Source: Candidatus Geocrenenecus dongiae
GTDB lineage: Archaea > Thermoproteota > Nitrososphaeria_A > Caldarchaeales > Wolframiiraptoraceae
Direction: 5' to 3'
Assembly (NCBI GenBank): GCA_023267855.1
Contig: JALNLN010000004.1
Span: 1-64,000, forward strand
Length of the DNA stretch: 64,000 nucleotides
In this document: positions 1 through 64,000 of the stretch, piece after piece
Numbering within the stretch: position 1 is the first letter of the stretch
Layout: each line of letters begins with the position of its first letter
Notes under the pieces: model-generated
What the model saw: only the letters and a program-made list of their open reading frames with translations
What the model was told of the DNA's origin: nothing
Database searches by the model: none
Translations under genes and position numbers: made by a program

Positions 1-2
1 GG

Positions 3-251
3 AAAAGTGTTGTACAGGTAGTTTTAAGCTGGGTTACTAGGTGGCCTAACGTGGTAGCTATACCTGGAGTTAAACGAGTAGAACATGTTCTAGACATAGT
101 TGGTGCAGCTGGTCTAAAGCTTAGTGACGATGAATTGAAAATTATAGAAGCTGAGCTAGAGAAACTGAGTTCAGGTAGATTAACGTGGATCGTGAACCTC
201 CTGAAGAATTATCTTGCAATAAAGTTATCCGAGAAAAAACTTGAAGAATAG
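3..251 (+). CDS. Aldo/keto reductase, C-terminal fragment cut by the window edge
   Basis: The frame is open from base 3 to the stop at 249-251, so only the last 82 residues are in the window. The visible part has the closing pattern of the NADPH-dependent aldo/keto reductase barrel: a helix ending in a SWVTRWPNVVAIPG-type strand, then GVKRVEHV with the basic residue that contacts the cofactor phosphate in the family, then the LSDDELKIIEAEL helix. The catalytic Asp/Tyr/Lys/His residues lie upstream of the window. A GTG at 51 could be mistaken for a start, but the homologous reading frame continues upstream of it. The substrate cannot be inferred. Confidence 0.8.
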   Translation, partial: KSVVQVVLSWVTRWPNVVAIPGVKRVEHVLDIVGAAGLKLSDDELKIIEAELEKLSSGRLTWIVNLLKNYLAIKLSEKKLEE

Positions 252-312
252 GTGTCTATAGTTTCTTCCATAATGATTTAACATTAAAATAATTGTTGTG
301 ACGATTATTTAT

Positions 313-381
313 CTGGCTGGCGATGAAGAATTTGCCGAGTACGGAGATGTGAAGAATTTAAGCCCTCTCTGAGCCAGCCGA
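313..381 (+). ncRNA. Candidate small structured RNA (C/D-box-like), weakly supported
   Basis: The 171-base gap between two genes contains a perfect 7-bp G+C-rich inverted repeat, GGCTGGC (315-321) and GCCAGCC (373-379), in an otherwise AT-rich spacer. Directly inside it are GATGA (322-326) and CTGA (369-372), placed like the C and D boxes of an archaeal C/D guide RNA about 53 nt long. A C'-like GAGATGT lies at 344-350. The decamer TGAAGAATTT occurs twice inside (324-333 and 350-359). Against a classical guide RNA: the C box is imperfect (GCGATGA) and the stem is flush with the boxes, so the 3-nt bulge of a kink-turn is missing. It may simply be a hairpin element. Confidence 0.3.
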
Positions 382-422
382 TAACTAGAAGAACATTCTC
401 CAGAAATGCGTAGGTTTGAAGA

Positions 423-698
423 TTATCTTACTTCATTTATCTCTATTTCTTCTATGTTTTCACTGAGTGGATTTATTTTTGCAGAAACTTCGTAGAGTTT
501 TGTTTTGAATATATTTTTCTTTACCTGTATTCTTAGTCTTGCAATCCATTTTCCTCCATCTATGTAGGGTGTAAGCCATATACTATCTACCCAAGATTTC
601 TTGATTCTACCTCCGATTCTCTTCTCAGCTTCTTTCTCAACAATATTCTTTACGTCAGCCCATCCTAGAATTTTGTATTCCTCGATCATCTCCATCAA
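423..698 (-). CDS. Hypothetical small basic protein
   Basis: The protein has 91 residues and no signal peptide or membrane segment. An N-terminal helix of alternating charge (residues about 5-28) is followed by beta-rich sequence with the pattern WLTPYIDGGKWIARLRIQV. The shape, a helix and then several strands with conserved Trp/Gly, recalls small alpha+beta adaptor domains, but I do not recognise a family. It stands alone, divergent from the gene at 766. Two adjacent ATG codons (698 and 695) are possible starts. Codon use with AGA/AGG matches the neighbours, which supports a real gene. Confidence 0.5.
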   Translation of the reverse strand: MMEMIEEYKILGWADVKNIVEKEAEKRIGGRIKKSWVDSIWLTPYIDGGKWIARLRIQVKKNIFKTKLYEVSAKINPLSENIEEIEINEVR

Positions 699-765
699 GA
701 TACTCTAGATAGATGGTGAAATATGATTTTTATCCTAAGATTCTGAATTGTTCTAGGGGGTATTC

Positions 766-1341
766 GTGGGGAAAGATACTAAAGACATTACTATCTCAGG
801 ATACGTAGTATCAGTTGAGCCTGTTACTATTCGAGGCTTGTTAAACTATAGAGTTAGGATTGTTACACCTGGGATTCAATCTAAGATAGTTTATATGAGA
901 GAGTTTCCAGAAGGCTTGGAGATAGGGGTTTACGTAGATCTTAAAATTGTTTTGAGTAAGCAGACTGGAGAAGAGAAGTTAATCGTAGACGACATTATGT
1001 TCCAGAAGAATGTTCCAAAAATAATCCCAGTAGAAACAGTTATAGAAGAAGTTTCTAGAGGTGTTACGACAACGATCTCGTGTTGGAGGAGTGGAAGATA
1101 TCTAAGCATACCCGTAGAAGATGAAGAAATCTTAAAGAAGATTCCAGAAAACCTTCCAGCAAAAATGGTATGCCTCTTCATGGATACAGTTAAAGGTTTA
1201 AGACTTATCTCAGTATTCACAGAAAAAGAATATAGGGTACTTAACAGGATAAAAGAACTGGCGTGGAGCATAGATAGGCAGATAGAAGAATATGAGAAGA
1301 ACATAGATGACTATATGAAGAATATAATAGAATATGTGTAA
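766..1341 (+). CDS. Hypothetical protein with probable N-terminal OB-fold
   Basis: The protein has 191 residues and starts at a GTG, 8 bases after the G-rich AGGGGG at 755-760. Residues about 8-75 form a run of beta strands of OB-fold character (ISGYVVSVEPV, then a second strand, then GVYVDLKIVL, then EKLIVDDIMF). The middle is mixed, and the last 40 residues are a charged helix that looks like a coiled coil (RIKELAWSIDRQIEEYEKN). A nucleic-acid-binding role is an inference from fold only. The metallopeptidase-like gene begins 54 bases downstream on the same strand, so the two may be co-transcribed. I know of no named family. Confidence 0.6.
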   Translation: MGKDTKDITISGYVVSVEPVTIRGLLNYRVRIVTPGIQSKIVYMREFPEGLEIGVYVDLKIVLSKQTGEEKLIVDDIMFQKNVPKIIPVETVIEEVSRGVTTTISCWRSGRYLSIPVEDEEILKKIPENLPAKMVCLFMDTVKGLRLISVFTEKEYRVLNRIKELAWSIDRQIEEYEKNIDDYMKNIIEYV

Positions 1342-1395
1342 AACTTCTTCCCCAGAAAACTTATTACAAAACCTACTCTAAATCTTGTATCGTAG

Positions 1396-1800
1396 ATGAA
1401 AGTGAAGTATTCTCCTGCACCTGATCTAGAAGAACGCATAAAGAAAATTGTCAAGATCCTAAATCTCTCATACATAGATCCGGAGAGAGTTAGATGTGTC
1501 AGGAGTTACGGATCTAGCTCTAGATCTATATATGCTAGAATTCACGGTGTCTCAAGAGCGTTTCTAGTAGGTGTTGGTATGAAGCCCCACTACGTAGTAG
1601 AGTTTGTATCAGAGAATTTTGATAAACTTCCAGAGGATGAGAAGGACAAAGTACTGATTCACGAGCTTCTACATATACCGAAAACTTTCAGTGGAGGTTT
1701 ACTCTCACATAGGAGAGCAAATATAGAGAGGGAGGTAAAGATACTCTACAAGATACTAAGAGAATATGAAGAGCGTAATCGTCTATCTAAGAAATCTTGA
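1396..1800 (+). CDS. Putative zinc metallopeptidase (HELLH motif)
   Basis: The protein has 134 residues with a clear HELLH zincin motif at residues 89-93, followed by IPKTFSGGLLSH that supplies a likely third zinc ligand, His105. This layout (short protein, HExxH, Pro-Lys-Thr-Phe, Gly-Gly, then His) matches the small archaeal and phage putative metallopeptidase family. Glu90 would be the catalytic base. There is no signal peptide, so it is probably cytoplasmic. The substrate is unknown. Its 3' end overlaps the convergent TatD gene by 18 bases. Confidence 0.75.
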   Translation: MKVKYSPAPDLEERIKKIVKILNLSYIDPERVRCVRSYGSSSRSIYARIHGVSRAFLVGVGMKPHYVVEFVSENFDKLPEDEKDKVLIHELLHIPKTFSGGLLSHRRANIEREVKILYKILREYEERNRLSKKS

Positions 1801-2496
1801 GAAATTCTTCTCTACAATCTTCTCAACATACTCTGGATCTACATTTTTCACGTCAGCTATCTCTTTTACAAGATCTCTAACCATGAGTGGGTTTAGATTT
1901 ATTCCTCTGTAAAGATATGGCCCATCACTTTCCGTTAATATTATGTCTAGTTCTGCAGATTCAAGTATCTTTCTATGTTTTGGCTGTATCTTTATAGATG
2001 GATTTATTGAGATGAGGTATCCATTAGACCTTATCTCAGATAGGAGTTGTAGTGGACCATTATACCAGTGGAATAAGACGTTCTTAACATTATATTCTAA
2101 AACAATTTTGAAACACTCTTCCCAACTATCCAGAGCGTGGATATTCATCGGCATATGTTTCTCCACAGCCAGCTGGCAGAAGAACTCAAACAATTCTAGT
2201 TGTTTCTTAAATGAGCTACTTCTATAACGTTTATCTAAACCAACCTCTCCCAAACCTCTTACACCACCAGTATCGATTATTTCAATTATCTGCTCTAATT
2301 CATGTTCTCTGAGATCTTCCACATTCCATGGATGTATACCTATGAATGGGATTATGTTTTGGAATTTCTTAGAAATTTCAATATTCTTGATACTGCTTTC
2401 CAAGTCTTCTGCAACACCTACTATCAAGATTTCTTTAAACATCTGTACTTCATCTACACTGTATCCATAGATGTGGCAGTGGGAGTCTATAAGCAT
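1783..2496 (-). CDS. TatD-family metal-dependent hydrolase
   Basis: The protein has 237 residues and begins MLIDSHCHIY, the metal-binding HxH (His6, His8) of the amidohydrolase-like TatD barrel. Other expected ligands follow in order: His55 (GIHPW), Glu84 (GEVGLD), His120 (NIHALD), His143 (VLFHWYNG) and Asp191 (LTESDGPYL). All catalytic positions are present, so it should be active. TatD proteins act as Mg-dependent DNases or phosphodiesterases; the archaeal subgroup is not defined. It converges on the metallopeptidase gene and overlaps it by 18 bases. Confidence 0.88.
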   Translation of the reverse strand: MLIDSHCHIYGYSVDEVQMFKEILIVGVAEDLESSIKNIEISKKFQNIIPFIGIHPWNVEDLREHELEQIIEIIDTGGVRGLGEVGLDKRYRSSSFKKQLELFEFFCQLAVEKHMPMNIHALDSWEECFKIVLEYNVKNVLFHWYNGPLQLLSEIRSNGYLISINPSIKIQPKHRKILESAELDIILTESDGPYLYRGINLNPLMVRDLVKEIADVKNVDPEYVEKIVEKNFSRFLR

Positions 2497-2555
2497 CGAG
2501 AAATGTATATGAGAACCTTTCTATAAATTTATGTTATCTCTGGAAGTGAAGATGT

Positions 2556-3632
2556 TTGTATGATTATGCTGTTCTAGGTATGGGTGTTGTTGGATTAGCA
2601 GTAAGCATCCGTCTCTCCTCACATGGATATAAAACTATACTGATTGGAGAAAGCAAATCTGCATCAACATCTTCAGCAGGAGTAATCACAGTCCAGTTAG
2701 AAAACATACAAGACATACTACTAGTCAAGAAGAACATAGAGATAATCGAGGAATTTCTAGAAAAGTACGGAGGGGAAGATGCAGGAATCGTTGGAAGAGA
2801 GTTCATATCTATAGAGAATCTAGAAGATGCAGAAGAAAGTAGAAACTTGCTGGAGAAAGCAGGGGTAAGGTTTAAACAACTAGCTTCTAAAGAAGCTTTA
2901 GAGGTTTGGCCATACTTTAACATCTCTGAAGATGAGATTGTTACACATACTTTTGAAGACATGTCTATAGAAGCGGAAAAATTCATAGAGTATTTGTTGA
3001 AGATAGCTAGAGAGAATGACGTAGAATTAAAGATTTCGAAAGTTTTACAAGTAAAGTTGGATGAAACTCCAGAGATAGTTCTTGAAGATCACTCCACCCT
3101 AAATTCTCAAACAGTTATACTATGTCTTGGAGCTTGGACAAGAAAGTTCTTAGAAAATCTAGGAATCTTCATACCCATAGTTACCTTATGTTGCCCTGCA
3201 TATAGATTCAGAGTCAAAGAGAAGATAACAGCATTCGCAGATGAAGTCTATGAAAGCTATTGGAGACCTGGATTCAGCAATACAATCGTTGGCGGTGGGT
3301 ATCATGCAGAGATAGTAAATGATCCAAGAGACTTCTTTAAAAAACCTCCAGAGAAATTTAGGAGAAGTGCAGAAAAATTATTGAAAGAAAGAGTAAAGAT
3401 GGATGTAGAGTTTATTGAAGAATGGACTGGACCGTGTAGTGTAACACCAGACCTGGATCCAGTAATCGATAAGATTCCTGGGAGCAGTATCTTTTTTGTA
3501 GATGGTTTGAGAGGGTACGGTTTTATGAGAGGTATGACGATTGGCTACCTACTCGCAGACGTACTAGTAGGTAGAGAATCTCCAGAAAACATAGAAAGAT
3601 ATAGCTTACGTAGATTTCAAGGATTACTGTAG
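2556..3632 (+). CDS. FAD-dependent oxidoreductase (DAO family)
   Basis: The protein has 358 residues and a TTG start giving MYDYAVLGMGVVGLA, which contains the GxGxxG dinucleotide-binding turn at once. The order of features (N-terminal Rossmann motif, a SSAGVIT segment near the isoalloxazine, VILCLGAWTRKF in the middle, and a C-terminal LRGYGFMRGMTIGYLLAD) is that of glycine/sarcosine/D-amino acid oxidase-like flavoproteins. It probably oxidises an amino or imino acid using FAD. It converges with the aminotransferase gene and overlaps it by 9 bases. The exact substrate cannot be read from the sequence. Confidence 0.85.
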   Translation: MYDYAVLGMGVVGLAVSIRLSSHGYKTILIGESKSASTSSAGVITVQLENIQDILLVKKNIEIIEEFLEKYGGEDAGIVGREFISIENLEDAEESRNLLEKAGVRFKQLASKEALEVWPYFNISEDEIVTHTFEDMSIEAEKFIEYLLKIARENDVELKISKVLQVKLDETPEIVLEDHSTLNSQTVILCLGAWTRKFLENLGIFIPIVTLCCPAYRFRVKEKITAFADEVYESYWRPGFSNTIVGGGYHAEIVNDPRDFFKKPPEKFRRSAEKLLKERVKMDVEFIEEWTGPCSVTPDLDPVIDKIPGSSIFFVDGLRGYGFMRGMTIGYLLADVLVGRESPENIERYSLRRFQGLL

Positions 3633-4799
3633 TACTTGTTTCAAAGCTTCTAAGCTTTCAGCTAGATGAGATGTAGCACATGAGAAAGAGAATCTAATAT
3701 ATTCTTTAGAATTCGGTCCAAATTCTGATCCAGGCGTACTCCCAATACCGAATTTCAGTAAATAGTTTGTCATGGCCCAATCACTTCTAACACCATTCTC
3801 ATCTCTCCAATCATCACTTATCCTACACCATATGTAGAACGCACCTTTAGGCTTGAAAGGTTTAAGAGATTTAAGCTTACTTGTTACATCGTATATCATA
3901 TCTCTCCTACGCTGGTACTCTCTCCTCATTTCTTCTATATAGTCTCGAGGGCCTCGGAGAGCTGCAAGTGCACCATACTGTGCAACGGAATTTACACCAT
4001 TTATAGTACATCTTAGAAGCTTCTTTCCTCTCTCAATTATCTTTTCTATATTTGTTACTATGTACCCTATTCTTAACCCACTCATAGCGAAACTTTTTGA
4101 TGCAGAGAAGATTGTTATCGTTCTATCTTCTGCACCTGCTAAAGATCCTATACTTACATGTCTGAGCCCATCATATATTATGTGTTCATATGCTTCATCA
4201 CTAACGATATAGAGGTTTTTTCTAATAGCTATTTCTACGATTTCTTCTAGAATCTTCTGTGGATAGACTGCGCCTGTCGGGTTGTGTGGAGTATTTATGA
4301 AGATAGCTTTGGTTTTAGATGTTACTAAGTTCTCTACATCTACTGGATCATAAACAAAATCGTTTTCAGGCTTTAGTACACATCTTACAGGAATGCCTCC
4401 AGCTAGCTTAACGTTATCTGCAATCTCAGTCCACATGGGATCTGGAATTATAACTTCATCGCCGGGAAGTAGTAGAGCTCTAAAGGTAACATACAAACCA
4501 TGCATGGCCCCATTAGTTACCAAGACATAATCAGATCCTTTGAGAGGTATTTTATTTTCTTCAACAACTTTCTGGTGTATTGCTTCTCTTAAAGGTCTTA
4601 TTCCAATAGATTCAGTATAATGTGTGTATCCTTTCATTAAGGCATCTATCATAGCATCTCTAACATGTGGAGGGATATCGAAAGAAGGATCTCCAGATTC
4701 AAGTCTATAAACTTTCTTACCTTCAGATTGGAGTTTCAGTAATTTATCTCTAATAGCTACTATTCCTCCAAAAGAAATCTCATCAACTATTGATTTCAT
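3624..4799 (-). CDS. Class I/II PLP-dependent aminotransferase
   Basis: The protein has 391 residues, the normal length for fold-type I aminotransferases. PLP-binding residues are visible: Asn173 (PHNPTG), Asp201 and Tyr204 (SDEAYEH), Lys235 in SASKSFAMSGLRIGY that forms the Schiff base, and the C-terminal Arg in YIRFSFS that binds the substrate carboxylate. The N-terminal LESGDPSFDIP is typical of the aspartate/aromatic aminotransferase subgroup Igamma. Donor and acceptor are uncertain. An AT-rich promoter region (4800-4926) separates it from uS10 on the same strand. Confidence 0.92.
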   Translation of the reverse strand: MKSIVDEISFGGIVAIRDKLLKLQSEGKKVYRLESGDPSFDIPPHVRDAMIDALMKGYTHYTESIGIRPLREAIHQKVVEENKIPLKGSDYVLVTNGAMHGLYVTFRALLLPGDEVIIPDPMWTEIADNVKLAGGIPVRCVLKPENDFVYDPVDVENLVTSKTKAIFINTPHNPTGAVYPQKILEEIVEIAIRKNLYIVSDEAYEHIIYDGLRHVSIGSLAGAEDRTITIFSASKSFAMSGLRIGYIVTNIEKIIERGKKLLRCTINGVNSVAQYGALAALRGPRDYIEEMRREYQRRRDMIYDVTSKLKSLKPFKPKGAFYIWCRISDDWRDENGVRSDWAMTNYLLKFGIGSTPGSEFGPNSKEYIRFSFSCATSHLAESLEALKQVLQ

Positions 4800-4926
4800 T
4801 TTAGCAGATTTTAAGATAACCTTTTATATTAACTTTTTTCCTTAAAATTCTATAAAAGTATGTCTGAAAAAGTTGTTTAGCAAGCATATCATAGTCAAAT
4901 TGACAAAACGTTTTTAAGATACGGTT

Positions 4927-5253
4927 TTATCGGACAATCATTTCTACGGCGACATCTTCAGGTATCTGGATACGCATAATAGCTCTCATTACACGTTGAT
5001 CTGTAATCTGTAGATCTATAAGCCTCCTATATATTCTAAGTTCATGCTTCCTCCAAGTCTTCGTTCCTTCACCACACGGAGATTTTCTTACAGGAACTAT
5101 AAGCCTCTTTCTAGGTAGCGGTATCGGACCAGAGATCTTAGTACCAGTCTTTATAGCTATGTCTTTAATCTCAGCGCACACTCTCTCAATCTTTTCCAAG
5201 TCTATACTCGTCAACTTTATCCTAACATTAGTAGGCGCAGGCATATCTTCCAA
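4927..5253 (-). CDS. rps10: 30S ribosomal protein uS10
   Basis: The protein has up to 108 residues. The core VRIKLTSIDLEKIERVC, the loop GPIPLPRKRLIVPVRKSPCGEGTKTW and the RIYRRLIDLQ segment are diagnostic for archaeal/eukaryal uS10, a head protein of the small subunit. The longest frame starts at a TTG (5253); an ATG at 5244 would give MPAPTNVRIKL and is equally plausible. In many archaea this gene follows that for elongation factor 1A; here nothing lies upstream on the same strand and aRF1 is divergent, so it appears to have its own promoter. Confidence 0.95.
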   Translation of the reverse strand: MEDMPAPTNVRIKLTSIDLEKIERVCAEIKDIAIKTGTKISGPIPLPRKRLIVPVRKSPCGEGTKTWRKHELRIYRRLIDLQITDQRVMRAIMRIQIPEDVAVEMIVR

Positions 5254-5342
5254 ACTTTTTAAAGAAGGTCTAATTAATAAACTTCTAGCAATAAAGTTAG
5301 AGAGAAGGTATCTGGGAAAGATAGAGCCAAATAGACTCGATC

Positions 5343-5362
5343 AACATAGTTGACGCTATGTT
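5343..5362. repeat. Short perfect inverted repeat between uS10 and aRF1 genes
   Basis: AACATAG (5343-5349) and CTATGTT (5356-5362) are exact reverse complements around a 6-base loop. It lies in the divergent region between the ribosomal protein and release factor genes. It could be an operator or a weak hairpin in the aRF1 leader. Seven base pairs in an AT-rich spacer can also occur by chance. Confidence 0.3.
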
Positions 5363-5501
5363 TTAAATTCTCTATTTTTATTGAAAGGGTTATTAAGTAG
5401 AAGTTGATATTTTCTTTAGAAAGGATGGATTTAGCATGTTTAATGGAAACTCTACTTCTCAGAGAATTATAGTTGAGAGCTTTTGACTAAAGTTTCTAGC
5501 T

Positions 5502-5508
5502 GGAGGTG
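5502..5508 (+). promoter_or_regulatory. Shine-Dalgarno site that fixes the aRF1 start
   Basis: GGAGGTG lies 9 bases before ATG 5518. A GTG at 5506 is in the same frame and would add four residues, but it sits inside this site, so ATG 5518 is the better start. Confidence 0.7.
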
Positions 5509-5517
5509 TATTTATAC

Positions 5518-6783
5518 ATGGAGTTGAAGACTATTAAGAAAGACTCTGTGACATTGTATCGTTTTAAGAAATTTATTAAGGAACTTGAATCTAAAGAGGG
5601 ACGTGGAACAGAGTTGATTTCTCTCTACATACCTCCAGGTAAACCAATCTCTGATGTAATAGGATATCTCAGACAAGAATATTCTACGGCTTCAAACATA
5701 AAATCTAAGAGCACTAGGAAGAATGTACAAGATGCTATCGAGAGCGCTATACAGAGATTGAAATTATTTGATAGAGCTGGACCGACAGGATTGGTAATAT
5801 TTAGTGGTGCGATACCCCAAAATGGTCCTGGAAAAGAAAAGATAGAAGTTTACCACATAATTCCACCTGAACCCATAGAAATATTCCTTTATAGGTGTGA
5901 TAGCAAGTTCTATCTCGAACCCCTCAAAGAATTATTAAAAGAAAAAGATGTCTACGGAATACTCGTTATAGATAATGAAGAAGCAGCTGTAGCTGTGGTG
6001 AGAGGGAGGAGGATAGTTGAATTGAAGAAATTTACTTCAGGTGTTCCTGGGAAGCATAGAGCTGGAGGACAGTCTGCACGCAGATTCGAGAGACTTAGAG
6101 AGATGAGTTTGAATGAGTATTATAAGAGAGTTGGAGAACATGCAAATGAAATATTCCTTCAATATCCTGAGATAAAAGGAGTGATACTTGCTGGTCCAGG
6201 ACCCACGAAGGAAGTTTTCGCTGAAGGAGAATACTTACACTATACTTTTAGAGACAAAATACACATAGTTGATACATCTTATTCAGGTGAGGAAGGTGTT
6301 AGAGAAGCTTTACAGAAAGCTAGAGATATCTTGAAAGAACTTAGAATGATTGAAGAGCAAGATCTTGTAAGGAAGTTTATGAGCGAGTTATCTTCAGAGA
6401 ATCCTGGCGTAGTTTATGGTGAGAAAGATGTTATGGAAGCTCTTAAATCTAGAACTGTAGAAATACTCTTAGTCTCAGAAGATCTAGATAGAGTACAAGT
6501 GGAGATAAAGTGCACATACTGTGGTGAAAACTATACACACATTCTTAATGAAGACGAGCTTACACAAAAGGTTCCTGAAATTCTTTCTAAACCATGTCCT
6601 AAATGTGGTCAGAATACTCTACAACTTGTTCAGCAGAAACTTATGGTAGATGTATGGATAGAAGAAGGAGAGAAAGCACAAGCACGTGTAGAGCTAATTT
6701 CATCTAGCCATGAAGAAGGAGAAATCTTAAGAAAAGCTTTTGGAGGTGTTGCAGGTCTACTTAAGGGAAGAAATCTAAGTTAA
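5518..6783 (+). CDS. prf1: Peptide chain release factor aRF1
   Basis: The protein has 421 residues from ATG 5518. Domain 1 carries the NIKS stop-codon recognition motif (about residue 60) and domain 2 carries GGQ (about residue 184, in AGGQSARRFERLRE), which triggers peptidyl-tRNA hydrolysis. Domain 3 contains a CTYCGENY...CPKCGQN zinc-binding minidomain, as in many archaeal and eukaryal class I factors. It reads all three stop codons on the ribosome and hands over to ABCE1 for recycling. It ends in a 4-base convergent overlap with the acetyltransferase gene. Pelota, its paralogue for stalled ribosomes, is encoded at 54850. Confidence 0.97.
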   Translation: MELKTIKKDSVTLYRFKKFIKELESKEGRGTELISLYIPPGKPISDVIGYLRQEYSTASNIKSKSTRKNVQDAIESAIQRLKLFDRAGPTGLVIFSGAIPQNGPGKEKIEVYHIIPPEPIEIFLYRCDSKFYLEPLKELLKEKDVYGILVIDNEEAAVAVVRGRRIVELKKFTSGVPGKHRAGGQSARRFERLREMSLNEYYKRVGEHANEIFLQYPEIKGVILAGPGPTKEVFAEGEYLHYTFRDKIHIVDTSYSGEEGVREALQKARDILKELRMIEEQDLVRKFMSELSSENPGVVYGEKDVMEALKSRTVEILLVSEDLDRVQVEIKCTYCGENYTHILNEDELTQKVPEILSKPCPKCGQNTLQLVQQKLMVDVWIEEGEKAQARVELISSSHEEGEILRKAFGGVAGLLKGRNLS

Positions 6784-7268
6784 GGTGCAGGCTTAGTCTC
6801 TTTTGCATATACACTGAAGATGGGTCTGAACCCAAACTTCTGGTAAAATGAAACAGCTATAGTGTTTAAGGATGGAAAGCTTACAGTTATGAAGCTTACC
6901 CTATCTTTTAATTTCTCCATAGCGTACTCCAGCATTTTCTTACCAATACCCATACGTCTATACTGTGGAAGTAGATAGAATTCCTGTATCTGACCTTCAA
7001 GTGGAGGATCATAGAAGACTCTATCAATGAAGCCAGCTTTCAAGACCCCTACAACCCGTCCTTCATGTTCAGCTACAATTACTAAAGAATCTCTAGATTC
7101 TATGGCCTTCTTCATATACTCTCTACAAGCTTCTTCTATATTCTGGACGTTCTTGAGCAGTGGATCGAACTCTTCATTCAGTCTTTTAAGTCTTACAACT
7201 AGCCGAGTAACTTGGTCTAGATCTTTCTCTACAGCTTCTCTTAGAATAACCTCTCCCATACGCAACAC
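6780..7268 (-). CDS. GNAT-family N-acetyltransferase
   Basis: The protein has 162 residues. The acetyl-CoA-binding loop of the GNAT fold is clear as QYRRMGIGKKML (motif A, R/QxxGxG/A), preceded by the strand QEFYLLP and followed by NTIAVSFYQKFGFRP. It transfers an acetyl group to an amine; the acceptor is unknown. A GTG start (7268) lies 7 bases after GAGGA; an internal ATG at 7259 would be 3 residues shorter. It is a single gene converging on aRF1. Confidence 0.88.
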   Translation of the reverse strand: MLRMGEVILREAVEKDLDQVTRLVVRLKRLNEEFDPLLKNVQNIEEACREYMKKAIESRDSLVIVAEHEGRVVGVLKAGFIDRVFYDPPLEGQIQEFYLLPQYRRMGIGKKMLEYAMEKLKDRVSFITVSFPSLNTIAVSFYQKFGFRPIFSVYAKETKPAP

Positions 7269-7380
7269 ATAACATTCCTCGACAATCTTATTAATAAAGT
7301 CTTACTAGCACATATTCGAAGAATATTTACATTAGTAGTTATTAGTTTCTTTCTAGATTGTATCTGCAGGGTTTCCTAAT

Positions 7381-8283
7381 ATGAGTGTAAAAGAAATTTC
7401 AGAACACATATACATGATCGATTCTCTTGCATTAGGTATTGAAAAATTTGTCGCCGTTTATCTTGTTGTCGGAGAGGAGAAGAATGTATTGATAGATACT
7501 AGCTATGCTTCATCTTTCCATGTAGTAACAGATTGTTTAAGAGAAGTTGGGTTGAAGCCTGCGGATATAGACTATGTTGTTCCAACCCACCTACACCTAG
7601 ATCATTCTGGAAGTACTTCTAAGTTCGTATCCATATCTAGCAACATTATGGTTTACTGTCACCCTAAAGCTGTCAAACATTTAGTAGACCCCAGCAAGCT
7701 CAAAACAAGTGTAAGAGAGATTTACGGGGAATATGCTACGTTATTTGGAGAAGTAGAACCAATTCCAGAAAAGAATATTAAAAGTGTTGAAGATGGTGAA
7801 GAACTGGATCTCGGAGACATTACATTAAGATTTATACATACCACTGGACATGCTCCGCATCACATCTCTGTATATGTAGAAGAAGAAGGAGCACTAATTA
7901 CTGGAGATGCTCTATCAATCGAGCATCCAGATTATCCATCTAGATTCCCAACAACCCCGCCTCCAAGCTACAATCACATAGAAGCCATCAACAGTCTAAA
8001 GAAACTCTCCAAGCTTAAACCTAAAATCATTCTAAAACCCCATTTCGGTGAAAAAATACCAACATCCAATTATTTTGAAGAAGAGATAAGAATCCTGGAA
8101 GAATGGAAGAATAATGTTGAATCATCCATAAACATGGAGCCAGAAGCAGCGTTTGAAGAAATACTAAGAAAATACTCTGAGAAGATGAACATTAAGCTAG
8201 AAGAGATTCCCTACCATTTTCTTATAACTCTTAAACTATCTTTCCTAGGCATGAGGAAATATTTATCTAGACAAGAATTATGA
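7381..8283 (+). CDS. Metallo-beta-lactamase-fold hydrolase
   Basis: The protein has 300 residues. The metal-binding motif THLHLDHSG (HxHxDH) occurs near residue 70, a second His lies in HTTGHAPHH near 158, Asp in ITGDAL near 179 and a terminal His in LKPHFGE near 222. All ligands of a binuclear metal centre are present. The layout resembles glyoxalase II-like and general MBL hydrolases. There is no signal peptide. A spacer of 129 bases separates it from malate dehydrogenase on the same strand; the functional link is open. Confidence 0.85.
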   Translation: MSVKEISEHIYMIDSLALGIEKFVAVYLVVGEEKNVLIDTSYASSFHVVTDCLREVGLKPADIDYVVPTHLHLDHSGSTSKFVSISSNIMVYCHPKAVKHLVDPSKLKTSVREIYGEYATLFGEVEPIPEKNIKSVEDGEELDLGDITLRFIHTTGHAPHHISVYVEEEGALITGDALSIEHPDYPSRFPTTPPPSYNHIEAINSLKKLSKLKPKIILKPHFGEKIPTSNYFEEEIRILEEWKNNVESSINMEPEAAFEEILRKYSEKMNIKLEEIPYHFLITLKLSFLGMRKYLSRQEL

Positions 8284-8412
8284 AGACGGTTTACAGAAAC
8301 TAGGTAATAAGAGAAAAATCGCTAAAAAGAATTCATGTCACTTCTACCTTCATGTTCTTTCTTAATATAGAAAGTTTATATTGTATTAAGAATATTTTAA
8401 AAGGATGTAAGA

Positions 8413-9327
8413 ATGATAGCTATAATTGGTTCTGGACGTGTAGGTGTTTCAACCGCAATACACTGTGCTTTAAAAGAGCTTGATGATATTACTTTGATAG
8501 ATGTTGTTGAAGGTCTGCCTCAGGGTGAAGCTTTAGACTTACTCCACATGTGTGGGATACTAGGCATAGACATAGATATACGTGGTTCAAATGATTATAA
8601 AGATATAGCTGGAGCAGACATAGTAGTTTTAACAGCAGGATTCATTAGGAAAGCAGATATGACTAGGATGGATCTATTATTCAAGAATAGTGAAATCGTT
8701 AAACAAGTATCAGAGAAGATAAAAGAATATGCTCCGAATTCGAAATTGATAGTTGTTACAAACCCTCTTGACGTCATGACGTATATTGCATACAAGACAA
8801 CTGGTTTCGGTAAACAGAGAGTTATGGGGTTCAGCGGACCTCTAGATACAGGTAGATTCAAGACTCTTGTAAAGAGAGAACTTAAAGTATCCTATAAGGA
8901 TATGGATGTCCCCATTATAGGAGAACATGGAGAAACGATGGTACTTCTCCCAAGACATACATACATATGTGGTAAACCATTAACAGAATTATTACCTAGT
9001 GAAAAGATTAGCCAGCTCGTTGAAGAGACTAGGAAGATGGGTGCTCAGGTTATTAAGTTGAAGGGGTGGTCTGCATCTCATGCTCCAGGTGCAGGAGTAG
9101 CTGTAATGGTTGAATCCATACTGAGAGATCAGAAGAGAGTTATACCTACTTCCGTCTACTTAACTGGAGAGTACGGTGTTTCAGATGTATGTTTAGTTGT
9201 TCCAGCTGTTCTAGGAAGAGAAGGTGTAGAGAAAGTAATAGAATTACCATTAAATGATGAAGAGAAACAAGCATTCATGAAAAGTTTTGAAACTGTTAGG
9301 AACGCTATTTCTCAGCTAAAGCTTTAG
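8413..9327 (+). CDS. mdh: Malate dehydrogenase (LDH-like type)
   Basis: The protein has 304 residues. The N-terminal IIGSGRVGVS is the NAD(P) Rossmann turn. The substrate loop reads RKADMTRMDL, with the Arg pair expected for malate/oxaloacetate rather than Gln for lactate. The catalytic pair is present: Asp in SGPLDTGRFK and His in GEHGETMV. The enzyme interconverts malate and oxaloacetate in the TCA or related carbon fixation cycles. Its stop overlaps the convergent leuD gene by 4 bases. Confidence 0.93.
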   Translation: MIAIIGSGRVGVSTAIHCALKELDDITLIDVVEGLPQGEALDLLHMCGILGIDIDIRGSNDYKDIAGADIVVLTAGFIRKADMTRMDLLFKNSEIVKQVSEKIKEYAPNSKLIVVTNPLDVMTYIAYKTTGFGKQRVMGFSGPLDTGRFKTLVKRELKVSYKDMDVPIIGEHGETMVLLPRHTYICGKPLTELLPSEKISQLVEETRKMGAQVIKLKGWSASHAPGAGVAVMVESILRDQKRVIPTSVYLTGEYGVSDVCLVVPAVLGREGVEKVIELPLNDEEKQAFMKSFETVRNAISQLKL

Positions 9328-9950
9328 TCAGGCAGGAATCTTCTGGCCTTCGGTATGATAAATGAAGGCATCTTATCTTCATATTCTTTTATTTTTTCTC
9401 CATAATACGTTAAGGTTGTCTCTATTTCATCCAGTCCTTTGAGAAACCTTTCTTTTACAGTTTGATCTAGATCAAATTTCATCTCTCCTCCTGGATAGTT
9501 TATAGTAGAGTTTTCGATGTCTATCTTGAGGTATAGTTCTGTTTTCTCTGCCATGTCTTGGAGCTTCTCTACATGTTCTTCAGGAAGCTTTATGCATAGT
9601 AATAGGTTTTTGACCGAGTTCATGTAGAATATGTCTCCGAAGGATGGCGCTATTATACATTTTATGCCCATGTCTTTTAGAGCCCAGACTGCATTCTCTC
9701 TAGAAGAACCTATTCCAAAGTTTTTCCCAGCTATTAGTATAGATGCATCTGAGTATTTTGGATTATTTAATATGAAGTCTGGGTTTAGGCTACCGTCTTC
9801 TCTGTACCTCCAACGATAAAAACAGTATCTACCTATCCCCCTCTTACTCATTATCTTCAAGAATTCTGATGGAATTATCTGATCTGTATCAACATTCTCA
9901 TACTTGAAGGGGGCCGCTTTCCCTTCAATTACATTAACTCCTCTTTGCAT
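9324..9950 (-). CDS. leuD: 3-isopropylmalate dehydratase small subunit, bacterial type
   Basis: The protein has 208 residues with [17 protein letters not shown] at the start and [14 protein letters not shown] in the swivel domain. At about 200 residues, with a C-terminal [20 protein letters not shown] tail, it matches the bacterial LeuD form, not the roughly 165-residue archaeal form. With LeuC it isomerises 2-isopropylmalate to 3-isopropylmalate in leucine synthesis. Its ATG lies inside the 3' end of leuC (17-base overlap), so the two are translationally coupled. No leuA or leuB is adjacent. Confidence 0.92.
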
Positions 9951-11379
9951 ATTCCAACACCTCTTCTCTACTCATTAAATCTGATTCTCTTACATCTACA
10001 AATCTACCGTAAACTGCTGCAGCTGCAGCCATTATAGGGCTTACTAGATGTGTTCTACCTCCAGGTCCCTGCCTATTCTCAAAGTTTCTGTTTGAGGTGC
10101 TTGCACATCTTTCCCCTGGTCTAAGCTTATCTTCATTCATCGCTATGCACATACTACATCCAGCATTCTTCCATTCAAATCCTGCTTCTATGAAGATTCT
10201 GTGTAGACCCATTCTCTCAGCTCTTCTTTTAACTAGCTGTGAACCTGGAACTACCAATGCTCTAACACCATGTGCAATCTTATTATTCACTAAAACTCTG
10301 GCAGCATCTATTAAGTCTGTGAGCCTACCATTTGTACATGAGCCTATGAATACCACATCTACTTTCACATCTCTGATTTTCGTTCCAGGTTCTAGTCCCA
10401 TGTATTTTAAAGCTCTTTCAACTGCCTGTCTTTCAGCTGGATCATCGTAATCTCTTGGATCTGGAATCTCTTCAGTTACACCTATAGTCATCGCAGGGTT
10501 TGTCCCCCAAGTTACCTGTGGCTCTAGTTTATCCAACTCAAATGTTATCGTTTTATGATATACTGCATCTGGATCGCTTGGTAAGGTTCTCCAGTACTCT
10601 AGTGCCTGCTCCCATTCATCTTCTTGCGGAGCGTATGGTGTATTCTTAATGTAGTGGTACACTTTTTCATCTGGAGATATTATCGCCGTTCTTGCTCCTG
10701 CTTCTATGGCCATGTTGCAGAGAGTCATCCTCTCCTCTACACCCATTTCTTCAACCACTTTGCCACCATATTCAATGACATGACCTATACCTCCACCTGT
10801 ACCTATATTTCTTATAACCCATAATACGATATCCTTGGCGGTTACATTATTCTGTAATCTACCTTCTAATTTAATCAACATGTTTTTAGGCTTCTTTAAC
10901 CAGATTGTTTGTGTAGCTAGTACATGTTCACCTTCACTCGTACCTATACCGAATGCTAATGCTCCTAGAGCTCCATGCGTAGATGTATGACTATCACCAC
11001 ATACTAGAGTGATTCCTGGAATTGTTAAACCAAGTTCAGGCCCTATTACATGAACTATCCCCTGATATGGACTATAGAGATCGAAGAGCGTTATCCCGAA
11101 GTCTCTAGCATTCTTCTCCAAGGCTTTTATCTGTTCTAGTGATAGTTTATCTTCTATTGGTTTAAGTCTATCTCCAGTAGGAACATTATGATCGGTTACT
11201 GAAAAAGTTAGATCAGGTCTTCTAACTTTTCTACCCTTCTCTCTAAGACCTTCAAAAGCTAAAGGAGAAGTAACTTCATGAGTTAAATGTCTATCAACGT
11301 ATAGTAGGGTTTCACCATCTTCTCTCTCGTAAACGACATGCCTAAGCCAAATCTTTTCAAAAACAGATAGCCCAGCCAT
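9934..11379 (-). CDS. leuC: 3-isopropylmalate dehydratase large subunit, bacterial type
   Basis: The protein has 481 residues from ATG 11379 ([18 protein letters not shown]); an in-frame extension to 11403 adds eight hydrophobic residues that homologues lack. The features are those of the bacterial/fungal LeuC class: [39 protein letters not shown] (a 4Fe-4S ligand Cys), and the pair of Cys in FIGSCTNGR and [11 protein letters not shown]. All three cluster ligands are present, so it should be active. Archaeal LeuC is normally nearer 420 residues and lacks several of these blocks, so acquisition from bacteria is likely. Confidence 0.92.
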
Positions 11380-11714
11380 CAAGAAAAACAAACCTAAAAC
11401 CAATATAAAAACAAGAACAACATCATTGAAGCTTCACAAACACATATAACAGAGTTCTACAAACTAGATCACGATATATGAAAACTTAAAACATAATACA
11501 TATTGATTTTGCATTTAAAGTTTTTATGTTATAAATGCTACGTTGAAAAACGAATAGGTATCCTTCTAGAAGATTCTCTACTTTTTAATCTTCCTACTTC
11601 AGGACGAAGTAAACTAGACCACGTTACTCTAGAAACTAAACTTATGTTATGTATGCACAAGAGCAAATATTATATTATTCTCGATAAATGTCGTATATGA
11701 GGTGTAGGATAGGT
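11380..11714. other. Divergent intergenic region leuC / acyl-CoA dehydrogenase
   Basis: This spacer of about 335 bases is strongly AT-rich and must hold the promoters for leuCD (minus) and the acyl-CoA island (plus). A 65-codon frame (11503-11700) crosses it but has no recognisable product and runs into the downstream start, so I do not call it. TATA-like stretches such as TTATATTATT (near 11670) lie about 25-45 bases before the acyl-CoA dehydrogenase start. I see no strong operator. Confidence 0.5.
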
Positions 11715-12866
11715 ATGGATTTTAAGTTAAGTGAAGAACAGTTAGAGATTAAGAGAGCTGTTAGAGAATTTTGTGAGAAAGAGTTTAAGCCTGAGCTTGC
11801 ACTTGAGCTAGATGCTAAAGAAGAATTTCCACTAGATTTGTATAAGAAAGCTGCTAAACTTGGTTTTGTAGGTTTAGCTTTTCCTGAAGAGTATGGTGGG
11901 CAAGGCTATGGCTACTTAGAGATGTGTATTGCAATTGAAGAAGCATGTAGAGCTGACTCATCACTTGGCTTAGCTATAATGATCGGAGCATTCGGTAGTG
12001 AACTCATACTTGTACATGGTACAGAAGAACAGAAAGAAAAATATATCCCGAAGGTAGTAAGTGGAGAATACATCTCAGCTGCAGCATTTACAGAACCTGC
12101 ACGTGGAAGTGATTTAACGAAAATGGATACCACAGCCGTGAAGTATGGAGATGAATGGTACATAAACGGTACCAAGACTTTTATCACGAATGCTCCTATC
12201 GCAGACTTCATAATAGTTCTATGTCAAACAGATACAAAGGTTAGACCAACATACCGTGGACAAACACTCTTCGTAGTAGATAAGGGAACACCTGGACTTG
12301 AAGTTACTAAACAGAAGAATAAACTCGGGATAAGATGTTCACCTACAGGAGAAGTTTCTCTTAGAGATGTTAAAGTAACAGACTGGAATATAGTTGGAGA
12401 ACTCAATAGAGGATTCTATCATTCGATGGAGTTCTTTGATAGGAGTAGGGTTATAGTTGCAGCACAAGCTGTTGGAACGGCTCAAGGAGCATTTGAGATA
12501 GCTTTCAAATACGCTAAAACGAGAGAAGCATTCGGTCAACCTATAATACAGTTCCAAGAAATTGGATGTAGACTTGCAGAAATAGCGACAAAGATAGAAG
12601 CTGCTAGATTGTTAACATACAAAGCTGCATTATCAATAGATAAAGGAGAGATGGATCCGATGTTGACATCTATGGCTAAGCTTTATGCGAGTAGAGTAGC
12701 AGTTGAGGCAGCTGATGCAGCTATACAGACTCTAGGTGGATACGGGTATATGGCGGAGTACAAAGTAGAAAGATGTCTGAGAGATGCGAAGATAACAGAG
12801 ATCTATGAAGGAACATCAGAGATCCAGAAACTTACGATACTGAAGTATCTTTTAAGAAAGTTTTAA
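11715..12866 (+). CDS. Acyl-CoA dehydrogenase
   Basis: The protein has 383 residues from ATG 11715 (MDFKLSEEQLEIKRAVREF), which has AGGTG 10 bases upstream; in-frame codons up to 11688 add nine unlikely residues. The domains are a helical N-terminal region, a beta domain with FTEPARGSDLTKMDT and WYINGTKTFITNA that binds FAD, and a C-terminal helical domain with IYEGTSEIQ, whose Glu is the catalytic base. It oxidises acyl-CoA to trans-2-enoyl-CoA and passes electrons to ETF. It is the first gene of a same-strand run of five beta-oxidation genes; chain length specificity is not readable. Confidence 0.95.
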   Translation: MDFKLSEEQLEIKRAVREFCEKEFKPELALELDAKEEFPLDLYKKAAKLGFVGLAFPEEYGGQGYGYLEMCIAIEEACRADSSLGLAIMIGAFGSELILVHGTEEQKEKYIPKVVSGEYISAAAFTEPARGSDLTKMDTTAVKYGDEWYINGTKTFITNAPIADFIIVLCQTDTKVRPTYRGQTLFVVDKGTPGLEVTKQKNKLGIRCSPTGEVSLRDVKVTDWNIVGELNRGFYHSMEFFDRSRVIVAAQAVGTAQGAFEIAFKYAKTREAFGQPIIQFQEIGCRLAEIATKIEAARLLTYKAALSIDKGEMDPMLTSMAKLYASRVAVEAADAAIQTLGGYGYMAEYKVERCLRDAKITEIYEGTSEIQKLTILKYLLRKF

Positions 12867-12891
12867 ATAAGTTGGAGGTGATATTTATCCT

Positions 12892-13683
12892 ATGAGTAGA
12901 ACAGGTTATGAAACAATCAAGATTGAGAGAGAAGAAAATATTGCATGGATAATATTGAATAGACCTCACAGATTAAATGCTCTAAATGATGTTATGATGG
13001 AGGAACTTGCAGACGCTCTCATCACTGTGGAGAAAGATCCTGGAGTAAGATGTGTAGTAATTACGGGTGAAGGTGATAGAGCATTTAGTGCAGGTGCAGA
13101 CATAACGGCTTTCCCCAAAGTTACACCTGTACTAGCTGAAGAATTCTCGAGGAAAGGTCAGAAAGTCTTTACAATGATAGAAGAAATGTCTAAGCCTGTT
13201 ATAGCAGCTATAAATGGTTATGCTTTAGGTGGTGGGTTAGAACTCGCTCTTGCATGTGATTTTAGGATAGCTTCAGAACATGCTGAACTGGGAAGCCCTG
13301 AGATAAATCTTGGAATAATACCTGGATGGGGTGGAACACAGAGACTTGTAAGAATAGTTGGTTTAAGAAATGCTAAGAGATTGGTAATGCTGGGAGAGAG
13401 GATAAAAGCAGATGAAGCACTCCAGATAGGCTTAGTAGATAAAGTTGTACCATTCGAGAAGCTGAGAGAGGAAGCTAAAGCACTCGCTAAGAAATTCGCA
13501 GAAGGCCCTCCAATAGCCTTAAAATACGCAAAATATGCATTAAACTTCGGTACGCAAGTTCCACTAGAAGTTGGACTCAGACTAGAATCATCTCTAATGG
13601 CTCTACTATTCTCCACAAACGATGTTAAGAGAGGGATAGAAGCATTCATGTCTAGAAGCAAACCTGAGTTTAAGGGAGACTAG
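12892..13683 (+). CDS. Enoyl-CoA hydratase (crotonase family)
   Basis: The protein has 263 residues and the strong Shine-Dalgarno site GGAGGTGA 10 bases before ATG. It contains the oxyanion-hole segments AFSAGADI and ALGGGLELALACD, and both catalytic glutamates expected for hydratase activity, one in GGGLELALA and one in LGSPEINLGIIPGWGGTQRL. It hydrates 2-enoyl-CoA to 3-hydroxyacyl-CoA. It lies 25 bases after the acyl-CoA dehydrogenase and before the thiolase, the order of successive reactions except that the hydroxyacyl-CoA dehydrogenase comes last. Confidence 0.95.
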   Translation: MSRTGYETIKIEREENIAWIILNRPHRLNALNDVMMEELADALITVEKDPGVRCVVITGEGDRAFSAGADITAFPKVTPVLAEEFSRKGQKVFTMIEEMSKPVIAAINGYALGGGLELALACDFRIASEHAELGSPEINLGIIPGWGGTQRLVRIVGLRNAKRLVMLGERIKADEALQIGLVDKVVPFEKLREEAKALAKKFAEGPPIALKYAKYALNFGTQVPLEVGLRLESSLMALLFSTNDVKRGIEAFMSRSKPEFKGD

Positions 13684-13703
13684 ATTTCTAAGAATTAGAC
13701 GTA

Positions 13704-13711
13704 GGTGGTGA
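13704..13711 (+). promoter_or_regulatory. Shine-Dalgarno site pointing to an ACG start for the thiolase
   Basis: GGTGGTGA at 13704-13711 lies 6 bases before ACG 13718 but 21 bases before the first standard start, GTG 13733. Spacing in the other genes of this run is 6-10 bases. Confidence 0.5.
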
Positions 13712-13732
13712 CCTGGAACGCGTAGAGTTGCA

Positions 13733-14884
13733 GTGATAGGTGTGGGGCACAGTAGGTTTGGAGAGAGACAGGACGTAAATGTTAAGGAGCTTGCATTTGA
13801 AGCTGTTAAGGAAGCTTTGAACGATGCAGGCTTAACTCCTAAAGATATACAGTACATGTGTTTAGGTTCTATCGGTGTATGGTATGAAGAACCTCTTCCA
13901 GCTGTTGCTGTTGCAGAATATTGTGGTCTGTCTGGAGCTGGCTTAATGAGAGTCGAGGCAGCTTGTGCAACTGGAAGTGCAGCAGTATATTCAGCTTATA
14001 CAACCGTTGCAAGCGGTTTTACTGATCTAGCACTAGTTGTTGGTGTTGAGAAGATGAGAGAAGTAGATACTTTCACAGCTGTTGAGCTTATGGGTAGAGC
14101 TGGATCATATATGTGGGAGTTCGAAAACTTTGGCTTAACTTTTCCAGGATACTATGCACTCTACGCTACGGCTCACATGAATAGGTTTGGTAGTACTGAA
14201 GAAGATCTAGCATTAGTTGCTGTTAAAGCTCATAAATATGGTGCTATGAACCCTCTCGCCCACTTCCAGAAAGAGATAACAGTTGAAGATGTATTGTCTT
14301 CATACGTAGTTGCATGGCCTCTCAAGCTATATGATTGTTGTCCTATAAGTGATGGGAGTGCGGCCATCGTCTTAGCTTCAGAAGACAAGGTTAGAGAACT
14401 TAAAATTGACACACCTGTCTGGATAGCTGGTATAGGAGCATCTTCTGGAACAGGAACCCTAGCATATAGAAGTGATTTCATAGGTCTAGATGCAACAGTT
14501 AAAGCTTCAAGGAATGCTTACAAGATGGCTAACATAGAGCCTAAAGACATTGATGTAGCAACAGTCCATGACTGCTTCACAATAGCAGAGATACTTGCAT
14601 ATGAAGATCTGGGATTCTGTGGGAAAGGTGAAGGCCATAAACTAGTTAGAGAGGGACAGACAGAGATAGGTGGAAAAATACCTGTAAATGTAGATGGCGG
14701 GTTAAAGGCTAAGGGGCACCCAATCGGGGCCACAGGAGTATCCATGATAGTTGAACTGACTAAGCAGTTGAGAGAAGAGGTTAAACCTACTAGTAGGCAG
14801 GCGCCTATGAAGAACTATATCGCACTTGCTCATAATGTTGGAGGAACTGGTCACTACTGTTATGTAACGATTTTGAAGAGGTGA
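13733..14884 (+). CDS. Thiolase of the SCP2/acetyl-CoA acetyltransferase-like type
   Basis: The protein has 383 residues if it starts at GTG 13733. The nucleophilic Cys is in VEAACATGSAAVYS and the catalytic His in KAKGHPIGATGVSM; the C terminus reads NVGGTGHYCYV, the pattern of archaeal SCP2-type thiolases. Homologues usually begin MRRVAVIGVG; here the five codons upstream of GTG read ACG CGT AGA GTT GCA (TRRVA), so translation may begin at a non-standard ACG at 13718 or the codon may be a base error. It cleaves or condenses 3-ketoacyl-CoA. The next gene encodes the DUF35 partner that such thiolases form complexes with. Confidence 0.93.
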   Translation: MIGVGHSRFGERQDVNVKELAFEAVKEALNDAGLTPKDIQYMCLGSIGVWYEEPLPAVAVAEYCGLSGAGLMRVEAACATGSAAVYSAYTTVASGFTDLALVVGVEKMREVDTFTAVELMGRAGSYMWEFENFGLTFPGYYALYATAHMNRFGSTEEDLALVAVKAHKYGAMNPLAHFQKEITVEDVLSSYVVAWPLKLYDCCPISDGSAAIVLASEDKVRELKIDTPVWIAGIGASSGTGTLAYRSDFIGLDATVKASRNAYKMANIEPKDIDVATVHDCFTIAEILAYEDLGFCGKGEGHKLVREGQTEIGGKIPVNVDGGLKAKGHPIGATGVSMIVELTKQLREEVKPTSRQAPMKNYIALAHNVGGTGHYCYVTILKR

Positions 14885-14890
14885 AGATTT

Positions 14891-15316
14891 ATGAGTGGCA
14901 TGCCTACTCTACGTTCACGTAAACTAGAAATCTCATACAATATACCGATATCTAAGACTTTGAAATTCTGGGAAGGATTGAAAGAAGGAAAGATATATGC
15001 TACGAGATGTAGGAGATGTAGTAGACTCTATTTTCCGCCTCTAGCTGATTGTGGAGAATGTTTAGAATCTGACATGGAGTGGGTTGAGCTTAGCGGTGAA
15101 GGAGAACTTATAACATTTACACACATAATAGTTAGACCTGCAAGCTTCCAGAATGAGCCACCATACACTGTAGCTATAGCAAAATTAAAAGAAGGTGTGA
15201 AAGCATTAGCGTGGCTAACTGATGTAAAGAAAAAAGACATTAAGATCGGCATGAAGGTTAAACTTGTTCCAAAAATCATAGATGATAGACTTACATATGA
15301 GTTTAAACCACTTTGA
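14891..15316 (+). CDS. DUF35 zinc-ribbon/OB-fold protein, thiolase partner
   Basis: The protein has 141 residues. An N-terminal helix (TLKFWEGLKEG) is followed by a rubredoxin-like zinc ribbon CRRCSRLYFPPLADCGEC (four Cys) and then an OB-fold with GELITFTHIIVRP and PYTVAIAKLKEGVKALAWL. The family binds acyl-CoA and forms complexes with SCP2-type thiolases in archaea. Its start lies 6 bases after the thiolase stop and its Shine-Dalgarno site GAGGTGA overlaps that stop, so the two are coupled. In other archaea the partner complex includes HMG-CoA synthase; none is seen here. Confidence 0.92.
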   Translation: MSGMPTLRSRKLEISYNIPISKTLKFWEGLKEGKIYATRCRRCSRLYFPPLADCGECLESDMEWVELSGEGELITFTHIIVRPASFQNEPPYTVAIAKLKEGVKALAWLTDVKKKDIKIGMKVKLVPKIIDDRLTYEFKPL

Positions 15317-15331
15317 TCGAGGTGTAAAGTC

Positions 15332-16522
15332 TTGGGTATTAGGATAAGGAATGTGGCTGTGATAGGTGCTGGAACTATGGGGCATGGCATCGCACAAGTC
15401 TTCGCAATGAAAGGATACAACGTCAACCTCCTAGATATAAGTGAAGACATACTCAAGAAAGCGTTACAGAATATTGAATGGAGTTTAAGTAAATTTGTAG
15501 AGAAGAAGAGGTTAAGGAAAGAAGATGCAGAAGCAACACTCTCAAGAATAAAGACTACAACAATATATGAAGAAGCTGTGAAAGATGTTGATCTAGCGAT
15601 AGAGGCTGTTCCAGAGAATCTTGAGTTGAAGAAGAAGATCTTCATGAAGATAGATGGGATTGCTCCACCCCACACAATTCTAGCGACGAATACTTCTACT
15701 CTAAGTATTACTGAGATGGGGAAGGTTACCAAGAGACCTGACAAGACCGTTGGGATGCACTGGTTTAACCCACCACAATTAATGCAGTTGATAGAAGTTG
15801 TCCGAGGAGAACAGACAAGCAATGAGACCGTTGAAACGATAATGAATCTAAGTAGAGATCTCGGGAAGACCCCGATACTCTGTAAGAAAGATGTAAGAGG
15901 ATTCATAGTAAATAGAGTTCTCGGAGCAGTATTCAATGAAGCTTTCTGGACATACTATAGAGGAGAAGCAAGTAAAGAAGGAATAGATTCTTCAGTTAAG
16001 TTTTCCGGGGGGTTCCCGATGGGATGGTTTGAGCTATGCGACTTCGTAGGTCTAGACATAGCGTATGAGGTGGGAAAGATACTTTACCAAGCATACGGTG
16101 AGAGGTTCAAGCCCTGCCCCGAAGTTATCGAACCTCTAGTTAAGGAGGGTAAGCTTGGACAGAAGACAGGTATAGGATTTTATGATTGGAGTAAGGGTAG
16201 ACCTAGAATACCGTTTGAGCTATCTGATGAATACGATTATGAGAGATCTTGGGCGGTAGCTGTAAATGAATCAGCATGGCTTGTCTATGAAGAAGTAGCG
16301 GACCCAGATAGCATAGACACTGGGATGAAGCTAGGTACAGGATGGCCTCAAGGACCATGTGAATATGCTGATAGAAAAGGATTAAACACAGTACTTGAAA
16401 AACTAAAACAACTATATGGAAAATATAAGATGGAGATGTATAATCCCTGCCCACTACTAGTAGAATACGTGAATAATGGGTGGACTGGAAGAGCAGCTGG
16501 AAGAGGATTTTACAAATACTAG
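15332..16522 (+). CDS. 3-hydroxyacyl-CoA dehydrogenase
   Basis: The protein has 396 residues and starts at TTG, 7 bases after GAGGTG. The Rossmann domain opens with VAVIGAGTMGHGIAQVFA. The catalytic region includes NTSTLSIT (Ser/Thr) and GMHWFNPP (His), with Glu in EVVRGEQT and the Asn of RGFIVNRV. Two C-terminal all-helical domains follow (about 190-280 and 310-396), as in archaeal 3HCDH. It oxidises 3-hydroxyacyl-CoA with NAD. There is no fused crotonase domain, unlike some archaeal homologues of nearly 700 residues, which agrees with the separate hydratase upstream. Confidence 0.95.
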   Translation: MGIRIRNVAVIGAGTMGHGIAQVFAMKGYNVNLLDISEDILKKALQNIEWSLSKFVEKKRLRKEDAEATLSRIKTTTIYEEAVKDVDLAIEAVPENLELKKKIFMKIDGIAPPHTILATNTSTLSITEMGKVTKRPDKTVGMHWFNPPQLMQLIEVVRGEQTSNETVETIMNLSRDLGKTPILCKKDVRGFIVNRVLGAVFNEAFWTYYRGEASKEGIDSSVKFSGGFPMGWFELCDFVGLDIAYEVGKILYQAYGERFKPCPEVIEPLVKEGKLGQKTGIGFYDWSKGRPRIPFELSDEYDYERSWAVAVNESAWLVYEEVADPDSIDTGMKLGTGWPQGPCEYADRKGLNTVLEKLKQLYGKYKMEMYNPCPLLVEYVNNGWTGRAAGRGFYKY

Positions 16523-16618
16523 CCATTTTCTTTAAGCAACTCTACCACCTTCACAATTTTTCCCTAACTTGTTGGATAAGATTTCTCTGAGAGTATTCAG
16601 TTATCCTTAATCTTTCTA

Positions 16619-17605
16619 TTAGGTTGCTTGTTTCTTTAGTTCTTTTATTTTCTCTATTAATGTTGGAACTACTTTAAAGAGATCTTCTACTACACCATAG
16701 TGAGATACGTTGAATATCGGTGCATTTGGATCTTTATTTATAGCTATTATTAGCTGAGAATTCTTCATACCGAGAATGTGTTGAAATGCTCCACTTATCC
16801 CTAAAGCGATATAGAGTTTTGGTTTAACTGTTTTGCCAGAACTCCCTACCTGCCTATCTTGAGGTAGCCAGCCTTTATCTACTATAGGTCTAGAACATGC
16901 TAAGACACCGCCTAGAAGTCTAGCTAGCTCTTCTGCGAGAGGTATATTTGATTTATCTTTAATTCCTCTACCAATAGCCACTATTACATCAGCCGACGTT
17001 ATATCTACTTCTCCTACAGCAGGAGCTACATATTCAATAAACTTCTTCTTAACAGCTTCTAAGTCTATGGAGGGTTTCAGTACATTTATTTTTCCATGTT
17101 TCTCTAATTCCTTAGGCTGTACAACTCCTTGACGTATAGTTAAGATCGCTGGATCAGTCTTCTTGACGTGTATTTTTGCGTAAAGTTTCCCACCATATAC
17201 TTGGCGGATAACCATGAGTTTTCCATCTTCTACATTGAGATCTATGCAATCTGTTACTATCGGAGCGTTCAGAGAAACAGCGAGACTTGGCGCAAGCTCT
17301 ATCCCATAAGATGTGTGTGCGATCATGAGTAGCCACGGCTTCCTCTCCTTCACAATCTTTTCTAACGTCATCTGGTAAACATCCGAGTTATAGTACTCTA
17401 GTCTATCGTCATCTACGACCAGCACTTCATCAGAGTATTTTGAAAGCTTTTCAGCTTTCTCCTTAACATTTTTACCAAGAATTATTGAGACTACTTTTGA
17501 GCTAGTTTTCTCTGAGAGTTCACAAGCTTTTGTAAGCATCTCGAATGTTATATCTCTAAGCTCGCCTAACCGATGTTCTACGAGAACCTGTATCTCACCC
17601 ATCAT
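16619..17605 (-). CDS. etfA: Electron transfer flavoprotein alpha subunit
   Basis: The protein has 328 residues. The C-terminal FAD-binding half reads QVGSSGKTVKPKLYIALG, then GAFQHILGM, then NKDPNAPIFNVSHYGVVED, which is diagnostic. The N-terminal domain pairs with EtfB. The heterodimer accepts electrons from acyl-CoA dehydrogenase and passes them to a membrane oxidoreductase. Its ATG overlaps the etfB stop by 4 bases. Two consecutive ATG codons (17605 and 17602) are possible starts. It is transcribed towards the beta-oxidation genes. Confidence 0.95.
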   Translation of the reverse strand: MMGEIQVLVEHRLGELRDITFEMLTKACELSEKTSSKVVSIILGKNVKEKAEKLSKYSDEVLVVDDDRLEYYNSDVYQMTLEKIVKERKPWLLMIAHTSYGIELAPSLAVSLNAPIVTDCIDLNVEDGKLMVIRQVYGGKLYAKIHVKKTDPAILTIRQGVVQPKELEKHGKINVLKPSIDLEAVKKKFIEYVAPAVGEVDITSADVIVAIGRGIKDKSNIPLAEELARLLGGVLACSRPIVDKGWLPQDRQVGSSGKTVKPKLYIALGISGAFQHILGMKNSQLIIAINKDPNAPIFNVSHYGVVEDLFKVVPTLIEKIKELKKQAT

Positions 17606-18387
17606 ACCAACCCCCTAGACTTTATTATCTCTACTATCTTTGAAGCCACCTCATCTACACTCCCAGTTATTATCTCAGCTTTCCTCTCTACTGGGGGCAC
17701 GTAGAGTTCTACCATCTCTATGGGTGATGCTTCTTTTACAGCTTCCCTAGCTAATCCCAGATCATCAAGGTTTAGGATTTTTATTTCTTTACGCATAGCT
17801 TTCCTAACACCCATTATTGAGACGTATCTAGGCTCGTTTATGCCAGTCTGTATTGTTAAGAGAGCTGGCAAACTGAGTTCTATTATCTCTTCTAATCCAC
17901 CTTCAAGTTCTCTATTGACTCTAACAATTCCACCATCTATCTCAATCTTCTTTACTAATGTTGCATGAGGGATGCCCAGCATTTCTGCTAGAGCCTGCCC
18001 AACTACAGAGTATCCATCATCACTCGCCTGGACTCCGGTTAATATCAGATCATAATGGATGTCTTTAACGACCTTGTAGAGTATCTTAGCAATTACCAAA
18101 GGATCCCATGAAGCTATTCTAGGATCTGTAACTCTTATTGCATTATCTGCTCCTTTTGCTAGACATTTTCTTAACGTACTATCTGCAGACTCATCTCCAA
18201 TCGTTACTACAGTTACAGTTCCACCAAACTTCTCTTTAATTCTAAGAGCTTCCTCAACAGCATAGTCATCCCATTCATTAATATCGAATACTAAACCAGA
18301 TTTATCGATATCTTTCTTAACGGGATCCACTTTTACCTCTATTTCAGAAACATCTGGAACATGTTTAACACAAACAACGATATTCAT
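17602..18387 (-). CDS. etfB: Electron transfer flavoprotein beta subunit
   Basis: The protein has 261 residues beginning MNIVVCVKHVPDVSEIEV. It has the ETF-beta signature: INEWDDYAVEEALRIKE, VVTIGDESADSTLRKCLAKGAD and GVQASDDGYSVVGQALAEMLG. The start has a textbook GGAGGT site 6 bases upstream. Whether this ETF is a bifurcating type cannot be decided by eye; the lack of adjacent fixBCX-like genes and the presence of a separate EtfD-like membrane protein favour simple transfer to quinone. Confidence 0.95.
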   Translation of the reverse strand: MNIVVCVKHVPDVSEIEVKVDPVKKDIDKSGLVFDINEWDDYAVEEALRIKEKFGGTVTVVTIGDESADSTLRKCLAKGADNAIRVTDPRIASWDPLVIAKILYKVVKDIHYDLILTGVQASDDGYSVVGQALAEMLGIPHATLVKKIEIDGGIVRVNRELEGGLEEIIELSLPALLTIQTGINEPRYVSIMGVRKAMRKEIKILNLDDLGLAREAVKEASPIEMVELYVPPVERKAEIITGSVDEVASKIVEIIKSRGLV

Positions 18388-18554
18388 GAGAAAACCTCCA
18401 TACCGAGAGCTACAACTACATGAATACCATGCCTAAGCCTAGTATATTTAGTTTTTATTTAATTTAATTCTCTCTACCATAAACTTTCTAGACCTCAGGA
18501 TCTCCCATGATATTTAGTGGTAAACATTTTATATATCTAGGCTTATAAAAGATT

Positions 18555-19487
18555 TTGGGAAATATTTTGGAGAAGAAAAATGTAGAGTTGGTTGATTTCC
18601 ATGTACATCCTCTATTGAACGTGGTTAACGAAAAAGAGTTTTTGAAAGAAGTTGAGAAAGCTAATTTAGATCTAGTTGTTTTAGTAGCTTTAGATTTAGA
18701 TCCAGGTTTCTTAGAAGATTGGTGTGTTAGGAGGAAGTTTCTAGAAGACTGTCTTGAATTGAATATCTGTGATTGTCTTCAAGCTCTAGATACTGTAAGA
18801 AGAATGTTGAACATGGGCCATGTAGATAATAATGTTGTTGGGAAGCTTGTTAAAGATAACCCTAGAAGATTTCTAGGTATAGGGTCTGTGAACCCTTGTA
18901 AGAGTCTTAGCTATGTTAAAGAAAAATTGAAAGAGATAAAGAAGCTGGGATTGATAGGTGTAAAGCTTATTCCTACACTCCAATTCTTTAATCCATTGAG
19001 AGAAGAGAAGAAGCTCAAGGAAATCTTTGATTTCTGTGAAGAACATGATAAGATAGTTTTATATCATACAGGATGTGATCCATATCTTTGGGAAGCTCCC
19101 AGGTTTTCTGAGAACGCTAACCCTATCTACCTGGAAAGTTACGTAAGAGAATATAAAAATGTAAAATTCATCTTAGCCCACATGGGTTCATATAGTTCAA
19201 AATATCCTGGAATATGGTTTAGAGAAGCTGTTGAACTTGGAAAGAAGTATAGTAATGTTTGGTTTGATGTATCGGCTGTACCCTACCTACTCCTAGAGAA
19301 AAACTATACTGAAATTATTCATAGAGAGATTGGATGGGATAGAATTCTCTTCGGATCAGATTACCCAGTAGTTTATAACTCTAGTATAAGCTCGCTGATT
19401 AGTTATTTAGAGAAGTATAGCTATCTATCTGAAAAAGATTTTTGTAAGGTTATGGGTTTGAATGCTGTTAGGCTTCTAGGTTTGTGA
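18555..19487 (+). CDS. Amidohydrolase-2 family TIM-barrel hydrolase
   Basis: The protein has about 310 residues. The N-terminal VDFHVHPLL supplies the HxH metal pair, VKLIPTLQFF and IVLYHTGCDP supply later barrel strands with a His, ILAHMGSY another His, and RILFGSDYPV the Asp. This is the decarboxylase/amidohydrolase-2 pattern (ACMSD-like). TTG 18555 and TTG 18567 are both possible starts; TATA-like elements at 18528-18536 and 18541-18549 would make either nearly leaderless. It lies inside the acyl-CoA island and converges on the acyl-CoA synthetase with a 12-base overlap. Confidence 0.8.
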   Translation: MGNILEKKNVELVDFHVHPLLNVVNEKEFLKEVEKANLDLVVLVALDLDPGFLEDWCVRRKFLEDCLELNICDCLQALDTVRRMLNMGHVDNNVVGKLVKDNPRRFLGIGSVNPCKSLSYVKEKLKEIKKLGLIGVKLIPTLQFFNPLREEKKLKEIFDFCEEHDKIVLYHTGCDPYLWEAPRFSENANPIYLESYVREYKNVKFILAHMGSYSSKYPGIWFREAVELGKKYSNVWFDVSAVPYLLLEKNYTEIIHREIGWDRILFGSDYPVVYNSSISSLISYLEKYSYLSEKDFCKVMGLNAVRLLGL

Positions 19488-21182
19488 TAGTTTCTTGAGT
19501 TCTTCTTCTCTCAAGACCCTTCTCAACACTTTTCCAACCATACTCATCGGCAGCTCTTTCCTTATCTCTAGTTCTCTTATCGCTTTGTAGGGTGCGACAC
19601 GGTCGTTTACAAACTTCATTAATTCTTCTTCAGTAGCTGTAGCTCCTTCTTTTAATACTACGAATGCTTTAGGTATCTCTCCAGCAATCGGATCCGGCTT
19701 ACCTACTACAGCTGCAAACTTTACCGCTGGATGCTCATAGAGTATGTCTTCTAGTTCTCTTGGATATACACTGTACCCTTTATACTTGATGAGATCCTTC
19801 TTCCTATCTGTTATGTAGAAGTAGCCGTCTTCATCCATCTTTCCAAGATCTCCAGTATATAGCCAGCCATCTCTAAGAGTTTGAGCTGTTTCTTCAGGTC
19901 TCTTCCAATACCCAATCATAACCTGTGGTCCCTTGACTACTAGTTCTCCAATCTCTCCTACAGGCATCTCTCTTGTACCCGTCTCGATATCCACTATCTT
20001 AGCTTCTGTATCAGGCCATGGAATACCTATAGAACCTACTTTTACCGTCTTCATAGTTGGATCAAGTGGGTTGCAGTGAGTTACAGGAGAAGCCTCTGTT
20101 AATCCATATCCTTCAACCAAGACTGCTCCCGTAATCTCCATAAACTTTTTCTGAACTTCAGGTGGAAGCGGAGCTGCACCAGATATACAGAATTTTATAG
20201 ATCTGAGGTTGTATTTACCGACTTTTGGATGATTAATTATTACAGCATACATAGTTGGAACACCTGGGAATAATGTTACCTTGTACTTCTCTATTGATTC
20301 TAACACTTGTTCTACGTCAAATCTAGGTAAGAGAACCATTGTTCCAGCAGAATATATGTTAAAATTCATTGCAACTGTCATTCCATAGATGTGGAAGAAT
20401 GGTAACACAGATAAACCAATATCTTGAGCGGGTTTAGCTCCAAGCCATGCAGCACATCCAATAGCATTAGCGACTAGATTGAAGTGTGTTAGCATTGCTG
20501 CTTTAGGTAGACCTGTCGTTCCACCAGTATACTGTAGAACAGCTAGATCTTCAAGTGGATTTATCTCTACTGCTGGAGGTTGTTCTAACGATCTCTCAAC
20601 CAATTCTTTAAAGAAGTATAGATTAGGTTCAGTTGCTATCTTCTCTGTAGGTATTTTCTTTAATAATTTTCCAAGGGTTGCAGTTAGCTTCGGCATGTAG
20701 TCTCCAAGCCAAGTTACTACTGCAAACTTTACTTTAGTATTCTTCCATATCTTCTTGAATCTTGGATAGAGAATGTCTAGTAAGATTATTGCTTTAGCTT
20801 CAGAATCATTTAACTGGAATTCTAGTTCTCTCTCAGTAAACAGGGGATTTACAGCTGTAACTATTCCTCCAAGCTTCAATATAGCATAGTAAGCAATAAC
20901 AAATTGAGGTGTATTTGGAAGAAATACGGCAACAACATCACCCTTCCGTATACCTAGATTGTAGAGAGCAGTAGCAAACCTATTCACCAAACTATTCAAC
21001 TCTCTATAAGTTATCTTTCTACCAAAAAATATTATGGCAACATGCTCAGGATAATTCTTAGCTGAATCTTCAAGAAACTTTGTTAAAGGGACTTTAGGAT
21101 AATCTATACTTTGTGGAACCCCCTCTGGCCAAAACTTTAACCAAGGCTTCTTACTATAAACAGATTCAGTTTCCCGAGACAT
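19476..21182 (-). CDS. AMP-forming acyl-CoA synthetase
   Basis: The protein has 568 residues. The adenylation motifs are complete: YTGGTTGLPKAAMLTH (phosphate loop), EGYGLTEASPVTH, WLYTGDLGKMDEDGYFYITDRKKDLIK in overlapping blocks, and the C-terminal catalytic Lys in MVGKVLRR. It resembles medium/long-chain fatty acid CoA ligases and should activate the substrate of the neighbouring beta-oxidation enzymes. A TATA element at 21199-21207 lies only about 20 bases before ATG 21182, so the transcript is probably leaderless. Confidence 0.94.
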   Translation of the reverse strand: MSRETESVYSKKPWLKFWPEGVPQSIDYPKVPLTKFLEDSAKNYPEHVAIIFFGRKITYRELNSLVNRFATALYNLGIRKGDVVAVFLPNTPQFVIAYYAILKLGGIVTAVNPLFTERELEFQLNDSEAKAIILLDILYPRFKKIWKNTKVKFAVVTWLGDYMPKLTATLGKLLKKIPTEKIATEPNLYFFKELVERSLEQPPAVEINPLEDLAVLQYTGGTTGLPKAAMLTHFNLVANAIGCAAWLGAKPAQDIGLSVLPFFHIYGMTVAMNFNIYSAGTMVLLPRFDVEQVLESIEKYKVTLFPGVPTMYAVIINHPKVGKYNLRSIKFCISGAAPLPPEVQKKFMEITGAVLVEGYGLTEASPVTHCNPLDPTMKTVKVGSIGIPWPDTEAKIVDIETGTREMPVGEIGELVVKGPQVMIGYWKRPEETAQTLRDGWLYTGDLGKMDEDGYFYITDRKKDLIKYKGYSVYPRELEDILYEHPAVKFAAVVGKPDPIAGEIPKAFVVLKEGATATEEELMKFVNDRVAPYKAIRELEIRKELPMSMVGKVLRRVLREEELKKLSQT

Positions 21183-21198
21183 ATACGAACACTATACT

Positions 21199-21226
21199 GT
21201 ATATATCAAAACAACCTATAAAAATT
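21199..21226. promoter_or_regulatory. Back-to-back TATA elements between acyl-CoA synthetase and EtfD genes
   Basis: Read on the minus strand, GATATATAC (21199-21207) lies about 20 bases from the acyl-CoA synthetase ATG. On the plus strand CCTATAAAAAT (21215-21225) would start a transcript near 21245, about 85 bases before the EtfD-like gene. The two elements are almost adjacent, so the two genes may be regulated from one site. A 23-codon frame (21235-21306) lies in the leader; I do not call it. Confidence 0.45.
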
Positions 21227-21327
21227 TTTATAATGTGGAGGCTGGATGATATAAAAGAAGTTAAAATGGATGGGAATGCTGGTTTATTTAAACGTAATAC
21301 ATAATTGGTCACTTATTATTCTTTGAT

Positions 21328-23334
21328 GTGATGTTTGGACAAATAGAGTATATGCCTTTTAGAGAAAATTATGGGCTTCTACCAGCTGAGACGAGTTTAA
21401 TAATGTACATCGTTCTGATACCATTCGCATTAATATTTTTCTATGGAGTTTGTCGGGGTTTAAAGGTTTATGGTTACAGTGCTCTGGTTAAGATGTCTAG
21501 GAATCCTGGAAGATGGTTTAGAGAATTTTTTAGATACTCTTTGCTTCAATTAAAGATTATTAGAGAAGTCTCAGCAGGATTTATGCACATCTTTGTTAGC
21601 TATAGCATATTCGTATTATTTATTGGAACTTTACTCGTTTTCATAGATAGCGATATACTCGAACCATTTAAACAGAAGTTACTCCAAGGTTCTTTATACC
21701 TGGTCTTCGAGTTTACACTTGACTTATTTGGATTAATGTTCTTAGCTGGTATTACACTTCAATTGATTAGGAGAGCTGGTGTTGTTAAGAGACTTAAACC
21801 AAGGCTGGAATATTATGGCTATCTATTCGGATTATTATTTATTGGTTTAACAGGCTTCATACTTGAAGGTATGAGAATCTACTTAACGAAGCCTTCATGG
21901 TCTAGTTATTCTTTCATAGGAGAAACTTTTTCTCTAATCTTTTCTTCAATAGAAGCTTCAGAGAATACGATAGCAACACTATATGCAGGTTTCTGGTGGG
22001 CTCATGCATTAACAGCTTTCATGCTCATCGGATTCTTACCCTATACTAATCTCCGACACATAATCGTTTCACCAATATATGCTGGACTTTCTTATGATGA
22101 GCCCAGGTTACCTCTTATAGCTAAGACACCGTTTAGGTTGGAAGAAATAGATGTTTCAAAGATGGAAGAGGTTGAGATAGGTTTTAGGAAGATTGGTGAT
22201 TTAGATTGGTATAGGAAGATGGGTTTTGAAGCATGTACAGATTGTGGTAGATGTGAAGCTTCATGTCCCGCATACATTTCTGGAACACCGTTGTCTCCTA
22301 GAAACATGATACAGAAACTTGACAAAATTCTTTGGAAAAGAAAACTCGTTGATGAAGATCTCTTCCAGTCTAGATATCTAACCTACGAAGAAGTTTATGC
22401 ATGTACGACATGTGGTGCATGCGTCTACGTCTGTCCGGTAATGATAAGTCCACTCGAATACCTCATAGAAGCTAGAAGATCTCTAGTCATGGAAGGTAGA
22501 CTTGAGAAGAAAGCATCTGAGACTCTAAACAATATTATGAAGACCGGGAACCCGTTCGGTTTACCTAGAAGGGAGAGAGATAAACTTGTAGAAGAATTAA
22601 AGAGCATTGGTGCTAGAACGGTACAAGAAAACCCAGATCCAGAATATGTTTACTGGATAGGTTGCTTAGCCGTCTATGATACAAGAGTGAGGAGCATAGC
22701 TAAGAAGATGGTTGAAGTGATGTGTAAAGCAGGTCTAAACTTTGCTATTCTAGGAAGTTTAGAAGAATGTACAGGAGAACCTGCAAGAAGAATTGGAGAA
22801 GAAGGATTATTCCAAGAACAAGCATATAAAAACATAGAAACATTCAAAAAATTCAGTATCAGAAAACTGGTAGTCCACTGTCCACACTGTTTCCAAGTTT
22901 TTAAGAATGAGTATAGAGAATTCGGATTAAACATAGAAGTACTCCACCACACACAAATTTTAAAAATGTTGGTAGAAGAAGGTAAGATCAAGCCTTCTCT
23001 GAAAAATGTAGTAACATTACATGATTCATGTTATCTCTCCAGATACAATAAGATAGTTAAAGAGCCTAGAAAAATTTTAGAATCTCTAGAATTGAGAGAG
23101 ATGGAGAGGTGTAGAGAAGATACTTTCTGTTGTGGTGGAGGTGGTGGAAATTACTGGAGTGAAGTTAGGAGAACAGTAAGAGAGAGTTTGCAGAGAGTTG
23201 AAGAAGCAGTTAAGATAGGTGCTGAAGTAATCATCACTGAGTGTCCATACTGCTTAATGATGCTTGAGGACGCTGTAAGAGTTGCTGGACTTGAAGAAAA
23301 GATAAAAGTCTTAGATATATCAGAGATATTCTAA
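21328..23334 (+). CDS. EtfD-like membrane iron-sulfur oxidoreductase (ETF:quinone)
   Basis: The protein has 668 residues (GTG 21328 or ATG 21331). Residues about 20-245 hold five to six membrane segments of a NarI/cytochrome b-like domain with several His. Two 4Fe-4S motifs follow, CTDCGRCEASCP (303-314) and CTTCGACVYVCP (359-370). The C-terminal half has two CCG-type cysteine-rich modules (LEECTGEPARR; DSCYLSRYNK with CCGGGGGNYW) as in HdrD/GlpC. Mycobacterial EtfD of this architecture links ETF to menaquinone, and the neighbourhood of etfAB and acyl-CoA genes supports the same role here. Confidence 0.9.
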   Translation: MMFGQIEYMPFRENYGLLPAETSLIMYIVLIPFALIFFYGVCRGLKVYGYSALVKMSRNPGRWFREFFRYSLLQLKIIREVSAGFMHIFVSYSIFVLFIGTLLVFIDSDILEPFKQKLLQGSLYLVFEFTLDLFGLMFLAGITLQLIRRAGVVKRLKPRLEYYGYLFGLLFIGLTGFILEGMRIYLTKPSWSSYSFIGETFSLIFSSIEASENTIATLYAGFWWAHALTAFMLIGFLPYTNLRHIIVSPIYAGLSYDEPRLPLIAKTPFRLEEIDVSKMEEVEIGFRKIGDLDWYRKMGFEACTDCGRCEASCPAYISGTPLSPRNMIQKLDKILWKRKLVDEDLFQSRYLTYEEVYACTTCGACVYVCPVMISPLEYLIEARRSLVMEGRLEKKASETLNNIMKTGNPFGLPRRERDKLVEELKSIGARTVQENPDPEYVYWIGCLAVYDTRVRSIAKKMVEVMCKAGLNFAILGSLEECTGEPARRIGEEGLFQEQAYKNIETFKKFSIRKLVVHCPHCFQVFKNEYREFGLNIEVLHHTQILKMLVEEGKIKPSLKNVVTLHDSCYLSRYNKIVKEPRKILESLELREMERCREDTFCCGGGGGNYWSEVRRTVRESLQRVEEAVKIGAEVIITECPYCLMMLEDAVRVAGLEEKIKVLDISEIF

Positions 23335-23350
23335 TTTAGATGTAATTGTC

Positions 23351-24331
23351 CTAGCTGGATATGGGAATCCATGAAAGTTCTGCGAGATCATATTGCATCC
23401 TAGCCATACTCGAGATCTGCTCATATATCTTCAATTCCCTAAACGTTAATTTTCCTAAAAGCATCTCCAATTTAATTTTCTCTAATCTTTTTATAACGTT
23501 ACTGAGCAAGCTGAATTCTTGGTTGAAGAATATTCTATAAACATCGTCATGATTCTCTACTAAAAGATTCTTAGCTTTACTCAACCTCTCAACAAATAAT
23601 TTATCAAGCATTCTCAGTAAACCTTTCTCCACCATTGAAGCTATTTCAGATGCTCTATCATTTATATTCTCTAGAAGATATACTGAAACTCTATAGTCGA
23701 GTAAATTGATGTTTGTTAAGTTTAGCTTAGTTTGTAGTATGGGTTCTTCAGCACAGCTTCTCAACAATCTTACACCGTAGAAATAGAGTTTATCCACCTC
23801 TTCATCTTTCTGTATTACTCTTTCCGCAAGCTCTACGTCTTCTTCTAATATTGCTGTTAGAGAAGCTTCTATAGACTCTCTAGAGATCTGCCACATTCTT
23901 TTAATTACATCTACTGGATGAAGTTCAAGTGGATCCATAAGCATCTTTAACACAAGTCTATCGTCATGTTCTTCAACAATTTCTAAACCCATTAACTTAT
24001 TCTTAATATTTGAGAATTTCTGTTCAAAGACTCCTATGATTTCTCTCGGCATCTCGACAATCATCATGTCGTATCCGAGTAAATATCCTCCAATAATATT
24101 ATTCACTAGCGATGTTACATCACCTCGATACTTTAAGTGTACAGATTTCTTAACTCTAGACTTTGAAGATGTTCTCATTATTAATGCTTCTCTCGTAATC
24201 TCTACTTCTAGCACATCTCCTTGTTTCAATTTCTGATTCTCTACCCAATCTCTAGGTAAGCTTACTACTAGAGAACCACCAGACTTCATTATACTCCTAA
24301 TCTCTCTTCTAGTATCCATTAGACAGCCCAT
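23351..24331 (-). CDS. AbrB-PhoU fusion regulator
   Basis: The protein has 326 residues. Residues about 10-55 form a SpoVT/AbrB DNA-binding domain (IMKSGGSLVVSLPRDWVEN, then LKQGDVLEVEI). The rest is helical with two PhoU-type repeats (around HPVDVIKRMWQISRESIEA and a second set near residue 215). In archaea this fusion is annotated as a phosphate uptake regulator, but no pst transporter genes are present here. ATG 24331 or ATG 24319 (MDTRREIRSI) can start it. The perfect palindrome immediately upstream is a likely binding site for its own product. Confidence 0.85.
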   Translation of the reverse strand: MGCLMDTRREIRSIMKSGGSLVVSLPRDWVENQKLKQGDVLEVEITREALIMRTSSKSRVKKSVHLKYRGDVTSLVNNIIGGYLLGYDMMIVEMPREIIGVFEQKFSNIKNKLMGLEIVEEHDDRLVLKMLMDPLELHPVDVIKRMWQISRESIEASLTAILEEDVELAERVIQKDEEVDKLYFYGVRLLRSCAEEPILQTKLNLTNINLLDYRVSVYLLENINDRASEIASMVEKGLLRMLDKLFVERLSKAKNLLVENHDDVYRIFFNQEFSLLSNVIKRLEKIKLEMLLGKLTFRELKIYEQISSMARMQYDLAELSWIPISS

Positions 24332-24336
24332 AGATA

Positions 24337-24358
24337 CATATTAATACGTATTAATATG
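24337..24358. promoter_or_regulatory. Perfect 22-bp palindrome, candidate operator
   Basis: The half-site CATATTAATAC (24337-24347) is followed without a gap by its exact reverse complement (24348-24358). It lies 6 bases upstream of the first ATG of the AbrB-PhoU gene and 46 bases before the divergent membrane protein gene, overlapping the likely TATA region of both. A symmetrical site suits the dimeric AbrB domain. Confidence 0.6.
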
Positions 24359-24404
24359 GATTTTCAAGATGAAATATTGATATAAATCGGAAATAGAAGA
24401 AGCG

Positions 24405-25160
24405 TTGATGACGTTCCGATTAGAGAAGAAGAAGCTAAGTCTCGATATTGCTTTAATCTCTACGAATGCAGCATTATATGCTCTCGTAGGTTTAGCTACA
24501 CATTTCGGCATATTTGCACCTGTTTTCGGTACTGTTAGATTCTGGCCCTCAGTATTCATACCAGCTCTCTTCTCAATACTCTTCTCACCTAAGATAGGAG
24601 CTACTGGTGCAGCTGTAGGGATCTTTATTAGTGATATGGTTGTACACGGCAACCCTATTCTAAGCATTACAGTAGGCGTTACAGCAAATTATACAGGATT
24701 CTATGTTATAGGTTTACTAGCTCGGGGGAGAACAACAAAACTGAAAACTATCTCAGCAGCTGGAATACAAGCAATACCATTAACCATAGCAGTTTTACAG
24801 TATCTTACAAGAGCCTTAGATGAATTAACCTCGTACACATTCATTATTGTTGCATTTATTGTATTCATGGCAGGCTTACTCTCAGCTCTACTTAAACCTC
24901 AGTACTCTAAGATAATCTATGCTTCATCTTCAGGCTTAATGGTTGGAAGTGCTATCATAGGTATAGGTCTATGGGCTTACAGTCAATTCGCCATGCTACC
25001 ATTTGGAGTATCTAACGCACCTATAATAGCAGCACTCACATGGTTTCTGTGGACTTATCTTACAGAAATACCGTTCCTCGTACTCCTTCTACCACCTATA
25101 CTCTACGCTGTTGCTAGAGCCTTACCTGAAAAAGTGAAATTAGAAGTCCTAGCAAAATAG
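24405..25160 (+). CDS. Multi-pass membrane protein, possible transporter component
   Basis: The protein has 251 residues with about seven hydrophobic segments (near 16-36, 46-66, 69-80, 87-105, 124-141, 146-166 and 182-240). The N-terminal block (NAALYALVGLATHFG, then FWPSVFIPALFSILFSPKIGATGAAVGIFISD) recalls S components of ECF vitamin transporters, where a gating GxxG helix and a short acidic end occur. The gene lies 11 bases before pantoate kinase, so import of a pantothenate-pathway compound is a reasonable but unproven guess. No ECF ATPase or T component is nearby. Confidence 0.6.
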   Translation: MMTFRLEKKKLSLDIALISTNAALYALVGLATHFGIFAPVFGTVRFWPSVFIPALFSILFSPKIGATGAAVGIFISDMVVHGNPILSITVGVTANYTGFYVIGLLARGRTTKLKTISAAGIQAIPLTIAVLQYLTRALDELTSYTFIIVAFIVFMAGLLSALLKPQYSKIIYASSSGLMVGSAIIGIGLWAYSQFAMLPFGVSNAPIIAALTWFLWTYLTEIPFLVLLLPPILYAVARALPEKVKLEVLAK

Positions 25161-25171
25161 GTGGTGTAAAA

Positions 25172-26137
25172 ATGGGTAGAATCTATAAAATTGGTTATGC
25201 GTATTTTCCCTCAGCGCTCTCAAGTATATTTTCTCCGAAGATAAGAATTGATGTACATGGAGTTGAATCTCATTTTGATAATATAGGTGCACGTGGTGGA
25301 GGATTCTCTCTAGTAGAAGGATGTGAAACATGGGTTAAGATAGATGAAGATGAAGAAAATGAAACAGAAGTCGTGGTAAATGATTCTATCAAATATTTCC
25401 CACCATCTCTTGAAGCTGCTGAAGAAATGAGAAGGAGATTTAACATAACTGGAAAGATAGAAATACGTCACAGAATACATGTTCCATTAGCTACGGGATT
25501 TGGTTCAAGTGCATCATCAATCGCTGGAACCGTATTAGCATTATCTACACTGACTGGACATGATTTAACATTGAGAGGAATACTGAAAATAACACATGAA
25601 ATTGAGTTGAAGTGTAGAACAGGATTGAATAGCGAGGCAGGATTCATAACAGGTGGACTAGTCTTAGTTTTAAGAGAAGGAGCACCGCCAAAAACAATCG
25701 TAGACAGTATACCTTTACCTCAAGATATAAAACTCGTAGCTCTAGTTGCAAGAAGTATGAAAACTTCTGAAGTAATAAGTGATTTCTCAAAGATTGAGTA
25801 TATAGAAGAAGTTGGAGATAAGTTTCTATCAAGAATACTAAAAAAACCTACGCCTCAAAACTTTCTGACATGCGCTAAAGAGTTTGCATATGAAGCAGGA
25901 TTTGTGACGAGCAGAGTTGAAGAAATGTTCGAAGTTTTAAGAAGACTCCCAATTGTAGGATATGCACAGAATATGTTGGGAGAAGCTGCCCATACATTAA
26001 TTTATGAAAGAGACTTAGAATATGTCTTAAAAGAACTGAGAGACTACTTCCAAAATGAAAGAATAGTTGTATCGGATTTGACTTCTACATGCAATGTATC
26101 TTCTAAGCAGATTGTGTTAGAGAAAAGCGTCAGCTGA
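25172..26137 (+). CDS. Pantoate kinase (archaeal CoA synthesis, GHMP family)
   Basis: The protein has 321 residues and ATG 25172 has GGTGG a few bases upstream. GHMP motifs appear in order: GARGGGFSLVEG near residue 39, PLATGFGSSASSIAGT near 107 (ATP-binding loop), and YAQNMLGEAAHTLI near 270. These blocks match COG1829 pantoate kinase better than mevalonate or homoserine kinases. It phosphorylates pantoate to 4-phosphopantoate, which phosphopantothenate synthetase then joins to beta-alanine. That second gene is not in the window. Confidence 0.82.
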   Translation: MGRIYKIGYAYFPSALSSIFSPKIRIDVHGVESHFDNIGARGGGFSLVEGCETWVKIDEDEENETEVVVNDSIKYFPPSLEAAEEMRRRFNITGKIEIRHRIHVPLATGFGSSASSIAGTVLALSTLTGHDLTLRGILKITHEIELKCRTGLNSEAGFITGGLVLVLREGAPPKTIVDSIPLPQDIKLVALVARSMKTSEVISDFSKIEYIEEVGDKFLSRILKKPTPQNFLTCAKEFAYEAGFVTSRVEEMFEVLRRLPIVGYAQNMLGEAAHTLIYERDLEYVLKELRDYFQNERIVVSDLTSTCNVSSKQIVLEKSVS

Positions 26138-26165
26138 ACACATGTTTCTGAAGTATAGGTTTTCG

Positions 26166-27353
26166 TTATAGTAGAGGTGTTTGTCTATTTTCAACTATGT
26201 TGTTAAAGATTTTTATGAAATCTCTTTCTTTTCCAGATGGTATTATTGCTGAAGCTGCAAAACTATGTCCATCTCCCGTGCCTCCAACTGTTTCTGCGGA
26301 CTTCATTGTAAGTTTAGATGCAGGAGGCATCCTACCAGCCTCTATATACTCACTAAGCTTTCTAGGTGTTCTAACAGATACTTTAACTAACTCATCTTGA
26401 ATTTCTCCTAGACCGGGTATGCTCTTCTCAAAATTCATAAATCCCACCAAATACTTCTCCTGATCTATGATCGACTTATAGGATAACGTAGAACAGAACG
26501 TTCCAATAGTTTTCGATCCAAAACCCTTAAACATGTTTTCTAAGTGAAACCATTGGACGAAGCCTTCAATCTTCAATCTAGTTCTAGAGATATAGTTTAA
26601 AGCTTGGTTAAATTTAGATTTTCTTTCTTCTTCAAGTTTTTCTGCTTCTACGAAATCTATCTTACGTTGTGTGAGGTTTTCTACAGCTTTGTTTGGTCCT
26701 CCCCTATAGTAACCTACACTACCTATTATCGTTAGAGTTGTAGATATCTTGCTCCATGGTTTATCAAGGAAACTTATGTAGTATGATGTTTCCCTGCCTC
26801 TTCTAACTTCAACATCGCCTATCTTTACAGCATCTTCGAGAGGAATTTTATTAAGACTTTCTAGTTCTCCTGGAATCTCGGCGGATCCTACGACTGCCAT
26901 CCAAGCTGATTCTCTCACATCTTCAATATTCTTCATGAGTAAGTATGTTGCCGTCGAGCCACTTACATCACGTTCACCTCTGAAGCCATATAGTTCTGGA
27001 TTGAGATTTACGACATTCTTTGACTCCACCTTCACTGGATCATGGTGGTCTACGATGACTACTCTAGAACCTGACTCTTCAGCTATATTCTTTATCAGAT
27101 CTGCTTTTCCAGAACCAATATCGAGGTAGAGATATCTCTCAAGATTTGTTGAGTGGATAAGTTTTAGTATGGCTGGATGGATCTTCTCAATACATATTAA
27201 CTTGTAGTTTAAGCCAGTTTTCTTTAATGCTGTTACAGCTATCCCTGCAGCACAGAGTCCATCTGCATCATCGTGAAAAACTATACCTACAGTCCCACTC
27301 CAATTCTTAATCTCTTCAGCTACTTCTCTAAGTATTTTAGAGTAAATTTCCAT
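26166..27353 (-). CDS. DHH-family phosphoesterase, RecJ-like
   Basis: The protein has 395 residues. The DHH domain contains FHDDADGLCAAG (motif I), LYLDIGSG (motif II) and VIVDHHDP (motif III, the DHH triad); the C-terminal DHHA1 domain carries VGGTGDGHSFAASA. All metal-binding positions look intact. Archaeal members include the CMG-associated GAN nuclease and RecJ-like single-strand exonucleases. The identity within the family is not resolved by eye. It converges with pantoate kinase and sits near the DNA polymerase gene. Confidence 0.85.
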   Translation of the reverse strand: MEIYSKILREVAEEIKNWSGTVGIVFHDDADGLCAAGIAVTALKKTGLNYKLICIEKIHPAILKLIHSTNLERYLYLDIGSGKADLIKNIAEESGSRVVIVDHHDPVKVESKNVVNLNPELYGFRGERDVSGSTATYLLMKNIEDVRESAWMAVVGSAEIPGELESLNKIPLEDAVKIGDVEVRRGRETSYYISFLDKPWSKISTTLTIIGSVGYYRGGPNKAVENLTQRKIDFVEAEKLEEERKSKFNQALNYISRTRLKIEGFVQWFHLENMFKGFGSKTIGTFCSTLSYKSIIDQEKYLVGFMNFEKSIPGLGEIQDELVKVSVRTPRKLSEYIEAGRMPPASKLTMKSAETVGGTGDGHSFAASAIIPSGKERDFIKIFNNIVENRQTPLL

Positions 27354-27376
27354 ACTTAACCCCCACCTAGAAAATT

Positions 27377-27400
27377 ATCGTTCTTCTAGAAGATAACGAT
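27377..27400. repeat. Nested inverted repeat upstream of the DHH gene
   Basis: ATCGTT (27377-27382) and AACGAT (27395-27400) are reverse complements and enclose the 10-base palindrome CTTCTAGAAG (27383-27392). The element is 24 bases from the DHH gene start and 78 bases before the divergent hydrolase gene. It could be an operator or a hairpin in the DHH leader. Confidence 0.35.
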
Positions 27401-27477
27401 TCTCAGCCAAATTGCAACGATGTTTATTCTTGAGCATACCCATTTATATAATACCCCTACTATCCACATTTTAGAAT

Positions 27478-28320
27478 ATGGTTTCTAAAAGATTGGTATT
27501 GACAGCATTATTAGTGATTATCATCATTTTCTTCACGTACATAGCGGTCTTCACAATCACGACTACTGGACACACGTATCTAAAATTCTCTGAAGAAAAC
27601 TATCAAGGAGTCAAGTTAATCATCTGTGGGCAAAGTTCTTCTCCAAAATCTGTAGTCATAGTCATACATGGGGGACCAGCTTCAAAACAAACTTCTATAG
27701 AGTATTGTAGAAATTTCTATAGTAAGCTAGGGGACCTAAATATAACAGTAGTCTCTTTAGATTATCCTGCAAACTTAACACTTGTAGAAGAGATAGAGCA
27801 GGTGGTGAAGACTATAGAATTTGTGAAGAATAGAATGAAGGTGGATAGAGAAAGTATCTGTGTGGTTGGGAGTAGTAAAGGAGGATATCTAGCATTAATG
27901 TCTGCTGTAAGAGAAGATGTTAAATGTGTAGTAGATGCTTATGGTCCAACAGACTTAGAAGAAATGTTTACATATGCTAGGGGAGAACCTGCCTCCTGGT
28001 CAGAATGGGGAAAATACTACTATAATCTCATAACTTATGTAGAAGAGAATGAGCTGAACCTTACAGTATTGTTAAAAGAAATTTCTCCTATCTACAATGC
28101 TGATAAGATAGATGAAGATGTATTGATAATGCATGGTTTGAGAGATATAGTTGTACCTGTTGAACATAGTTTAAGATTAGTGGAGGAATTTAAAAAACAT
28201 GGTAAAGAAAACTATGAACTAAAACTTTATGAAGATGTGCATGGGTTCCCTCTACTTAAAGATAAGGTTTACCGAGATCTCGTATCTTTCCTTGAAAAAT
28301 CATTAAAGGTTTATGGGTAA
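27478..28320 (+). CDS. Membrane-anchored alpha/beta hydrolase (S9-like peptidase/esterase)
   Basis: The protein has 280 residues. Residues about 5-28 form one hydrophobic segment after a basic start (MVSKRLVL), so it is a signal anchor with the catalytic domain outside. The hydrolase core shows IVIHGGPA (oxyanion region), the nucleophile elbow VVGSSKGGYLA, an Asp in MHGLRDIVVP and a His in YEDVHGFPL: a complete Ser-Asp-His triad. The pattern matches the prolyl oligopeptidase/dienelactone hydrolase clan. Substrate unknown. Its stop is 1 base before the end of the convergent DNA polymerase gene. Confidence 0.83.
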   Translation: MVSKRLVLTALLVIIIIFFTYIAVFTITTTGHTYLKFSEENYQGVKLIICGQSSSPKSVVIVIHGGPASKQTSIEYCRNFYSKLGDLNITVVSLDYPANLTLVEEIEQVVKTIEFVKNRMKVDRESICVVGSSKGGYLALMSAVREDVKCVVDAYGPTDLEEMFTYARGEPASWSEWGKYYYNLITYVEENELNLTVLLKEISPIYNADKIDEDVLIMHGLRDIVVPVEHSLRLVEEFKKHGKENYELKLYEDVHGFPLLKDKVYRDLVSFLEKSLKVYG

Positions 28321-28321
28321 G

Positions 28322-30613
28322 TTAGAAGAAATCCATAAGAGAAGTTCCCCCAATACTCTTCAATTCCTCTATCTTTACTCCAAGTGGTTCTAGTACACGT
28401 AGACATGCGGGAGCGACTTGCTTCTCTATATAATAATCCCAGTCCACTTCTTCAGGATGAACTTTGAAGTATGGTTTAGCTCTTTTATAGAGCGGCCCAC
28501 TACCTTTCACTATTATGTATCCTACCTTATCTCCAGGTTGTATCTTCCATCCCTCCTGTACTAATTGACGTGCAACGTTTACGTGAGGTTGGGTTGCTTC
28601 ATACTCATCTAGAGACCTAGTTATCTGTTTCCATATTATGAGTTTTCTTAATTCTACTTCTCTATTAATAAGTTTCTTGATGTAGTTCTTGGAGATTTTC
28701 AATGCTTCATGAACATTGCCTGTTTCAAGTAGAGTCTTCACTGTATCTCTTTGAGCTTCTCTAGCTATGTAGCTCCAATCTCCTCTAACAGCTTCCAGTC
28801 CAACTATATCTATTATAGATTCTGAGGTTATTCCAGCATACTTCTTCTTCGCTTCTGTAAAGATCACCATCTTGTAGATCTTTTCTAGTTTCGCTTCTAG
28901 TCCTAAGTCTTCTTCTATCCATTTTAAGAACTTCTCGATTTTTCCAGTGTAGTTTTGGAGGAATAGAGAATCTGTATCAGAATATATTACCTTCATACCT
29001 AGTTCTGAAGCTTTCTTCATAGACTCCATTATAACATGTCTACCCCAACTCGTAGTTGCTTCAGCTACTTCTCTAGTATACCAGCGAGCTCCAGCCCACC
29101 CAGTGTACCCGTAGATAGCATTAGAGATAACTTTTATAGCTCTCTGTCTAGCATCTAAAACTCTTGCTTCAGTAGAGTTAGGATCAAGTGTTCTGAGCTT
29201 CTGCTGTATTTTTCTTCTTTCTTCTATCAATGTTTTTAGAGCACGTGGTAGGAAGCCTTCAGGCTCTTTCTTAAATCTATAGTTGTTTGGAGAAACGTAT
29301 TCTCCATCATCTGATAATGTATCAAATGAGATATTGTATTTTATCATGAGGCTAGGATACATTGATCTAAAGTCTACTACGGCAACATCTTTGTGGAGAC
29401 CCGGTTCTGGAGATTTCACTAATCCTCCAACATACGGTGTGGGTGTTATTTCAGGTTTCTTAGGTATAAGCTCGCCGAGTTCTACAGCTAGATACATTAA
29501 ATAATTCTCAACTCTAAAACCTGTTGAAGCTGTTAAAACATAGTCAGCAGGAATCCCCGTCAACTCGCTAAGACTGAAAATATATTCTTTTAAAACTTCA
29601 AAACATTTCAGTAAGGCTTCAGCCTTCTGCATAGAGTATTTCTTAACTCTTTCAGGATTCTTCTTCCATGTCTCCGCTACTTCCCATTCTTCTACTGTAT
29701 CTAATTCTAGTTTAAGCCCTAGATAGTCTACAAACTCTTCAAGTGTTTCTACCGTTAATTCAGGTATGTCTTTAGCCATGTCTTCTAGATCTATGTTTAT
29801 CCTACCTCTTATAGAGACATGTCCATGAATACTTGTATGTGGTTCAGAAGATAGTCTTCCTATGGTTAATCTTAATCCATGTCTTCTCGCTCTTTCTTGA
29901 AGATAATTCCAATGTAATCTATTTGATGAGAAGCTGACGAAAACGTCTGGATCATCTCTCTCAACAATCTCTACAAATTCTCTAAGAATTTTCTTTTCAT
30001 CTCCTGAAAGCTGTATCTTCTCTCCAGAAGAAGTTATAAGAGAGATCAGTATAACTGGATCTCTTTCAGGTCTAGGAGAACCAGCTTCAGAATAATATAC
30101 AAAATCTAGAGACATTATCTTAAGAGGCGGAAGTGTAGATACGCCAGCATATTCCACCTTATCTGTTTCAATTATCTTCAATGACCCTTGTTCTTTAAAC
30201 ATACTTTCATGGACTATTATATCACCCGAAGGCTTAACTCTGTTCTCCAGCAAGAACTTTATAGAAGGTCTAACGTCTTCTTCATAGACTTCAACATTCT
30301 TCATGTTCTTAATAATCTTCTTTGCAATTGACTCAACATCTTCTACGTTAACGTATACTTTAACTGCTTTCACAGACCTGCCCCTAATCTTTCTCGATAC
30401 TTCTTCAACTCGATATCCATGTGTTTTCAAGAATGCTACGATCTCTTCTACAACGTCTCCAACTATGTAAAAATTTGGAGAATATTCTTTCTTCACTACA
30501 TATGTTTCTCCGAGACTATCTTTACACCACAGCCATGCTATGGGTTTACCATCTTCAATTTCTAGAGCTATATCTAGTAGCCAAAGCTGCCTAACCATCT
30601 CTACAGATAACAA
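28322..30613 (-). CDS. polB: Family B DNA polymerase with substituted exonuclease motifs
   Basis: The protein has 763 residues. Polymerase motifs are intact: DFRSMYPS (414-421), KVISNAIYG (494-502) and YSDTDS (544-549). The 3'-5' exonuclease domain is present by length and alignment but its acidic residues are gone: Exo I reads LDFVYY (170-174 region, canonical D-x-E, here D170-F-V172), Exo II reads FSSNRLH (228-234, canonical YNxxxFD, here His234) and Exo III reads YSMQK (326-330, canonical YxxxD, here Lys330). The C-terminal SLMDFF resembles a PCNA-binding PIP box lacking its Gln. It should polymerise but not proofread. A small unknown gene lies 43 bases upstream. Confidence 0.93.
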   Translation of the reverse strand: MLSVEMVRQLWLLDIALEIEDGKPIAWLWCKDSLGETYVVKKEYSPNFYIVGDVVEEIVAFLKTHGYRVEEVSRKIRGRSVKAVKVYVNVEDVESIAKKIIKNMKNVEVYEEDVRPSIKFLLENRVKPSGDIIVHESMFKEQGSLKIIETDKVEYAGVSTLPPLKIMSLDFVYYSEAGSPRPERDPVILISLITSSGEKIQLSGDEKKILREFVEIVERDDPDVFVSFSSNRLHWNYLQERARRHGLRLTIGRLSSEPHTSIHGHVSIRGRINIDLEDMAKDIPELTVETLEEFVDYLGLKLELDTVEEWEVAETWKKNPERVKKYSMQKAEALLKCFEVLKEYIFSLSELTGIPADYVLTASTGFRVENYLMYLAVELGELIPKKPEITPTPYVGGLVKSPEPGLHKDVAVVDFRSMYPSLMIKYNISFDTLSDDGEYVSPNNYRFKKEPEGFLPRALKTLIEERRKIQQKLRTLDPNSTEARVLDARQRAIKVISNAIYGYTGWAGARWYTREVAEATTSWGRHVIMESMKKASELGMKVIYSDTDSLFLQNYTGKIEKFLKWIEEDLGLEAKLEKIYKMVIFTEAKKKYAGITSESIIDIVGLEAVRGDWSYIAREAQRDTVKTLLETGNVHEALKISKNYIKKLINREVELRKLIIWKQITRSLDEYEATQPHVNVARQLVQEGWKIQPGDKVGYIIVKGSGPLYKRAKPYFKVHPEEVDWDYYIEKQVAPACLRVLEPLGVKIEELKSIGGTSLMDFF

Positions 30614-30656
30614 TCATTCAGTAGTTGTTAAGTGTTTTACTACTGCTACTGGAGAT

Positions 30657-30962
30657 TTATATATCTAGGTTTGTTTCTTTAATCTTTATCAATGGTATAG
30701 TTACATCGTTAGGTTCCGTAGATAGTTCGTCGCCAAATTTAATTTTCCCTGTAAATCTATTTAGATGTACAAACTTGTTTTTCGGAATTTCTTCAAGTCT
30801 ACAATAGTATATTACTGGAATTGTAGATGCTAGAGGTTGTAGGAATATGAATGCAGTCTTCTTCTCAACATCTAAGTTGATTAATGGTATTGGCATAACG
30901 GAACTGATGAGTACTAGTTCCTCGAAACTTCTAGTCTCTATCTTTATGTTCTCTACAACCAT
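30657..30962 (-). CDS. Hypothetical 101-residue protein upstream of polB
   Basis: The protein starts MVVENIKIETRSFEELVL and is predicted to be mostly beta strand, with no Cys pairs or membrane segment. Hydrophobic stretches (LVLISSVMPIPLINLD; AFIFLQPLASTIPVIYYC) alternate with charged turns. It is on the same strand as polB, whose start follows 43 bases later, so they may be one transcript. I do not recognise a family. Its proximity raises the possibility of a polymerase accessory factor, but nothing in the sequence shows this. Confidence 0.55.
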   Translation of the reverse strand: MVVENIKIETRSFEELVLISSVMPIPLINLDVEKKTAFIFLQPLASTIPVIYYCRLEEIPKNKFVHLNRFTGKIKFGDELSTEPNDVTIPLIKIKETNLDI

Positions 30963-31017
30963 AATTATCCTCAGGAAAGAATTGACTACTACCTAATATT
31001 TCTCTCTTTCCCAATTC

Positions 31018-31728
31018 CTAGTCTATGTTTGAGAATGGAGGATAAGTTTTGATAACCTTAGAGACTTCTTCTAGATCTTTATGGCTATCTATACTAGACC
31101 AGAAGTAGTCAGAGAATAATACTGCTTTAAGTCTACCCTCTTCAGCTAATTTCGGAAAAGCGGTCTTCTCGATATCGCCCTTTTCTGGAAGATAATCGAA
31201 GATAGATTTGTTGAAGAAGTATATTCCAGCATTTATCCAGTAATCTCTTATTATAGGTTTCTCCACGAACGATCTTATAATCATGCTCTCTTTATCAAAT
31301 TCTACTATACCGTAAGGTGATGGAAGAGGGACTAAAGATAAGACTCCAACAGCATCCTGCAATTCAGTTCTACAAAGATTGCTAAGATCTATGTTTGTTA
31401 AGATATCTCCATTTAAGACTATGAATTTCTCAGAATCCTCAAGTAGATTTTTAGTATTCCTCAGAGCTCCCCCAGTTCCTAGAGGTTCTTCTTCTATAGC
31501 ATAAGATATGCTAACGTTAAGCCTACTTCCATCTCCGAATACATTTCTTATCTTCTCCCATAGATATCCTACCGCTAAAACTATATCTCTAAATCCATGA
31601 TACCTTAACCAAATTATCTGCCATTCCAATATAGGTTTACCGGCTACATCTAGTAAAGGCTTAGGGATTTTCTCTGTTAAAGGTCTTAGTCTTTTACCTA
31701 AACCTCCAGCCAGAATAATAGCTTTCAT
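31018..31728 (-). CDS. Sugar nucleotidyltransferase (GlmU/RmlA-like N-terminal type)
   Basis: The protein has 236 residues from ATG 31728, giving MKAIILAGGLGKRLRPLTEKIPKPLL, the pyrophosphorylase signature split over the first 26 residues. A longer frame to 31773 adds 15 hydrophobic residues that the family does not have. Downstream blocks FIVLNGDIL, SPYGIVEFD, FVEKP and NAGIYFF are as expected. It transfers a nucleotidyl group to a sugar 1-phosphate. There is no C-terminal hexapeptide domain. An acyltransferase with such repeats is encoded at 35170, but not next to it. Confidence 0.9.
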   Translation of the reverse strand: MKAIILAGGLGKRLRPLTEKIPKPLLDVAGKPILEWQIIWLRYHGFRDIVLAVGYLWEKIRNVFGDGSRLNVSISYAIEEEPLGTGGALRNTKNLLEDSEKFIVLNGDILTNIDLSNLCRTELQDAVGVLSLVPLPSPYGIVEFDKESMIIRSFVEKPIIRDYWINAGIYFFNKSIFDYLPEKGDIEKTAFPKLAEEGRLKAVLFSDYFWSSIDSHKDLEEVSKVIKTYPPFSNID

Positions 31729-31856
31729 CTTACAGATAGAGATAGCATCAAGAGCAAATATTAGTATTAACACTATGCATTATCTGAAGGGGATGTATTT
31801 TAGATGTTGAAGATTAAGGTTTTTATATTTTATTCTTATGGTAGATCAAAGGAAGA

Positions 31857-33659
31857 ATGTTGGAAAATAAGACATTGAAGATATACAATTCACTTACAAG
31901 AGAGATTGAAGAATTTCGTCCAGCACGTGGAAGAAAAATTTTCATGTATGTTTGTGGTCCAACAGTCTACGATTACATGCATCTAGGCCACATGAAAACA
32001 TATGTATTTTATGATGTCTTGGCCAGATACCTCTCCTATAAAGGATTTACAGTATACTTCTTGATGAATATCACAGACGTAGATGATAAGATTATCAATA
32101 GAGCTATTGAGAGAAGAATAATAGTAAGTTTAAGTAAATCTGAAAAGAAAGTTGGAGAACTTATAGGAGAGTTCCAAGTAGGATTTGAGTATATTAGAGA
32201 TCGGATTATAGAATTGATAAAATCAGGATACGTAGAATTGTATGGACATCCAGAGATGAGAGATGAATTGATAAGACTGGAGAGAAATATTCTGCAAGCA
32301 GATGAAGAAGAAAGAAAGCGTTATGAAGAGATGTATGAGAATTTGAAGAGATGGATAAGAGAAGATAGTTTAGTGAAGATTACGTCTGCAGGTGTAAAGG
32401 TTGTAGAAGAGATAGAAGCAAATAATCTTAAGCTTGACCCAATAGGCTTAGCTAGAGAATTTGAAAAATACTTTAAGGAAGATTTAGAAAAACTCGGAAT
32501 TAACACTATAACGATGTTTGCGAGAGCGAGCGAGTTCATAGATGAGATAGTAGAACTTGCATCAAAACTTATAGAGAAAGGCTACGCATACGATACACCA
32601 ACAGCACTATACTTCGATTCATCAAAATTCAAAGAATATGGAAAACTATCTGGTGTAGATCCAGAGAGAGAGTACAGAGTACATAGAATAGAACCAGATC
32701 CAAATAAGAAGAATGATGCAGACTGGGCTCTATGGAGAAAGATAAGAGAAGGATATCCGAAAGAGCCTGCTTGGAATTCTCCCTGGGGCTTAGGTAGACC
32801 TGGGTGGCATATTGAAGATACAACGATAATTATTGAGATGCTTGGAGATCAGATAGATATTCATGGTGGAGCTAAAGAATTAATGTTTCCCCATCATGAA
32901 GCAGAGATAGCTCAAGCGGAAGCATATACAGATGTGAAGCCGTGTGTGAGATACTGGGTACACACAGATGTATTAACAGTAAATGGTAAGAAGATGTCCA
33001 AATCTCTTGGAAACTATATAACTGTAAGAGATGCTTTAAAAATCTTCGATCCAGAAGTCTTAAGATACTGGGTTCTCCTCACGAGATATAGACATAGAAT
33101 GGATTTAAGATTACCCTTTGATCCAGATCCACTAAACCCCATCAAGCCAGAACACCTTCTCGAAACACCTATAAAACAAGCTGAACAAGGATTAGAAAGA
33201 CTATACAACGTTATACGTTATGCTTCATCTATGCCTAGAGATGAAAGATATGATGAAGATTCAAAAAAAATTGAAGAAGAACTAGAATTAATGAAAGAAA
33301 GAATTCTAGAAGCATTAGATAATGATATAGATACTGCTAGAGCATTAGCAGAACTCCATGAATATGCAACAAAATTCTTCAAGTACTGTCAAGAAAGAAA
33401 AACAATAAACATGCAGGTAGCAGAAAAAACGATCAAAGTATTTAGAGAGATCGGAAGCATACTTGGCATACTACAGAAAGACCTAGAAAAGATAAGTGAT
33501 GAGAAAGTTAAAGAATTAATAAAACTAATCGTAGGCATCAGAGAGAAGTTGAGAAAGAATAAACAATATGAGCTTGCTGATGAAATACGTCAAAAACTCA
33601 AAGAAATAGGCATAATACTTGAAGATACACCTCAAGGTACACTGGTTCACATAACTTAA
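31857..33659 (+). CDS. cysS: Cysteinyl-tRNA synthetase with a large insertion
   Basis: The protein has 600 residues against about 460-480 for the family. The class I signatures are present: HLGH (42-45) and KKMSKS (378-383). Extra sequence of about 110 residues (roughly 86-197, Lys/Glu-rich helices) separates NITDVDDKII from the LAREFEKYFKEDL block that normally follows closely. Zinc ligands are Cys33 and His346/347 with the downstream Glu, but the usual Cys of WHIEC is Asp321 here (GWHIEDTT). It charges tRNA-Cys. It stands alone, divergent from the sugar nucleotidyltransferase. Confidence 0.94.
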   Translation: MLENKTLKIYNSLTREIEEFRPARGRKIFMYVCGPTVYDYMHLGHMKTYVFYDVLARYLSYKGFTVYFLMNITDVDDKIINRAIERRIIVSLSKSEKKVGELIGEFQVGFEYIRDRIIELIKSGYVELYGHPEMRDELIRLERNILQADEEERKRYEEMYENLKRWIREDSLVKITSAGVKVVEEIEANNLKLDPIGLAREFEKYFKEDLEKLGINTITMFARASEFIDEIVELASKLIEKGYAYDTPTALYFDSSKFKEYGKLSGVDPEREYRVHRIEPDPNKKNDADWALWRKIREGYPKEPAWNSPWGLGRPGWHIEDTTIIIEMLGDQIDIHGGAKELMFPHHEAEIAQAEAYTDVKPCVRYWVHTDVLTVNGKKMSKSLGNYITVRDALKIFDPEVLRYWVLLTRYRHRMDLRLPFDPDPLNPIKPEHLLETPIKQAEQGLERLYNVIRYASSMPRDERYDEDSKKIEEELELMKERILEALDNDIDTARALAELHEYATKFFKYCQERKTINMQVAEKTIKVFREIGSILGILQKDLEKISDEKVKELIKLIVGIREKLRKNKQYELADEIRQKLKEIGIILEDTPQGTLVHIT

Positions 33660-33788
33660 CAAGAAAACTAACTAACCAGACAATATATATTAAGAAACAT
33701 TTCTCTGAGAATATCATAAAGGTGTTATAAAGAAAAATTTAAATATAGGTAAAAACATAAATCTAATCAGGAGGCAAGATTAATATTT

Positions 33789-33842
33789 ATGTTAAAGTTT
33801 TTCGTAAAATTTGATATAAGGTTTTTGCTGGAGGTGGTCTAG
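33789..33842 (+). CDS. Possible 17-residue leader peptide ahead of TFB
   Basis: ATG 33789 opens a frame of 17 residues (MLKFFVKFDIRFLLEVV) that stops at TAG 33840-33842, directly abutting the TFB ATG. AGGAGG occurs at 33769-33774, 14 bases before this ATG, and the frame itself covers the TFB Shine-Dalgarno site (GGAGGTGG, 33830-33837). Translation of the peptide would therefore affect TFB initiation. The peptide may equally be fortuitous. Confidence 0.25.
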   Translation: MLKFFVKFDIRFLLEVV

Positions 33843-34784
33843 ATGGCCAAAGTTTGGAAAGAAGGAATGATATGTCCTGAATGTGGTAACGATGTTCTAG
33901 TCCATGATCCGAGAACAGGAGAGATAACATGCCCGAGCTGTGGATACGTAGTACTAGAGAGAGATATTGATAGAGGTCCTGAATGGAGGAATATAGATGA
34001 AGAAGAAGAGAGTAGGAGTAGAGTTGGAGCACCACTCTCTATAATGTACCGTGATCACGGACTATCAACAGTAATTAACAAGATAGATGAAGATGCTACA
34101 GGTAGAAGACTACCTAAAGAAACTAGAGAGAAGCTACTTAGATTAAAGAAGCTAGATGCAACAAGTCAGGTAGATGCTTCTGAAGCTAGAAATCTACAAC
34201 AAGCAGTGAATATTCTTCAGATATATGTCGATAAACTTCACTTAAGTCAAGCAATCGCTGAAAAAGCTATGCTCATATATAGGAAAGCATTAAAAGAAGG
34301 ACTTGTTAGAGGTAGGAGTATTAGATCCATTATGGCTGCAGCCGTTTATGCAGCATGTAGAGCTATGGGTGCACCAAGAGATTTAAGAGAACTAGAAAAA
34401 GCGTATCCAGTAGTTAAGAGAAAAACTATTGCACAAGGATATAGATTACTACTCAAACACTTAAGATTGAAAGTTCCAGTAGTTGATCCAGCAATATATT
34501 TGAGTAAGATTGCTTCAAAAGTTGGACTTGATCAAAGAACAGTTCAAGAAGCTTTAAGAATACTTCAAGAAGCTACTAAGAGAGGCGCAACTGTTGGAAA
34601 AGATCCTGTCGGCATAGCTGCTGCAGCACTCTACATGGCTTGTCAAGAAACAACACAAAATATAACTCAGAAAGATATTGCTAGAGCTGCAGGAGTAACA
34701 GAAGTTACAGTTAGGAATAGGTTTAAAGGTCTTAAAGAAATTCTCGAAGGCCGTCCAGCGGTTGCTAATCAATCTACAAGCTAG
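33843..34784 (+). CDS. tfb: Transcription initiation factor B (TFB)
   Basis: The protein has 313 residues. An N-terminal zinc ribbon has Cys11, Cys14, Cys30 and Cys33 (CPECG...CPSCG); the B-reader follows with RGPEWRNID. Two cyclin repeats occupy about 110-200 (RGRSIRSIMAAAVYAACR) and 205-300 (GKDPVGIAAAALYMAC), the last with the BRE-contacting helix-turn-helix DIARAAGVTEVTVRNRF. It recruits RNA polymerase to TBP-bound promoters. All parts are intact. The GGAGGTGG site lies 5 bases before the ATG. Confidence 0.97.
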   Translation: MAKVWKEGMICPECGNDVLVHDPRTGEITCPSCGYVVLERDIDRGPEWRNIDEEEESRSRVGAPLSIMYRDHGLSTVINKIDEDATGRRLPKETREKLLRLKKLDATSQVDASEARNLQQAVNILQIYVDKLHLSQAIAEKAMLIYRKALKEGLVRGRSIRSIMAAAVYAACRAMGAPRDLRELEKAYPVVKRKTIAQGYRLLLKHLRLKVPVVDPAIYLSKIASKVGLDQRTVQEALRILQEATKRGATVGKDPVGIAAAALYMACQETTQNITQKDIARAAGVTEVTVRNRFKGLKEILEGRPAVANQSTS

Positions 34785-34789
34785 CTTTA

Positions 34790-35098
34790 CTAAACGATCT
34801 CGATGTTCTCTTCAGAATGGCCCATCTCTAGTAATATTTCTCTAACTTTATCCCTATGATCTCCTTGAAGCATTATCGTACCATTCTTGACTGTTCCACC
34901 TGATGCACACACAGACTTTAATCTACGTGCTAACTGTGCCAGTTCATTCTTATCTCCATCTAGACCTTCAATAATAGTTACAGGTCTACCCCACTTCCTA
35001 GTTTCAAGTTTTATCTTGATTCTTTGCTGCTCTCTACTTATAGTTTTACATACACATATTGTTTTGGGTAACCCACAAACGGGGCAGACTTCTACCAT
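34790..35098 (-). CDS. Translation initiation factor aIF1 (SUI1 family)
   Basis: The protein has 102 residues. An N-terminal zinc-binding segment CPVCGLPKTICVC is followed by the SUI1 fold with KIKLETRKWGRPVTIIEGLD, LARRLKSVCASGGTVKNG and the QGDHRDKVREIL helix. It governs start-codon selection on the small subunit. It converges on TFB, with 5 bases between their stops. Confidence 0.95.
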   Translation of the reverse strand: MVEVCPVCGLPKTICVCKTISREQQRIKIKLETRKWGRPVTIIEGLDGDKNELAQLARRLKSVCASGGTVKNGTIMLQGDHRDKVREILLEMGHSEENIEIV

Positions 35099-35169
35099 TA
35101 CCTACCTCCTTTCTGCAAAATGCTAATTATCTTGGAGTTATATAAGTATTTGCTGATAAAAATATTTGT

Positions 35170-35874
35170 TTAAACATGGTGGGCGCTAGAGTAGTGTTTT
35201 TTCTTTTTTTCTTCGTATTCATCTCTATCCATATATTCTTTTGCAGGAACACCTTTCACTACTTTTGAAGATGGTACGTCTTTAGTTACTGTTGAGCCAG
35301 CCGCTATAACTACTCTATCGCCTATAGTTACTCCTGCGATTATAGTAGAGTTTGCACCGATTATTACTTCCCGTCCAATTTTTACTCCTTCTATTTCTCC
35401 TACTGGGTATTTATCGTTTGTTACGACTACGTTTGGTCCTATGAAGGTGTTATCTCCAACTACCGTTAAGTGTGGTAAATATACTAGTGATTGTATGATT
35501 ACGTTCTCTCCAATTTTTACTTCTCCATCTAGTTGTGTATAGCTTCCTATTCTGCATCTAGAAGATATTCTAGATCTAGATCTAACAAGTACACCGTGTC
35601 CGAACTCTACTTCATCACCTACCTCAACATCATCATATATTATTGTAAAACTTCTGATAATACATCTCTCACCTATCTTTGCACCTAAACTTACGTTATC
35701 TAGATCCTCCAGCCCACCTCCAACCACTCTGAGCAATCTCTCCCTAGAAGGATAACCTATCTGAACCCATCTATCAATAAACGATCCTTTACCGATTATA
35801 GATGGACCATATATTACTGCATCTTCAACAACCTTTCCATAAACCATAGCTCTACTTGAAATATATCTAGACAT
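35170..35874 (-). CDS. Left-handed beta-helix acyltransferase
   Basis: The protein has 234 residues made almost entirely of hexapeptide repeats of the [LIV]-G-x-x-x-x type (for example IIGKGSFIDRWVQIG, KIGERCIIRSFTII, VIIGANSTIIAGVTIG), ending VTKDVPSSKVVKGVPAK, the family's usual exit. It should be a trimeric acetyl- or acyl-transferase acting on a sugar nucleotide or similar compound. The charged C-terminal tail (EEKKKKHYSSAHHV) is outside the helix. It lies 71 bases downstream of the aIF1 gene on the same strand. Confidence 0.85.
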   Translation of the reverse strand: MSRYISSRAMVYGKVVEDAVIYGPSIIGKGSFIDRWVQIGYPSRERLLRVVGGGLEDLDNVSLGAKIGERCIIRSFTIIYDDVEVGDEVEFGHGVLVRSRSRISSRCRIGSYTQLDGEVKIGENVIIQSLVYLPHLTVVGDNTFIGPNVVVTNDKYPVGEIEGVKIGREVIIGANSTIIAGVTIGDRVVIAAGSTVTKDVPSSKVVKGVPAKEYMDRDEYEEKKKKHYSSAHHV

Positions 35875-36035
35875 CAGTAATCTAAGTAGCTCTCCAGATA
35901 TTTATATCCAATTCTTTTGATACATTTCATCTACAGTAGAGTGTCTCAGAATATATTAAACCTTTCCTGGAATGTCTTTGGGAGAATTAAGGATAAGTTT
36001 AGATTTATCTAACAGTTAATCTAGAGTAGCGTAGA

Positions 36036-37406
36036 ATGTTTAAAATCGTTAAGAATTTTGAAGAACTCGTCAATAGAAGAAGAGACGTGCTAGCAGAAAT
36101 AAGGAGGGATGTTCTAAGAGCTGTTGAAGCTGCTATAGAAGCAGTTCTACCTGAGAATACTCTGAAAAAACATGTTAAAAGAATTGGGGATAGCTTGATG
36201 GTAGATAAAGAGAAATATTCTCTTAAGAATTATGAGAAGATCATAGTTCTAGGAGCTGGTAAAGCAGTTTTAGGTATGGCTAGACATATTGAAGAAATAA
36301 TGTTGGATAAGATAGATGCAGGAGTCGTTGTTGTGCCTAGAGAGAAGATCCATGAAGCTAGTTTAAAAAAGATAGAGGTTCTACCATCTACGCATCCTAT
36401 TCCAAGCATGCTAGGTGTAAAAGCTTCTGAAAAATTATTGGAGTATGCTGAAAAAACAGATTCCAAGACTTTAGTAATTTTTCTGCTGTCTGGTGGAGCG
36501 TCTGCACTACTCCCTATGCCTACACCTCCGATAACTCTAGAAGACAAAGCAGAAACAACCAGACTACTATTGAAGAGTGGAGCAACAATAGATGAAATCA
36601 ATATAGTTAGAAGACATATTTCAGAAATAAAAGGTGGAAAACTATTAAGAAAGCTAAATAACGCTACTGTCATCACACTCATAATCTCAGATGTTATTGG
36701 AGATAAACTAGAAGTCATAGGCTCCGGCCCAACCGCCCCAGACCCATACACATACAGAGATGCCTACGAAGTATTAAGAAGGTATGGTTTATGGGATAAA
36801 GTTCCAGAAAAAGTTAGGAAGAAAATAGAAGATGGAATGGAGGGTAAAATTGAAGAAAATCCTAAACCCGGAGACCCAATATTCAATAGAGTACGAAACG
36901 TTATAATTGCTAACGTTTTAGATGCTTGTTCATCTGCACGTAGACTACTTTCTTCTTCAGGATACCGAGTAAAGATACTTACACATCACATGGAGGGAGA
37001 AGCATCAGAAGTTGGAAGATTCTTAATTGGAGTCGCTAAAGACATGCTTGTGAAGAAGCCTTCTGCATTAATATGTGGAGGGGAGACGACGGTTACTGTT
37101 AGAGGGCATGGTATTGGAGGAAGAAATCAAGAACTCGCTCTCTCATCTTCCATAAACTTGAAAGAACTAGATAAGTGTGTCTTAGTCAGCGTAGGTACGG
37201 ACGGTGTTGATGGACCTACAGATGCAGCGGGAGCGATAGTAGATAATGAAACATATAGAGAATCTCTTGAGATGGGGCTTAATCCTATCGAGTACCTACT
37301 CAACAACGATTCCTACAATTTCTTTAAGAAACTTGGAGACCATGTAATTACAGGACCTACTGGAACTAATGTTGGAGACATAGTGATAATTGCATCAAGA
37401 GGTTAA
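36036..37406 (+). CDS. gckA: Glycerate 2-kinase (GckA/MOFRL type)
   Basis: The protein has 456 residues. It has the two-domain layout of class II glycerate kinases: an N-terminal Rossmann-like domain (IVLGAGKAVLGMARHIE, FLLSGGASALLPMP, INIVRRHISEIKGGKL) and a C-terminal MOFRL domain (GGRNQELALSSS, GTDGVDGPTDAAGA). It phosphorylates glycerate to 2-phosphoglycerate, as in archaeal non-phosphorylative sugar degradation. The normal length and all motifs suggest activity. Confidence 0.93.
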   Translation: MFKIVKNFEELVNRRRDVLAEIRRDVLRAVEAAIEAVLPENTLKKHVKRIGDSLMVDKEKYSLKNYEKIIVLGAGKAVLGMARHIEEIMLDKIDAGVVVVPREKIHEASLKKIEVLPSTHPIPSMLGVKASEKLLEYAEKTDSKTLVIFLLSGGASALLPMPTPPITLEDKAETTRLLLKSGATIDEINIVRRHISEIKGGKLLRKLNNATVITLIISDVIGDKLEVIGSGPTAPDPYTYRDAYEVLRRYGLWDKVPEKVRKKIEDGMEGKIEENPKPGDPIFNRVRNVIIANVLDACSSARRLLSSSGYRVKILTHHMEGEASEVGRFLIGVAKDMLVKKPSALICGGETTVTVRGHGIGGRNQELALSSSINLKELDKCVLVSVGTDGVDGPTDAAGAIVDNETYRESLEMGLNPIEYLLNNDSYNFFKKLGDHVITGPTGTNVGDIVIIASRG

Positions 37407-37460
37407 AAAGTACAAAAATATTGTATGTGTCTCCCTGCATATGTATCCTCCTCTTAATAC

Positions 37461-38285
37461 ATGCATATTTTTGAAAGATGTTGTTTGAGATTATTTCTAC
37501 GTAAAATATGGAAACGTTTAAAGATAAGAGGAGCAGAATATTATTCGGATGTCTTGAAGGTGGCTAAGATTGTCGGATACCTAGTGGCATATGCTTTACC
37601 ATTTATCTTACCCTCTACGTTATACGTATTTCTCAAACCTTTACTACCTCTAGACATCTTGAGAAACATTATCTCGATGGTGGTTATAGGTGTCATAGTT
37701 GGTTTACTTTCAACGTATCTATGTAGAGACATGTTACACAATCTTCTAGCATCTATAGTCGCATCTCTACTTGGATTATCTACACCACTTATCTTAATGG
37801 AAATTATACCTCAGCTTTCATGGATAGGATTGTTTATAGTAGAAGGCATGTACACCTTACTTACTTTCATAGTTTTACCATTATCAGCCTCAGCAACTTC
37901 AATTGCAGCATACAGAACATTTATGAAAAAAAGGGTAGAGGTACAGAAATTAGAAGAAAAAATTGAAACTACAATAATAGAACAACCAGTAAAAGAAGAA
38001 ATAACCAAAGAGGAGAAAGCTGAAGAAGAGAAGATTGAGGTTACGCAGGAAACTATGCCTACCATAAGTGAGGAAAGTCTTAGAACTGCTGAAGAAAAAC
38101 TCGTCCCAGAATTAGAAGAGATGCTCAAAGAAATTATGAAAGAAGAGGAAGAAGTTGTAAAGGAAGAAAAGGCTGAGCCTGTAGAGAAGATACCGTTGAA
38201 AAAGTGTAAAAATTGTGGGGAATACATTCCAGAAGATTCTATCTATTGTCCACTTTGCGGAAAATATCAAGGGGAAGAGAGTTAG
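37461..38285 (+). CDS. Membrane protein with charged linker and C-terminal zinc ribbon
   Basis: The protein has 274 residues. Four hydrophobic segments (about 35-55, 66-86, 91-112 and 117-145) are followed by a long Glu/Lys-rich, probably coiled region (about 155-250) and a C-terminal zinc ribbon CKNCGEYIPEDSIYCPLCG. The ribbon would lie in the cytoplasm on a flexible stalk. I do not recognise the family; similar zinc-ribbon membrane proteins are common and uncharacterised in archaea. It follows glycerate kinase by 54 bases. Confidence 0.7.
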   Translation: MHIFERCCLRLFLRKIWKRLKIRGAEYYSDVLKVAKIVGYLVAYALPFILPSTLYVFLKPLLPLDILRNIISMVVIGVIVGLLSTYLCRDMLHNLLASIVASLLGLSTPLILMEIIPQLSWIGLFIVEGMYTLLTFIVLPLSASATSIAAYRTFMKKRVEVQKLEEKIETTIIEQPVKEEITKEEKAEEEKIEVTQETMPTISEESLRTAEEKLVPELEEMLKEIMKEEEEVVKEEKAEPVEKIPLKKCKNCGEYIPEDSIYCPLCGKYQGEES

Positions 38286-38441
38286 CGTAAGCCTAGAATA
38301 AATAATCACAACAAAGAAATATGAAAACATCCTAGCAAATACATCTCTTAAATTAGGCATCAGTAAGTTTAGAACTCTAAACTACTAGCTGGCTGGAATT
38401 GAACGTTTTAATCTATCGCAATAGACATTCTAGATTGAAAG

Positions 38442-39320
38442 ATGGATATCAAGCTCATTGCTTTCGACAGTCTAGGGACTAGAAGTATGGCTACAATCAT
38501 TAAGACTAGGCATGTTCAGATAATGGTGGATCCTAGCGCAGCCCTAGGTCCTAGAAGATACGGTCTCCCACCGCATCCACTAGAATACGAGAAACTTAAA
38601 GAACATAAGGAAGCTATAGTAAAATCTGCTAAAGAGTCTGATTTAGTAATAGTTACCCACTACCATTATGACCATATCCCTAGACCTGGTGAAGGAGTTG
38701 CATGGCTGGCTGGTAAGAAACTCTTAATCAAAGACCCGAACCACATGATTAATTTTAGCCAGAAGATGAGAGCTAAGAAATTTCTGGAAATGTTATCTAC
38801 GTTTGATATTAAAGTGGAAGCTGTAGATGGGAGAGAAATTGATATAGGTGGGACGAAGATAAAGTTCTCGAGACCGGTACAGCATGGGAACGACTCTAAG
38901 CTTGGCTATGTTCTAGAAGTCTTAGTAGAAGATTCTGGAGAGAAAATATTGTTTACGTCCGATGTGGAGGGACCCGTAGATGAAGAACAAGTAAAATTCA
39001 TACTCTCAAATAAGCCAGACATATTAATATGTGATGGCCCGATGACATACATGCTTGGAAATAAATATAGTTGGGAGGATCTTGAGAAAGCTCTCAAAAA
39101 CCTAAAGAAGATAGTTATGAAAACAGAGTTAAGCATACTTATCCTAGATCATCACTTAATTAGAGATAGAGATTGGAAAATGAAGATTAGAGAATTTGTA
39201 GAAGAAGTAGGTGGAGACGTAGAGATACATACAGCTGCATCCTACATGGGTTTACCTGAAAATCCTCTCGAATCTATGAGAGATGTACTGTGGAGAGAGA
39301 GCAGTCTTAGAAGATCGTGA
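38442..39320 (+). CDS. UPF0282 family MBL-fold protein
   Basis: The protein has 292 residues. The metal-binding motif THYHYDHIP (near residue 72) and later PVQHGNDSKLGY, FTSDVEGP and LDHHLIRD fit the metallo-beta-lactamase fold and, as a set, the archaeal family UPF0282 (COG2248). Characteristic sequence near the N terminus is DPSAALGPRRYGLPPHPLE. The role is unknown; the family is widespread in archaea. Confidence 0.88.
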   Translation: MDIKLIAFDSLGTRSMATIIKTRHVQIMVDPSAALGPRRYGLPPHPLEYEKLKEHKEAIVKSAKESDLVIVTHYHYDHIPRPGEGVAWLAGKKLLIKDPNHMINFSQKMRAKKFLEMLSTFDIKVEAVDGREIDIGGTKIKFSRPVQHGNDSKLGYVLEVLVEDSGEKILFTSDVEGPVDEEQVKFILSNKPDILICDGPMTYMLGNKYSWEDLEKALKNLKKIVMKTELSILILDHHLIRDRDWKMKIREFVEEVGGDVEIHTAASYMGLPENPLESMRDVLWRESSLRRS

Positions 39321-39473
39321 ACACGGTACTACCAGACATTCTTCTCTTACAGCTAGATTATCTTAAGAAGAGAAAAAGATTGAGAATATTTTTTAGGTTA
39401 TCTGAGAGTATTGGTTATGTGTTCTGTTTTAGATCATCTTTATCTTTTAGGTTGTAGAATCTACTATAGGTAG

Positions 39474-42335
39474 ATGGACGCCACAACTCTCGATGAAGAA
39501 GAAGTTCTTGAAATGTTAGCTAAGCCTATTGTAGAATCTTTTAGAGAACGATTTAAACATCTTACAGCTCCTCAGCTTTACGCTATCCCAAAAATACTTG
39601 CTGGGAAGAATGTTCTACTTATAGCTACGACTGGTTCTGGAAAGACTGAAGCAGCTCTTCTACCTATCCTAAGTAAAATGCTTATCGAGAACGTTGGGCA
39701 AGGTGTAAAGCTTCTCTACATAACACCTCTCAGAGCACTTAACAGAGATCTCCTAGATAGGATTGATTGGTGGGCCCAGAAACTCGATTTCAAAGTTGCT
39801 GTGAGACATGGAGATACAGCTCAAAGAGAGAGAAGAATACAGACATTATCTCCACCAGATATCTTGATAACAACTCCAGAAACATTACAAGTAATACTTA
39901 CAGCCAAAGTCTTCAGAAACTATCTAAGAAGTGTTAGATGGGTTATAGTAGACGAGGTGCATGAACTAGCTACCGATAAGAGGGGAGCTCAATTAGCAGT
40001 CGCTCTAGAAAGACTTAGACTTATAACTGGATTAGACTTCCAGAGAATAGGTTTATCCGCGACCATCGGAAGCCCGGAGAAGATTGCAGAATACTTGGTA
40101 GGCGTTGGTAGAGAATGTGAGATAATAGCTGTGCCCGTACCTAAGGATATAAAGATAGATGTGATTTACCCATCTCCAATTAGAGAAGACTATGAGCTTG
40201 CTGAGAAGATTGGGGTCTTCCCAGAAGTAGCTGCGAGACTTAGAACTATAAAGAAGCTTATAGATGAACATGAATCTACACTCATCTTTACGAATACTAG
40301 ACCTCTAGCAGAAATACTTACAAATAGGTTTAGGCTTTGGGATCAGCAGGTCCCACTGGGGATACATCACGGATCTCTTTCAAAAACTACTAGAGTTATG
40401 GCTGAACATGGATTGAAAACAGGTGAACTCGTAGGAATAATATGTACATCTTCTCTAGAACTTGGGATAGATGTTGGGAGAATAGAGCTATGTATACAAT
40501 ACAATTCTCCGAGAGAGGTAACCAGACTGATACAGAGAGTTGGCAGGAGTGGACATTCTCTAGAAAAAATTGCTAAAGGCGTTGTAGTAGTTATGGATTC
40601 TGATGATGCACTGGAATCCATCGTGATCGCTAGGAAATCTAGAAGAGAAGAACTTGAAGAAGCAAGAATACCAGTAAACTGTCTAGACGTTTTAATGCAC
40701 CAGATAGCTGGTCTAATAATAGAATACGGGAAGATAAAAATAGATGAAGTACTAGCAATCTTAAAGAAAACCTACACTTTTAAAGATATTTCTAAAGAAG
40801 ATGTGAAAGAAGTTCTCCAACACATGATTTCTCTTGGAATAGTAGAAGTGAGAAATGATGATACCATCGTTAAGCCTAGGAGAAGCATGGAATTATATGA
40901 ATACTATTTCACGAATCTTTCAATGATACCTGAAGAACATCAGTACCTAGTTATAGATCAGAACAACGGTGAGTCTATCGGTATACTAGATGAAGAATTT
41001 GTAGCAGAACACGGTGAACCTGGAACAAGATTTATACTAACTGGTAGAGCTTGGGAGATACTTGACGTGAAAGGTGATAGAATATACGTTGCATCCTTAG
41101 AAGATTATGAAGGAGCTGTTCCAAGCTGGGTTGGGGATGAAATACCTGTACCATTTGAAGTTGCCCAGGAAGTTGGATTACTTAGAAGAGAGTATCTTGA
41201 GAGAAGAATGAAAGGAGAAGAACGTGAATCAATTATAAGAGACATAGCTGAGAGATACATGGTTGGATACGATGTAGTCTCGAAAGCCTTTAGGGAAATT
41301 GAAGAACATTTAGAAAAGAATATACCTGTACCTACAGACAAGACGGTACTCTTAGAGTATACTGAACCATACGTAATCCTACATATACATGGAGGACTTA
41401 GAGCAAATAGAACAATACAGAAAACCTTATCATACCATATGGCTGAAAAGATAGGTACAGCTATACATGGACAACAAAATCCATACAGGATAGTTTTTAG
41501 ATCCAAGCATATAACCGATAAAATAGTCTTAGAAGCATTAAGAGAAGTCTTAGAAGATTTTGAAGAGAAGGTCTTCAAAGCTGTTGAGTCTTCTAGTTTG
41601 TTTAAACGTAGGCTTGTCCACGTAGCTAGAAAGATGGGTATAATAAAGAGTGAGGCAAGCATAACAGAGGTAAACATTAACCAATTAGTAGAAGCATTGA
41701 GAAAAACAGTAGTATATAGAGAAGCGTTAAACTATACTATCTTCCATGACTTTGATTTAGAGAGAGCGAAGAAGATTCTAGAAGACATAGTGTATGGAAG
41801 AGTTGAACTGAGAACATGGATCAATCCATCTCTCGAACCTTCACCCCTATCTAAGATAACACTATCAAGATTTGAACAAGAAGGAGAGATAACTTCAAGT
41901 GAAGGAATGAAGAGAATTGTCATAACATCTGTAAGAAACAGGCTACTCTATGAATCGTGGGTAGAAGTCTGTGTAGAATGTTTTGAACATTACAGAAAAA
42001 TAATGGTCAAAGATATGAAGGAGAAGATCGTGTGCCCAGTATGTGGATCCACGAAGATAGGGGTAACGAAGTACGAACTAGAAGAAGTACTCGGAATAAT
42101 TGCTAGAAGAGGGAAAACAATAAACAAAAAAGAAAGAAAAATCCTCATGGAGCTTAAGAGAAACGCTATACTCGTAGAGAAATATGGAAGAGCTGCAGTA
42201 ATAGTACTTTCAGCAAGAGGATTAACACTCAAGGAAAGGGTGGAGATACTGAAGAATGAACCGAGAGAAACGATAAGATTAATAGAACTGATAATAGAAG
42301 CAGAGAAGAAAGCACTACAGAGAAAATTCCAGTAA
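39474..42335 (+). CDS. lhr: Lhr-type superfamily 2 helicase
   Basis: The protein has 953 residues. Helicase motifs in order: Q-motif region TAPQLYAIP, ATTGSGKTEAALLP (51-64), TPLRALNRDLLDR, VDEVHELATDKRG (DEVH box), LSATIGSPE, TLIFTNTRPLAEIL, SSLELGIDVG and QRVGRSGH. A winged helix and the long Lhr-core follow. Near residue 830 lies a four-Cys cluster (CVECFEHY...CPVCGSTK), as in the archaeal Lhr subgroup with a C-terminal zinc finger. It probably unwinds RNA-DNA or branched DNA during repair. It is complete. Confidence 0.93.
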   Translation: MDATTLDEEEVLEMLAKPIVESFRERFKHLTAPQLYAIPKILAGKNVLLIATTGSGKTEAALLPILSKMLIENVGQGVKLLYITPLRALNRDLLDRIDWWAQKLDFKVAVRHGDTAQRERRIQTLSPPDILITTPETLQVILTAKVFRNYLRSVRWVIVDEVHELATDKRGAQLAVALERLRLITGLDFQRIGLSATIGSPEKIAEYLVGVGRECEIIAVPVPKDIKIDVIYPSPIREDYELAEKIGVFPEVAARLRTIKKLIDEHESTLIFTNTRPLAEILTNRFRLWDQQVPLGIHHGSLSKTTRVMAEHGLKTGELVGIICTSSLELGIDVGRIELCIQYNSPREVTRLIQRVGRSGHSLEKIAKGVVVVMDSDDALESIVIARKSRREELEEARIPVNCLDVLMHQIAGLIIEYGKIKIDEVLAILKKTYTFKDISKEDVKEVLQHMISLGIVEVRNDDTIVKPRRSMELYEYYFTNLSMIPEEHQYLVIDQNNGESIGILDEEFVAEHGEPGTRFILTGRAWEILDVKGDRIYVASLEDYEGAVPSWVGDEIPVPFEVAQEVGLLRREYLERRMKGEERESIIRDIAERYMVGYDVVSKAFREIEEHLEKNIPVPTDKTVLLEYTEPYVILHIHGGLRANRTIQKTLSYHMAEKIGTAIHGQQNPYRIVFRSKHITDKIVLEALREVLEDFEEKVFKAVESSSLFKRRLVHVARKMGIIKSEASITEVNINQLVEALRKTVVYREALNYTIFHDFDLERAKKILEDIVYGRVELRTWINPSLEPSPLSKITLSRFEQEGEITSSEGMKRIVITSVRNRLLYESWVEVCVECFEHYRKIMVKDMKEKIVCPVCGSTKIGVTKYELEEVLGIIARRGKTINKKERKILMELKRNAILVEKYGRAAVIVLSARGLTLKERVEILKNEPRETIRLIELIIEAEKKALQRKFQ

Positions 42336-42359
42336 GAAATCTATTTATTAGGAGGCAAA

Positions 42360-42371
42360 GTGAGCGCTCAC
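42360..42371. repeat. 12-bp perfect palindrome in a convergent spacer
   Basis: GTGAGCGCTCAC lies 24 bases after the lhr stop, preceded by AGGAGGCAAA. The G+C-rich palindrome stands out in this spacer. It may be part of a hairpin terminator or a protein site. Read as coding, AGGAGG-CAAA-GTG opens only a 12-codon frame. Confidence 0.25.
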
Positions 42372-42441
42372 AATTTTAAAGCTTCGACAATCTCTTAGAC
42401 TAAATGAGAGGAAAACACTACTCTACGTATAGATATATGGG

Positions 42442-43494
42442 TTAGATAAACCAGCATCCTGGATCTGTGGCAATAAAGTCTCCAGTTACTTCATAAGCTC
42501 TTCCACGGCATCCCGCACATACATCTCGAAACTTACATTCACCACATTGACCTTTAAGCTGTTTTCTATCTCTAAGTATTGAAAGTACCTGAGATTCTTC
42601 CCAGATATCTATAATACTCTTCTCCCTAACGTTTCCAAGTTTTATCTGTAAGAGCATACAAGGAATAACGTCTCCATTCGGAAGTATGGTAACATAACCA
42701 TTTGGCATACCTGCAGCACAACCTCTATCATAATATGGTACCCTCTTTAGGAAGCTTGCTGGGAAATGTTTAGGTTGTATATTCTTTTCTTTAAGAACTA
42801 GAGTATACATTGGGCATCCTGGAACACGTATGATTATAGGGCATTCTCTCTGAGCTTCTGCTAACCACTCCATAATCATCTTCCTCTCATATTTATCCAG
42901 AACCTCATTTATACACTCCCTCTTAACTCTGGGAACTTCAACTAGATCAAAGAATTCTGCAGCTACTGCACCACTCTCTATAGCGAGTTTAAGCATATCT
43001 GGAATCTCTCTAAGAGTATTCTTCCTCACAACCATGCCGAACTGGAAAGGTAAACCTGCTTCTTTACATGCATTAACACCTTGCATTGCTTTCTGGAAAG
43101 CTCCAACCTCACCTCTAAATGAATCATGCGTTTCAGGTCTCGCACCATCAATAGATATCTGAACACATTCTATACCAGCTTCCCTCATCTTCTTAGCTAT
43201 CTCTACGTCAATAAGTGTACCATTACTTCCAACAACTACTTTTAAACCCTTACTGTATGCGTATCTCACTATTTCAAGAAAATCTTCTCTACACAAGGGT
43301 TCACCACCATCGAGTACTAAAAGTCTAACATTCCAATTAGCCAGATCATTAATTAACTTCTTAGCTTCCTCGAGAGTTAACTCATCTGGAGAAGCATAAT
43401 CTGTTGCATCACTATAACAGTGCTTACACTTAAGATTACACTTCCTAGTAACAGCATAAGAAACAAGAAAAGGAGCCGCCACCATATCTACCAA
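42442..43494 (-). CDS. Radical SAM/SPASM protein, AhbD/NirJ-like
   Basis: The protein has 350 residues. The radical SAM cluster motif is CNLKCKHC (Cys19, 23, 26), with LVLDGGEPLCRED and VVVGSNGTLI for SAM binding. The SPASM-like C terminus holds CGECKFRDVCAGCRGRAYEVTGD in adjacent blocks, then DPGC. This tail is typical of haem-biosynthesis members AhbC/AhbD and NirJ, but many peptide-modifying SPASM enzymes look similar and no haem genes are adjacent. It is a single gene between the lhr and tRNA loci. Confidence 0.85.
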   Translation of the reverse strand: MVDMVAAPFLVSYAVTRKCNLKCKHCYSDATDYASPDELTLEEAKKLINDLANWNVRLLVLDGGEPLCREDFLEIVRYAYSKGLKVVVGSNGTLIDVEIAKKMREAGIECVQISIDGARPETHDSFRGEVGAFQKAMQGVNACKEAGLPFQFGMVVRKNTLREIPDMLKLAIESGAVAAEFFDLVEVPRVKRECINEVLDKYERKMIMEWLAEAQRECPIIIRVPGCPMYTLVLKEKNIQPKHFPASFLKRVPYYDRGCAAGMPNGYVTILPNGDVIPCMLLQIKLGNVREKSIIDIWEESQVLSILRDRKQLKGQCGECKFRDVCAGCRGRAYEVTGDFIATDPGCWFI

Positions 43495-43620
43495 CTCAAC
43501 CCTCTATGCCTAATATTAGTCTTTAATACTAGCCTTCACCCCCTCTTTATATTCCAGACAAATATTTCATAACCCCCTAACTTTAAAGTAACTTCAACAC
43601 AGCCTGCAATAAGCAATAGT

Positions 43621-43652
43621 AAAAAAGTTTCAGTTTATTCTTCACTAAAAAA
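43621..43652 (-). terminator. Oligo-T terminators after tRNA-Leu
   Basis: Downstream of the tRNA on the minus strand there are two T6 runs (complements of A6 at 43647-43652 and 43621-43626). Archaeal RNA polymerase stops at oligo-T tracts without a hairpin, so these are probable termination sites for the tRNA transcript. Confidence 0.5.
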
Positions 43653-43673
43653 TGAAGAAAGCTTATGTGTAGT

Positions 43674-43758
43674 TGCGGGGGGTGGGATTTGAACCCACGA
43701 ACCCCTACGGGACAGGAGCCTCAGTCCTGCGCCTTTGACCAGGCTTGGCTACCCCCGC
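43674..43758 (-). tRNA. tRNA-Leu, anticodon GAG
   Basis: It is 85 nt with a 7-bp acceptor stem GCGGGGG/CCCCCGC and discriminator A. The D arm is GCC/GGC, the anticodon arm CAGGA-CTGAGGC-TCCTG places GAG at 43722-43720, and the T arm is GTGGG-TTCAAAT-CCCAC. A long variable arm with a CCC/GGG stem makes it a class II tRNA, and with GAG it is leucine (codons CUC/CUU). There is no intron, and the CCA end is not encoded. Confidence 0.96.
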
Positions 43759-43780
43759 ATCAATATACAATATTACTCTA

Positions 43781-43792
43781 CTTATTTTTAGG
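43781..43792 (-). promoter_or_regulatory. BRE/TATA element of tRNA-Leu
   Basis: CCTAAAAATAAG, read on the minus strand, is centred about 27 bases upstream of the tRNA 5' end, with the purine-poor CC expected just before an archaeal TATA box. No other gene could use it in this direction. Confidence 0.55.
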
Positions 43793-44221
43793 TTTATATC
43801 ATGTTATCTTAAGAAGATTAGTGGAGGAGACTTAAGGCTTTAATCTTATCTAAAATGGAGTTTGGGGTTCACCTCTACGTTTCTAGTTAGCCCCGGTTTT
43901 ATCATTCATCATTTAGTTGAGACCTCCTATACCTCGTACTATTCTTAATATCTCTGATATTGTTTACCTCTTTCCATTCCATTATGTTTTTATAATTTTA
44001 TTTTCTGTTTTAAATGTTAACTTGGTTGATATTTCCGTTACCTTCTTTTAACCTAATGTTGTATAAGTTTAGATATCATTATTTTCTTTATTTAGGGAAT
44101 TGTGAAGATAGTATGGATAGGTATTCTATACTGGGTTTACAGCTACATACGTTAGGAAGACATATAAGAGAATTCTGTAAATAGTTGTTGGAATTCGTCG
44201 ATTATGTAATTAGAAGTTCTT
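43793..44221. other. Long AT-rich spacer without a supported gene
   Basis: About 430 bases lie between the tRNA promoter and the DUF92 gene. The longest plausible start-to-stop frame is 23 codons (44113-44184), too short to call. A G+C-rich island at 43864-43896 (GGGG TTCACC ... TTAG CCCC) could form a weak stem. I see no second tRNA and no repeat. Confidence 0.5.
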
Positions 44222-45037
44222 TTATTCTAGAAGGTTAAACAAATCCGTTAGAACGACTGCTATTATTCCACCGATTATTGTTGCTATTAAGTTTACTGTA
44301 TGTGTGTTGATGTACTTTAATCCTTGTATTTGTTCTGCTTTAGATTCACAGTGAAATGATGATTCTGTTATCTTACCACATACTCCACATCTATATTTTG
44401 CTTGTACAAGTGCACCCAGAAAACTATCGATAGTCATTCCTACAAGTCCTGAACAATAAATTATAAGTGAGGCGGCGTGGAATCTAATTTTGTTACAAGT
44501 TAAAGTAACTAACAATGTAAGTATCGTTAAACCTATGACTCCGCCCAAATAACCTAGTAATGTTACCGCTCCAGGAGTTCCAGGATTAACTTTCTTCATG
44601 TTTATGATTAATCTCGGTTTCCCTTTGTAGAGCAAACCTACTTCTGTTCCAAGAGTGTCTGCAAAAGCTGTTGAGAGTGCTCCTAGATATGCTGTAAAGA
44701 ATGTTCTCCCATTGTTAGATAATCCAGCTCCAATAGCTGTTACAGTTACTACTAAACCATTTGCTACAACGTTTCTCCAACTTCTTACCCCATCCTCTTT
44801 ATTATAGACATATTTCACTTTTCTCATTCTTATCTTCGTCATGATTGCAGATATGAAGAAGAATGTTAATAGCAATATGAAGTATTCTCTTCCTCCGAAA
44901 ACATATATTGGATAACCTACGAGAAGTGAAGAAATTATTCCTGACTTATCAACAAATTTAAACTTGATAGATGTTACAGATATTATTGATAAAACTATTA
45001 TTGCTTCTATGTGTAGTGTTATGTCGGTATAAGTCAT
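44222..45037 (-). CDS. DUF92 membrane protein (phytyl-phosphate kinase/VTE6-like family)
   Basis: The protein has 271 residues with about seven hydrophobic segments. The conserved DUF92 blocks are present: ALSTAFADTLGTEVG, GKPRLIINMKKVNPGTPGAVTLLG and GMTIDSFLGALVQAKY. A Cys-x-x-Cys loop (CGVCGKITESSFHC) follows. Plant VTE6 of this family phosphorylates phytyl phosphate, so an isoprenoid phosphate kinase role is possible. It starts 7 bases after hisS on the same strand and is probably co-transcribed with it. Confidence 0.85.
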   Translation of the reverse strand: MTYTDITLHIEAIIVLSIISVTSIKFKFVDKSGIISSLLVGYPIYVFGGREYFILLLTFFFISAIMTKIRMRKVKYVYNKEDGVRSWRNVVANGLVVTVTAIGAGLSNNGRTFFTAYLGALSTAFADTLGTEVGLLYKGKPRLIINMKKVNPGTPGAVTLLGYLGGVIGLTILTLLVTLTCNKIRFHAASLIIYCSGLVGMTIDSFLGALVQAKYRCGVCGKITESSFHCESKAEQIQGLKYINTHTVNLIATIIGGIIAVVLTDLFNLLE

Positions 45038-45044
45038 TTTTCTC

Positions 45045-46358
45045 TCACTCTTTAATCATTTCCCTGATTCTATGTATTTCATTTGAAGGTATCTCTACTT
45101 GTATCTTCTTATCTAGGTCTCTCAAGGTTATAATTTGTTTTTCTTCTTCTGTTTTCCCAATTATTACTAGAAACTTGAATTCGTTCTTTAAGGCGTATTC
45201 TAAGATTGATGTAAGTTTTCTCTCCATTACATCTATTTCGAGCGGTATCCCCATAGATCTAAGCATGCTGGCTATTTTCACTACATATTTTTTATCTACT
45301 TCTGGTAGGTGGGCCAGCATAATTCTAGGTCTTTTAGGTGAGACTTCTATACCCATCTTCTCAATCATGTACTGCATTATCCTAGATATTCCTATTGCAC
45401 ATCCAACGGCAGGCGTGGGTTTTCCTCCAAATAATTCTACAAGTTTATCATATCTACCTCCACCATTAAACGATATCTCTACGTTAGGTAGCCCTTGTTC
45501 AAATATGAAACCCGTATAGTATTCTAACCCTCTAGCCATTCCGGGAATTACCTGTATCTCTACGTCTACACCACCCGAGATTGCTAGCTCAACTATTTCT
45601 ATTAAGTTTTCGAATGATTTCTCAGCACTATTCCAGGGAGAAAGTATATCTGCTATCTTCTTAACTTGCTTATTATCTACAGAGTCTTTTTTGTATATTA
45701 TCGGTGGAGATTCTACCAATTCTTTTATAGTCTTAAATCCATCTTCATCTATACCTAGTTCTCTTAGTAGAGTATATGCTTCATCTATTCTCCTCCTATC
45801 TATGGATGTTAAAATTTTGTCTTGTGTTTTCTCATCTATCTTATAGGATTCTAGTATGTTTCTCATGATTCCGACATGACCGATCTTGAAGAACTGTTCT
45901 CTAAGACCTATTCTCTTGAATACCTCGTAACTAACCATCAGTATCTCTACATCTGAGAGTGGACTTCTACTTCCAAATAACTCGAATCCTCCTTGCCAGA
46001 ATCTTCTCTTCCTACCCCACTGTGGCTCATCGTATCTATAGCAATCTGCTATGTATCCTATTCTGAGAGGTAAAGGAGCGTTCTTAAACTTCGTAGCCAT
46101 CAATCTAGCTATAGAAGCTGTTACTTCAGGTCTCAGAACACATCTCCTACCAGATTTATCATAGAAATCAAACATTCTTTCTCTAATCTCTTCACCACTC
46201 TTCAACTCAAAGAGTTCATAATACTCTACAGTAGGAGTTTCAACCTCCATGTAACCATACATCTCATAAACTTTCCTAATAACATCTACTATCATCTGTT
46301 TCAAGGAGAATTCTCTGGGTAGGAGGTCGTCCATACCTCTAGGCGGCTCCAATAACAT
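45045..46358 (-). CDS. hisS: Histidyl-tRNA synthetase
   Basis: The protein has 437 residues. Class II motif 1 (PPRGMDDLLP start region), motif 2 (RCVLRPEVTASIAR, then YIADCYRYDEPQWGRKRRFWQ) and motif 3 (AVGCAIGISRI) are present, with the His-specific GLEYYTGFIFE. The C-terminal anticodon-binding domain runs from about residue 340. It is full length with no oddity, and it leads a two-gene unit with DUF92. Confidence 0.96.
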   Translation of the reverse strand: MLLEPPRGMDDLLPREFSLKQMIVDVIRKVYEMYGYMEVETPTVEYYELFELKSGEEIRERMFDFYDKSGRRCVLRPEVTASIARLMATKFKNAPLPLRIGYIADCYRYDEPQWGRKRRFWQGGFELFGSRSPLSDVEILMVSYEVFKRIGLREQFFKIGHVGIMRNILESYKIDEKTQDKILTSIDRRRIDEAYTLLRELGIDEDGFKTIKELVESPPIIYKKDSVDNKQVKKIADILSPWNSAEKSFENLIEIVELAISGGVDVEIQVIPGMARGLEYYTGFIFEQGLPNVEISFNGGGRYDKLVELFGGKPTPAVGCAIGISRIMQYMIEKMGIEVSPKRPRIMLAHLPEVDKKYVVKIASMLRSMGIPLEIDVMERKLTSILEYALKNEFKFLVIIGKTEEEKQIITLRDLDKKIQVEIPSNEIHRIREMIKE

Positions 46359-46521
46359 CTCTCTAAACTATGACTTTAAAGATTAATAAATTTGTAGTTG
46401 AAGATGCTTCAGATTAAGAGAGATTGTTTTATAACAGCATCGAAGAATTATGTTGAAGATCTTTTCTAGAGAATTTTTATAGTAGGTTTATTTTGATAAT
46501 AGTGTTTGAGAGGTGGTTGAT

Positions 46522-47559
46522 GTGTCTAAAGCTTGTAGTGAACTTAGAACTATCTGGTGGGATCGAGGTTCAGTCATTATTATCGATCAACGTCTCCTAC
46601 CACATAAATTGAAGTATCTTAGATTGAAGAGTTATGTTGAAGTTGCAAAAGCAATAAAAAATATGGTTATTAGAGGTGCCCCAGCTATTGGTGTAGCTGC
46701 GGCCATGGGTTTAGCGTTGGCCGTAGTAAACTTAAAGACAAATAATAGAGAAATCTTAATGAATAGATTAGAGAAAGCTGCAGATACTATACGTTCTACT
46801 AGACCTACGGCTGTAAATCTTTTCTGGGCAATAGACAGGGTGATGGAAGTCGCTCGAGAAACATCATCTGTTGAAGAATTGAAGAAGAAGGTTCTTGAAG
46901 AAGCTCTCAAGATGGCTGAAGAAGATATTGAAGTTAATAAGATGATTGGTGAACATGGATCTAAGCTTATAGAAGATGGTGATAGAATATTAACGCACTG
47001 TAATGCTGGAGCTCTCGCAACAGTAGGTTACGGGACAGCTTTAGGCATTATTAGAACAGCTTATAGGCAAGGTAAGAAGATAACTGTCTACGCTTCAGAG
47101 ACACGGCCTAGACTTCAGGGTGCTAAGCTTACCGTATGGGAGCTTCTACGTGAACATATTCCAGTTAAGTTGATTACAGATAATATGGCTGCTTTCCTTA
47201 TGCAGAGAGGTGAGATAAGTAAGGTTATAGTTGGCGCGGATAGGATTATAGCGAAGACCGGTCATGTAATAAACAAGATAGGAACACTAAGCCACGCTAT
47301 TGCTGCAAAATATTATGGTGTACCATTCATAGTTGCTGCTCCAGTCTCCAGCATAGATTTTAAAAATGTTTTAGAAGAGGTTGTAATAGAAGAGAGAGAT
47401 GTGAGAGAAGTTCTGTATATTGATAATGTTAGGATTGCTCCAAAAGGTGTTGAAGCCATTAACCCTGCTTTCGATATAACCCCCCCTGAACTCGTCTCAT
47501 ACATAGTTACAGAGAGGGGAATCTTCAAGCCTAGCGAGTTAAGAGAACTTTGTAAATAG
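46522..47559 (+). CDS. mtnA: Methylthioribose-1-phosphate isomerase
   Basis: The protein has about 345 residues from GTG 46522, which has GAGGTGG 5 bases upstream; a GTG at 46513 inside that site would add three residues. Diagnostic blocks are MVIRGAPAIGVAAAMG, LTHCNAGALATVGYG (catalytic Cys), ETRPRLQGAKLT, VGADRI (catalytic Asp), NKIGT and NPAFDITPPEL. The HCNAGALAT motif separates it from ribose-1,5-bisphosphate isomerase and eIF2B-like homologues. It acts in methionine salvage. It overlaps the convergent VIT-like gene by 21 bases. Confidence 0.92.
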   Translation: MSKACSELRTIWWDRGSVIIIDQRLLPHKLKYLRLKSYVEVAKAIKNMVIRGAPAIGVAAAMGLALAVVNLKTNNREILMNRLEKAADTIRSTRPTAVNLFWAIDRVMEVARETSSVEELKKKVLEEALKMAEEDIEVNKMIGEHGSKLIEDGDRILTHCNAGALATVGYGTALGIIRTAYRQGKKITVYASETRPRLQGAKLTVWELLREHIPVKLITDNMAAFLMQRGEISKVIVGADRIIAKTGHVINKIGTLSHAIAAKYYGVPFIVAAPVSSIDFKNVLEEVVIEERDVREVLYIDNVRIAPKGVEAINPAFDITPPELVSYIVTERGIFKPSELRELCK

Positions 47560-48150
47560 GTTGATTAAATATGTTATTAAAACTATTCCTCCACCTATAC
47601 ATATAGCTTTCACTCCAGATAGTACAAGTCTTTCTTCAGCTATTTTTCCTAAGAATGCTCCCAGCCAGAAGAGTAGTATGAACGCTATCAATGTTGAGTA
47701 TATGAATGCTGTATTGCAGTCTATTATTTTTATGAGAGCCATAACATATGGTGAGAGCACTAGTAGGCTGGAGAGACTAGAAGAAAAAGAATCAATGAAC
47801 GCTGAGATTAACGCAGCTCTTTTATGAGCCTTCTCTATTTCTGTATTATCTATCTTCATCAACATTGCTTCTTCAATTTCTCTCAACTTTCTCTTCTGTT
47901 CTGCTAACTCTATCATGTATGTTGAACTTAACCCTGAGAAAACCATAGCAATTATTGCTCCAACTCCACTGCTTACTACATGGGATGGTTCTCCAGCTCC
48001 CAGAAATCTTACTCCAACTATCATCCCCCATATGGTTATGGTTCCATCAAACGCATTTATAGCAAAGTATCTTCTAAAGTATTCTAGAAATTTAGCATAT
48101 TCAACTGTTTTAAGCAACTTAGAGAATATCTTGTATAGTAATTCAAACAT
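47539..48150 (-). CDS. VIT1/CCC1-like membrane protein
   Basis: The protein has 203 residues with five hydrophobic segments. The N-terminal RRYFAINAFDGTITIWGMIVGV resembles the first conserved helix of the VIT1/CCC1 iron/manganese transporter family (NDGLVTTFALVAG pattern), followed by a cytoplasmic charged stretch (EQKRKLREIEEAMLMKID) where that family has its metal-binding hairpin. Metal ligands are few here, so transport is uncertain. The DUF211 gene lies 5 bases upstream on the same strand. Confidence 0.72.
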   Translation of the reverse strand: MFELLYKIFSKLLKTVEYAKFLEYFRRYFAINAFDGTITIWGMIVGVRFLGAGEPSHVVSSGVGAIIAMVFSGLSSTYMIELAEQKRKLREIEEAMLMKIDNTEIEKAHKRAALISAFIDSFSSSLSSLLVLSPYVMALIKIIDCNTAFIYSTLIAFILLFWLGAFLGKIAEERLVLSGVKAICIGGGIVLITYLINLFTKFS

Positions 48151-48155
48151 TTCTA

Positions 48156-48452
48156 CTATTGGTTTTCTTTGATCCTCTGCACTACAACTTCATCTATGCT
48201 GTGTATAGCTGCTCCGAGACGTTTAATCGTCTTCTCAAGTTCTTCATAATCTATTCCATCTCCTTCTATCACTAGCTTGATGGAATCTGTTTCAGCATCA
48301 ACTTCTACTAAGATTGCTTCTACCTTAGAGACACCTCTAACTCTAGAGATCACATTAGAGAACTCTATCAAGGAAGGCGTATGAGTTTTCAAAACATCTA
48401 AAACTATTTTCACAAGCTTCGGGCTCTCTTTATCTAAAGATTCCTCTCCCAA
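48156..48452 (-). CDS. DUF211 family protein
   Basis: The protein has 98 residues. The pattern KIVLDVLKTHTPSLIEFSNVIS, then GVSKVEAILVEVDAETDSIKLVIEG, then AIHSIDEVVV is that of archaeal DUF211 (COG1888), a small ferredoxin-fold alpha+beta domain of unknown role. It precedes the VIT/CCC1-like gene by 5 bases; the pairing suggests a soluble regulator for the membrane protein, as ACT-like domains often act, but this is inference. Confidence 0.87.
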   Translation of the reverse strand: MGEESLDKESPKLVKIVLDVLKTHTPSLIEFSNVISRVRGVSKVEAILVEVDAETDSIKLVIEGDGIDYEELEKTIKRLGAAIHSIDEVVVQRIKENQ

Positions 48453-48641
48453 TCCATCAACTCAAGTATACAAGCCGCCCAAAAAACTTTAACTACTTAA
48501 GTATAAAGACTATTTATGTCGACCAACTTTCCTAGATTTTAAGATAAGTAAGATAAGACAATATTTATCCTACAACTATTCTTTATAATATGGAGAAGTT
48601 TTCTTTATTTCTTTGTATTTATATTGTTTTTATGTGGTTTT

Positions 48642-49658
48642 ATGAAAGCGGTTGTTTTAAAGAGTTTCCGGAGTCCTTTGAATGTAGTAGATTGGAAGGA
48701 TATTGAAGATGTTGGTGGAAATGATGTTCTCGTTAAGATCGAGATGACGGGCGTATGTTACCGTGACATCTTGACTGTGGATGGGTTTTTCCCCAAAACC
48801 CGTCTCCCCATAATTCTCGGTCACGAGATATATGGTAAAATAGTCGAGGTGGGTGAAGACGTAGTAGAATTTAAGAAAGGTGATAGAGTTTCAGGCTTAA
48901 CATATACTTTCTGTGGAGTTTGTGTAGATTGTCTAAATGGTAGAGAGAATATCTGTAGAAATAGGCTTTGGTTTGGAGAAGATCTAAATGGATCTTACGC
49001 AGAGTACATGAAGATAGATAAGAAAAGTTTAGTGAAGACTCCTGAAGACGTTTCCCCTGAAGCTGCAGCCATCTCTGCATGTGTTACAGGCATGCTCATA
49101 CATGCATTAAAAAACGTAGGAAGAGTTAAGGAGGGTGAAAGTATTCTTGTAACTGGAGCCAGCGGAGGGGTTGGAGTACACGCTATCCAGCTTGCAAAAA
49201 CTCTTGGTCTAGAAGTTATAGCAGTTACTGGTAGAGAAGAGAATATCGATAAATTGTATAAGCTTGGCGCAGACCATGTCATACTCTCTAGAGACAACAT
49301 ATTCTCAAATCAAGTTAAGAATATAACAGGAGGAATTGGAGTAGACGTGGTACTAGAATGCGTAGGTCTAACTTTTACTGAAAGTTTAAAATCTATTAAA
49401 TGGGGTGGGAGAATAATAGATATCGGAAATATAAAACCTGAGCCGATACCATTTACTCTCGGCCACATAATCTTGAGGGAGGTGAGTATACATGGATCTA
49501 TATCATGTACTAAGAAAGAGCTACAAGAAGCATTAGAAATACATAGAAGTGGAAAAGTGAAGCCGATTACAACAACATTACCACTAGAACAAGTAGAAGA
49601 AGCTCATAAACTTATAAGAGAGAGAAAACACTTTGGAAGAATAACGCTAAAACCATAA
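48642..49658 (+). CDS. Zinc-dependent alcohol dehydrogenase (MDR family)
   Basis: The protein has 338 residues from ATG 48642 (MKAVVLKSF); six extra codons upstream are unlikely. Catalytic zinc ligands are in GVCYRDILTVDG (Cys) and LGHEIYG (His-Glu). The structural zinc lobe is CGVCVDCLNGRENIC. The Rossmann turn is TGASGGVGVHAIQLAK. It oxidises or reduces an alcohol/aldehyde with NAD(P). The substrate is not evident; there are no neighbours on the same strand. Confidence 0.92.
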   Translation: MKAVVLKSFRSPLNVVDWKDIEDVGGNDVLVKIEMTGVCYRDILTVDGFFPKTRLPIILGHEIYGKIVEVGEDVVEFKKGDRVSGLTYTFCGVCVDCLNGRENICRNRLWFGEDLNGSYAEYMKIDKKSLVKTPEDVSPEAAAISACVTGMLIHALKNVGRVKEGESILVTGASGGVGVHAIQLAKTLGLEVIAVTGREENIDKLYKLGADHVILSRDNIFSNQVKNITGGIGVDVVLECVGLTFTESLKSIKWGGRIIDIGNIKPEPIPFTLGHIILREVSIHGSISCTKKELQEALEIHRSGKVKPITTTLPLEQVEEAHKLIRERKHFGRITLKP

Positions 49659-49770
49659 TCACTTAAAATAAAAATCTGATAACATGAAGATACAGTAATC
49701 CTACTTTTTAGCATTCTATTTAAGAATCTTCTTTTTTCCTCTGGTTCCTAACCCTAGTTCTACATTTTTA

Positions 49771-50364
49771 TTATCTCGTTCTAGGTTTCGCTATAATCTC
49801 TCTTATAATCATATCGAAGAAGTTATTTGAATTAGACGGTTTTATTACTATTGCTGTATCTGCTCCTCTAGATGTCCCAGCTACCGCTACTACATCTCTA
49901 TCAATAGGTATTAAACCTGCATCAGCCGCCATAACAGTTATCTCTACACAAACTTTTACACCTTCACCAAACAATCTAAGAGCTTCAGCTATAATCATTA
50001 ATAAACCAATGGTTCCAAATTTATTCCTTATAGAACGTTCTACACCTGATAAAGCATGTGTCGCTGTAAGTATCTTTCCACCGAGTTTAGTAATTTCATC
50101 TTCATATTCTCTTAGCATTTCTTGATGCCCAGGCTTCCTAAAACCTGTATGGTGTCTAACAATAACAACATTAAAATCTCTAAAAACTCTACAAGCTTTT
50201 AATCCAGTTTCACCAGTAGTTGAAGCAACAACCACATCTCTTATACCTAGTTCTTGAGCTCTCTTATACGCTAAGCCCAAAGTAGCATCAGTATTTTCCG
50301 GCCCAGGTTTCTCAAAGTATAGAACCTCTTTAAAAACTTGAGAAAACAACCATAAACCCCCCAA
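49771..50364 (-). CDS. Pyruvate kinase C-terminal-domain-like protein (COG1751)
   Basis: The protein has 197 residues, or slightly fewer with a later start. Sequence VLYFEKPGPENTDATLGLAYKRA, then VVVASTTGETGLKA, then VRHHTGFRKPG and LSGVERSIRNKFG (split blocks) matches the stand-alone archaeal/bacterial domain related to the allosteric alpha/beta domain of pyruvate kinase. It has no catalytic barrel. The biochemical role is unknown. Hydrophobic residues before VFKEVLYF may not be translated. Confidence 0.85.
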   Translation of the reverse strand: MGGLWLFSQVFKEVLYFEKPGPENTDATLGLAYKRAQELGIRDVVVASTTGETGLKACRVFRDFNVVIVRHHTGFRKPGHQEMLREYEDEITKLGGKILTATHALSGVERSIRNKFGTIGLLMIIAEALRLFGEGVKVCVEITVMAADAGLIPIDRDVVAVAGTSRGADTAIVIKPSNSNNFFDMIIREIIAKPRTR

Positions 50365-50460
50365 ACATAAGAAATCTGAACTATTAATCTTTTTAGTTGT
50401 TAAAATTATTATCTTTCAAAAAAGAATTCTATACTAGACGCCGTGTAAATTTTACTTTGA

Positions 50461-50583
50461 TCTAAAGATGTTTCAAGAAAAGTTTCTAGAGAAATAACAG
50501 TAATTGTTGAAAAGAAGAAGCCGTATAAGAAAGCGTATGTTACTCTAAGAAGATTTACAGAGAAGTTTACCGTTACTGAATAA
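50461..50583 (+). pseudogene. Coding-like remnant without a start codon
   Basis: This lies in the 373-base gap 50365-50737, which otherwise holds no gene. The frame reads SKDVSRKVSREITVIVEKKK and continues PYKKAYVTLRRFTEKFTVTE to TAA. The composition (AGA Arg, alternating strand pattern) looks like real protein, but there is no ATG/GTG/TTG in frame and stops at 50446 and 50458 separate it from a short upstream open stretch. It may be the tail of a decayed gene. The opposite strand has a 61-codon frame that I regard as its shadow. Confidence 0.25.
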
Positions 50584-50737
50584 TGGATACCCAAACACGA
50601 TCTTTAATCTTAACTCATTAATAAAGATCCTTAAGCCGTAAATAAAAATAAAATATAGTTACCGGCTTTGAAAGAATAACGTATCCAAGTGGAGAGTAGA
50701 AATTTCTTTTACATCTAAGTTCTCTCTATCGATTATG

Positions 50738-51241
50738 TTATATCTTAACTGTAAACATTGTATGTGTTGCAGCTAGATTGACTTCCGTTAGTAGCCAGAG
50801 TTGTTTGAATACTTTATTGTAGAAATCTACTCTAGCATTTTCTTCAACGCTCATAACAACATCATATAACCCGAAGAGCTCGTGAACCTCCATTATCGCA
50901 TCTATAGATTTTATGTGTCTCTCCCAGAATTTAGGTGTAGATGGACGTTTAATTTTAGCAAAGATGTATGCACATTTCTCTACTTTATCACAATTTTCTC
51001 TCTCAAAACTTAATCCACCTTCTTTAACAATTAACGTATTAGAATCTTGAAGACCGTTCTGCTGCAATAACTCTAAGAAAGAATCTATTTGCTGAAAATT
51101 ATCAACCTCTATTTTAGAGATCATATCGTATGTCCCATATATTAGGTAGGCTTCTCTCACGATCCTAGAACTTCTAACAGCATTCAAAGCCTGAACTAAC
51201 CCACTTCTAGGACTAATAATACTTAAAACGAAAGCTTTCAC
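50738..51241 (-). CDS. Stand-alone tandem RAM (Lrp/AsnC ligand-binding) protein
   Basis: The protein has 167 residues containing two copies of the RAM domain, about 1-75 (KAFVLSIISPRSGLVQALNA, then AYLIYGTYDMISKIEV) and 85-167 (CAYIFAKIKRPS, then HELFGLYDVVMSVEE). There is no helix-turn-helix, so it is not itself a DNA-binding regulator. RAM domains bind amino acids and change the assembly of partner proteins. The divergent neighbour is a homocitrate synthase-like enzyme that ends in the same kind of domain, so a role in its control is plausible. Confidence 0.75.
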   Translation of the reverse strand: MKAFVLSIISPRSGLVQALNAVRSSRIVREAYLIYGTYDMISKIEVDNFQQIDSFLELLQQNGLQDSNTLIVKEGGLSFERENCDKVEKCAYIFAKIKRPSTPKFWERHIKSIDAIMEVHELFGLYDVVMSVEENARVDFYNKVFKQLWLLTEVNLAATHTMFTVKI

Positions 51242-51556
51242 AAATTTTTCTTCTACAACCTATATTATAAATATTCTCTATAAATATTCGTAATGAAATC
51301 TAAATCTGTTTCTTCAAACCAACTATCCAACATTATAGTGCAAATTTTCTTCCTTATTTTCATAATTTTTTATTTTTAGTAAAGAAGAGATTTCACTAAG
51401 AATTTAAAATAACATTTTCCGTATTATTCTTAACTAATTCCTAATCTTTATTTCGAATTTCGTAAATATTTTCTACATATTTTTTCTGAGATCGACAATT
51501 GTAGTGTATTTTCTGAGATAAATTTATTACCAGAATGATAAAGATCATGGTAAAGA
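51242..51556. other. AT-rich divergent promoter region
   Basis: These 315 bases contain no frame worth calling. The sequence AATTTATTACC near 51525 could act as a TATA region for the synthase that starts at 51557. I see no hairpin or clear palindrome. Confidence 0.4.
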
Positions 51557-52948
51557 ATGAAGACAACATTACTTGATACAACATTAAGAGAAGGAGAACT
51601 CTATAGATGCTTTAAACTACCAGTTAAGCTCGCCGTAGCTGAAAATCTGTTAAGAATCGGTATAAAGAGGATTGAACTTACACTCGCATATCCTCCGAGA
51701 ACTTCAATTGAAGATTTAAGGAAAATTCTAAAATTCATAAATAGTTTAAATGGTGAATCTGTGATACATTGTAGAGCATGTAAAGAAGATATTGAAAATG
51801 CTGGAAGTTATGAAGCTTGGGGCATAGCTATCTACATGGCTTTAAGTAAAATTCACGTACAACATAAATTCAATACATCTAATCGTGAAGAATTACTGGA
51901 TAAGCTAGCTGAATCAGTAGAATACGCTAGACAACATGGCTTCAAATATATTAGAACCACCGTTGAAGATTCTTCAAGAGTATTTCTAGAAGAAGGTGTA
52001 GATAAGGTTGTAGAATTCGTGGAGACTCTGAGAAGAATAGGAGCTACGATTGTGAGTTTGCCTGATACAGCTGGTTTACTAACACCCCCACTTGTAAGAA
52101 GTCTATTCAGTGAAATTAGGAAACGTGTAGACATGCCTGTATCTGTACATTTCCATGATGATTATGGTTATGCTTCTGCAAATACTGTTGAAGCTATACT
52201 GGCAGGTGTAGATGAAGCACATGTAAGTATTCTAGGAATTGGAGATAGAAATGGAATAGCGGACTTATACCAAGTAGTCGCTCCATTAATGGATATACAT
52301 GGTCTAGATCTAGGCGTGAAGAGAGAGCTCTTAAGAGAACTCTACCTAAACTTCAGTAAACTAACAGGAATACAGATACCTTTCAAGCATCCCCTGAGCG
52401 ATGAAGCTAGAACAATTAGAGCAGGAGTACATCAATTTATGGTCTCGAAAGCTCCAGAAGGATACTTACCCCAGAAGAAGCTAGAACATGATTTCAAAAA
52501 ACCTCTTTTTGAAGCCACGCCATTCATAAGTAAAAAGCTGTTAGAGAAGATCTTGGAGAACAGTAACATAAACTCGGCTCAGATTAAAGAACTTGCAGAA
52601 TACATTGGTATGAAAGCATATGATAATGGTGGAAAACTCTCGATAAGCATGCTTTACCATTTACTGAGAGAGAAAGGTATAGAGGTTAGTCGAGAGAGAC
52701 TCGTAGAATATTTTGGTTATGAAAAAGCATACACTCTCATCAAACTAAGAGAACGTGAAAATATCGAAGAAGTATTTAGAGAAATCTTGAACTGGCGGGA
52801 GATAGAGTCTGCTGAGAAAGTTCAAGGAGATTTAGACATAATCTTAAGAGTGAAACTCAACCCTGGGGAAGAAAAGTTTCTGGAAAAATTGAGTAGCATG
52901 TTTGGAAGAAAACTCCAAAACGTCAGTATACTGAGGATTATAGATTAG
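51557..52948 (+). CDS. Homocitrate/isopropylmalate synthase-type enzyme with C-terminal RAM domain
   Basis: The protein has 463 residues. The TIM barrel begins LLDTTLREGEL (Arg11, Glu12; the usual Gln after REGE is Leu15), with the metal pair in VHFHDDYGYASANT (His198, His200) and ILGIGDRNGIADL later. A helical middle region follows, and residues about 395-463 form a RAM-type domain (AEKVQGDLDIILRVKLNPGE). RAM tails are known on archaeal homocitrate synthases and give lysine feedback control. It probably condenses acetyl-CoA with a 2-oxoacid; which one is open. It overlaps the next, convergent gene by 4 bases. Confidence 0.82.
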   Translation: MKTTLLDTTLREGELYRCFKLPVKLAVAENLLRIGIKRIELTLAYPPRTSIEDLRKILKFINSLNGESVIHCRACKEDIENAGSYEAWGIAIYMALSKIHVQHKFNTSNREELLDKLAESVEYARQHGFKYIRTTVEDSSRVFLEEGVDKVVEFVETLRRIGATIVSLPDTAGLLTPPLVRSLFSEIRKRVDMPVSVHFHDDYGYASANTVEAILAGVDEAHVSILGIGDRNGIADLYQVVAPLMDIHGLDLGVKRELLRELYLNFSKLTGIQIPFKHPLSDEARTIRAGVHQFMVSKAPEGYLPQKKLEHDFKKPLFEATPFISKKLLEKILENSNINSAQIKELAEYIGMKAYDNGGKLSISMLYHLLREKGIEVSRERLVEYFGYEKAYTLIKLRERENIEEVFREILNWREIESAEKVQGDLDIILRVKLNPGEEKFLEKLSSMFGRKLQNVSILRIID

Positions 52949-53553
52949 AATTTGCTTAACAAATTTAAAACAAGTTGTAGTAAATCTTCTTTCTCAGCTC
53001 TTTTCTTCAAGTAATCTATATCTATTTCTTCTTTCCATAGATAGAAGATTTTTACTGCTAACTCTAAGTCTTTCACACTTTTCTTCCCCAATAACATTAC
53101 TCCGTAATCTTCTGGAGAGAGAATCTTGGTATTTATGCCTGTATCTCTCAGTCTACGCACCATTTCATAATCCCAAGTTAAAGGTCTAGGTTCTCTAGAA
53201 ATCTTCAGTAAGGTATTTAATTGTAGATCACGTATAAGCATCCCTTCCGTAAGGTCTGCAAGTTTCATGTAGTTTACTTTTTTAAGCTCTTCTTCAAGCT
53301 TCTCCAAATCTACATCTTTAACTGTAAATAGTAGGTCAGTTGAGTAGAATGGAATTCCATAAAGATTTATAGAAAATTCTCCTGTAAATGCGTAGACAAC
53401 GTTCTTTTCTTGTAGTATTCTTGATAAACGTTCTACAGTATAGATTGCAGGTCTCATCCAAGGCATTTCTTCGAAGATATACTTAACAACGTCCAGATTT
53501 CTTAAAGAATCCACTTCTTTCTTAATCCTGGCGAGATCTTGTTCAGATAACAT
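52945..53553 (-). CDS. Nucleotidyltransferase-fold protein
   Basis: The protein has 202 residues. The central AFTGEFSINLYGIPFYSTDLLFTV has the G-[GS]-x-(8-10)-D-x-[DL] layout of the nucleotidyltransferase fold as found in AbiEii-like and MNT-type proteins, with Asp in STDL, but the second acidic residue is replaced (TDLLF), so catalysis is doubtful. The remainder is helical and charged. It ends a three-gene minus-strand run (54749 to 52945) that includes another nucleotidyltransferase. Confidence 0.6.
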   Translation of the reverse strand: MLSEQDLARIKKEVDSLRNLDVVKYIFEEMPWMRPAIYTVERLSRILQEKNVVYAFTGEFSINLYGIPFYSTDLLFTVKDVDLEKLEEELKKVNYMKLADLTEGMLIRDLQLNTLLKISREPRPLTWDYEMVRRLRDTGINTKILSPEDYGVMLLGKKSVKDLELAVKIFYLWKEEIDIDYLKKRAEKEDLLQLVLNLLSKF

Positions 53554-53630
53554 ACGGTTCTAGATTCATAAATGAAAAAGCTTATTTAAAATTATTTCTT
53601 ATTGGAGATTCTATAGTTGATGGTTGGATT

Positions 53631-54005
53631 TTATTTAGATTGTTCTTCTTTCATAATCTTTAATAATTTGATTGTTTGTTCGATTGTTCCTAGAACGATG
53701 TTTAGGGTTTCTGATATACGTCTAATTTCTTCTAGATCCACTGTTCTAGCAAGAATTACTGTTAGTTCTTCTACCTTCGTTGATAAAACAGATATTGTAT
53801 TCATTAAACTGTAAGCTGAGACTGCCATACCTATCTCTTCTTCAGACTTTATCTTTATGACCCTCTTATTACATTTTAGACACCAAAGCTCACCTTTTAT
53901 CTCGAAGATCGGGCTTCCACATACAGGACAATGTTCTGAAAGCATCTTTGCACCACTTCTTAAAGCATCGGTCATACGCTTCATGTAATCTTTCTCTTCA
54001 TTCAT
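53631..54005 (-). CDS. Zinc-ribbon protein of the SSA1/autoantigen p27 family
   Basis: The protein has 124 residues. Residues about 8-45 read MTDALRSGAKMLSEHCPVCGSPIF then GELWCLKCNKRV, the signature of the Sjogren's/scleroderma autoantigen 1 family (PF06677). The C-terminal 70 residues are two long helices, probably coiled coil. The function is unknown. It sits between the two nucleotidyltransferase-like genes on the same strand and may be translated from the same RNA. Confidence 0.85.
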   Translation of the reverse strand: MNEEKDYMKRMTDALRSGAKMLSEHCPVCGSPIFEIKGELWCLKCNKRVIKIKSEEEIGMAVSAYSLMNTISVLSTKVEELTVILARTVDLEEIRRISETLNIVLGTIEQTIKLLKIMKEEQSK

Positions 54006-54065
54006 CTAAATCAAACACCTCTATCTATTAGTAGATGTACTAATTAACATAGTTTTCCAATATTT

Positions 54066-54749
54066 TTAGCTAATATCTCTGAGACGTCTCCTGAGCGCTG
54101 GATCTCTCGCCTGTATGTATTCTATGAGTTCTTCGAATGTTTCTTCTCTCGATAATTCTAACTCTCTATACACTCCAGTTCTTCCATGTTCTCTCCTCTT
54201 CTTAAGAACTCTTACCCTCTTTCTTATTGTATCTGGATCTATTTTTATTACTTTAGCTGCAAGCTCAATATTCATCTCTAAAGGAAGTTCTATATGTCCT
54301 TCTTCTACTGGAATTATGAGTTTAAGTTCTTTATTTATTCCTGGGACTCTGAGATCCTTTTTTAATCCTTCGTAGTCTAATTGTCCAGCAAGTTTATAGA
54401 ATTCTAATTCTTCTTTCTTCATCTTCGCTAGGGGGAAACTTACAGAGGTTAGTCCAGTTTCATCTAGAAAGATGTATGCTTTTGGAACATATTTCGGTGT
54501 CGCTTGGACTAGCACTCTCCTGTAGATTTTGAGATCACTGGATTCTAGATACACTTGAAGTATTTCTGAGCTTACCTTGTAGGGTATGAATACGTCTACA
54601 TCACTTGTAGGTTTCACGTCTCCACGTGAAATGCTTCCATAAACTATACAGTCGAATCCTTTAGAAGAAAGTATCTCCATTATTTTTAGAGCTTTACTTC
54701 TAAGACTTCTTAGGAGACGCCATCTATCTTCATCGTAAGTTACACGCAC
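54066..54749 (-). CDS. Nucleotidyltransferase domain protein next to pelota
   Basis: The protein has 227 residues. Motif IVYGSISRGDVKPTSDVDVFI (Gly-Ser, then Asp-x-Asp) is an intact nucleotidyltransferase active site near residues 36-55. Residues about 160-190 (ELAAKVIKIDPDTIRKRVRVL) look like a helix-turn-helix. The combination is seen in a conserved archaeal family of unknown role. It is divergent from pelota with about 100 bases between, so the two genes could share a regulatory region. Confidence 0.75.
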   Translation of the reverse strand: MRVTYDEDRWRLLRSLRSKALKIMEILSSKGFDCIVYGSISRGDVKPTSDVDVFIPYKVSSEILQVYLESSDLKIYRRVLVQATPKYVPKAYIFLDETGLTSVSFPLAKMKKEELEFYKLAGQLDYEGLKKDLRVPGINKELKLIIPVEEGHIELPLEMNIELAAKVIKIDPDTIRKRVRVLKKRREHGRTGVYRELELSREETFEELIEYIQARDPALRRRLRDIS

Positions 54750-54849
54750 CTCTAACCCAATCTAGATAAATAGAATTACGGTATTTTATCATTGTCTTAG
54801 GATATCTCCATTATGATATATCAGTTTTATACTGGTTCTTCACTACAGA

Positions 54850-55962
54850 TTGTTGGAATTGATTGTTAAGAATCTAGATGTTCTGAAGAGAAAGGTTACT
54901 CTGATACCAGAGAATAGCTTTGATCTGTTAAGCATTTTCCGCTTAATAAATGTAGATGATGTGATTTATTCTGAAACTAGTAGGGAGATCAAGAAGGAAC
55001 GTGCAGATGGTAGATATGATAGTGAGAGAGTAGTGGTGGAGATAGGTGTAAGAGTTGAGAAGAAGACCGCTGACCCATTATTAAAGAGAATAGGTTTTAC
55101 AGGTAGGATTGTGTATGAAAGTAAGCAGCTAGACCTTTTAGGAAAATACCATACAATACACGTATCTCCTGGACGTGAACTGGAGGTAGAGAGTAGAGAA
55201 AGATTTGACAAGCTATATTCTTTTGCTCAGAGCTATCTCAAGAAGAAGCGTATAGAAAAATTGGTATGTATAGCAGTAGATAATGAAAATATAGCTTTAA
55301 CAGAATTCAGTAATAAAGGATTAAAGACAATTTACTCTAAAACCTTTACACCCATATCTAGAAACCTTGAAGAAAAATATTCCTCTGAGGAGTCTTTATA
55401 TGAGAAGCTAGAAGAAATTAAAACATTACTTAACAACATGTTGAAGAATGATGAAAAAGTAAAGATAACAATACTTGGTCCAAGTATCTACGTCGAGAGG
55501 GTTACAGAATACTTTAGGAAGAATGCTAAGAACTTGTTTGAGAATATTGTTAAGAGAGGATATACTTCTCAAGGTGGAGAAATGGGGATCATGGAAGCTT
55601 TGAGAAGAGGTGAGTTAAGAGAATATTCTGAAGAACTTAAACCTATTAAAGATTCTATCGAGGTTGAGGAATTCATAGAAAAGATGTCTAGTAATCCTGA
55701 GAAAGTGGCTTTGAGCTTAAGAGAAGTAGTAGAAGCTTGGAGGATGAAAGCTGTAGAGAAGGTACTTGTCTCTGAGAAATATCTCTGGGAAAACATCGTG
55801 AATGAAGAACTCTCACAACTATTAGATGAAGCTGAGAGAGGAAGGCTGGATCTAAGAGTTATACTTGATGGTCTAGAAGCATCTGAAAAAATACTTGGAC
55901 TAGGAGGAATAGTTGCAACACTTTACTATCCACTAAAACTTTCAGAAAGGAAGACCAAGTAA
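54850..55962 (+). CDS. pelA: Pelota (aPelota, ribosome rescue factor)
   Basis: The protein has 370 residues. The N-terminal Sm-like domain has DLLSIFRLINVDDVIYSETSR and RVVVEIGVRVEKKTADP; the middle domain has VCIAVDNENIALTEFS; and the C-terminal eRF1-3 domain ends LGGIVATLYYPL. It lacks GGQ, as it should, since it splits stalled ribosomes with ABCE1 instead of hydrolysing peptidyl-tRNA. It starts at TTG 54850 or TTG 54853. Confidence 0.96.
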   Translation: MLELIVKNLDVLKRKVTLIPENSFDLLSIFRLINVDDVIYSETSREIKKERADGRYDSERVVVEIGVRVEKKTADPLLKRIGFTGRIVYESKQLDLLGKYHTIHVSPGRELEVESRERFDKLYSFAQSYLKKKRIEKLVCIAVDNENIALTEFSNKGLKTIYSKTFTPISRNLEEKYSSEESLYEKLEEIKTLLNNMLKNDEKVKITILGPSIYVERVTEYFRKNAKNLFENIVKRGYTSQGGEMGIMEALRRGELREYSEELKPIKDSIEVEEFIEKMSSNPEKVALSLREVVEAWRMKAVEKVLVSEKYLWENIVNEELSQLLDEAERGRLDLRVILDGLEASEKILGLGGIVATLYYPLKLSERKTK

Positions 55963-55990
55963 GCTGGCTGTAGTAGGCTTCTCCACCACT

Positions 55991-57151
55991 CTACAATCTA
56001 CTTAACAGTAACATGTGAATCTTCGGCGAAGGATTTACTACGTCTCCCACCCTAACACCTATTAGGTAGACATCTTTACCAGTGTCTGAAAGGATATCGA
56101 CAAGCCTCTGCGTAATTATTCCATCAAATACTACGTACTTTACTTCATCTTTATGTTCTTCAAGTTTCTGTGCAAGCTCACTTACAGGAATCTTCGCAAG
56201 TTCTCTTAACTCGTTATCGAGAAGTATCGCCAAAAGCTTCCCCTCAACTTCTTTAGCATATTCTCTTATCTCGGATGGAAGTTCTATTTCTTCTTCTACC
56301 GTTGTCTTCGGTTTTACTTTTAGACTCTTCAGAATTTCTTGCATTGGTGTTGCACGTTGTAGTGCATCCATTATTTCTCGTCCAGTTAGTTCTTCAACTT
56401 CTTTACCGTATGGTGCTCTCGCTACATAATCTATCTTAACATCCATTCTTATTAGTTCATTGAGTATCATGTCTCCTCCACGATCTCCGTCAAGGAAAGC
56501 TATTACTTTCTTCTTCTTGGCCGCTAGGGTCTGGATACTTTTAGGTATTTTTACACCTTCTACTGCTACAACATTCCTGTAACCATGTTTGAGAAGATTT
56601 ATTACGTCAGCTCTACCTTCAACTATAATTAACTCATCACTAGATTCTGCGTCAGGTCCAGCTACAAGCTTATCTGGACCATACTCTATAACTCTAGCTT
56701 TAACTATAGATTCTTCAAGTTCTCTGAGAAGTTCATCATCTTCAGGAATCTTCGATTTCTCCCATTCATACAGTATTGCTCTAGCTCTCTCAATTATTTT
56801 CTTTCTCTTCTCCGCTCTTACATCTTCAATCTTCTCTACTTTGATTTTAGCTGGATAGGGTCCAACTCTATCCACATTCTCAATCATAGCTGCTATTAGG
56901 GCTGTAGCGTATTTGTCGAGAGCAGATGGAACTGTTATCTTACCAGAAGTCTTATCTCCGTGTGTTGTTGTAGATACTTCTATCCTCCCTATTCTTCCAG
57001 CTTTCTGCAGTTCTCTTAAATCAAACTCGCTACTAAACAACCCTTCAGTCTGACCGAATATCGCTCCTATAATATCATTCCTATCAACTATTCCATCAAC
57101 TTCTATCTTAGCTTCAACAATATATTTTATAGCTGGTGTACTTATAATCAA
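55991..57151 (-). CDS. dnaG: DnaG-type primase
   Basis: The protein has 386 residues. The TOPRIM core is DELIIVEGRADVINLLKHGY (catalytic Glu) and IAFLDGDRGGDMIL (Asp-x-Asp). The N-terminal part (IVGRN..IGAIFGQTEGLF, then GRIEVSTTTHGDKTSG) is typical of archaeal DnaG, which lacks the bacterial zinc domain. In archaea it is associated with the exosome and also primes DNA in vitro. It converges on pelota with 28 bases between the stops. Confidence 0.95.
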   Translation of the reverse strand: MIISTPAIKYIVEAKIEVDGIVDRNDIIGAIFGQTEGLFSSEFDLRELQKAGRIGRIEVSTTTHGDKTSGKITVPSALDKYATALIAAMIENVDRVGPYPAKIKVEKIEDVRAEKRKKIIERARAILYEWEKSKIPEDDELLRELEESIVKARVIEYGPDKLVAGPDAESSDELIIVEGRADVINLLKHGYRNVVAVEGVKIPKSIQTLAAKKKKVIAFLDGDRGGDMILNELIRMDVKIDYVARAPYGKEVEELTGREIMDALQRATPMQEILKSLKVKPKTTVEEEIELPSEIREYAKEVEGKLLAILLDNELRELAKIPVSELAQKLEEHKDEVKYVVFDGIITQRLVDILSDTGKDVYLIGVRVGDVVNPSPKIHMLLLSRL

Positions 57152-57429
57152 TTTATTCTCCCACCTTTCAACTACAACTCAATGAGATTGAACTCATGAA
57201 AGACGTACCCTCTTTTCTAAAAGATCTACTATTGAGACTTTATTTAAGCATTAAGCGTACTTTAAAACCCCCTTCTCTACGACCAGTTTATAAGATTATA
57301 TTATTCTCTACAAAACTCTAAGATCTCGATAACGGGAGCAGATTCTTTTCCGAGAAATTTATTGAGAGATAAGACACATGTTTTCTCTATATAATGGTTA
57401 CCATGTTTAATCTTGTTAGCTTGTCTTTC

Positions 57430-58758
57430 TTACATTGTCCATTTAACACCTTTTCCAAAATGTTTGGTCTTTTCCCAGAATACATCCTTGAAGATTTCTT
57501 GGTAGAATGCTCTTATTGCTGCTAAAGGCATCATGAAATTCATATAGAATATCATGTGTGGCAGGTATTTGATTAAAGTTTTGGCTGTGCCTATCCCTTC
57601 AAGTGTAGCTCCTTTAATCCATGTATAGTAATAGATTACGTTGAAGGCTAGTGGAAACACCGCCCACCATGGGAAGAGGTTTACAGTAAGATTTAGAGGT
57701 ACTATGTTAAAGTACTCTAGAAGCCAGTATATTGTTAGAGAATATGCTAGCCAGTTTAATACGACTATTATAGGTGCTATAAGCATAGAGATTATGGATA
57801 GAGTACCGATTAAGCCTAACCTCTTTATTGCGTCTTTTCTCAAGAGTATCCTAAAATATTTTTCTAGACTTTGAGTCCAGCCTCTGAACCATCTTGTTCT
57901 CTGTCTTAGCCAAGCTTTAAATGTTGTTGGTGCTTCTTCCCAGTGTCTAGCATCTATAACGATTGTCTTTCTACCTGAAAGATAGAATCTAACCGTTATT
58001 TCTGCGTCTTCAGCGAGATTTAATGGATCCCATCTACCGACTTCACTTATCACCGATTTCTTTATGTAATTTCCAGTTCCACCTAAAGGTGTGAATAAAC
58101 CTAGTCTAGATCTACCGTTAAGCAGAACTCTAAACCATCCTGCATATTCTATAGAGAATATCTTGGTTATCCAATTCTCTGATTCATTAATTATTCTGAG
58201 TATAGCTTGTACAGATTCGAGACCATGATTCTCGAAAGCAGATGCAACTTTAAGGAAAGTATCTCTATCTGGAATATCTTCTACATCAACTATTCCTATT
58301 ATATCACCTTTACAGAGTGTAAATGAGTCATTTAACGCACTAGGCTTTGTTGGAAAATACTCTCTTCTTACAAGTGGAACTACTCTTCCAGGATAGACTT
58401 GAGAATACCATGTAGATATTCTCTCACCTATAGGGTCTTCTGTTACCACTATTATTTCTTTACGATCTATGGGGTACTCAACATGGTTTAAACATACCTC
58501 GATTGTTCTCTGTAGTATTGGTTCATCTCTAGCTGGAATTATCAGAGAAATTTTTGGATAGTGTTTTAAAGATGTTCCCGGATTGAATGGCTTCTCTACT
58601 CCAGCTACTAGTATAGCTATGTGGTATATCCCCCAAGCCATGTATAGTATGGTTAAACTGTACGCTGTGAATAAGAGTACTTCTCTTGTGTAGAGTACTA
58701 GTGAGAGGATGATTACGGAGAGTGTTGTTATGAACAGTGCGGGTTTAAGTTTCGGCAT
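57430..58758 (-). CDS. Membrane family 2 glycosyltransferase
   Basis: The protein has 442 residues from ATG 58758, which has AGGAGG 4 bases upstream; TTG 58773 in the same frame is less likely. Two N-terminal membrane segments (about 5-48) precede a GT2 domain with LIIPARDEP, VDVEDIPD (metal-binding acidic cluster), LAEDAEITV and QRTRWFRGW (the Q-x-x-R-W motif of processive enzymes). Four C-terminal membrane segments follow. It probably extends or exports a surface polysaccharide. Its start lies inside the 3' end of the TackOD1-like gene, so the two are coupled. Confidence 0.88.
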   Translation of the reverse strand: MPKLKPALFITTLSVIILSLVLYTREVLLFTAYSLTILYMAWGIYHIAILVAGVEKPFNPGTSLKHYPKISLIIPARDEPILQRTIEVCLNHVEYPIDRKEIIVVTEDPIGERISTWYSQVYPGRVVPLVRREYFPTKPSALNDSFTLCKGDIIGIVDVEDIPDRDTFLKVASAFENHGLESVQAILRIINESENWITKIFSIEYAGWFRVLLNGRSRLGLFTPLGGTGNYIKKSVISEVGRWDPLNLAEDAEITVRFYLSGRKTIVIDARHWEEAPTTFKAWLRQRTRWFRGWTQSLEKYFRILLRKDAIKRLGLIGTLSIISMLIAPIIVVLNWLAYSLTIYWLLEYFNIVPLNLTVNLFPWWAVFPLAFNVIYYYTWIKGATLEGIGTAKTLIKYLPHMIFYMNFMMPLAAIRAFYQEIFKDVFWEKTKHFGKGVKWTM

Positions 58759-59746
58759 AGATCCTCCTACCAATGACCTCTACAATTTCATCTACAATTT
58801 CATCTACAGATCTATATATGTTTTCTACTTTAATTATCTTTATCTTCTCCGGATTAAATATGCTTTCCAATTCTGGTCTAAAACTTGAAGGTAAAATAAT
58901 TATCATAATGGAGTCTGGGACGTCTACAGCTTCTATAGTCATTAGGAGAGGATATCTTTCGTCCATGATTTCTTCTGGAGCTATCTCAATTATCAATGAA
59001 GGATTCCCTTTGACATATATCGGTATAGTGTAGGATACGCCACTTAGTCCACGAACATGTGCAAATGTTACAGCATCTATCCCCCGTTCTTTAAGTTTAA
59101 CAGCAATTATTTCAACTATTTCGAATATACGTGAAATCTTTTTAGATTCTTCCGATAAACGATATACTGGGAACTTCTTAACCTCCAATTGCTGAACTCT
59201 AATCTTATGGTTTCTTTCACATTCAACTTCTACTAAAGGTATTTGGAAAACCGTTCTACAATCTTTACATATAAATCCAAAACCTGGTCTACCATAATCT
59301 ATACCTACCCTCTTCAATTCTCCACCACATTTAGGACAACGATACACTCCTTCACGAGATGTTTGAAATGCTTCTACGCTATCCATGTAACCACAATCAT
59401 AGTGGACTAGAAGGTCTTTCTTTTCAATATTCCTAGAACCACATTCAGGACATGCTAAAAACAAGTGTAAACACGTATCCCCACATATAGGACAAGATGG
59501 AAAAGAAATTTCACCTGCTACTTCTATTAACCCTCTATCATAAAAATTCTTAAGCTTATCTATTGAAACTTCTATACCAAATAAATCGTAAACTATTCCA
59601 ACACCTTGCCTGATCTTAGGTCTAAACTCTACTTCCTCACCTTTCAACAATGCTTTATAGATTGAAGATAAGAAATGAGTGTCAATAGATCTAGATTTCT
59701 GAAATTCTGTAGACACCTTCCTCCTCCTGAATGTAAGATTAAACAT
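58745..59746 (-). CDS. TackOD1-like multi-zinc-ribbon protein
   Basis: The protein has 333 residues. Residues about 80-190 hold four pairs of Cys (CPICGDTC, CPECGSRN, HYDCGYMD, CPKCGGEL, CKDCRTVF) with KRVGIDYGRPG between them, which matches my memory of the thaumarchaeal output domain 1 (TackOD1). The C-terminal half (about 205-333) is an alpha/beta domain with LIIEIAPEEIM that could be nuclease-like. In other archaea TackOD1 ends signalling proteins; here no sensor domain is present. It is translationally coupled to the glycosyltransferase, so it may control surface polysaccharide synthesis. Confidence 0.65.
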   Translation of the reverse strand: MFNLTFRRRKVSTEFQKSRSIDTHFLSSIYKALLKGEEVEFRPKIRQGVGIVYDLFGIEVSIDKLKNFYDRGLIEVAGEISFPSCPICGDTCLHLFLACPECGSRNIEKKDLLVHYDCGYMDSVEAFQTSREGVYRCPKCGGELKRVGIDYGRPGFGFICKDCRTVFQIPLVEVECERNHKIRVQQLEVKKFPVYRLSEESKKISRIFEIVEIIAVKLKERGIDAVTFAHVRGLSGVSYTIPIYVKGNPSLIIEIAPEEIMDERYPLLMTIEAVDVPDSIMIIILPSSFRPELESIFNPEKIKIIKVENIYRSVDEIVDEIVEVIGRRIYAET

Positions 59747-59856
59747 TGGGGTTATTTATACTAAACTGATGTACATGAGAATACATGAAGCATCTTGAAG
59801 ACAATTTATTTCAAGATATAACTATTTTACTTTTTATTTCATAGAATTGTGGAATT

Positions 59857-61002
59857 GTGTTACATGGGAATTGTAAAGTTATTAATAAGCGTATCTCTTC
59901 ATGTTTTGTGGTTAATAATAGAGCTGAGAAGCTTATAAGAGAGTTTGGACTTGATGAACTTCCTGCAGATATCTTTAAGAATCTTGGGGTAGATCATCAC
60001 TATGTACGTAGAAGAATAATTTTTGCATGCCGTACATTAGAAGATTTAGAAACAATAGTATACAGAGAGAATAAGTTCTATGCTCTCACTGGGATAATGC
60101 CTTCCCACGAGAAAATCCATCTAGGAACTGCCGCAGTCATAGAATCTATGAAATGTCTTCAAAAAAGTGCAAAATTAACGATAGTTCTAGTAGCAGATCT
60201 AGAATCTCTTGCAACTAGAAATATAGATTTAGAGACTGGTAGAAAGTATGCTCTAAACTACCATATACCAACATACCTCGCACTCGGTCTAGACCCTCAG
60301 AAAACCATATTCTACTTCCAATCTGAAAACATAGATCTACAGAAGATAGCTTTCGACGCATCTAAAGAGATAACATTATCGGAGCTTGAGGCAATATATG
60401 GTACAATTACACCTGGAAGAATACTTTCAGCTTTCTACCAGATAGGCGATATATTGTTCCCCCAGCTTGTAGAAAGTATGCTAGGAGTAATACCTGTAGG
60501 TTTAGATCAAGATCCACATATTAGGTTGTGTAGAGACTACATAAAGAGAACGAGAAACTACGATTTTAGACCAATAATAGGTCTCTACATAACAGACATA
60601 CCATCTCTAAGAGGAGAGGGAAAGATGAGTAAAAGCGATCCATACTCAGCAATATTCATACCAGAAGAAGATGAGAACTTCTTAAGAAGAAAGATATATA
60701 GAGCATTCTCTGGAGGAGCACCTTCACTTGAAGAACAGAGAAAGAGAGGAGCAAATCTAGAAATAGATGTTCCATTCCAACTCCTCAGATTTCTATTACC
60801 AGATGATAATGAACTAAAGAGGATTGCAGAAGAGTATGGAAGTGGGAAGATGATTAGTGGTGAAGTAAAGGAGTATCTCTACAATTTCCTCAAAGAATAC
60901 ATGAAAGAACTTAAAGAAAAGATAGAACAGTATAGAGAGATTGTGAATAAACGTGAGATACTGATAGTGCATAGTAAAGATGAGCTGAAGCAATACCTAT
61001 AG
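59857..61002 (+). CDS. trpS: Tryptophanyl-tRNA synthetase
   Basis: The protein has 381 residues and a GTG start. GKMSKSDP is intact. The first class I motif reads HLGT (88-91, in MPSHEKIHLGT) where HIGH or HFGH is usual, so the second His is lost. Trp-specific blocks VADLESLATR, NYHIPTYLALGLDPQKT, and PVGLDQDPHIRLCRD (the fuller archaeal type) support the assignment. It charges tRNA-Trp. No paralogue is in the window, so it is probably the functional copy. Confidence 0.92.
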   Translation: MLHGNCKVINKRISSCFVVNNRAEKLIREFGLDELPADIFKNLGVDHHYVRRRIIFACRTLEDLETIVYRENKFYALTGIMPSHEKIHLGTAAVIESMKCLQKSAKLTIVLVADLESLATRNIDLETGRKYALNYHIPTYLALGLDPQKTIFYFQSENIDLQKIAFDASKEITLSELEAIYGTITPGRILSAFYQIGDILFPQLVESMLGVIPVGLDQDPHIRLCRDYIKRTRNYDFRPIIGLYITDIPSLRGEGKMSKSDPYSAIFIPEEDENFLRRKIYRAFSGGAPSLEEQRKRGANLEIDVPFQLLRFLLPDDNELKRIAEEYGSGKMISGEVKEYLYNFLKEYMKELKEKIEQYREIVNKREILIVHSKDELKQYL

Positions 61003-61121
61003 CTAGTCAAAATCATCATCAGAGAAAAGTAAGTTTGACAGAGTATGTTGTGGCAACAAGTCGGCAGAGCTATGAAAGCTATTTATCTTGTAATTCTTTT
61101 TAAAATTCTTGGTGAATACTG

Positions 61122-62024
61122 TTGGTAGATGAATCTATAGATGTTGATTCTTTGATGGAAGCAGGTAGGATAGCGAGGAGGGTGAGGGAGAAAGCCATCA
61201 ATATCGTTAGAGAGGGAGTTAGCATACTGGACATATGCAACATTCTTGAAGAATCTATAAGAGATCTAGGTGGAAAACCAGCGTTCCCATGTAACATATG
61301 CATTAACGAGATTGCTGCACATTATACAGCCTCCATAGAAGAACAAACTATAATTCCATCCAGATCTATAGTTAAGATAGACATAGGCGTATCTGTCAAC
61401 GGATATATTGCTGACACAGCTATAACCATCTCTTTTGATTCTAGCCATGAATTGATGGTTGAAGCTGTCTATAAAGCATTAATGGAAGCTTTGAAGATTG
61501 TAAGACCTGGTGTGCCTGTAAGTGTTATCGGTGCTACTATACAGAAGACTATTAGAGATATGGGATTTAAGCCTATTAGAAATCTCACAGGACATGAGAT
61601 AGCTAGATACAATCTACACGCAGGTCTTTCTATTCCTAATGTACAAACAATTCAGACTGATAAACTTAAAACTGGACACATATATGCAATAGAACCTTTT
61701 GCAACAACCATAGATGGGGCTGGAGAAGTAGTACCTTTACGAACAGCAACTATCTATAGGCTAAGTATTGAAAAGATAGATCGTAGTAAACTTAAGAAAG
61801 AAGAATTAGAGTTGGTAGACATGATTTCGAGAAATTTTGATAATCTACCATATACGACTAGATGGATTCAAGAATTTGATAAAGTTAAAAATCTACATGA
61901 GAAGATGGTTAGGAAGGGTCGTATACATTCTTACCCAGTGCTCGTAGAGAAGAATAGAAAACCTGTTTCACAAGCAGAACACACTATACTAGTAACCGAA
62001 GATGGATGTAAGATCGTTACGTGA
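61122..62024 (+). CDS. map: Methionine aminopeptidase, type II
   Basis: The protein has 300 residues from TTG 61122 (MVDESIDVDSLMEAGRIARRV). It has the pita-bread fold with Asp in VKIDIGV and DTAITI, the His of LTGHEIARYNLH, Glu in AIEPFAT and the terminal Glu in SQAEHTILV. The roughly 60-residue helical insertion near residues 200-260 marks type II, as in archaea and eukaryotes. It removes initiator Met. Confidence 0.95.
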   Translation: MVDESIDVDSLMEAGRIARRVREKAINIVREGVSILDICNILEESIRDLGGKPAFPCNICINEIAAHYTASIEEQTIIPSRSIVKIDIGVSVNGYIADTAITISFDSSHELMVEAVYKALMEALKIVRPGVPVSVIGATIQKTIRDMGFKPIRNLTGHEIARYNLHAGLSIPNVQTIQTDKLKTGHIYAIEPFATTIDGAGEVVPLRTATIYRLSIEKIDRSKLKKEELELVDMISRNFDNLPYTTRWIQEFDKVKNLHEKMVRKGRIHSYPVLVEKNRKPVSQAEHTILVTEDGCKIVT

Positions 62025-62042
62025 TTAGATATTCTCTATAGA

Positions 62043-62255
62043 TTACACTTCCTTCTTCTTTTCCTGTTTCTCTTTAACGTATATTCCAGTTACGAGCATT
62101 TTATTTGAACCACATTTTGGACACTTCTCTTCTACTTCTAAGAAAACATAATCTCCTTCTTTGAAAGGTCTAGAATTCTCAGTTTTACAATTAAAGCAGA
62201 GTAAGAATGTTAAAGGCTGTGCAAATTTGTTAGCCGGAGGTTTCGTCGGGAACAT
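62043..62255 (-). CDS. Small zinc-ribbon protein
   Basis: The protein has 70 residues. CFNCKTE (about residues 20-26) and CPKCGSNK (about 45-52) form one zinc ribbon, with a basic and acidic tail (KEKQEKKKEV). The first part (MFPTKPPANKFAQPL) is Pro-rich. I do not recognise a family. It converges on map and lies 66 bases from DUF1512 on the same strand. Confidence 0.68.
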   Translation of the reverse strand: MFPTKPPANKFAQPLTFLLCFNCKTENSRPFKEGDYVFLEVEEKCPKCGSNKMLVTGIYVKEKQEKKKEV

Positions 62256-62321
62256 GATCTTCTATTTCTGATAAGAAATCTACTGCTTAATATACCTTAG
62301 AGAATTACTGTAGAATATGTT

Positions 62322-63455
62322 CTACGTTACACCTATGCCTACGGAGTTTCCTATTCCTGCAACTATTACTGTGTAATCTTTATCAACTTTCTCTAAAATT
62401 GTTTGTTTAACTTTCTCTAAGATCTTGTCAACCGATTTCGCTATAGATTCCCTCATAGGTGTTATTGCTTCAACTATGGATTCGTAAATTACTATGGCAT
62501 AGAGAGGTATTCCTTTATTCTTAGCTATTTCTTCAATCTTATATTTATCTACTCCTGTACCTCCTATCGCTACGCCGACACCTTCAATAACTTTTCCAGA
62601 ATCTTCACCTTCAAGCTTTAATCCAGCATCTATCGTAATTATCAGTTTAACTTTATCTCCCTCAGCTTCAACAACCTTCTTTACGCCTTCACCAGGTCTA
62701 CCGACAGTACCACCTGGACCTACAGCTCTAACTATTATGAGCTTCCTACCCTCGAAATCCATCTCTTGTACTATTGTATCTTTAGCTATCTCATATGTCT
62801 TTTTCTCTTTACCGTATGCTAGTTTGGCTACTGCTAGTACCCCGATACCATCTCCTATCGGCTGACCTTGAGAGAAAGCGTAGCTTGCATAATGATATGC
62901 TTCAGCTATCTCCATTATCTGAGGCATTAGCATCTGCATTTGAAGTATGAGGTATATGTTTGAAGTCTTTTTACCGAGTAGGTAGTAGTGTCTAACAACA
63001 CGGTATATGTAATGTATTCCACGTGCTACTTCTACAAGATTTGTTAAAGTCTTAACTTTCATATTATCAGCCTTACTACAAAGCTTCATTACATCTTCTT
63101 CAAATCTATCTTCCCAAGTATTAACAATATGTTCTAGCTTCCAGACTATTCCATATGGATCCATAGATTCTGGAGATATTATGAATGAGTCCAGTAGCTT
63201 CTCTAGTTCCGACTTAACGTCTCTTCCTTCTTCCGCATATCTTTGAAGAGACTCTATAGTTTTAGCCTTAACATCTTCATCTATCATCTTAAGCTTGTTC
63301 AACTTCTTCTCCAAATCTCTCAACATATAGGACATCTGGATCCTCTGATTAAAACCTGGGTAGAGTAAGAATGCCATGAATAAGAGTAGCCAGATAAAAT
63401 AGATTAGAGTAGAAAATGTATCTTGAGGAGGATTCAGCTGGAGAAGACCCAACAA
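62322..63455 (-). CDS. DUF1512 family protein
   Basis: The protein has 377 residues. One N-terminal membrane segment (about 15-35) is followed by a helical region and a Rossmann-like C-terminal half with VRAVGPGGTVGRPGEGVKKV, LIITIDAGLKLEGEDSG, VAIGGTGVDKYKIE and VIVAGIGNSVGIGVT. These glycine-rich blocks define DUF1512, an archaeal family of unknown role. It is probably anchored in the membrane with the soluble part inside. Confidence 0.86.
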   Translation of the reverse strand: MLGLLQLNPPQDTFSTLIYFIWLLLFMAFLLYPGFNQRIQMSYMLRDLEKKLNKLKMIDEDVKAKTIESLQRYAEEGRDVKSELEKLLDSFIISPESMDPYGIVWKLEHIVNTWEDRFEEDVMKLCSKADNMKVKTLTNLVEVARGIHYIYRVVRHYYLLGKKTSNIYLILQMQMLMPQIMEIAEAYHYASYAFSQGQPIGDGIGVLAVAKLAYGKEKKTYEIAKDTIVQEMDFEGRKLIIVRAVGPGGTVGRPGEGVKKVVEAEGDKVKLIITIDAGLKLEGEDSGKVIEGVGVAIGGTGVDKYKIEEIAKNKGIPLYAIVIYESIVEAITPMRESIAKSVDKILEKVKQTILEKVDKDYTVIVAGIGNSVGIGVT

Positions 63456-63573
63456 CTCAACATCAGCCGAATCATACTAAAACAAGCCATTCTAAAAAGC
63501 TTTTCTCCCTGAAAGAAGAAAAATTAAAACATATCCTGAAAGATTTATCCTACTCTATAACAATAATTTACTA

Positions 63574-63684
63574 ATGGTGGATGAAAGGATGCCGAGATGT
63601 CAGCTCTGCGGTAGGAAGACTGAGAAACTATATTACGTAGAAGGGAAAAGAGTATGTGATAAATGTAGATCTAAGTCTTCGTAG
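63574..63684 (+). CDS. 36-residue zinc-finger protein
   Basis: ATG 63574 opens a frame of 36 residues with two CxxC pairs: RCQLCGRK at residues 8-15 and VCDKCRSK at 27-34. It is the size of a single treble-clef or ribbon zinc finger, like other archaeal mini zinc proteins. The product is unnamed. It lies 78 bases before the THUMP gene and may be read with it. Confidence 0.65.
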   Translation: MVDERMPRCQLCGRKTEKLYYVEGKRVCDKCRSKSS

Positions 63685-63761
63685 AGCATGTGGGATAAAA
63701 GATAAAATTAGGAAGCGAGGAATGTTTAACTTAAGCTTCCGGCATACTTTTTTCTATTGGG

Positions 63762-64000
63762 ATGGAGTTAATTATTAAGACGCCTTTAGGTTTAGAGAAT
63801 ATTGTAGCTAGCAGAATACTTGAACTTGATCCCTACGTTGTTCTAACGATAAAGCCTAAGGGTTTTGCAGGTTTACTAGTAGTTGAAGAATGTTCTGATA
63901 AGAGAAGGTTAGCAGAACATATTCTTAGAGAAGTACCTGAAGCTGAGAATGTAATTCTTGTTGAAGCTGAAGCAAGTGGAGATATAAAATCTATAGTTGA
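63762..64000 (+). CDS. THUMP-domain protein, N-terminal fragment cut by the window edge
   Basis: ATG 63762 is followed by 79 codons to the end of the window with no stop. The start MELIIKTPLGLENIVASRIL and the strand PKGFAGLLVVEE match the N-terminal ferredoxin-like and THUMP region of archaeal RNA-modifying proteins (COG1818 type or tRNA methyltransferases/thiouridylases). Which enzyme domain follows cannot be seen. Confidence 0.7.
   Translation, partial: MELIIKTPLGLENIVASRILELDPYVVLTIKPKGFAGLLVVEECSDKRRLAEHILREVPEAENVILVEAEASGDIKSIV

Follow-up and report, generated by a model that had tools for sequence, protein, structure and literature searches.

The window analysed here, a stretch of 64,000 nucleotides from the genome of Candidatus Geocrenenecus dongiae, carries on its reverse strand a gene (28322..30613) for a family B DNA polymerase of 763 amino acids, with a TTG start codon and an ATG at residue 6. 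The protein matches the Pfam domains DNA_pol_B (3.7e-64) and DNA_pol_B_exo1 (1.3e-17) and no other Pfam domain. Its nearest solved structure is that of Pyrobaculum calidifontis PolB, 5mdn (E 1.3e-165), followed by weaker matches to Thermococcales PolB (~1e-110) and, at merely 1e-37, to PolB1 (1s5j); the match to the PolB1 of the same genome reaches only ~1e-49. By best match and by its position in the trees described below, the gene is an archaeal PolB3 and not a PolB1 or PolB2. An AlphaFold2 model computed with 43 relatives as input (pLDDT 90.8, pTM 0.85) has a complete, confident fold that matches 5mdn with a TM score of 0.86.

Based on alignments, polymerase motifs A (VDFRSMYPS, 29351..29377, with Asp414), B (RQRAIKVISNAIYGY, 29105..29149) and C (YSDTDSL, 28964..28984, with Asp546 and Asp548), all on the reverse strand, are intact, confirming the original prediction that they are canonical. 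On the same strand, Exo I (SLDFVYY, 30092..30112) retains Asp170 and has its catalytic Glu replaced by Val172, Exo II (FSSNRLHW, 29909..29932) has His234 in the place of the catalytic Asp and Ser229 in that of a conserved Asn, and Exo III (KYSMQKAE, 29618..29641) retains Tyr326 and has its catalytic Asp replaced by Lys330. Asp170 is the only one left of the four exonuclease carboxylate ligands (D, E, D, D). A residue-by-residue alignment with 5mdn is in register (DIE/DFV, YNSNGFDW/FSSNRLHW and YVLDD/YSMQK), and the same register of the exonuclease motifs is recovered independently in multiple alignments that contain 28, 127 and 212 PolB3 proteins, so that the proposed replacement of all three holds. 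We infer that the protein lacks exonuclease activity.

The polymerase ends in a PIP-like C-terminal tail, SLMDFF (28325..28342, reverse strand), and a like tail is found in all 13 complete members of the family Wolframiiraptoraceae. The genome encodes PCNA, and the conserved tail is predicted to bind it, in agreement with what had been proposed from the window alone. A neighbouring gene (26166..27353, reverse strand) encodes a DHH/RecJ-family nuclease of 395 amino acids (Pfam DHH, 3.3e-09; NCBIfam RecJ_archaeal, 1e-55, which is below the cut-off). Upstream of the polymerase, an ORF of 101 amino acids at 30657-30962 on the reverse strand has no Pfam or NCBIfam match. The neighbours are mixed, and no DNA-repair operon surrounds the gene.

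Distribution and Descent of the Exonuclease Losses

All 13 orthologues found in Wolframiiraptoraceae, a family that has been assigned to the order Caldarchaeales (PMC9246946), are exonuclease-dead (58-73% identity; one is a partial sequence). Together with the window gene, 14 of 14 family members carry the exonuclease motif losses, which thus exceed chance, and the 13 orthologues rule out a sequencing error or an accident of a single genome. A wider set of PolB3 proteins was assembled from three sources: relatives, 397 genomes sampled from the phylum, and named GTDB genomes. Among the 211 sequences that are readable at all four carboxylate sites, a count that still contains near-duplicates between collections, 118 have all four carboxylates, none has three, three have two, 72 have a single one and 18 have lost every one. 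The distribution is thus bimodal, with 118 proteins retaining all four and 90 retaining none or one. The nonredundant set comprises 182 rows, 106 intact and 76 exonuclease-dead. The exonuclease positions are invariant across the 106 intact proteins; the motif A Asp is present in 76 of the 76 exonuclease-dead proteins and both motif C aspartates in 75 of them. An unprompted scan for positions that are at least 97% invariant in intact PolB3 proteins and missing in the family of the window gene returned 12, of which five lie in the exonuclease motifs, four in the uracil pocket (17, 47, 97 and 119) and three elsewhere (44, 90 and 343). At this threshold, no lost invariant position was found in the polymerase domain.

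The original prediction had allowed that acidic residues might lie at neighbouring, misaligned positions. We scanned the exonuclease domain for columns that are acidic in exonuclease-dead but not in intact PolB3 proteins and found four (277, 289, 309 and 332), none of them inside a motif core. Only column 309 is general to the exonuclease-dead set (0.89), and it sits in the 305-314 helix, 21 residues ahead of the Exo III position. The 5mdn register, the multiple alignments and this column scan together rule out misalignment or displaced acidic residues.

In a tree of the 182 sequences from which the exonuclease motif columns had been removed, 70 exonuclease-dead rows form one clade with a local support of 100. 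About five changes of exonuclease state are needed on this tree in all, that is, about four losses besides that of the main clade. The clade is retained in trees of the polymerase domain only, both in a quick tree (clade of 37 rows, SH-aLRT 97) and in a careful one of 80 rows, where bootstrap/SH-aLRT values are 99/98 with incomplete convergence of the bootstrap. An artefact of relaxed exonuclease columns is ruled out by these polymerase-domain trees. Our phylogenies show that the exonuclease-dead state is ancestral to one large, old PolB3 clade. The losses in the window gene were therefore inherited from an old ancestor, and the original description of them as three independent losses does not stand for this gene.

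The main exonuclease-dead clade spans Bathyarchaeia, Wolframiiraptoraceae (the family of the window genome), Brockarchaeota and Korarchaeia; its named members are Bathyarchaeota, Wolframiiraptor, Brockarchaeota, Methanodesulfokora (Korarchaeia), Geothermarchaeota and an unplaced Thaumarchaeota bin. The motifs were lost separately in Methanomethylicota (L086, with L197), family f21 (L201 with L217, and also L218, where motif C is lost too) and the very divergent L029/L030. In L218 (genome G378), disruption affects the exonuclease motifs and polymerase motif C (YADNR), and this PolB3 is apparently fully inactivated. L029/L030 (genomes G023 and G026 of family f3, from the same order as the window genome) are PolB proteins at 33% identity with lost exonuclease motifs, a motif C of YIDTDGI and a very long branch; they may represent a separate or virus-derived PolB.

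Selection and the Read-Ahead Uracil Pocket

Among five congeneric orthologues, omega is ~0.07-0.10 in the exonuclease domain and 0.04-0.09 in the polymerase domain, as estimated with several orthologue pairs saturated at synonymous sites. As judged from these sequence comparisons, we show that the exonuclease fold and the polymerase site are both maintained by purifying selection. Together with the retention of the motif C aspartates in 75 of the 76 exonuclease-dead members, the low exonuclease-domain values bear out the earlier argument for selection for an exonuclease-dead polymerase. The ratio of exonuclease-domain to polymerase-domain identity is 0.73 in the exonuclease-dead clade versus 0.90 in intact relatives. 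Low omega combined with lower clade-wide identity indicates that the domain is retained without catalytic constraint, and it is probably kept as a structural element and DNA-binding surface.

Archaeal PolB proteins sense uracil in the template ahead of synthesis. The pocket of KOD polymerase includes Tyr7, Pro36, Tyr37, Arg97, Phe116 and Arg119, of which Arg97 contacts the phosphates flanking the uracil (PMC8596578). The N-terminal domain of the window PolB3 (30224..30589, reverse strand) contains a remnant of this pocket, as identified by alignment with KOD and by column counts. In the KOD-window alignment, the KOD numbering of which sets the pocket columns, Tyr7 corresponds to Leu17, Tyr37 to Asn47, Arg97 to Ala97, Phe116 to Pro116 and Arg119 to Lys119, and Pro36 is kept as Pro46. 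Of 89 intact TACK/Asgard PolB3 proteins, 88 have Arg at position 97 and one has Lys; in the exonuclease-dead clade, Arg occurs there in 0 of 70. The five other pocket positions were scored together, with either Phe or Tyr accepted at 116; all five are kept in 88/89 intact versus 13/76 exonuclease-dead proteins, and the window PolB3 keeps one of them (Pro36). These replacements suggest that it tolerates uracil in the template. The independently arisen exonuclease-dead proteins of family f21 (L201, L217) retain the uracil pocket, indicating that exonuclease loss can precede pocket loss and that the two are not obligatorily linked.

Other Polymerases and Gene Neighbourhoods

The original prediction had called for a second, exonuclease-proficient PolB or a PolD to be sought, and the window genome (1.44 Mb, 98% complete) contains both: a PolB1 with intact exonuclease motifs (DIE, FNGDDFD and YSFYD) and a PolD composed of DP2 and of a DP1 with intact phosphoesterase motifs. 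PolB2 was not detected in this genome, the PolB matches of which number two only. Y-family polymerases were detected neither here nor across four genomes of the family, and a family-X palm match in the window genome scores below the curated cut-off. In a set of 129 genomes of known exonuclease state, the DP2 subunit of PolD occurs in 56 of the 66 that are exonuclease-dead and in 4 of the 63 that are intact; this link is strong by count, but it amounts to just 3-4 phylogenetically independent contrasts and is not significant. Replacement of Y-family polymerases by exonuclease-dead PolB3 proteins is unsupported as a general rule, because Y-family polymerases are not rarer in exonuclease-dead genomes (12 of 39, plus one marginal match, versus 2 of 37 intact genomes). 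Six good genomes of genus g4, which belongs to the same family, show no PolB3-level match, and neither do those of families f2 and f4 of the same order, so that the function of PolB3 appears dispensable.

Gene neighbourhoods were clustered with antisense ORFs included, which made the clustering noisy. A RecJ/DHH gene lies near PolB3 at five exonuclease-dead loci (L034, L035, L036, L070 and L076) and at two intact ones (L062 and L088). Such a nuclease gene recurs beside PolB3 from Asgard to Wolframiiraptoraceae, in some cases directly downstream; it is a recurrent neighbour and at most a putative partner in joint action. In Bathyarchaeia and in exonuclease-intact crenarchaea, dnaG is convergent beside PolB3, and its presence next to both kinds of PolB3 supports their orthology. 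A small Toprim-domain protein adjoins dnaG and exonuclease-dead PolB3 at L037:9638-10063 and at ten more loci, nearly all of them from Bathyarchaeota. In four genomes from two genera of the family (G008, G009, G011 and G012, locus L034), the genes for PolB1 and exonuclease-dead PolB3 are at most a few kb apart on the same strand, an arrangement that is absent in the genome of the window.

Possible Functions and Comparison With Known Polymerases

We consider it moderately probable that the window PolB3 serves damage tolerance as an accessory polymerase that does not proofread and is tethered to PCNA, with PolD and PolB1 replicating the chromosome. Such an enzyme would polymerise without proofreading, would not stall ahead of template uracil and would be tethered to PCNA by its C-terminal tail. 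Its accessory role would comprise extension past lesions and gap filling, and chromosome replication would fall to PolD and PolB1, which have intact proofreading motifs. In the window genome, in which neither Y-family polymerases nor PolB2 were detected, the exonuclease-dead PolB3 would then be the main bypass polymerase. In PolD-bearing Thermococcus kodakarensis, PolB acts in repair and not in replication (PMC6759347), and Sulfolobus PolB3 is nonessential and tied to the damage response (PMC8100216). Across the exonuclease-dead branch, PolB3 probably copies damaged DNA while other polymerases copy accurately. More tentatively, we propose that deep in Thermoproteota, with PolD and PolB1 replicating, PolB3 lost proofreading as well as uracil read-ahead and turned into a dedicated damage-tolerant enzyme, the archaeal counterpart of Pol zeta, present in many lineages and previously unrecognised.

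A role like that of Pol alpha, whereby the enzyme would briefly extend primase products and hand them to PolD or PolB1 for correction of its errors, seems rather unlikely. Eukaryotic Pol alpha is likewise an exonuclease-inactivated family B enzyme (PMC7544198, PMC2527604), and the PIP-like tail, the nearby PolB1 gene in Wolframiiraptor and a related genus and the convergent dnaG of Bathyarchaeia would all suit this role. However, no primase subunit gene is seen beside the window PolB3, dnaG also accompanies exonuclease-intact crenarchaeal PolB3 and so is unlinked to exonuclease loss, and a function missing from g4, f2 and f4 appears dispensable. The same absences are what would be expected of a decaying gene, on which selection would have been relaxed once PolD and PolB1 sufficed, first in the exonuclease domain and before loss of the whole gene. 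The reduced identity ratio of the exonuclease domain points the same way, but its low omega, the persistence of the motif C aspartates in exonuclease-dead proteins across 30 family-level groups and the confident, complete predicted fold make decay unlikely.

It is quite improbable that proofreading in trans, whether by the RecJ/DHH nuclease encoded nearby or by the DP1 subunit of PolD, keeps the window PolB3 accurate in the cell. Although the DP1 motifs are intact and the RecJ-family gene recurs beside PolB3 in several exonuclease-dead lineages, immediately downstream in some, it also accompanies exonuclease-intact PolB3 proteins and is therefore not a compensation. It is not among the PolB3 neighbours at loci of Bathyarchaeia, the largest exonuclease-dead group, and polarity is described as differing among archaeal RecJ proteins (PMC5615345). 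A structural scaffold, for which polymerisation is not the function, was once proposed in the case of PolB2 (PMC2527604); given that all polymerase motifs of the window PolB3 are intact and that PolB2 itself turned out to be an active polymerase (PMC8764526), such a role is very unlikely here.

PolB3 usually counts as an enzyme that proofreads and serves in replication or repair, and the reviews of archaeal PolB proteins consulted give PolB2, not PolB3, as inactivated (PMC4104785, PMC2527604, PMC7544198). We found no earlier description of an exonuclease-dead PolB3 clade in the open-access papers searched. If proofreading and uracil sensing are indeed missing across this large clade, models of archaeal replication and the annotation of PolB3 genes will need to be revised in Bathyarchaeia, Caldarchaeales, Korarchaeia and other groups, and the division of labour among PolD, PolB1 and PolB3 will become testable. 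The protein would also be a natural exonuclease-minus, uracil-tolerant scaffold of thermophilic origin that might serve in PCR on damaged or deaminated DNA.

By comparison with known systems, the window PolB3 shares family, domain order, size and fold, as well as motifs A-C and a PIP-like tail, with archaeal PolB3 proteins (crenarchaeal Dpo3, 5mdn and the Thermococcales Pfu and KOD enzymes), but differs from them in the replaced catalytic residues of Exo I (Glu), Exo II (Asp) and Exo III (Asp) and in the eroded uracil pocket. A working exonuclease characterises the PolB3 proteins known so far but does not define descent within the family, so the window gene is a variant PolB3. Archaeal PolB2 (Dpo2) is similar in being a family B protein with no exonuclease and a proposed role in damage tolerance. 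The original prediction presented the window gene as the reverse of PolB2; this contrast fails, as Sulfolobus islandicus PolB2 is an active polymerase without exonuclease that acts as a translesion extender (PMC8764526). In PolB2, the YGDTD of motif C is replaced and the gene sits in an operon of its own with arCOG07300 and an inactive RadA (PMC4104785), whereas the window protein has a canonical YSDTD, and both its best match and the tree assign it to PolB3. The likeness to Pol zeta that had been noted is upheld as a functional resemblance, one that extends to PolB2, and a translesion role is plausible. Eukaryotic Pol zeta (Rev3) and Pol alpha are, like the window PolB3, family B enzymes with an inactivated exonuclease and an intact polymerase site. 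Unlike them, the window PolB3 ends at its PIP-like tail, with no C-terminal zinc/iron-sulphur domain through which the B subunit could be contacted, and has no large N-terminal extension; in sequence it is far closer to archaeal PolB3, so that the relationship is one of analogy only.
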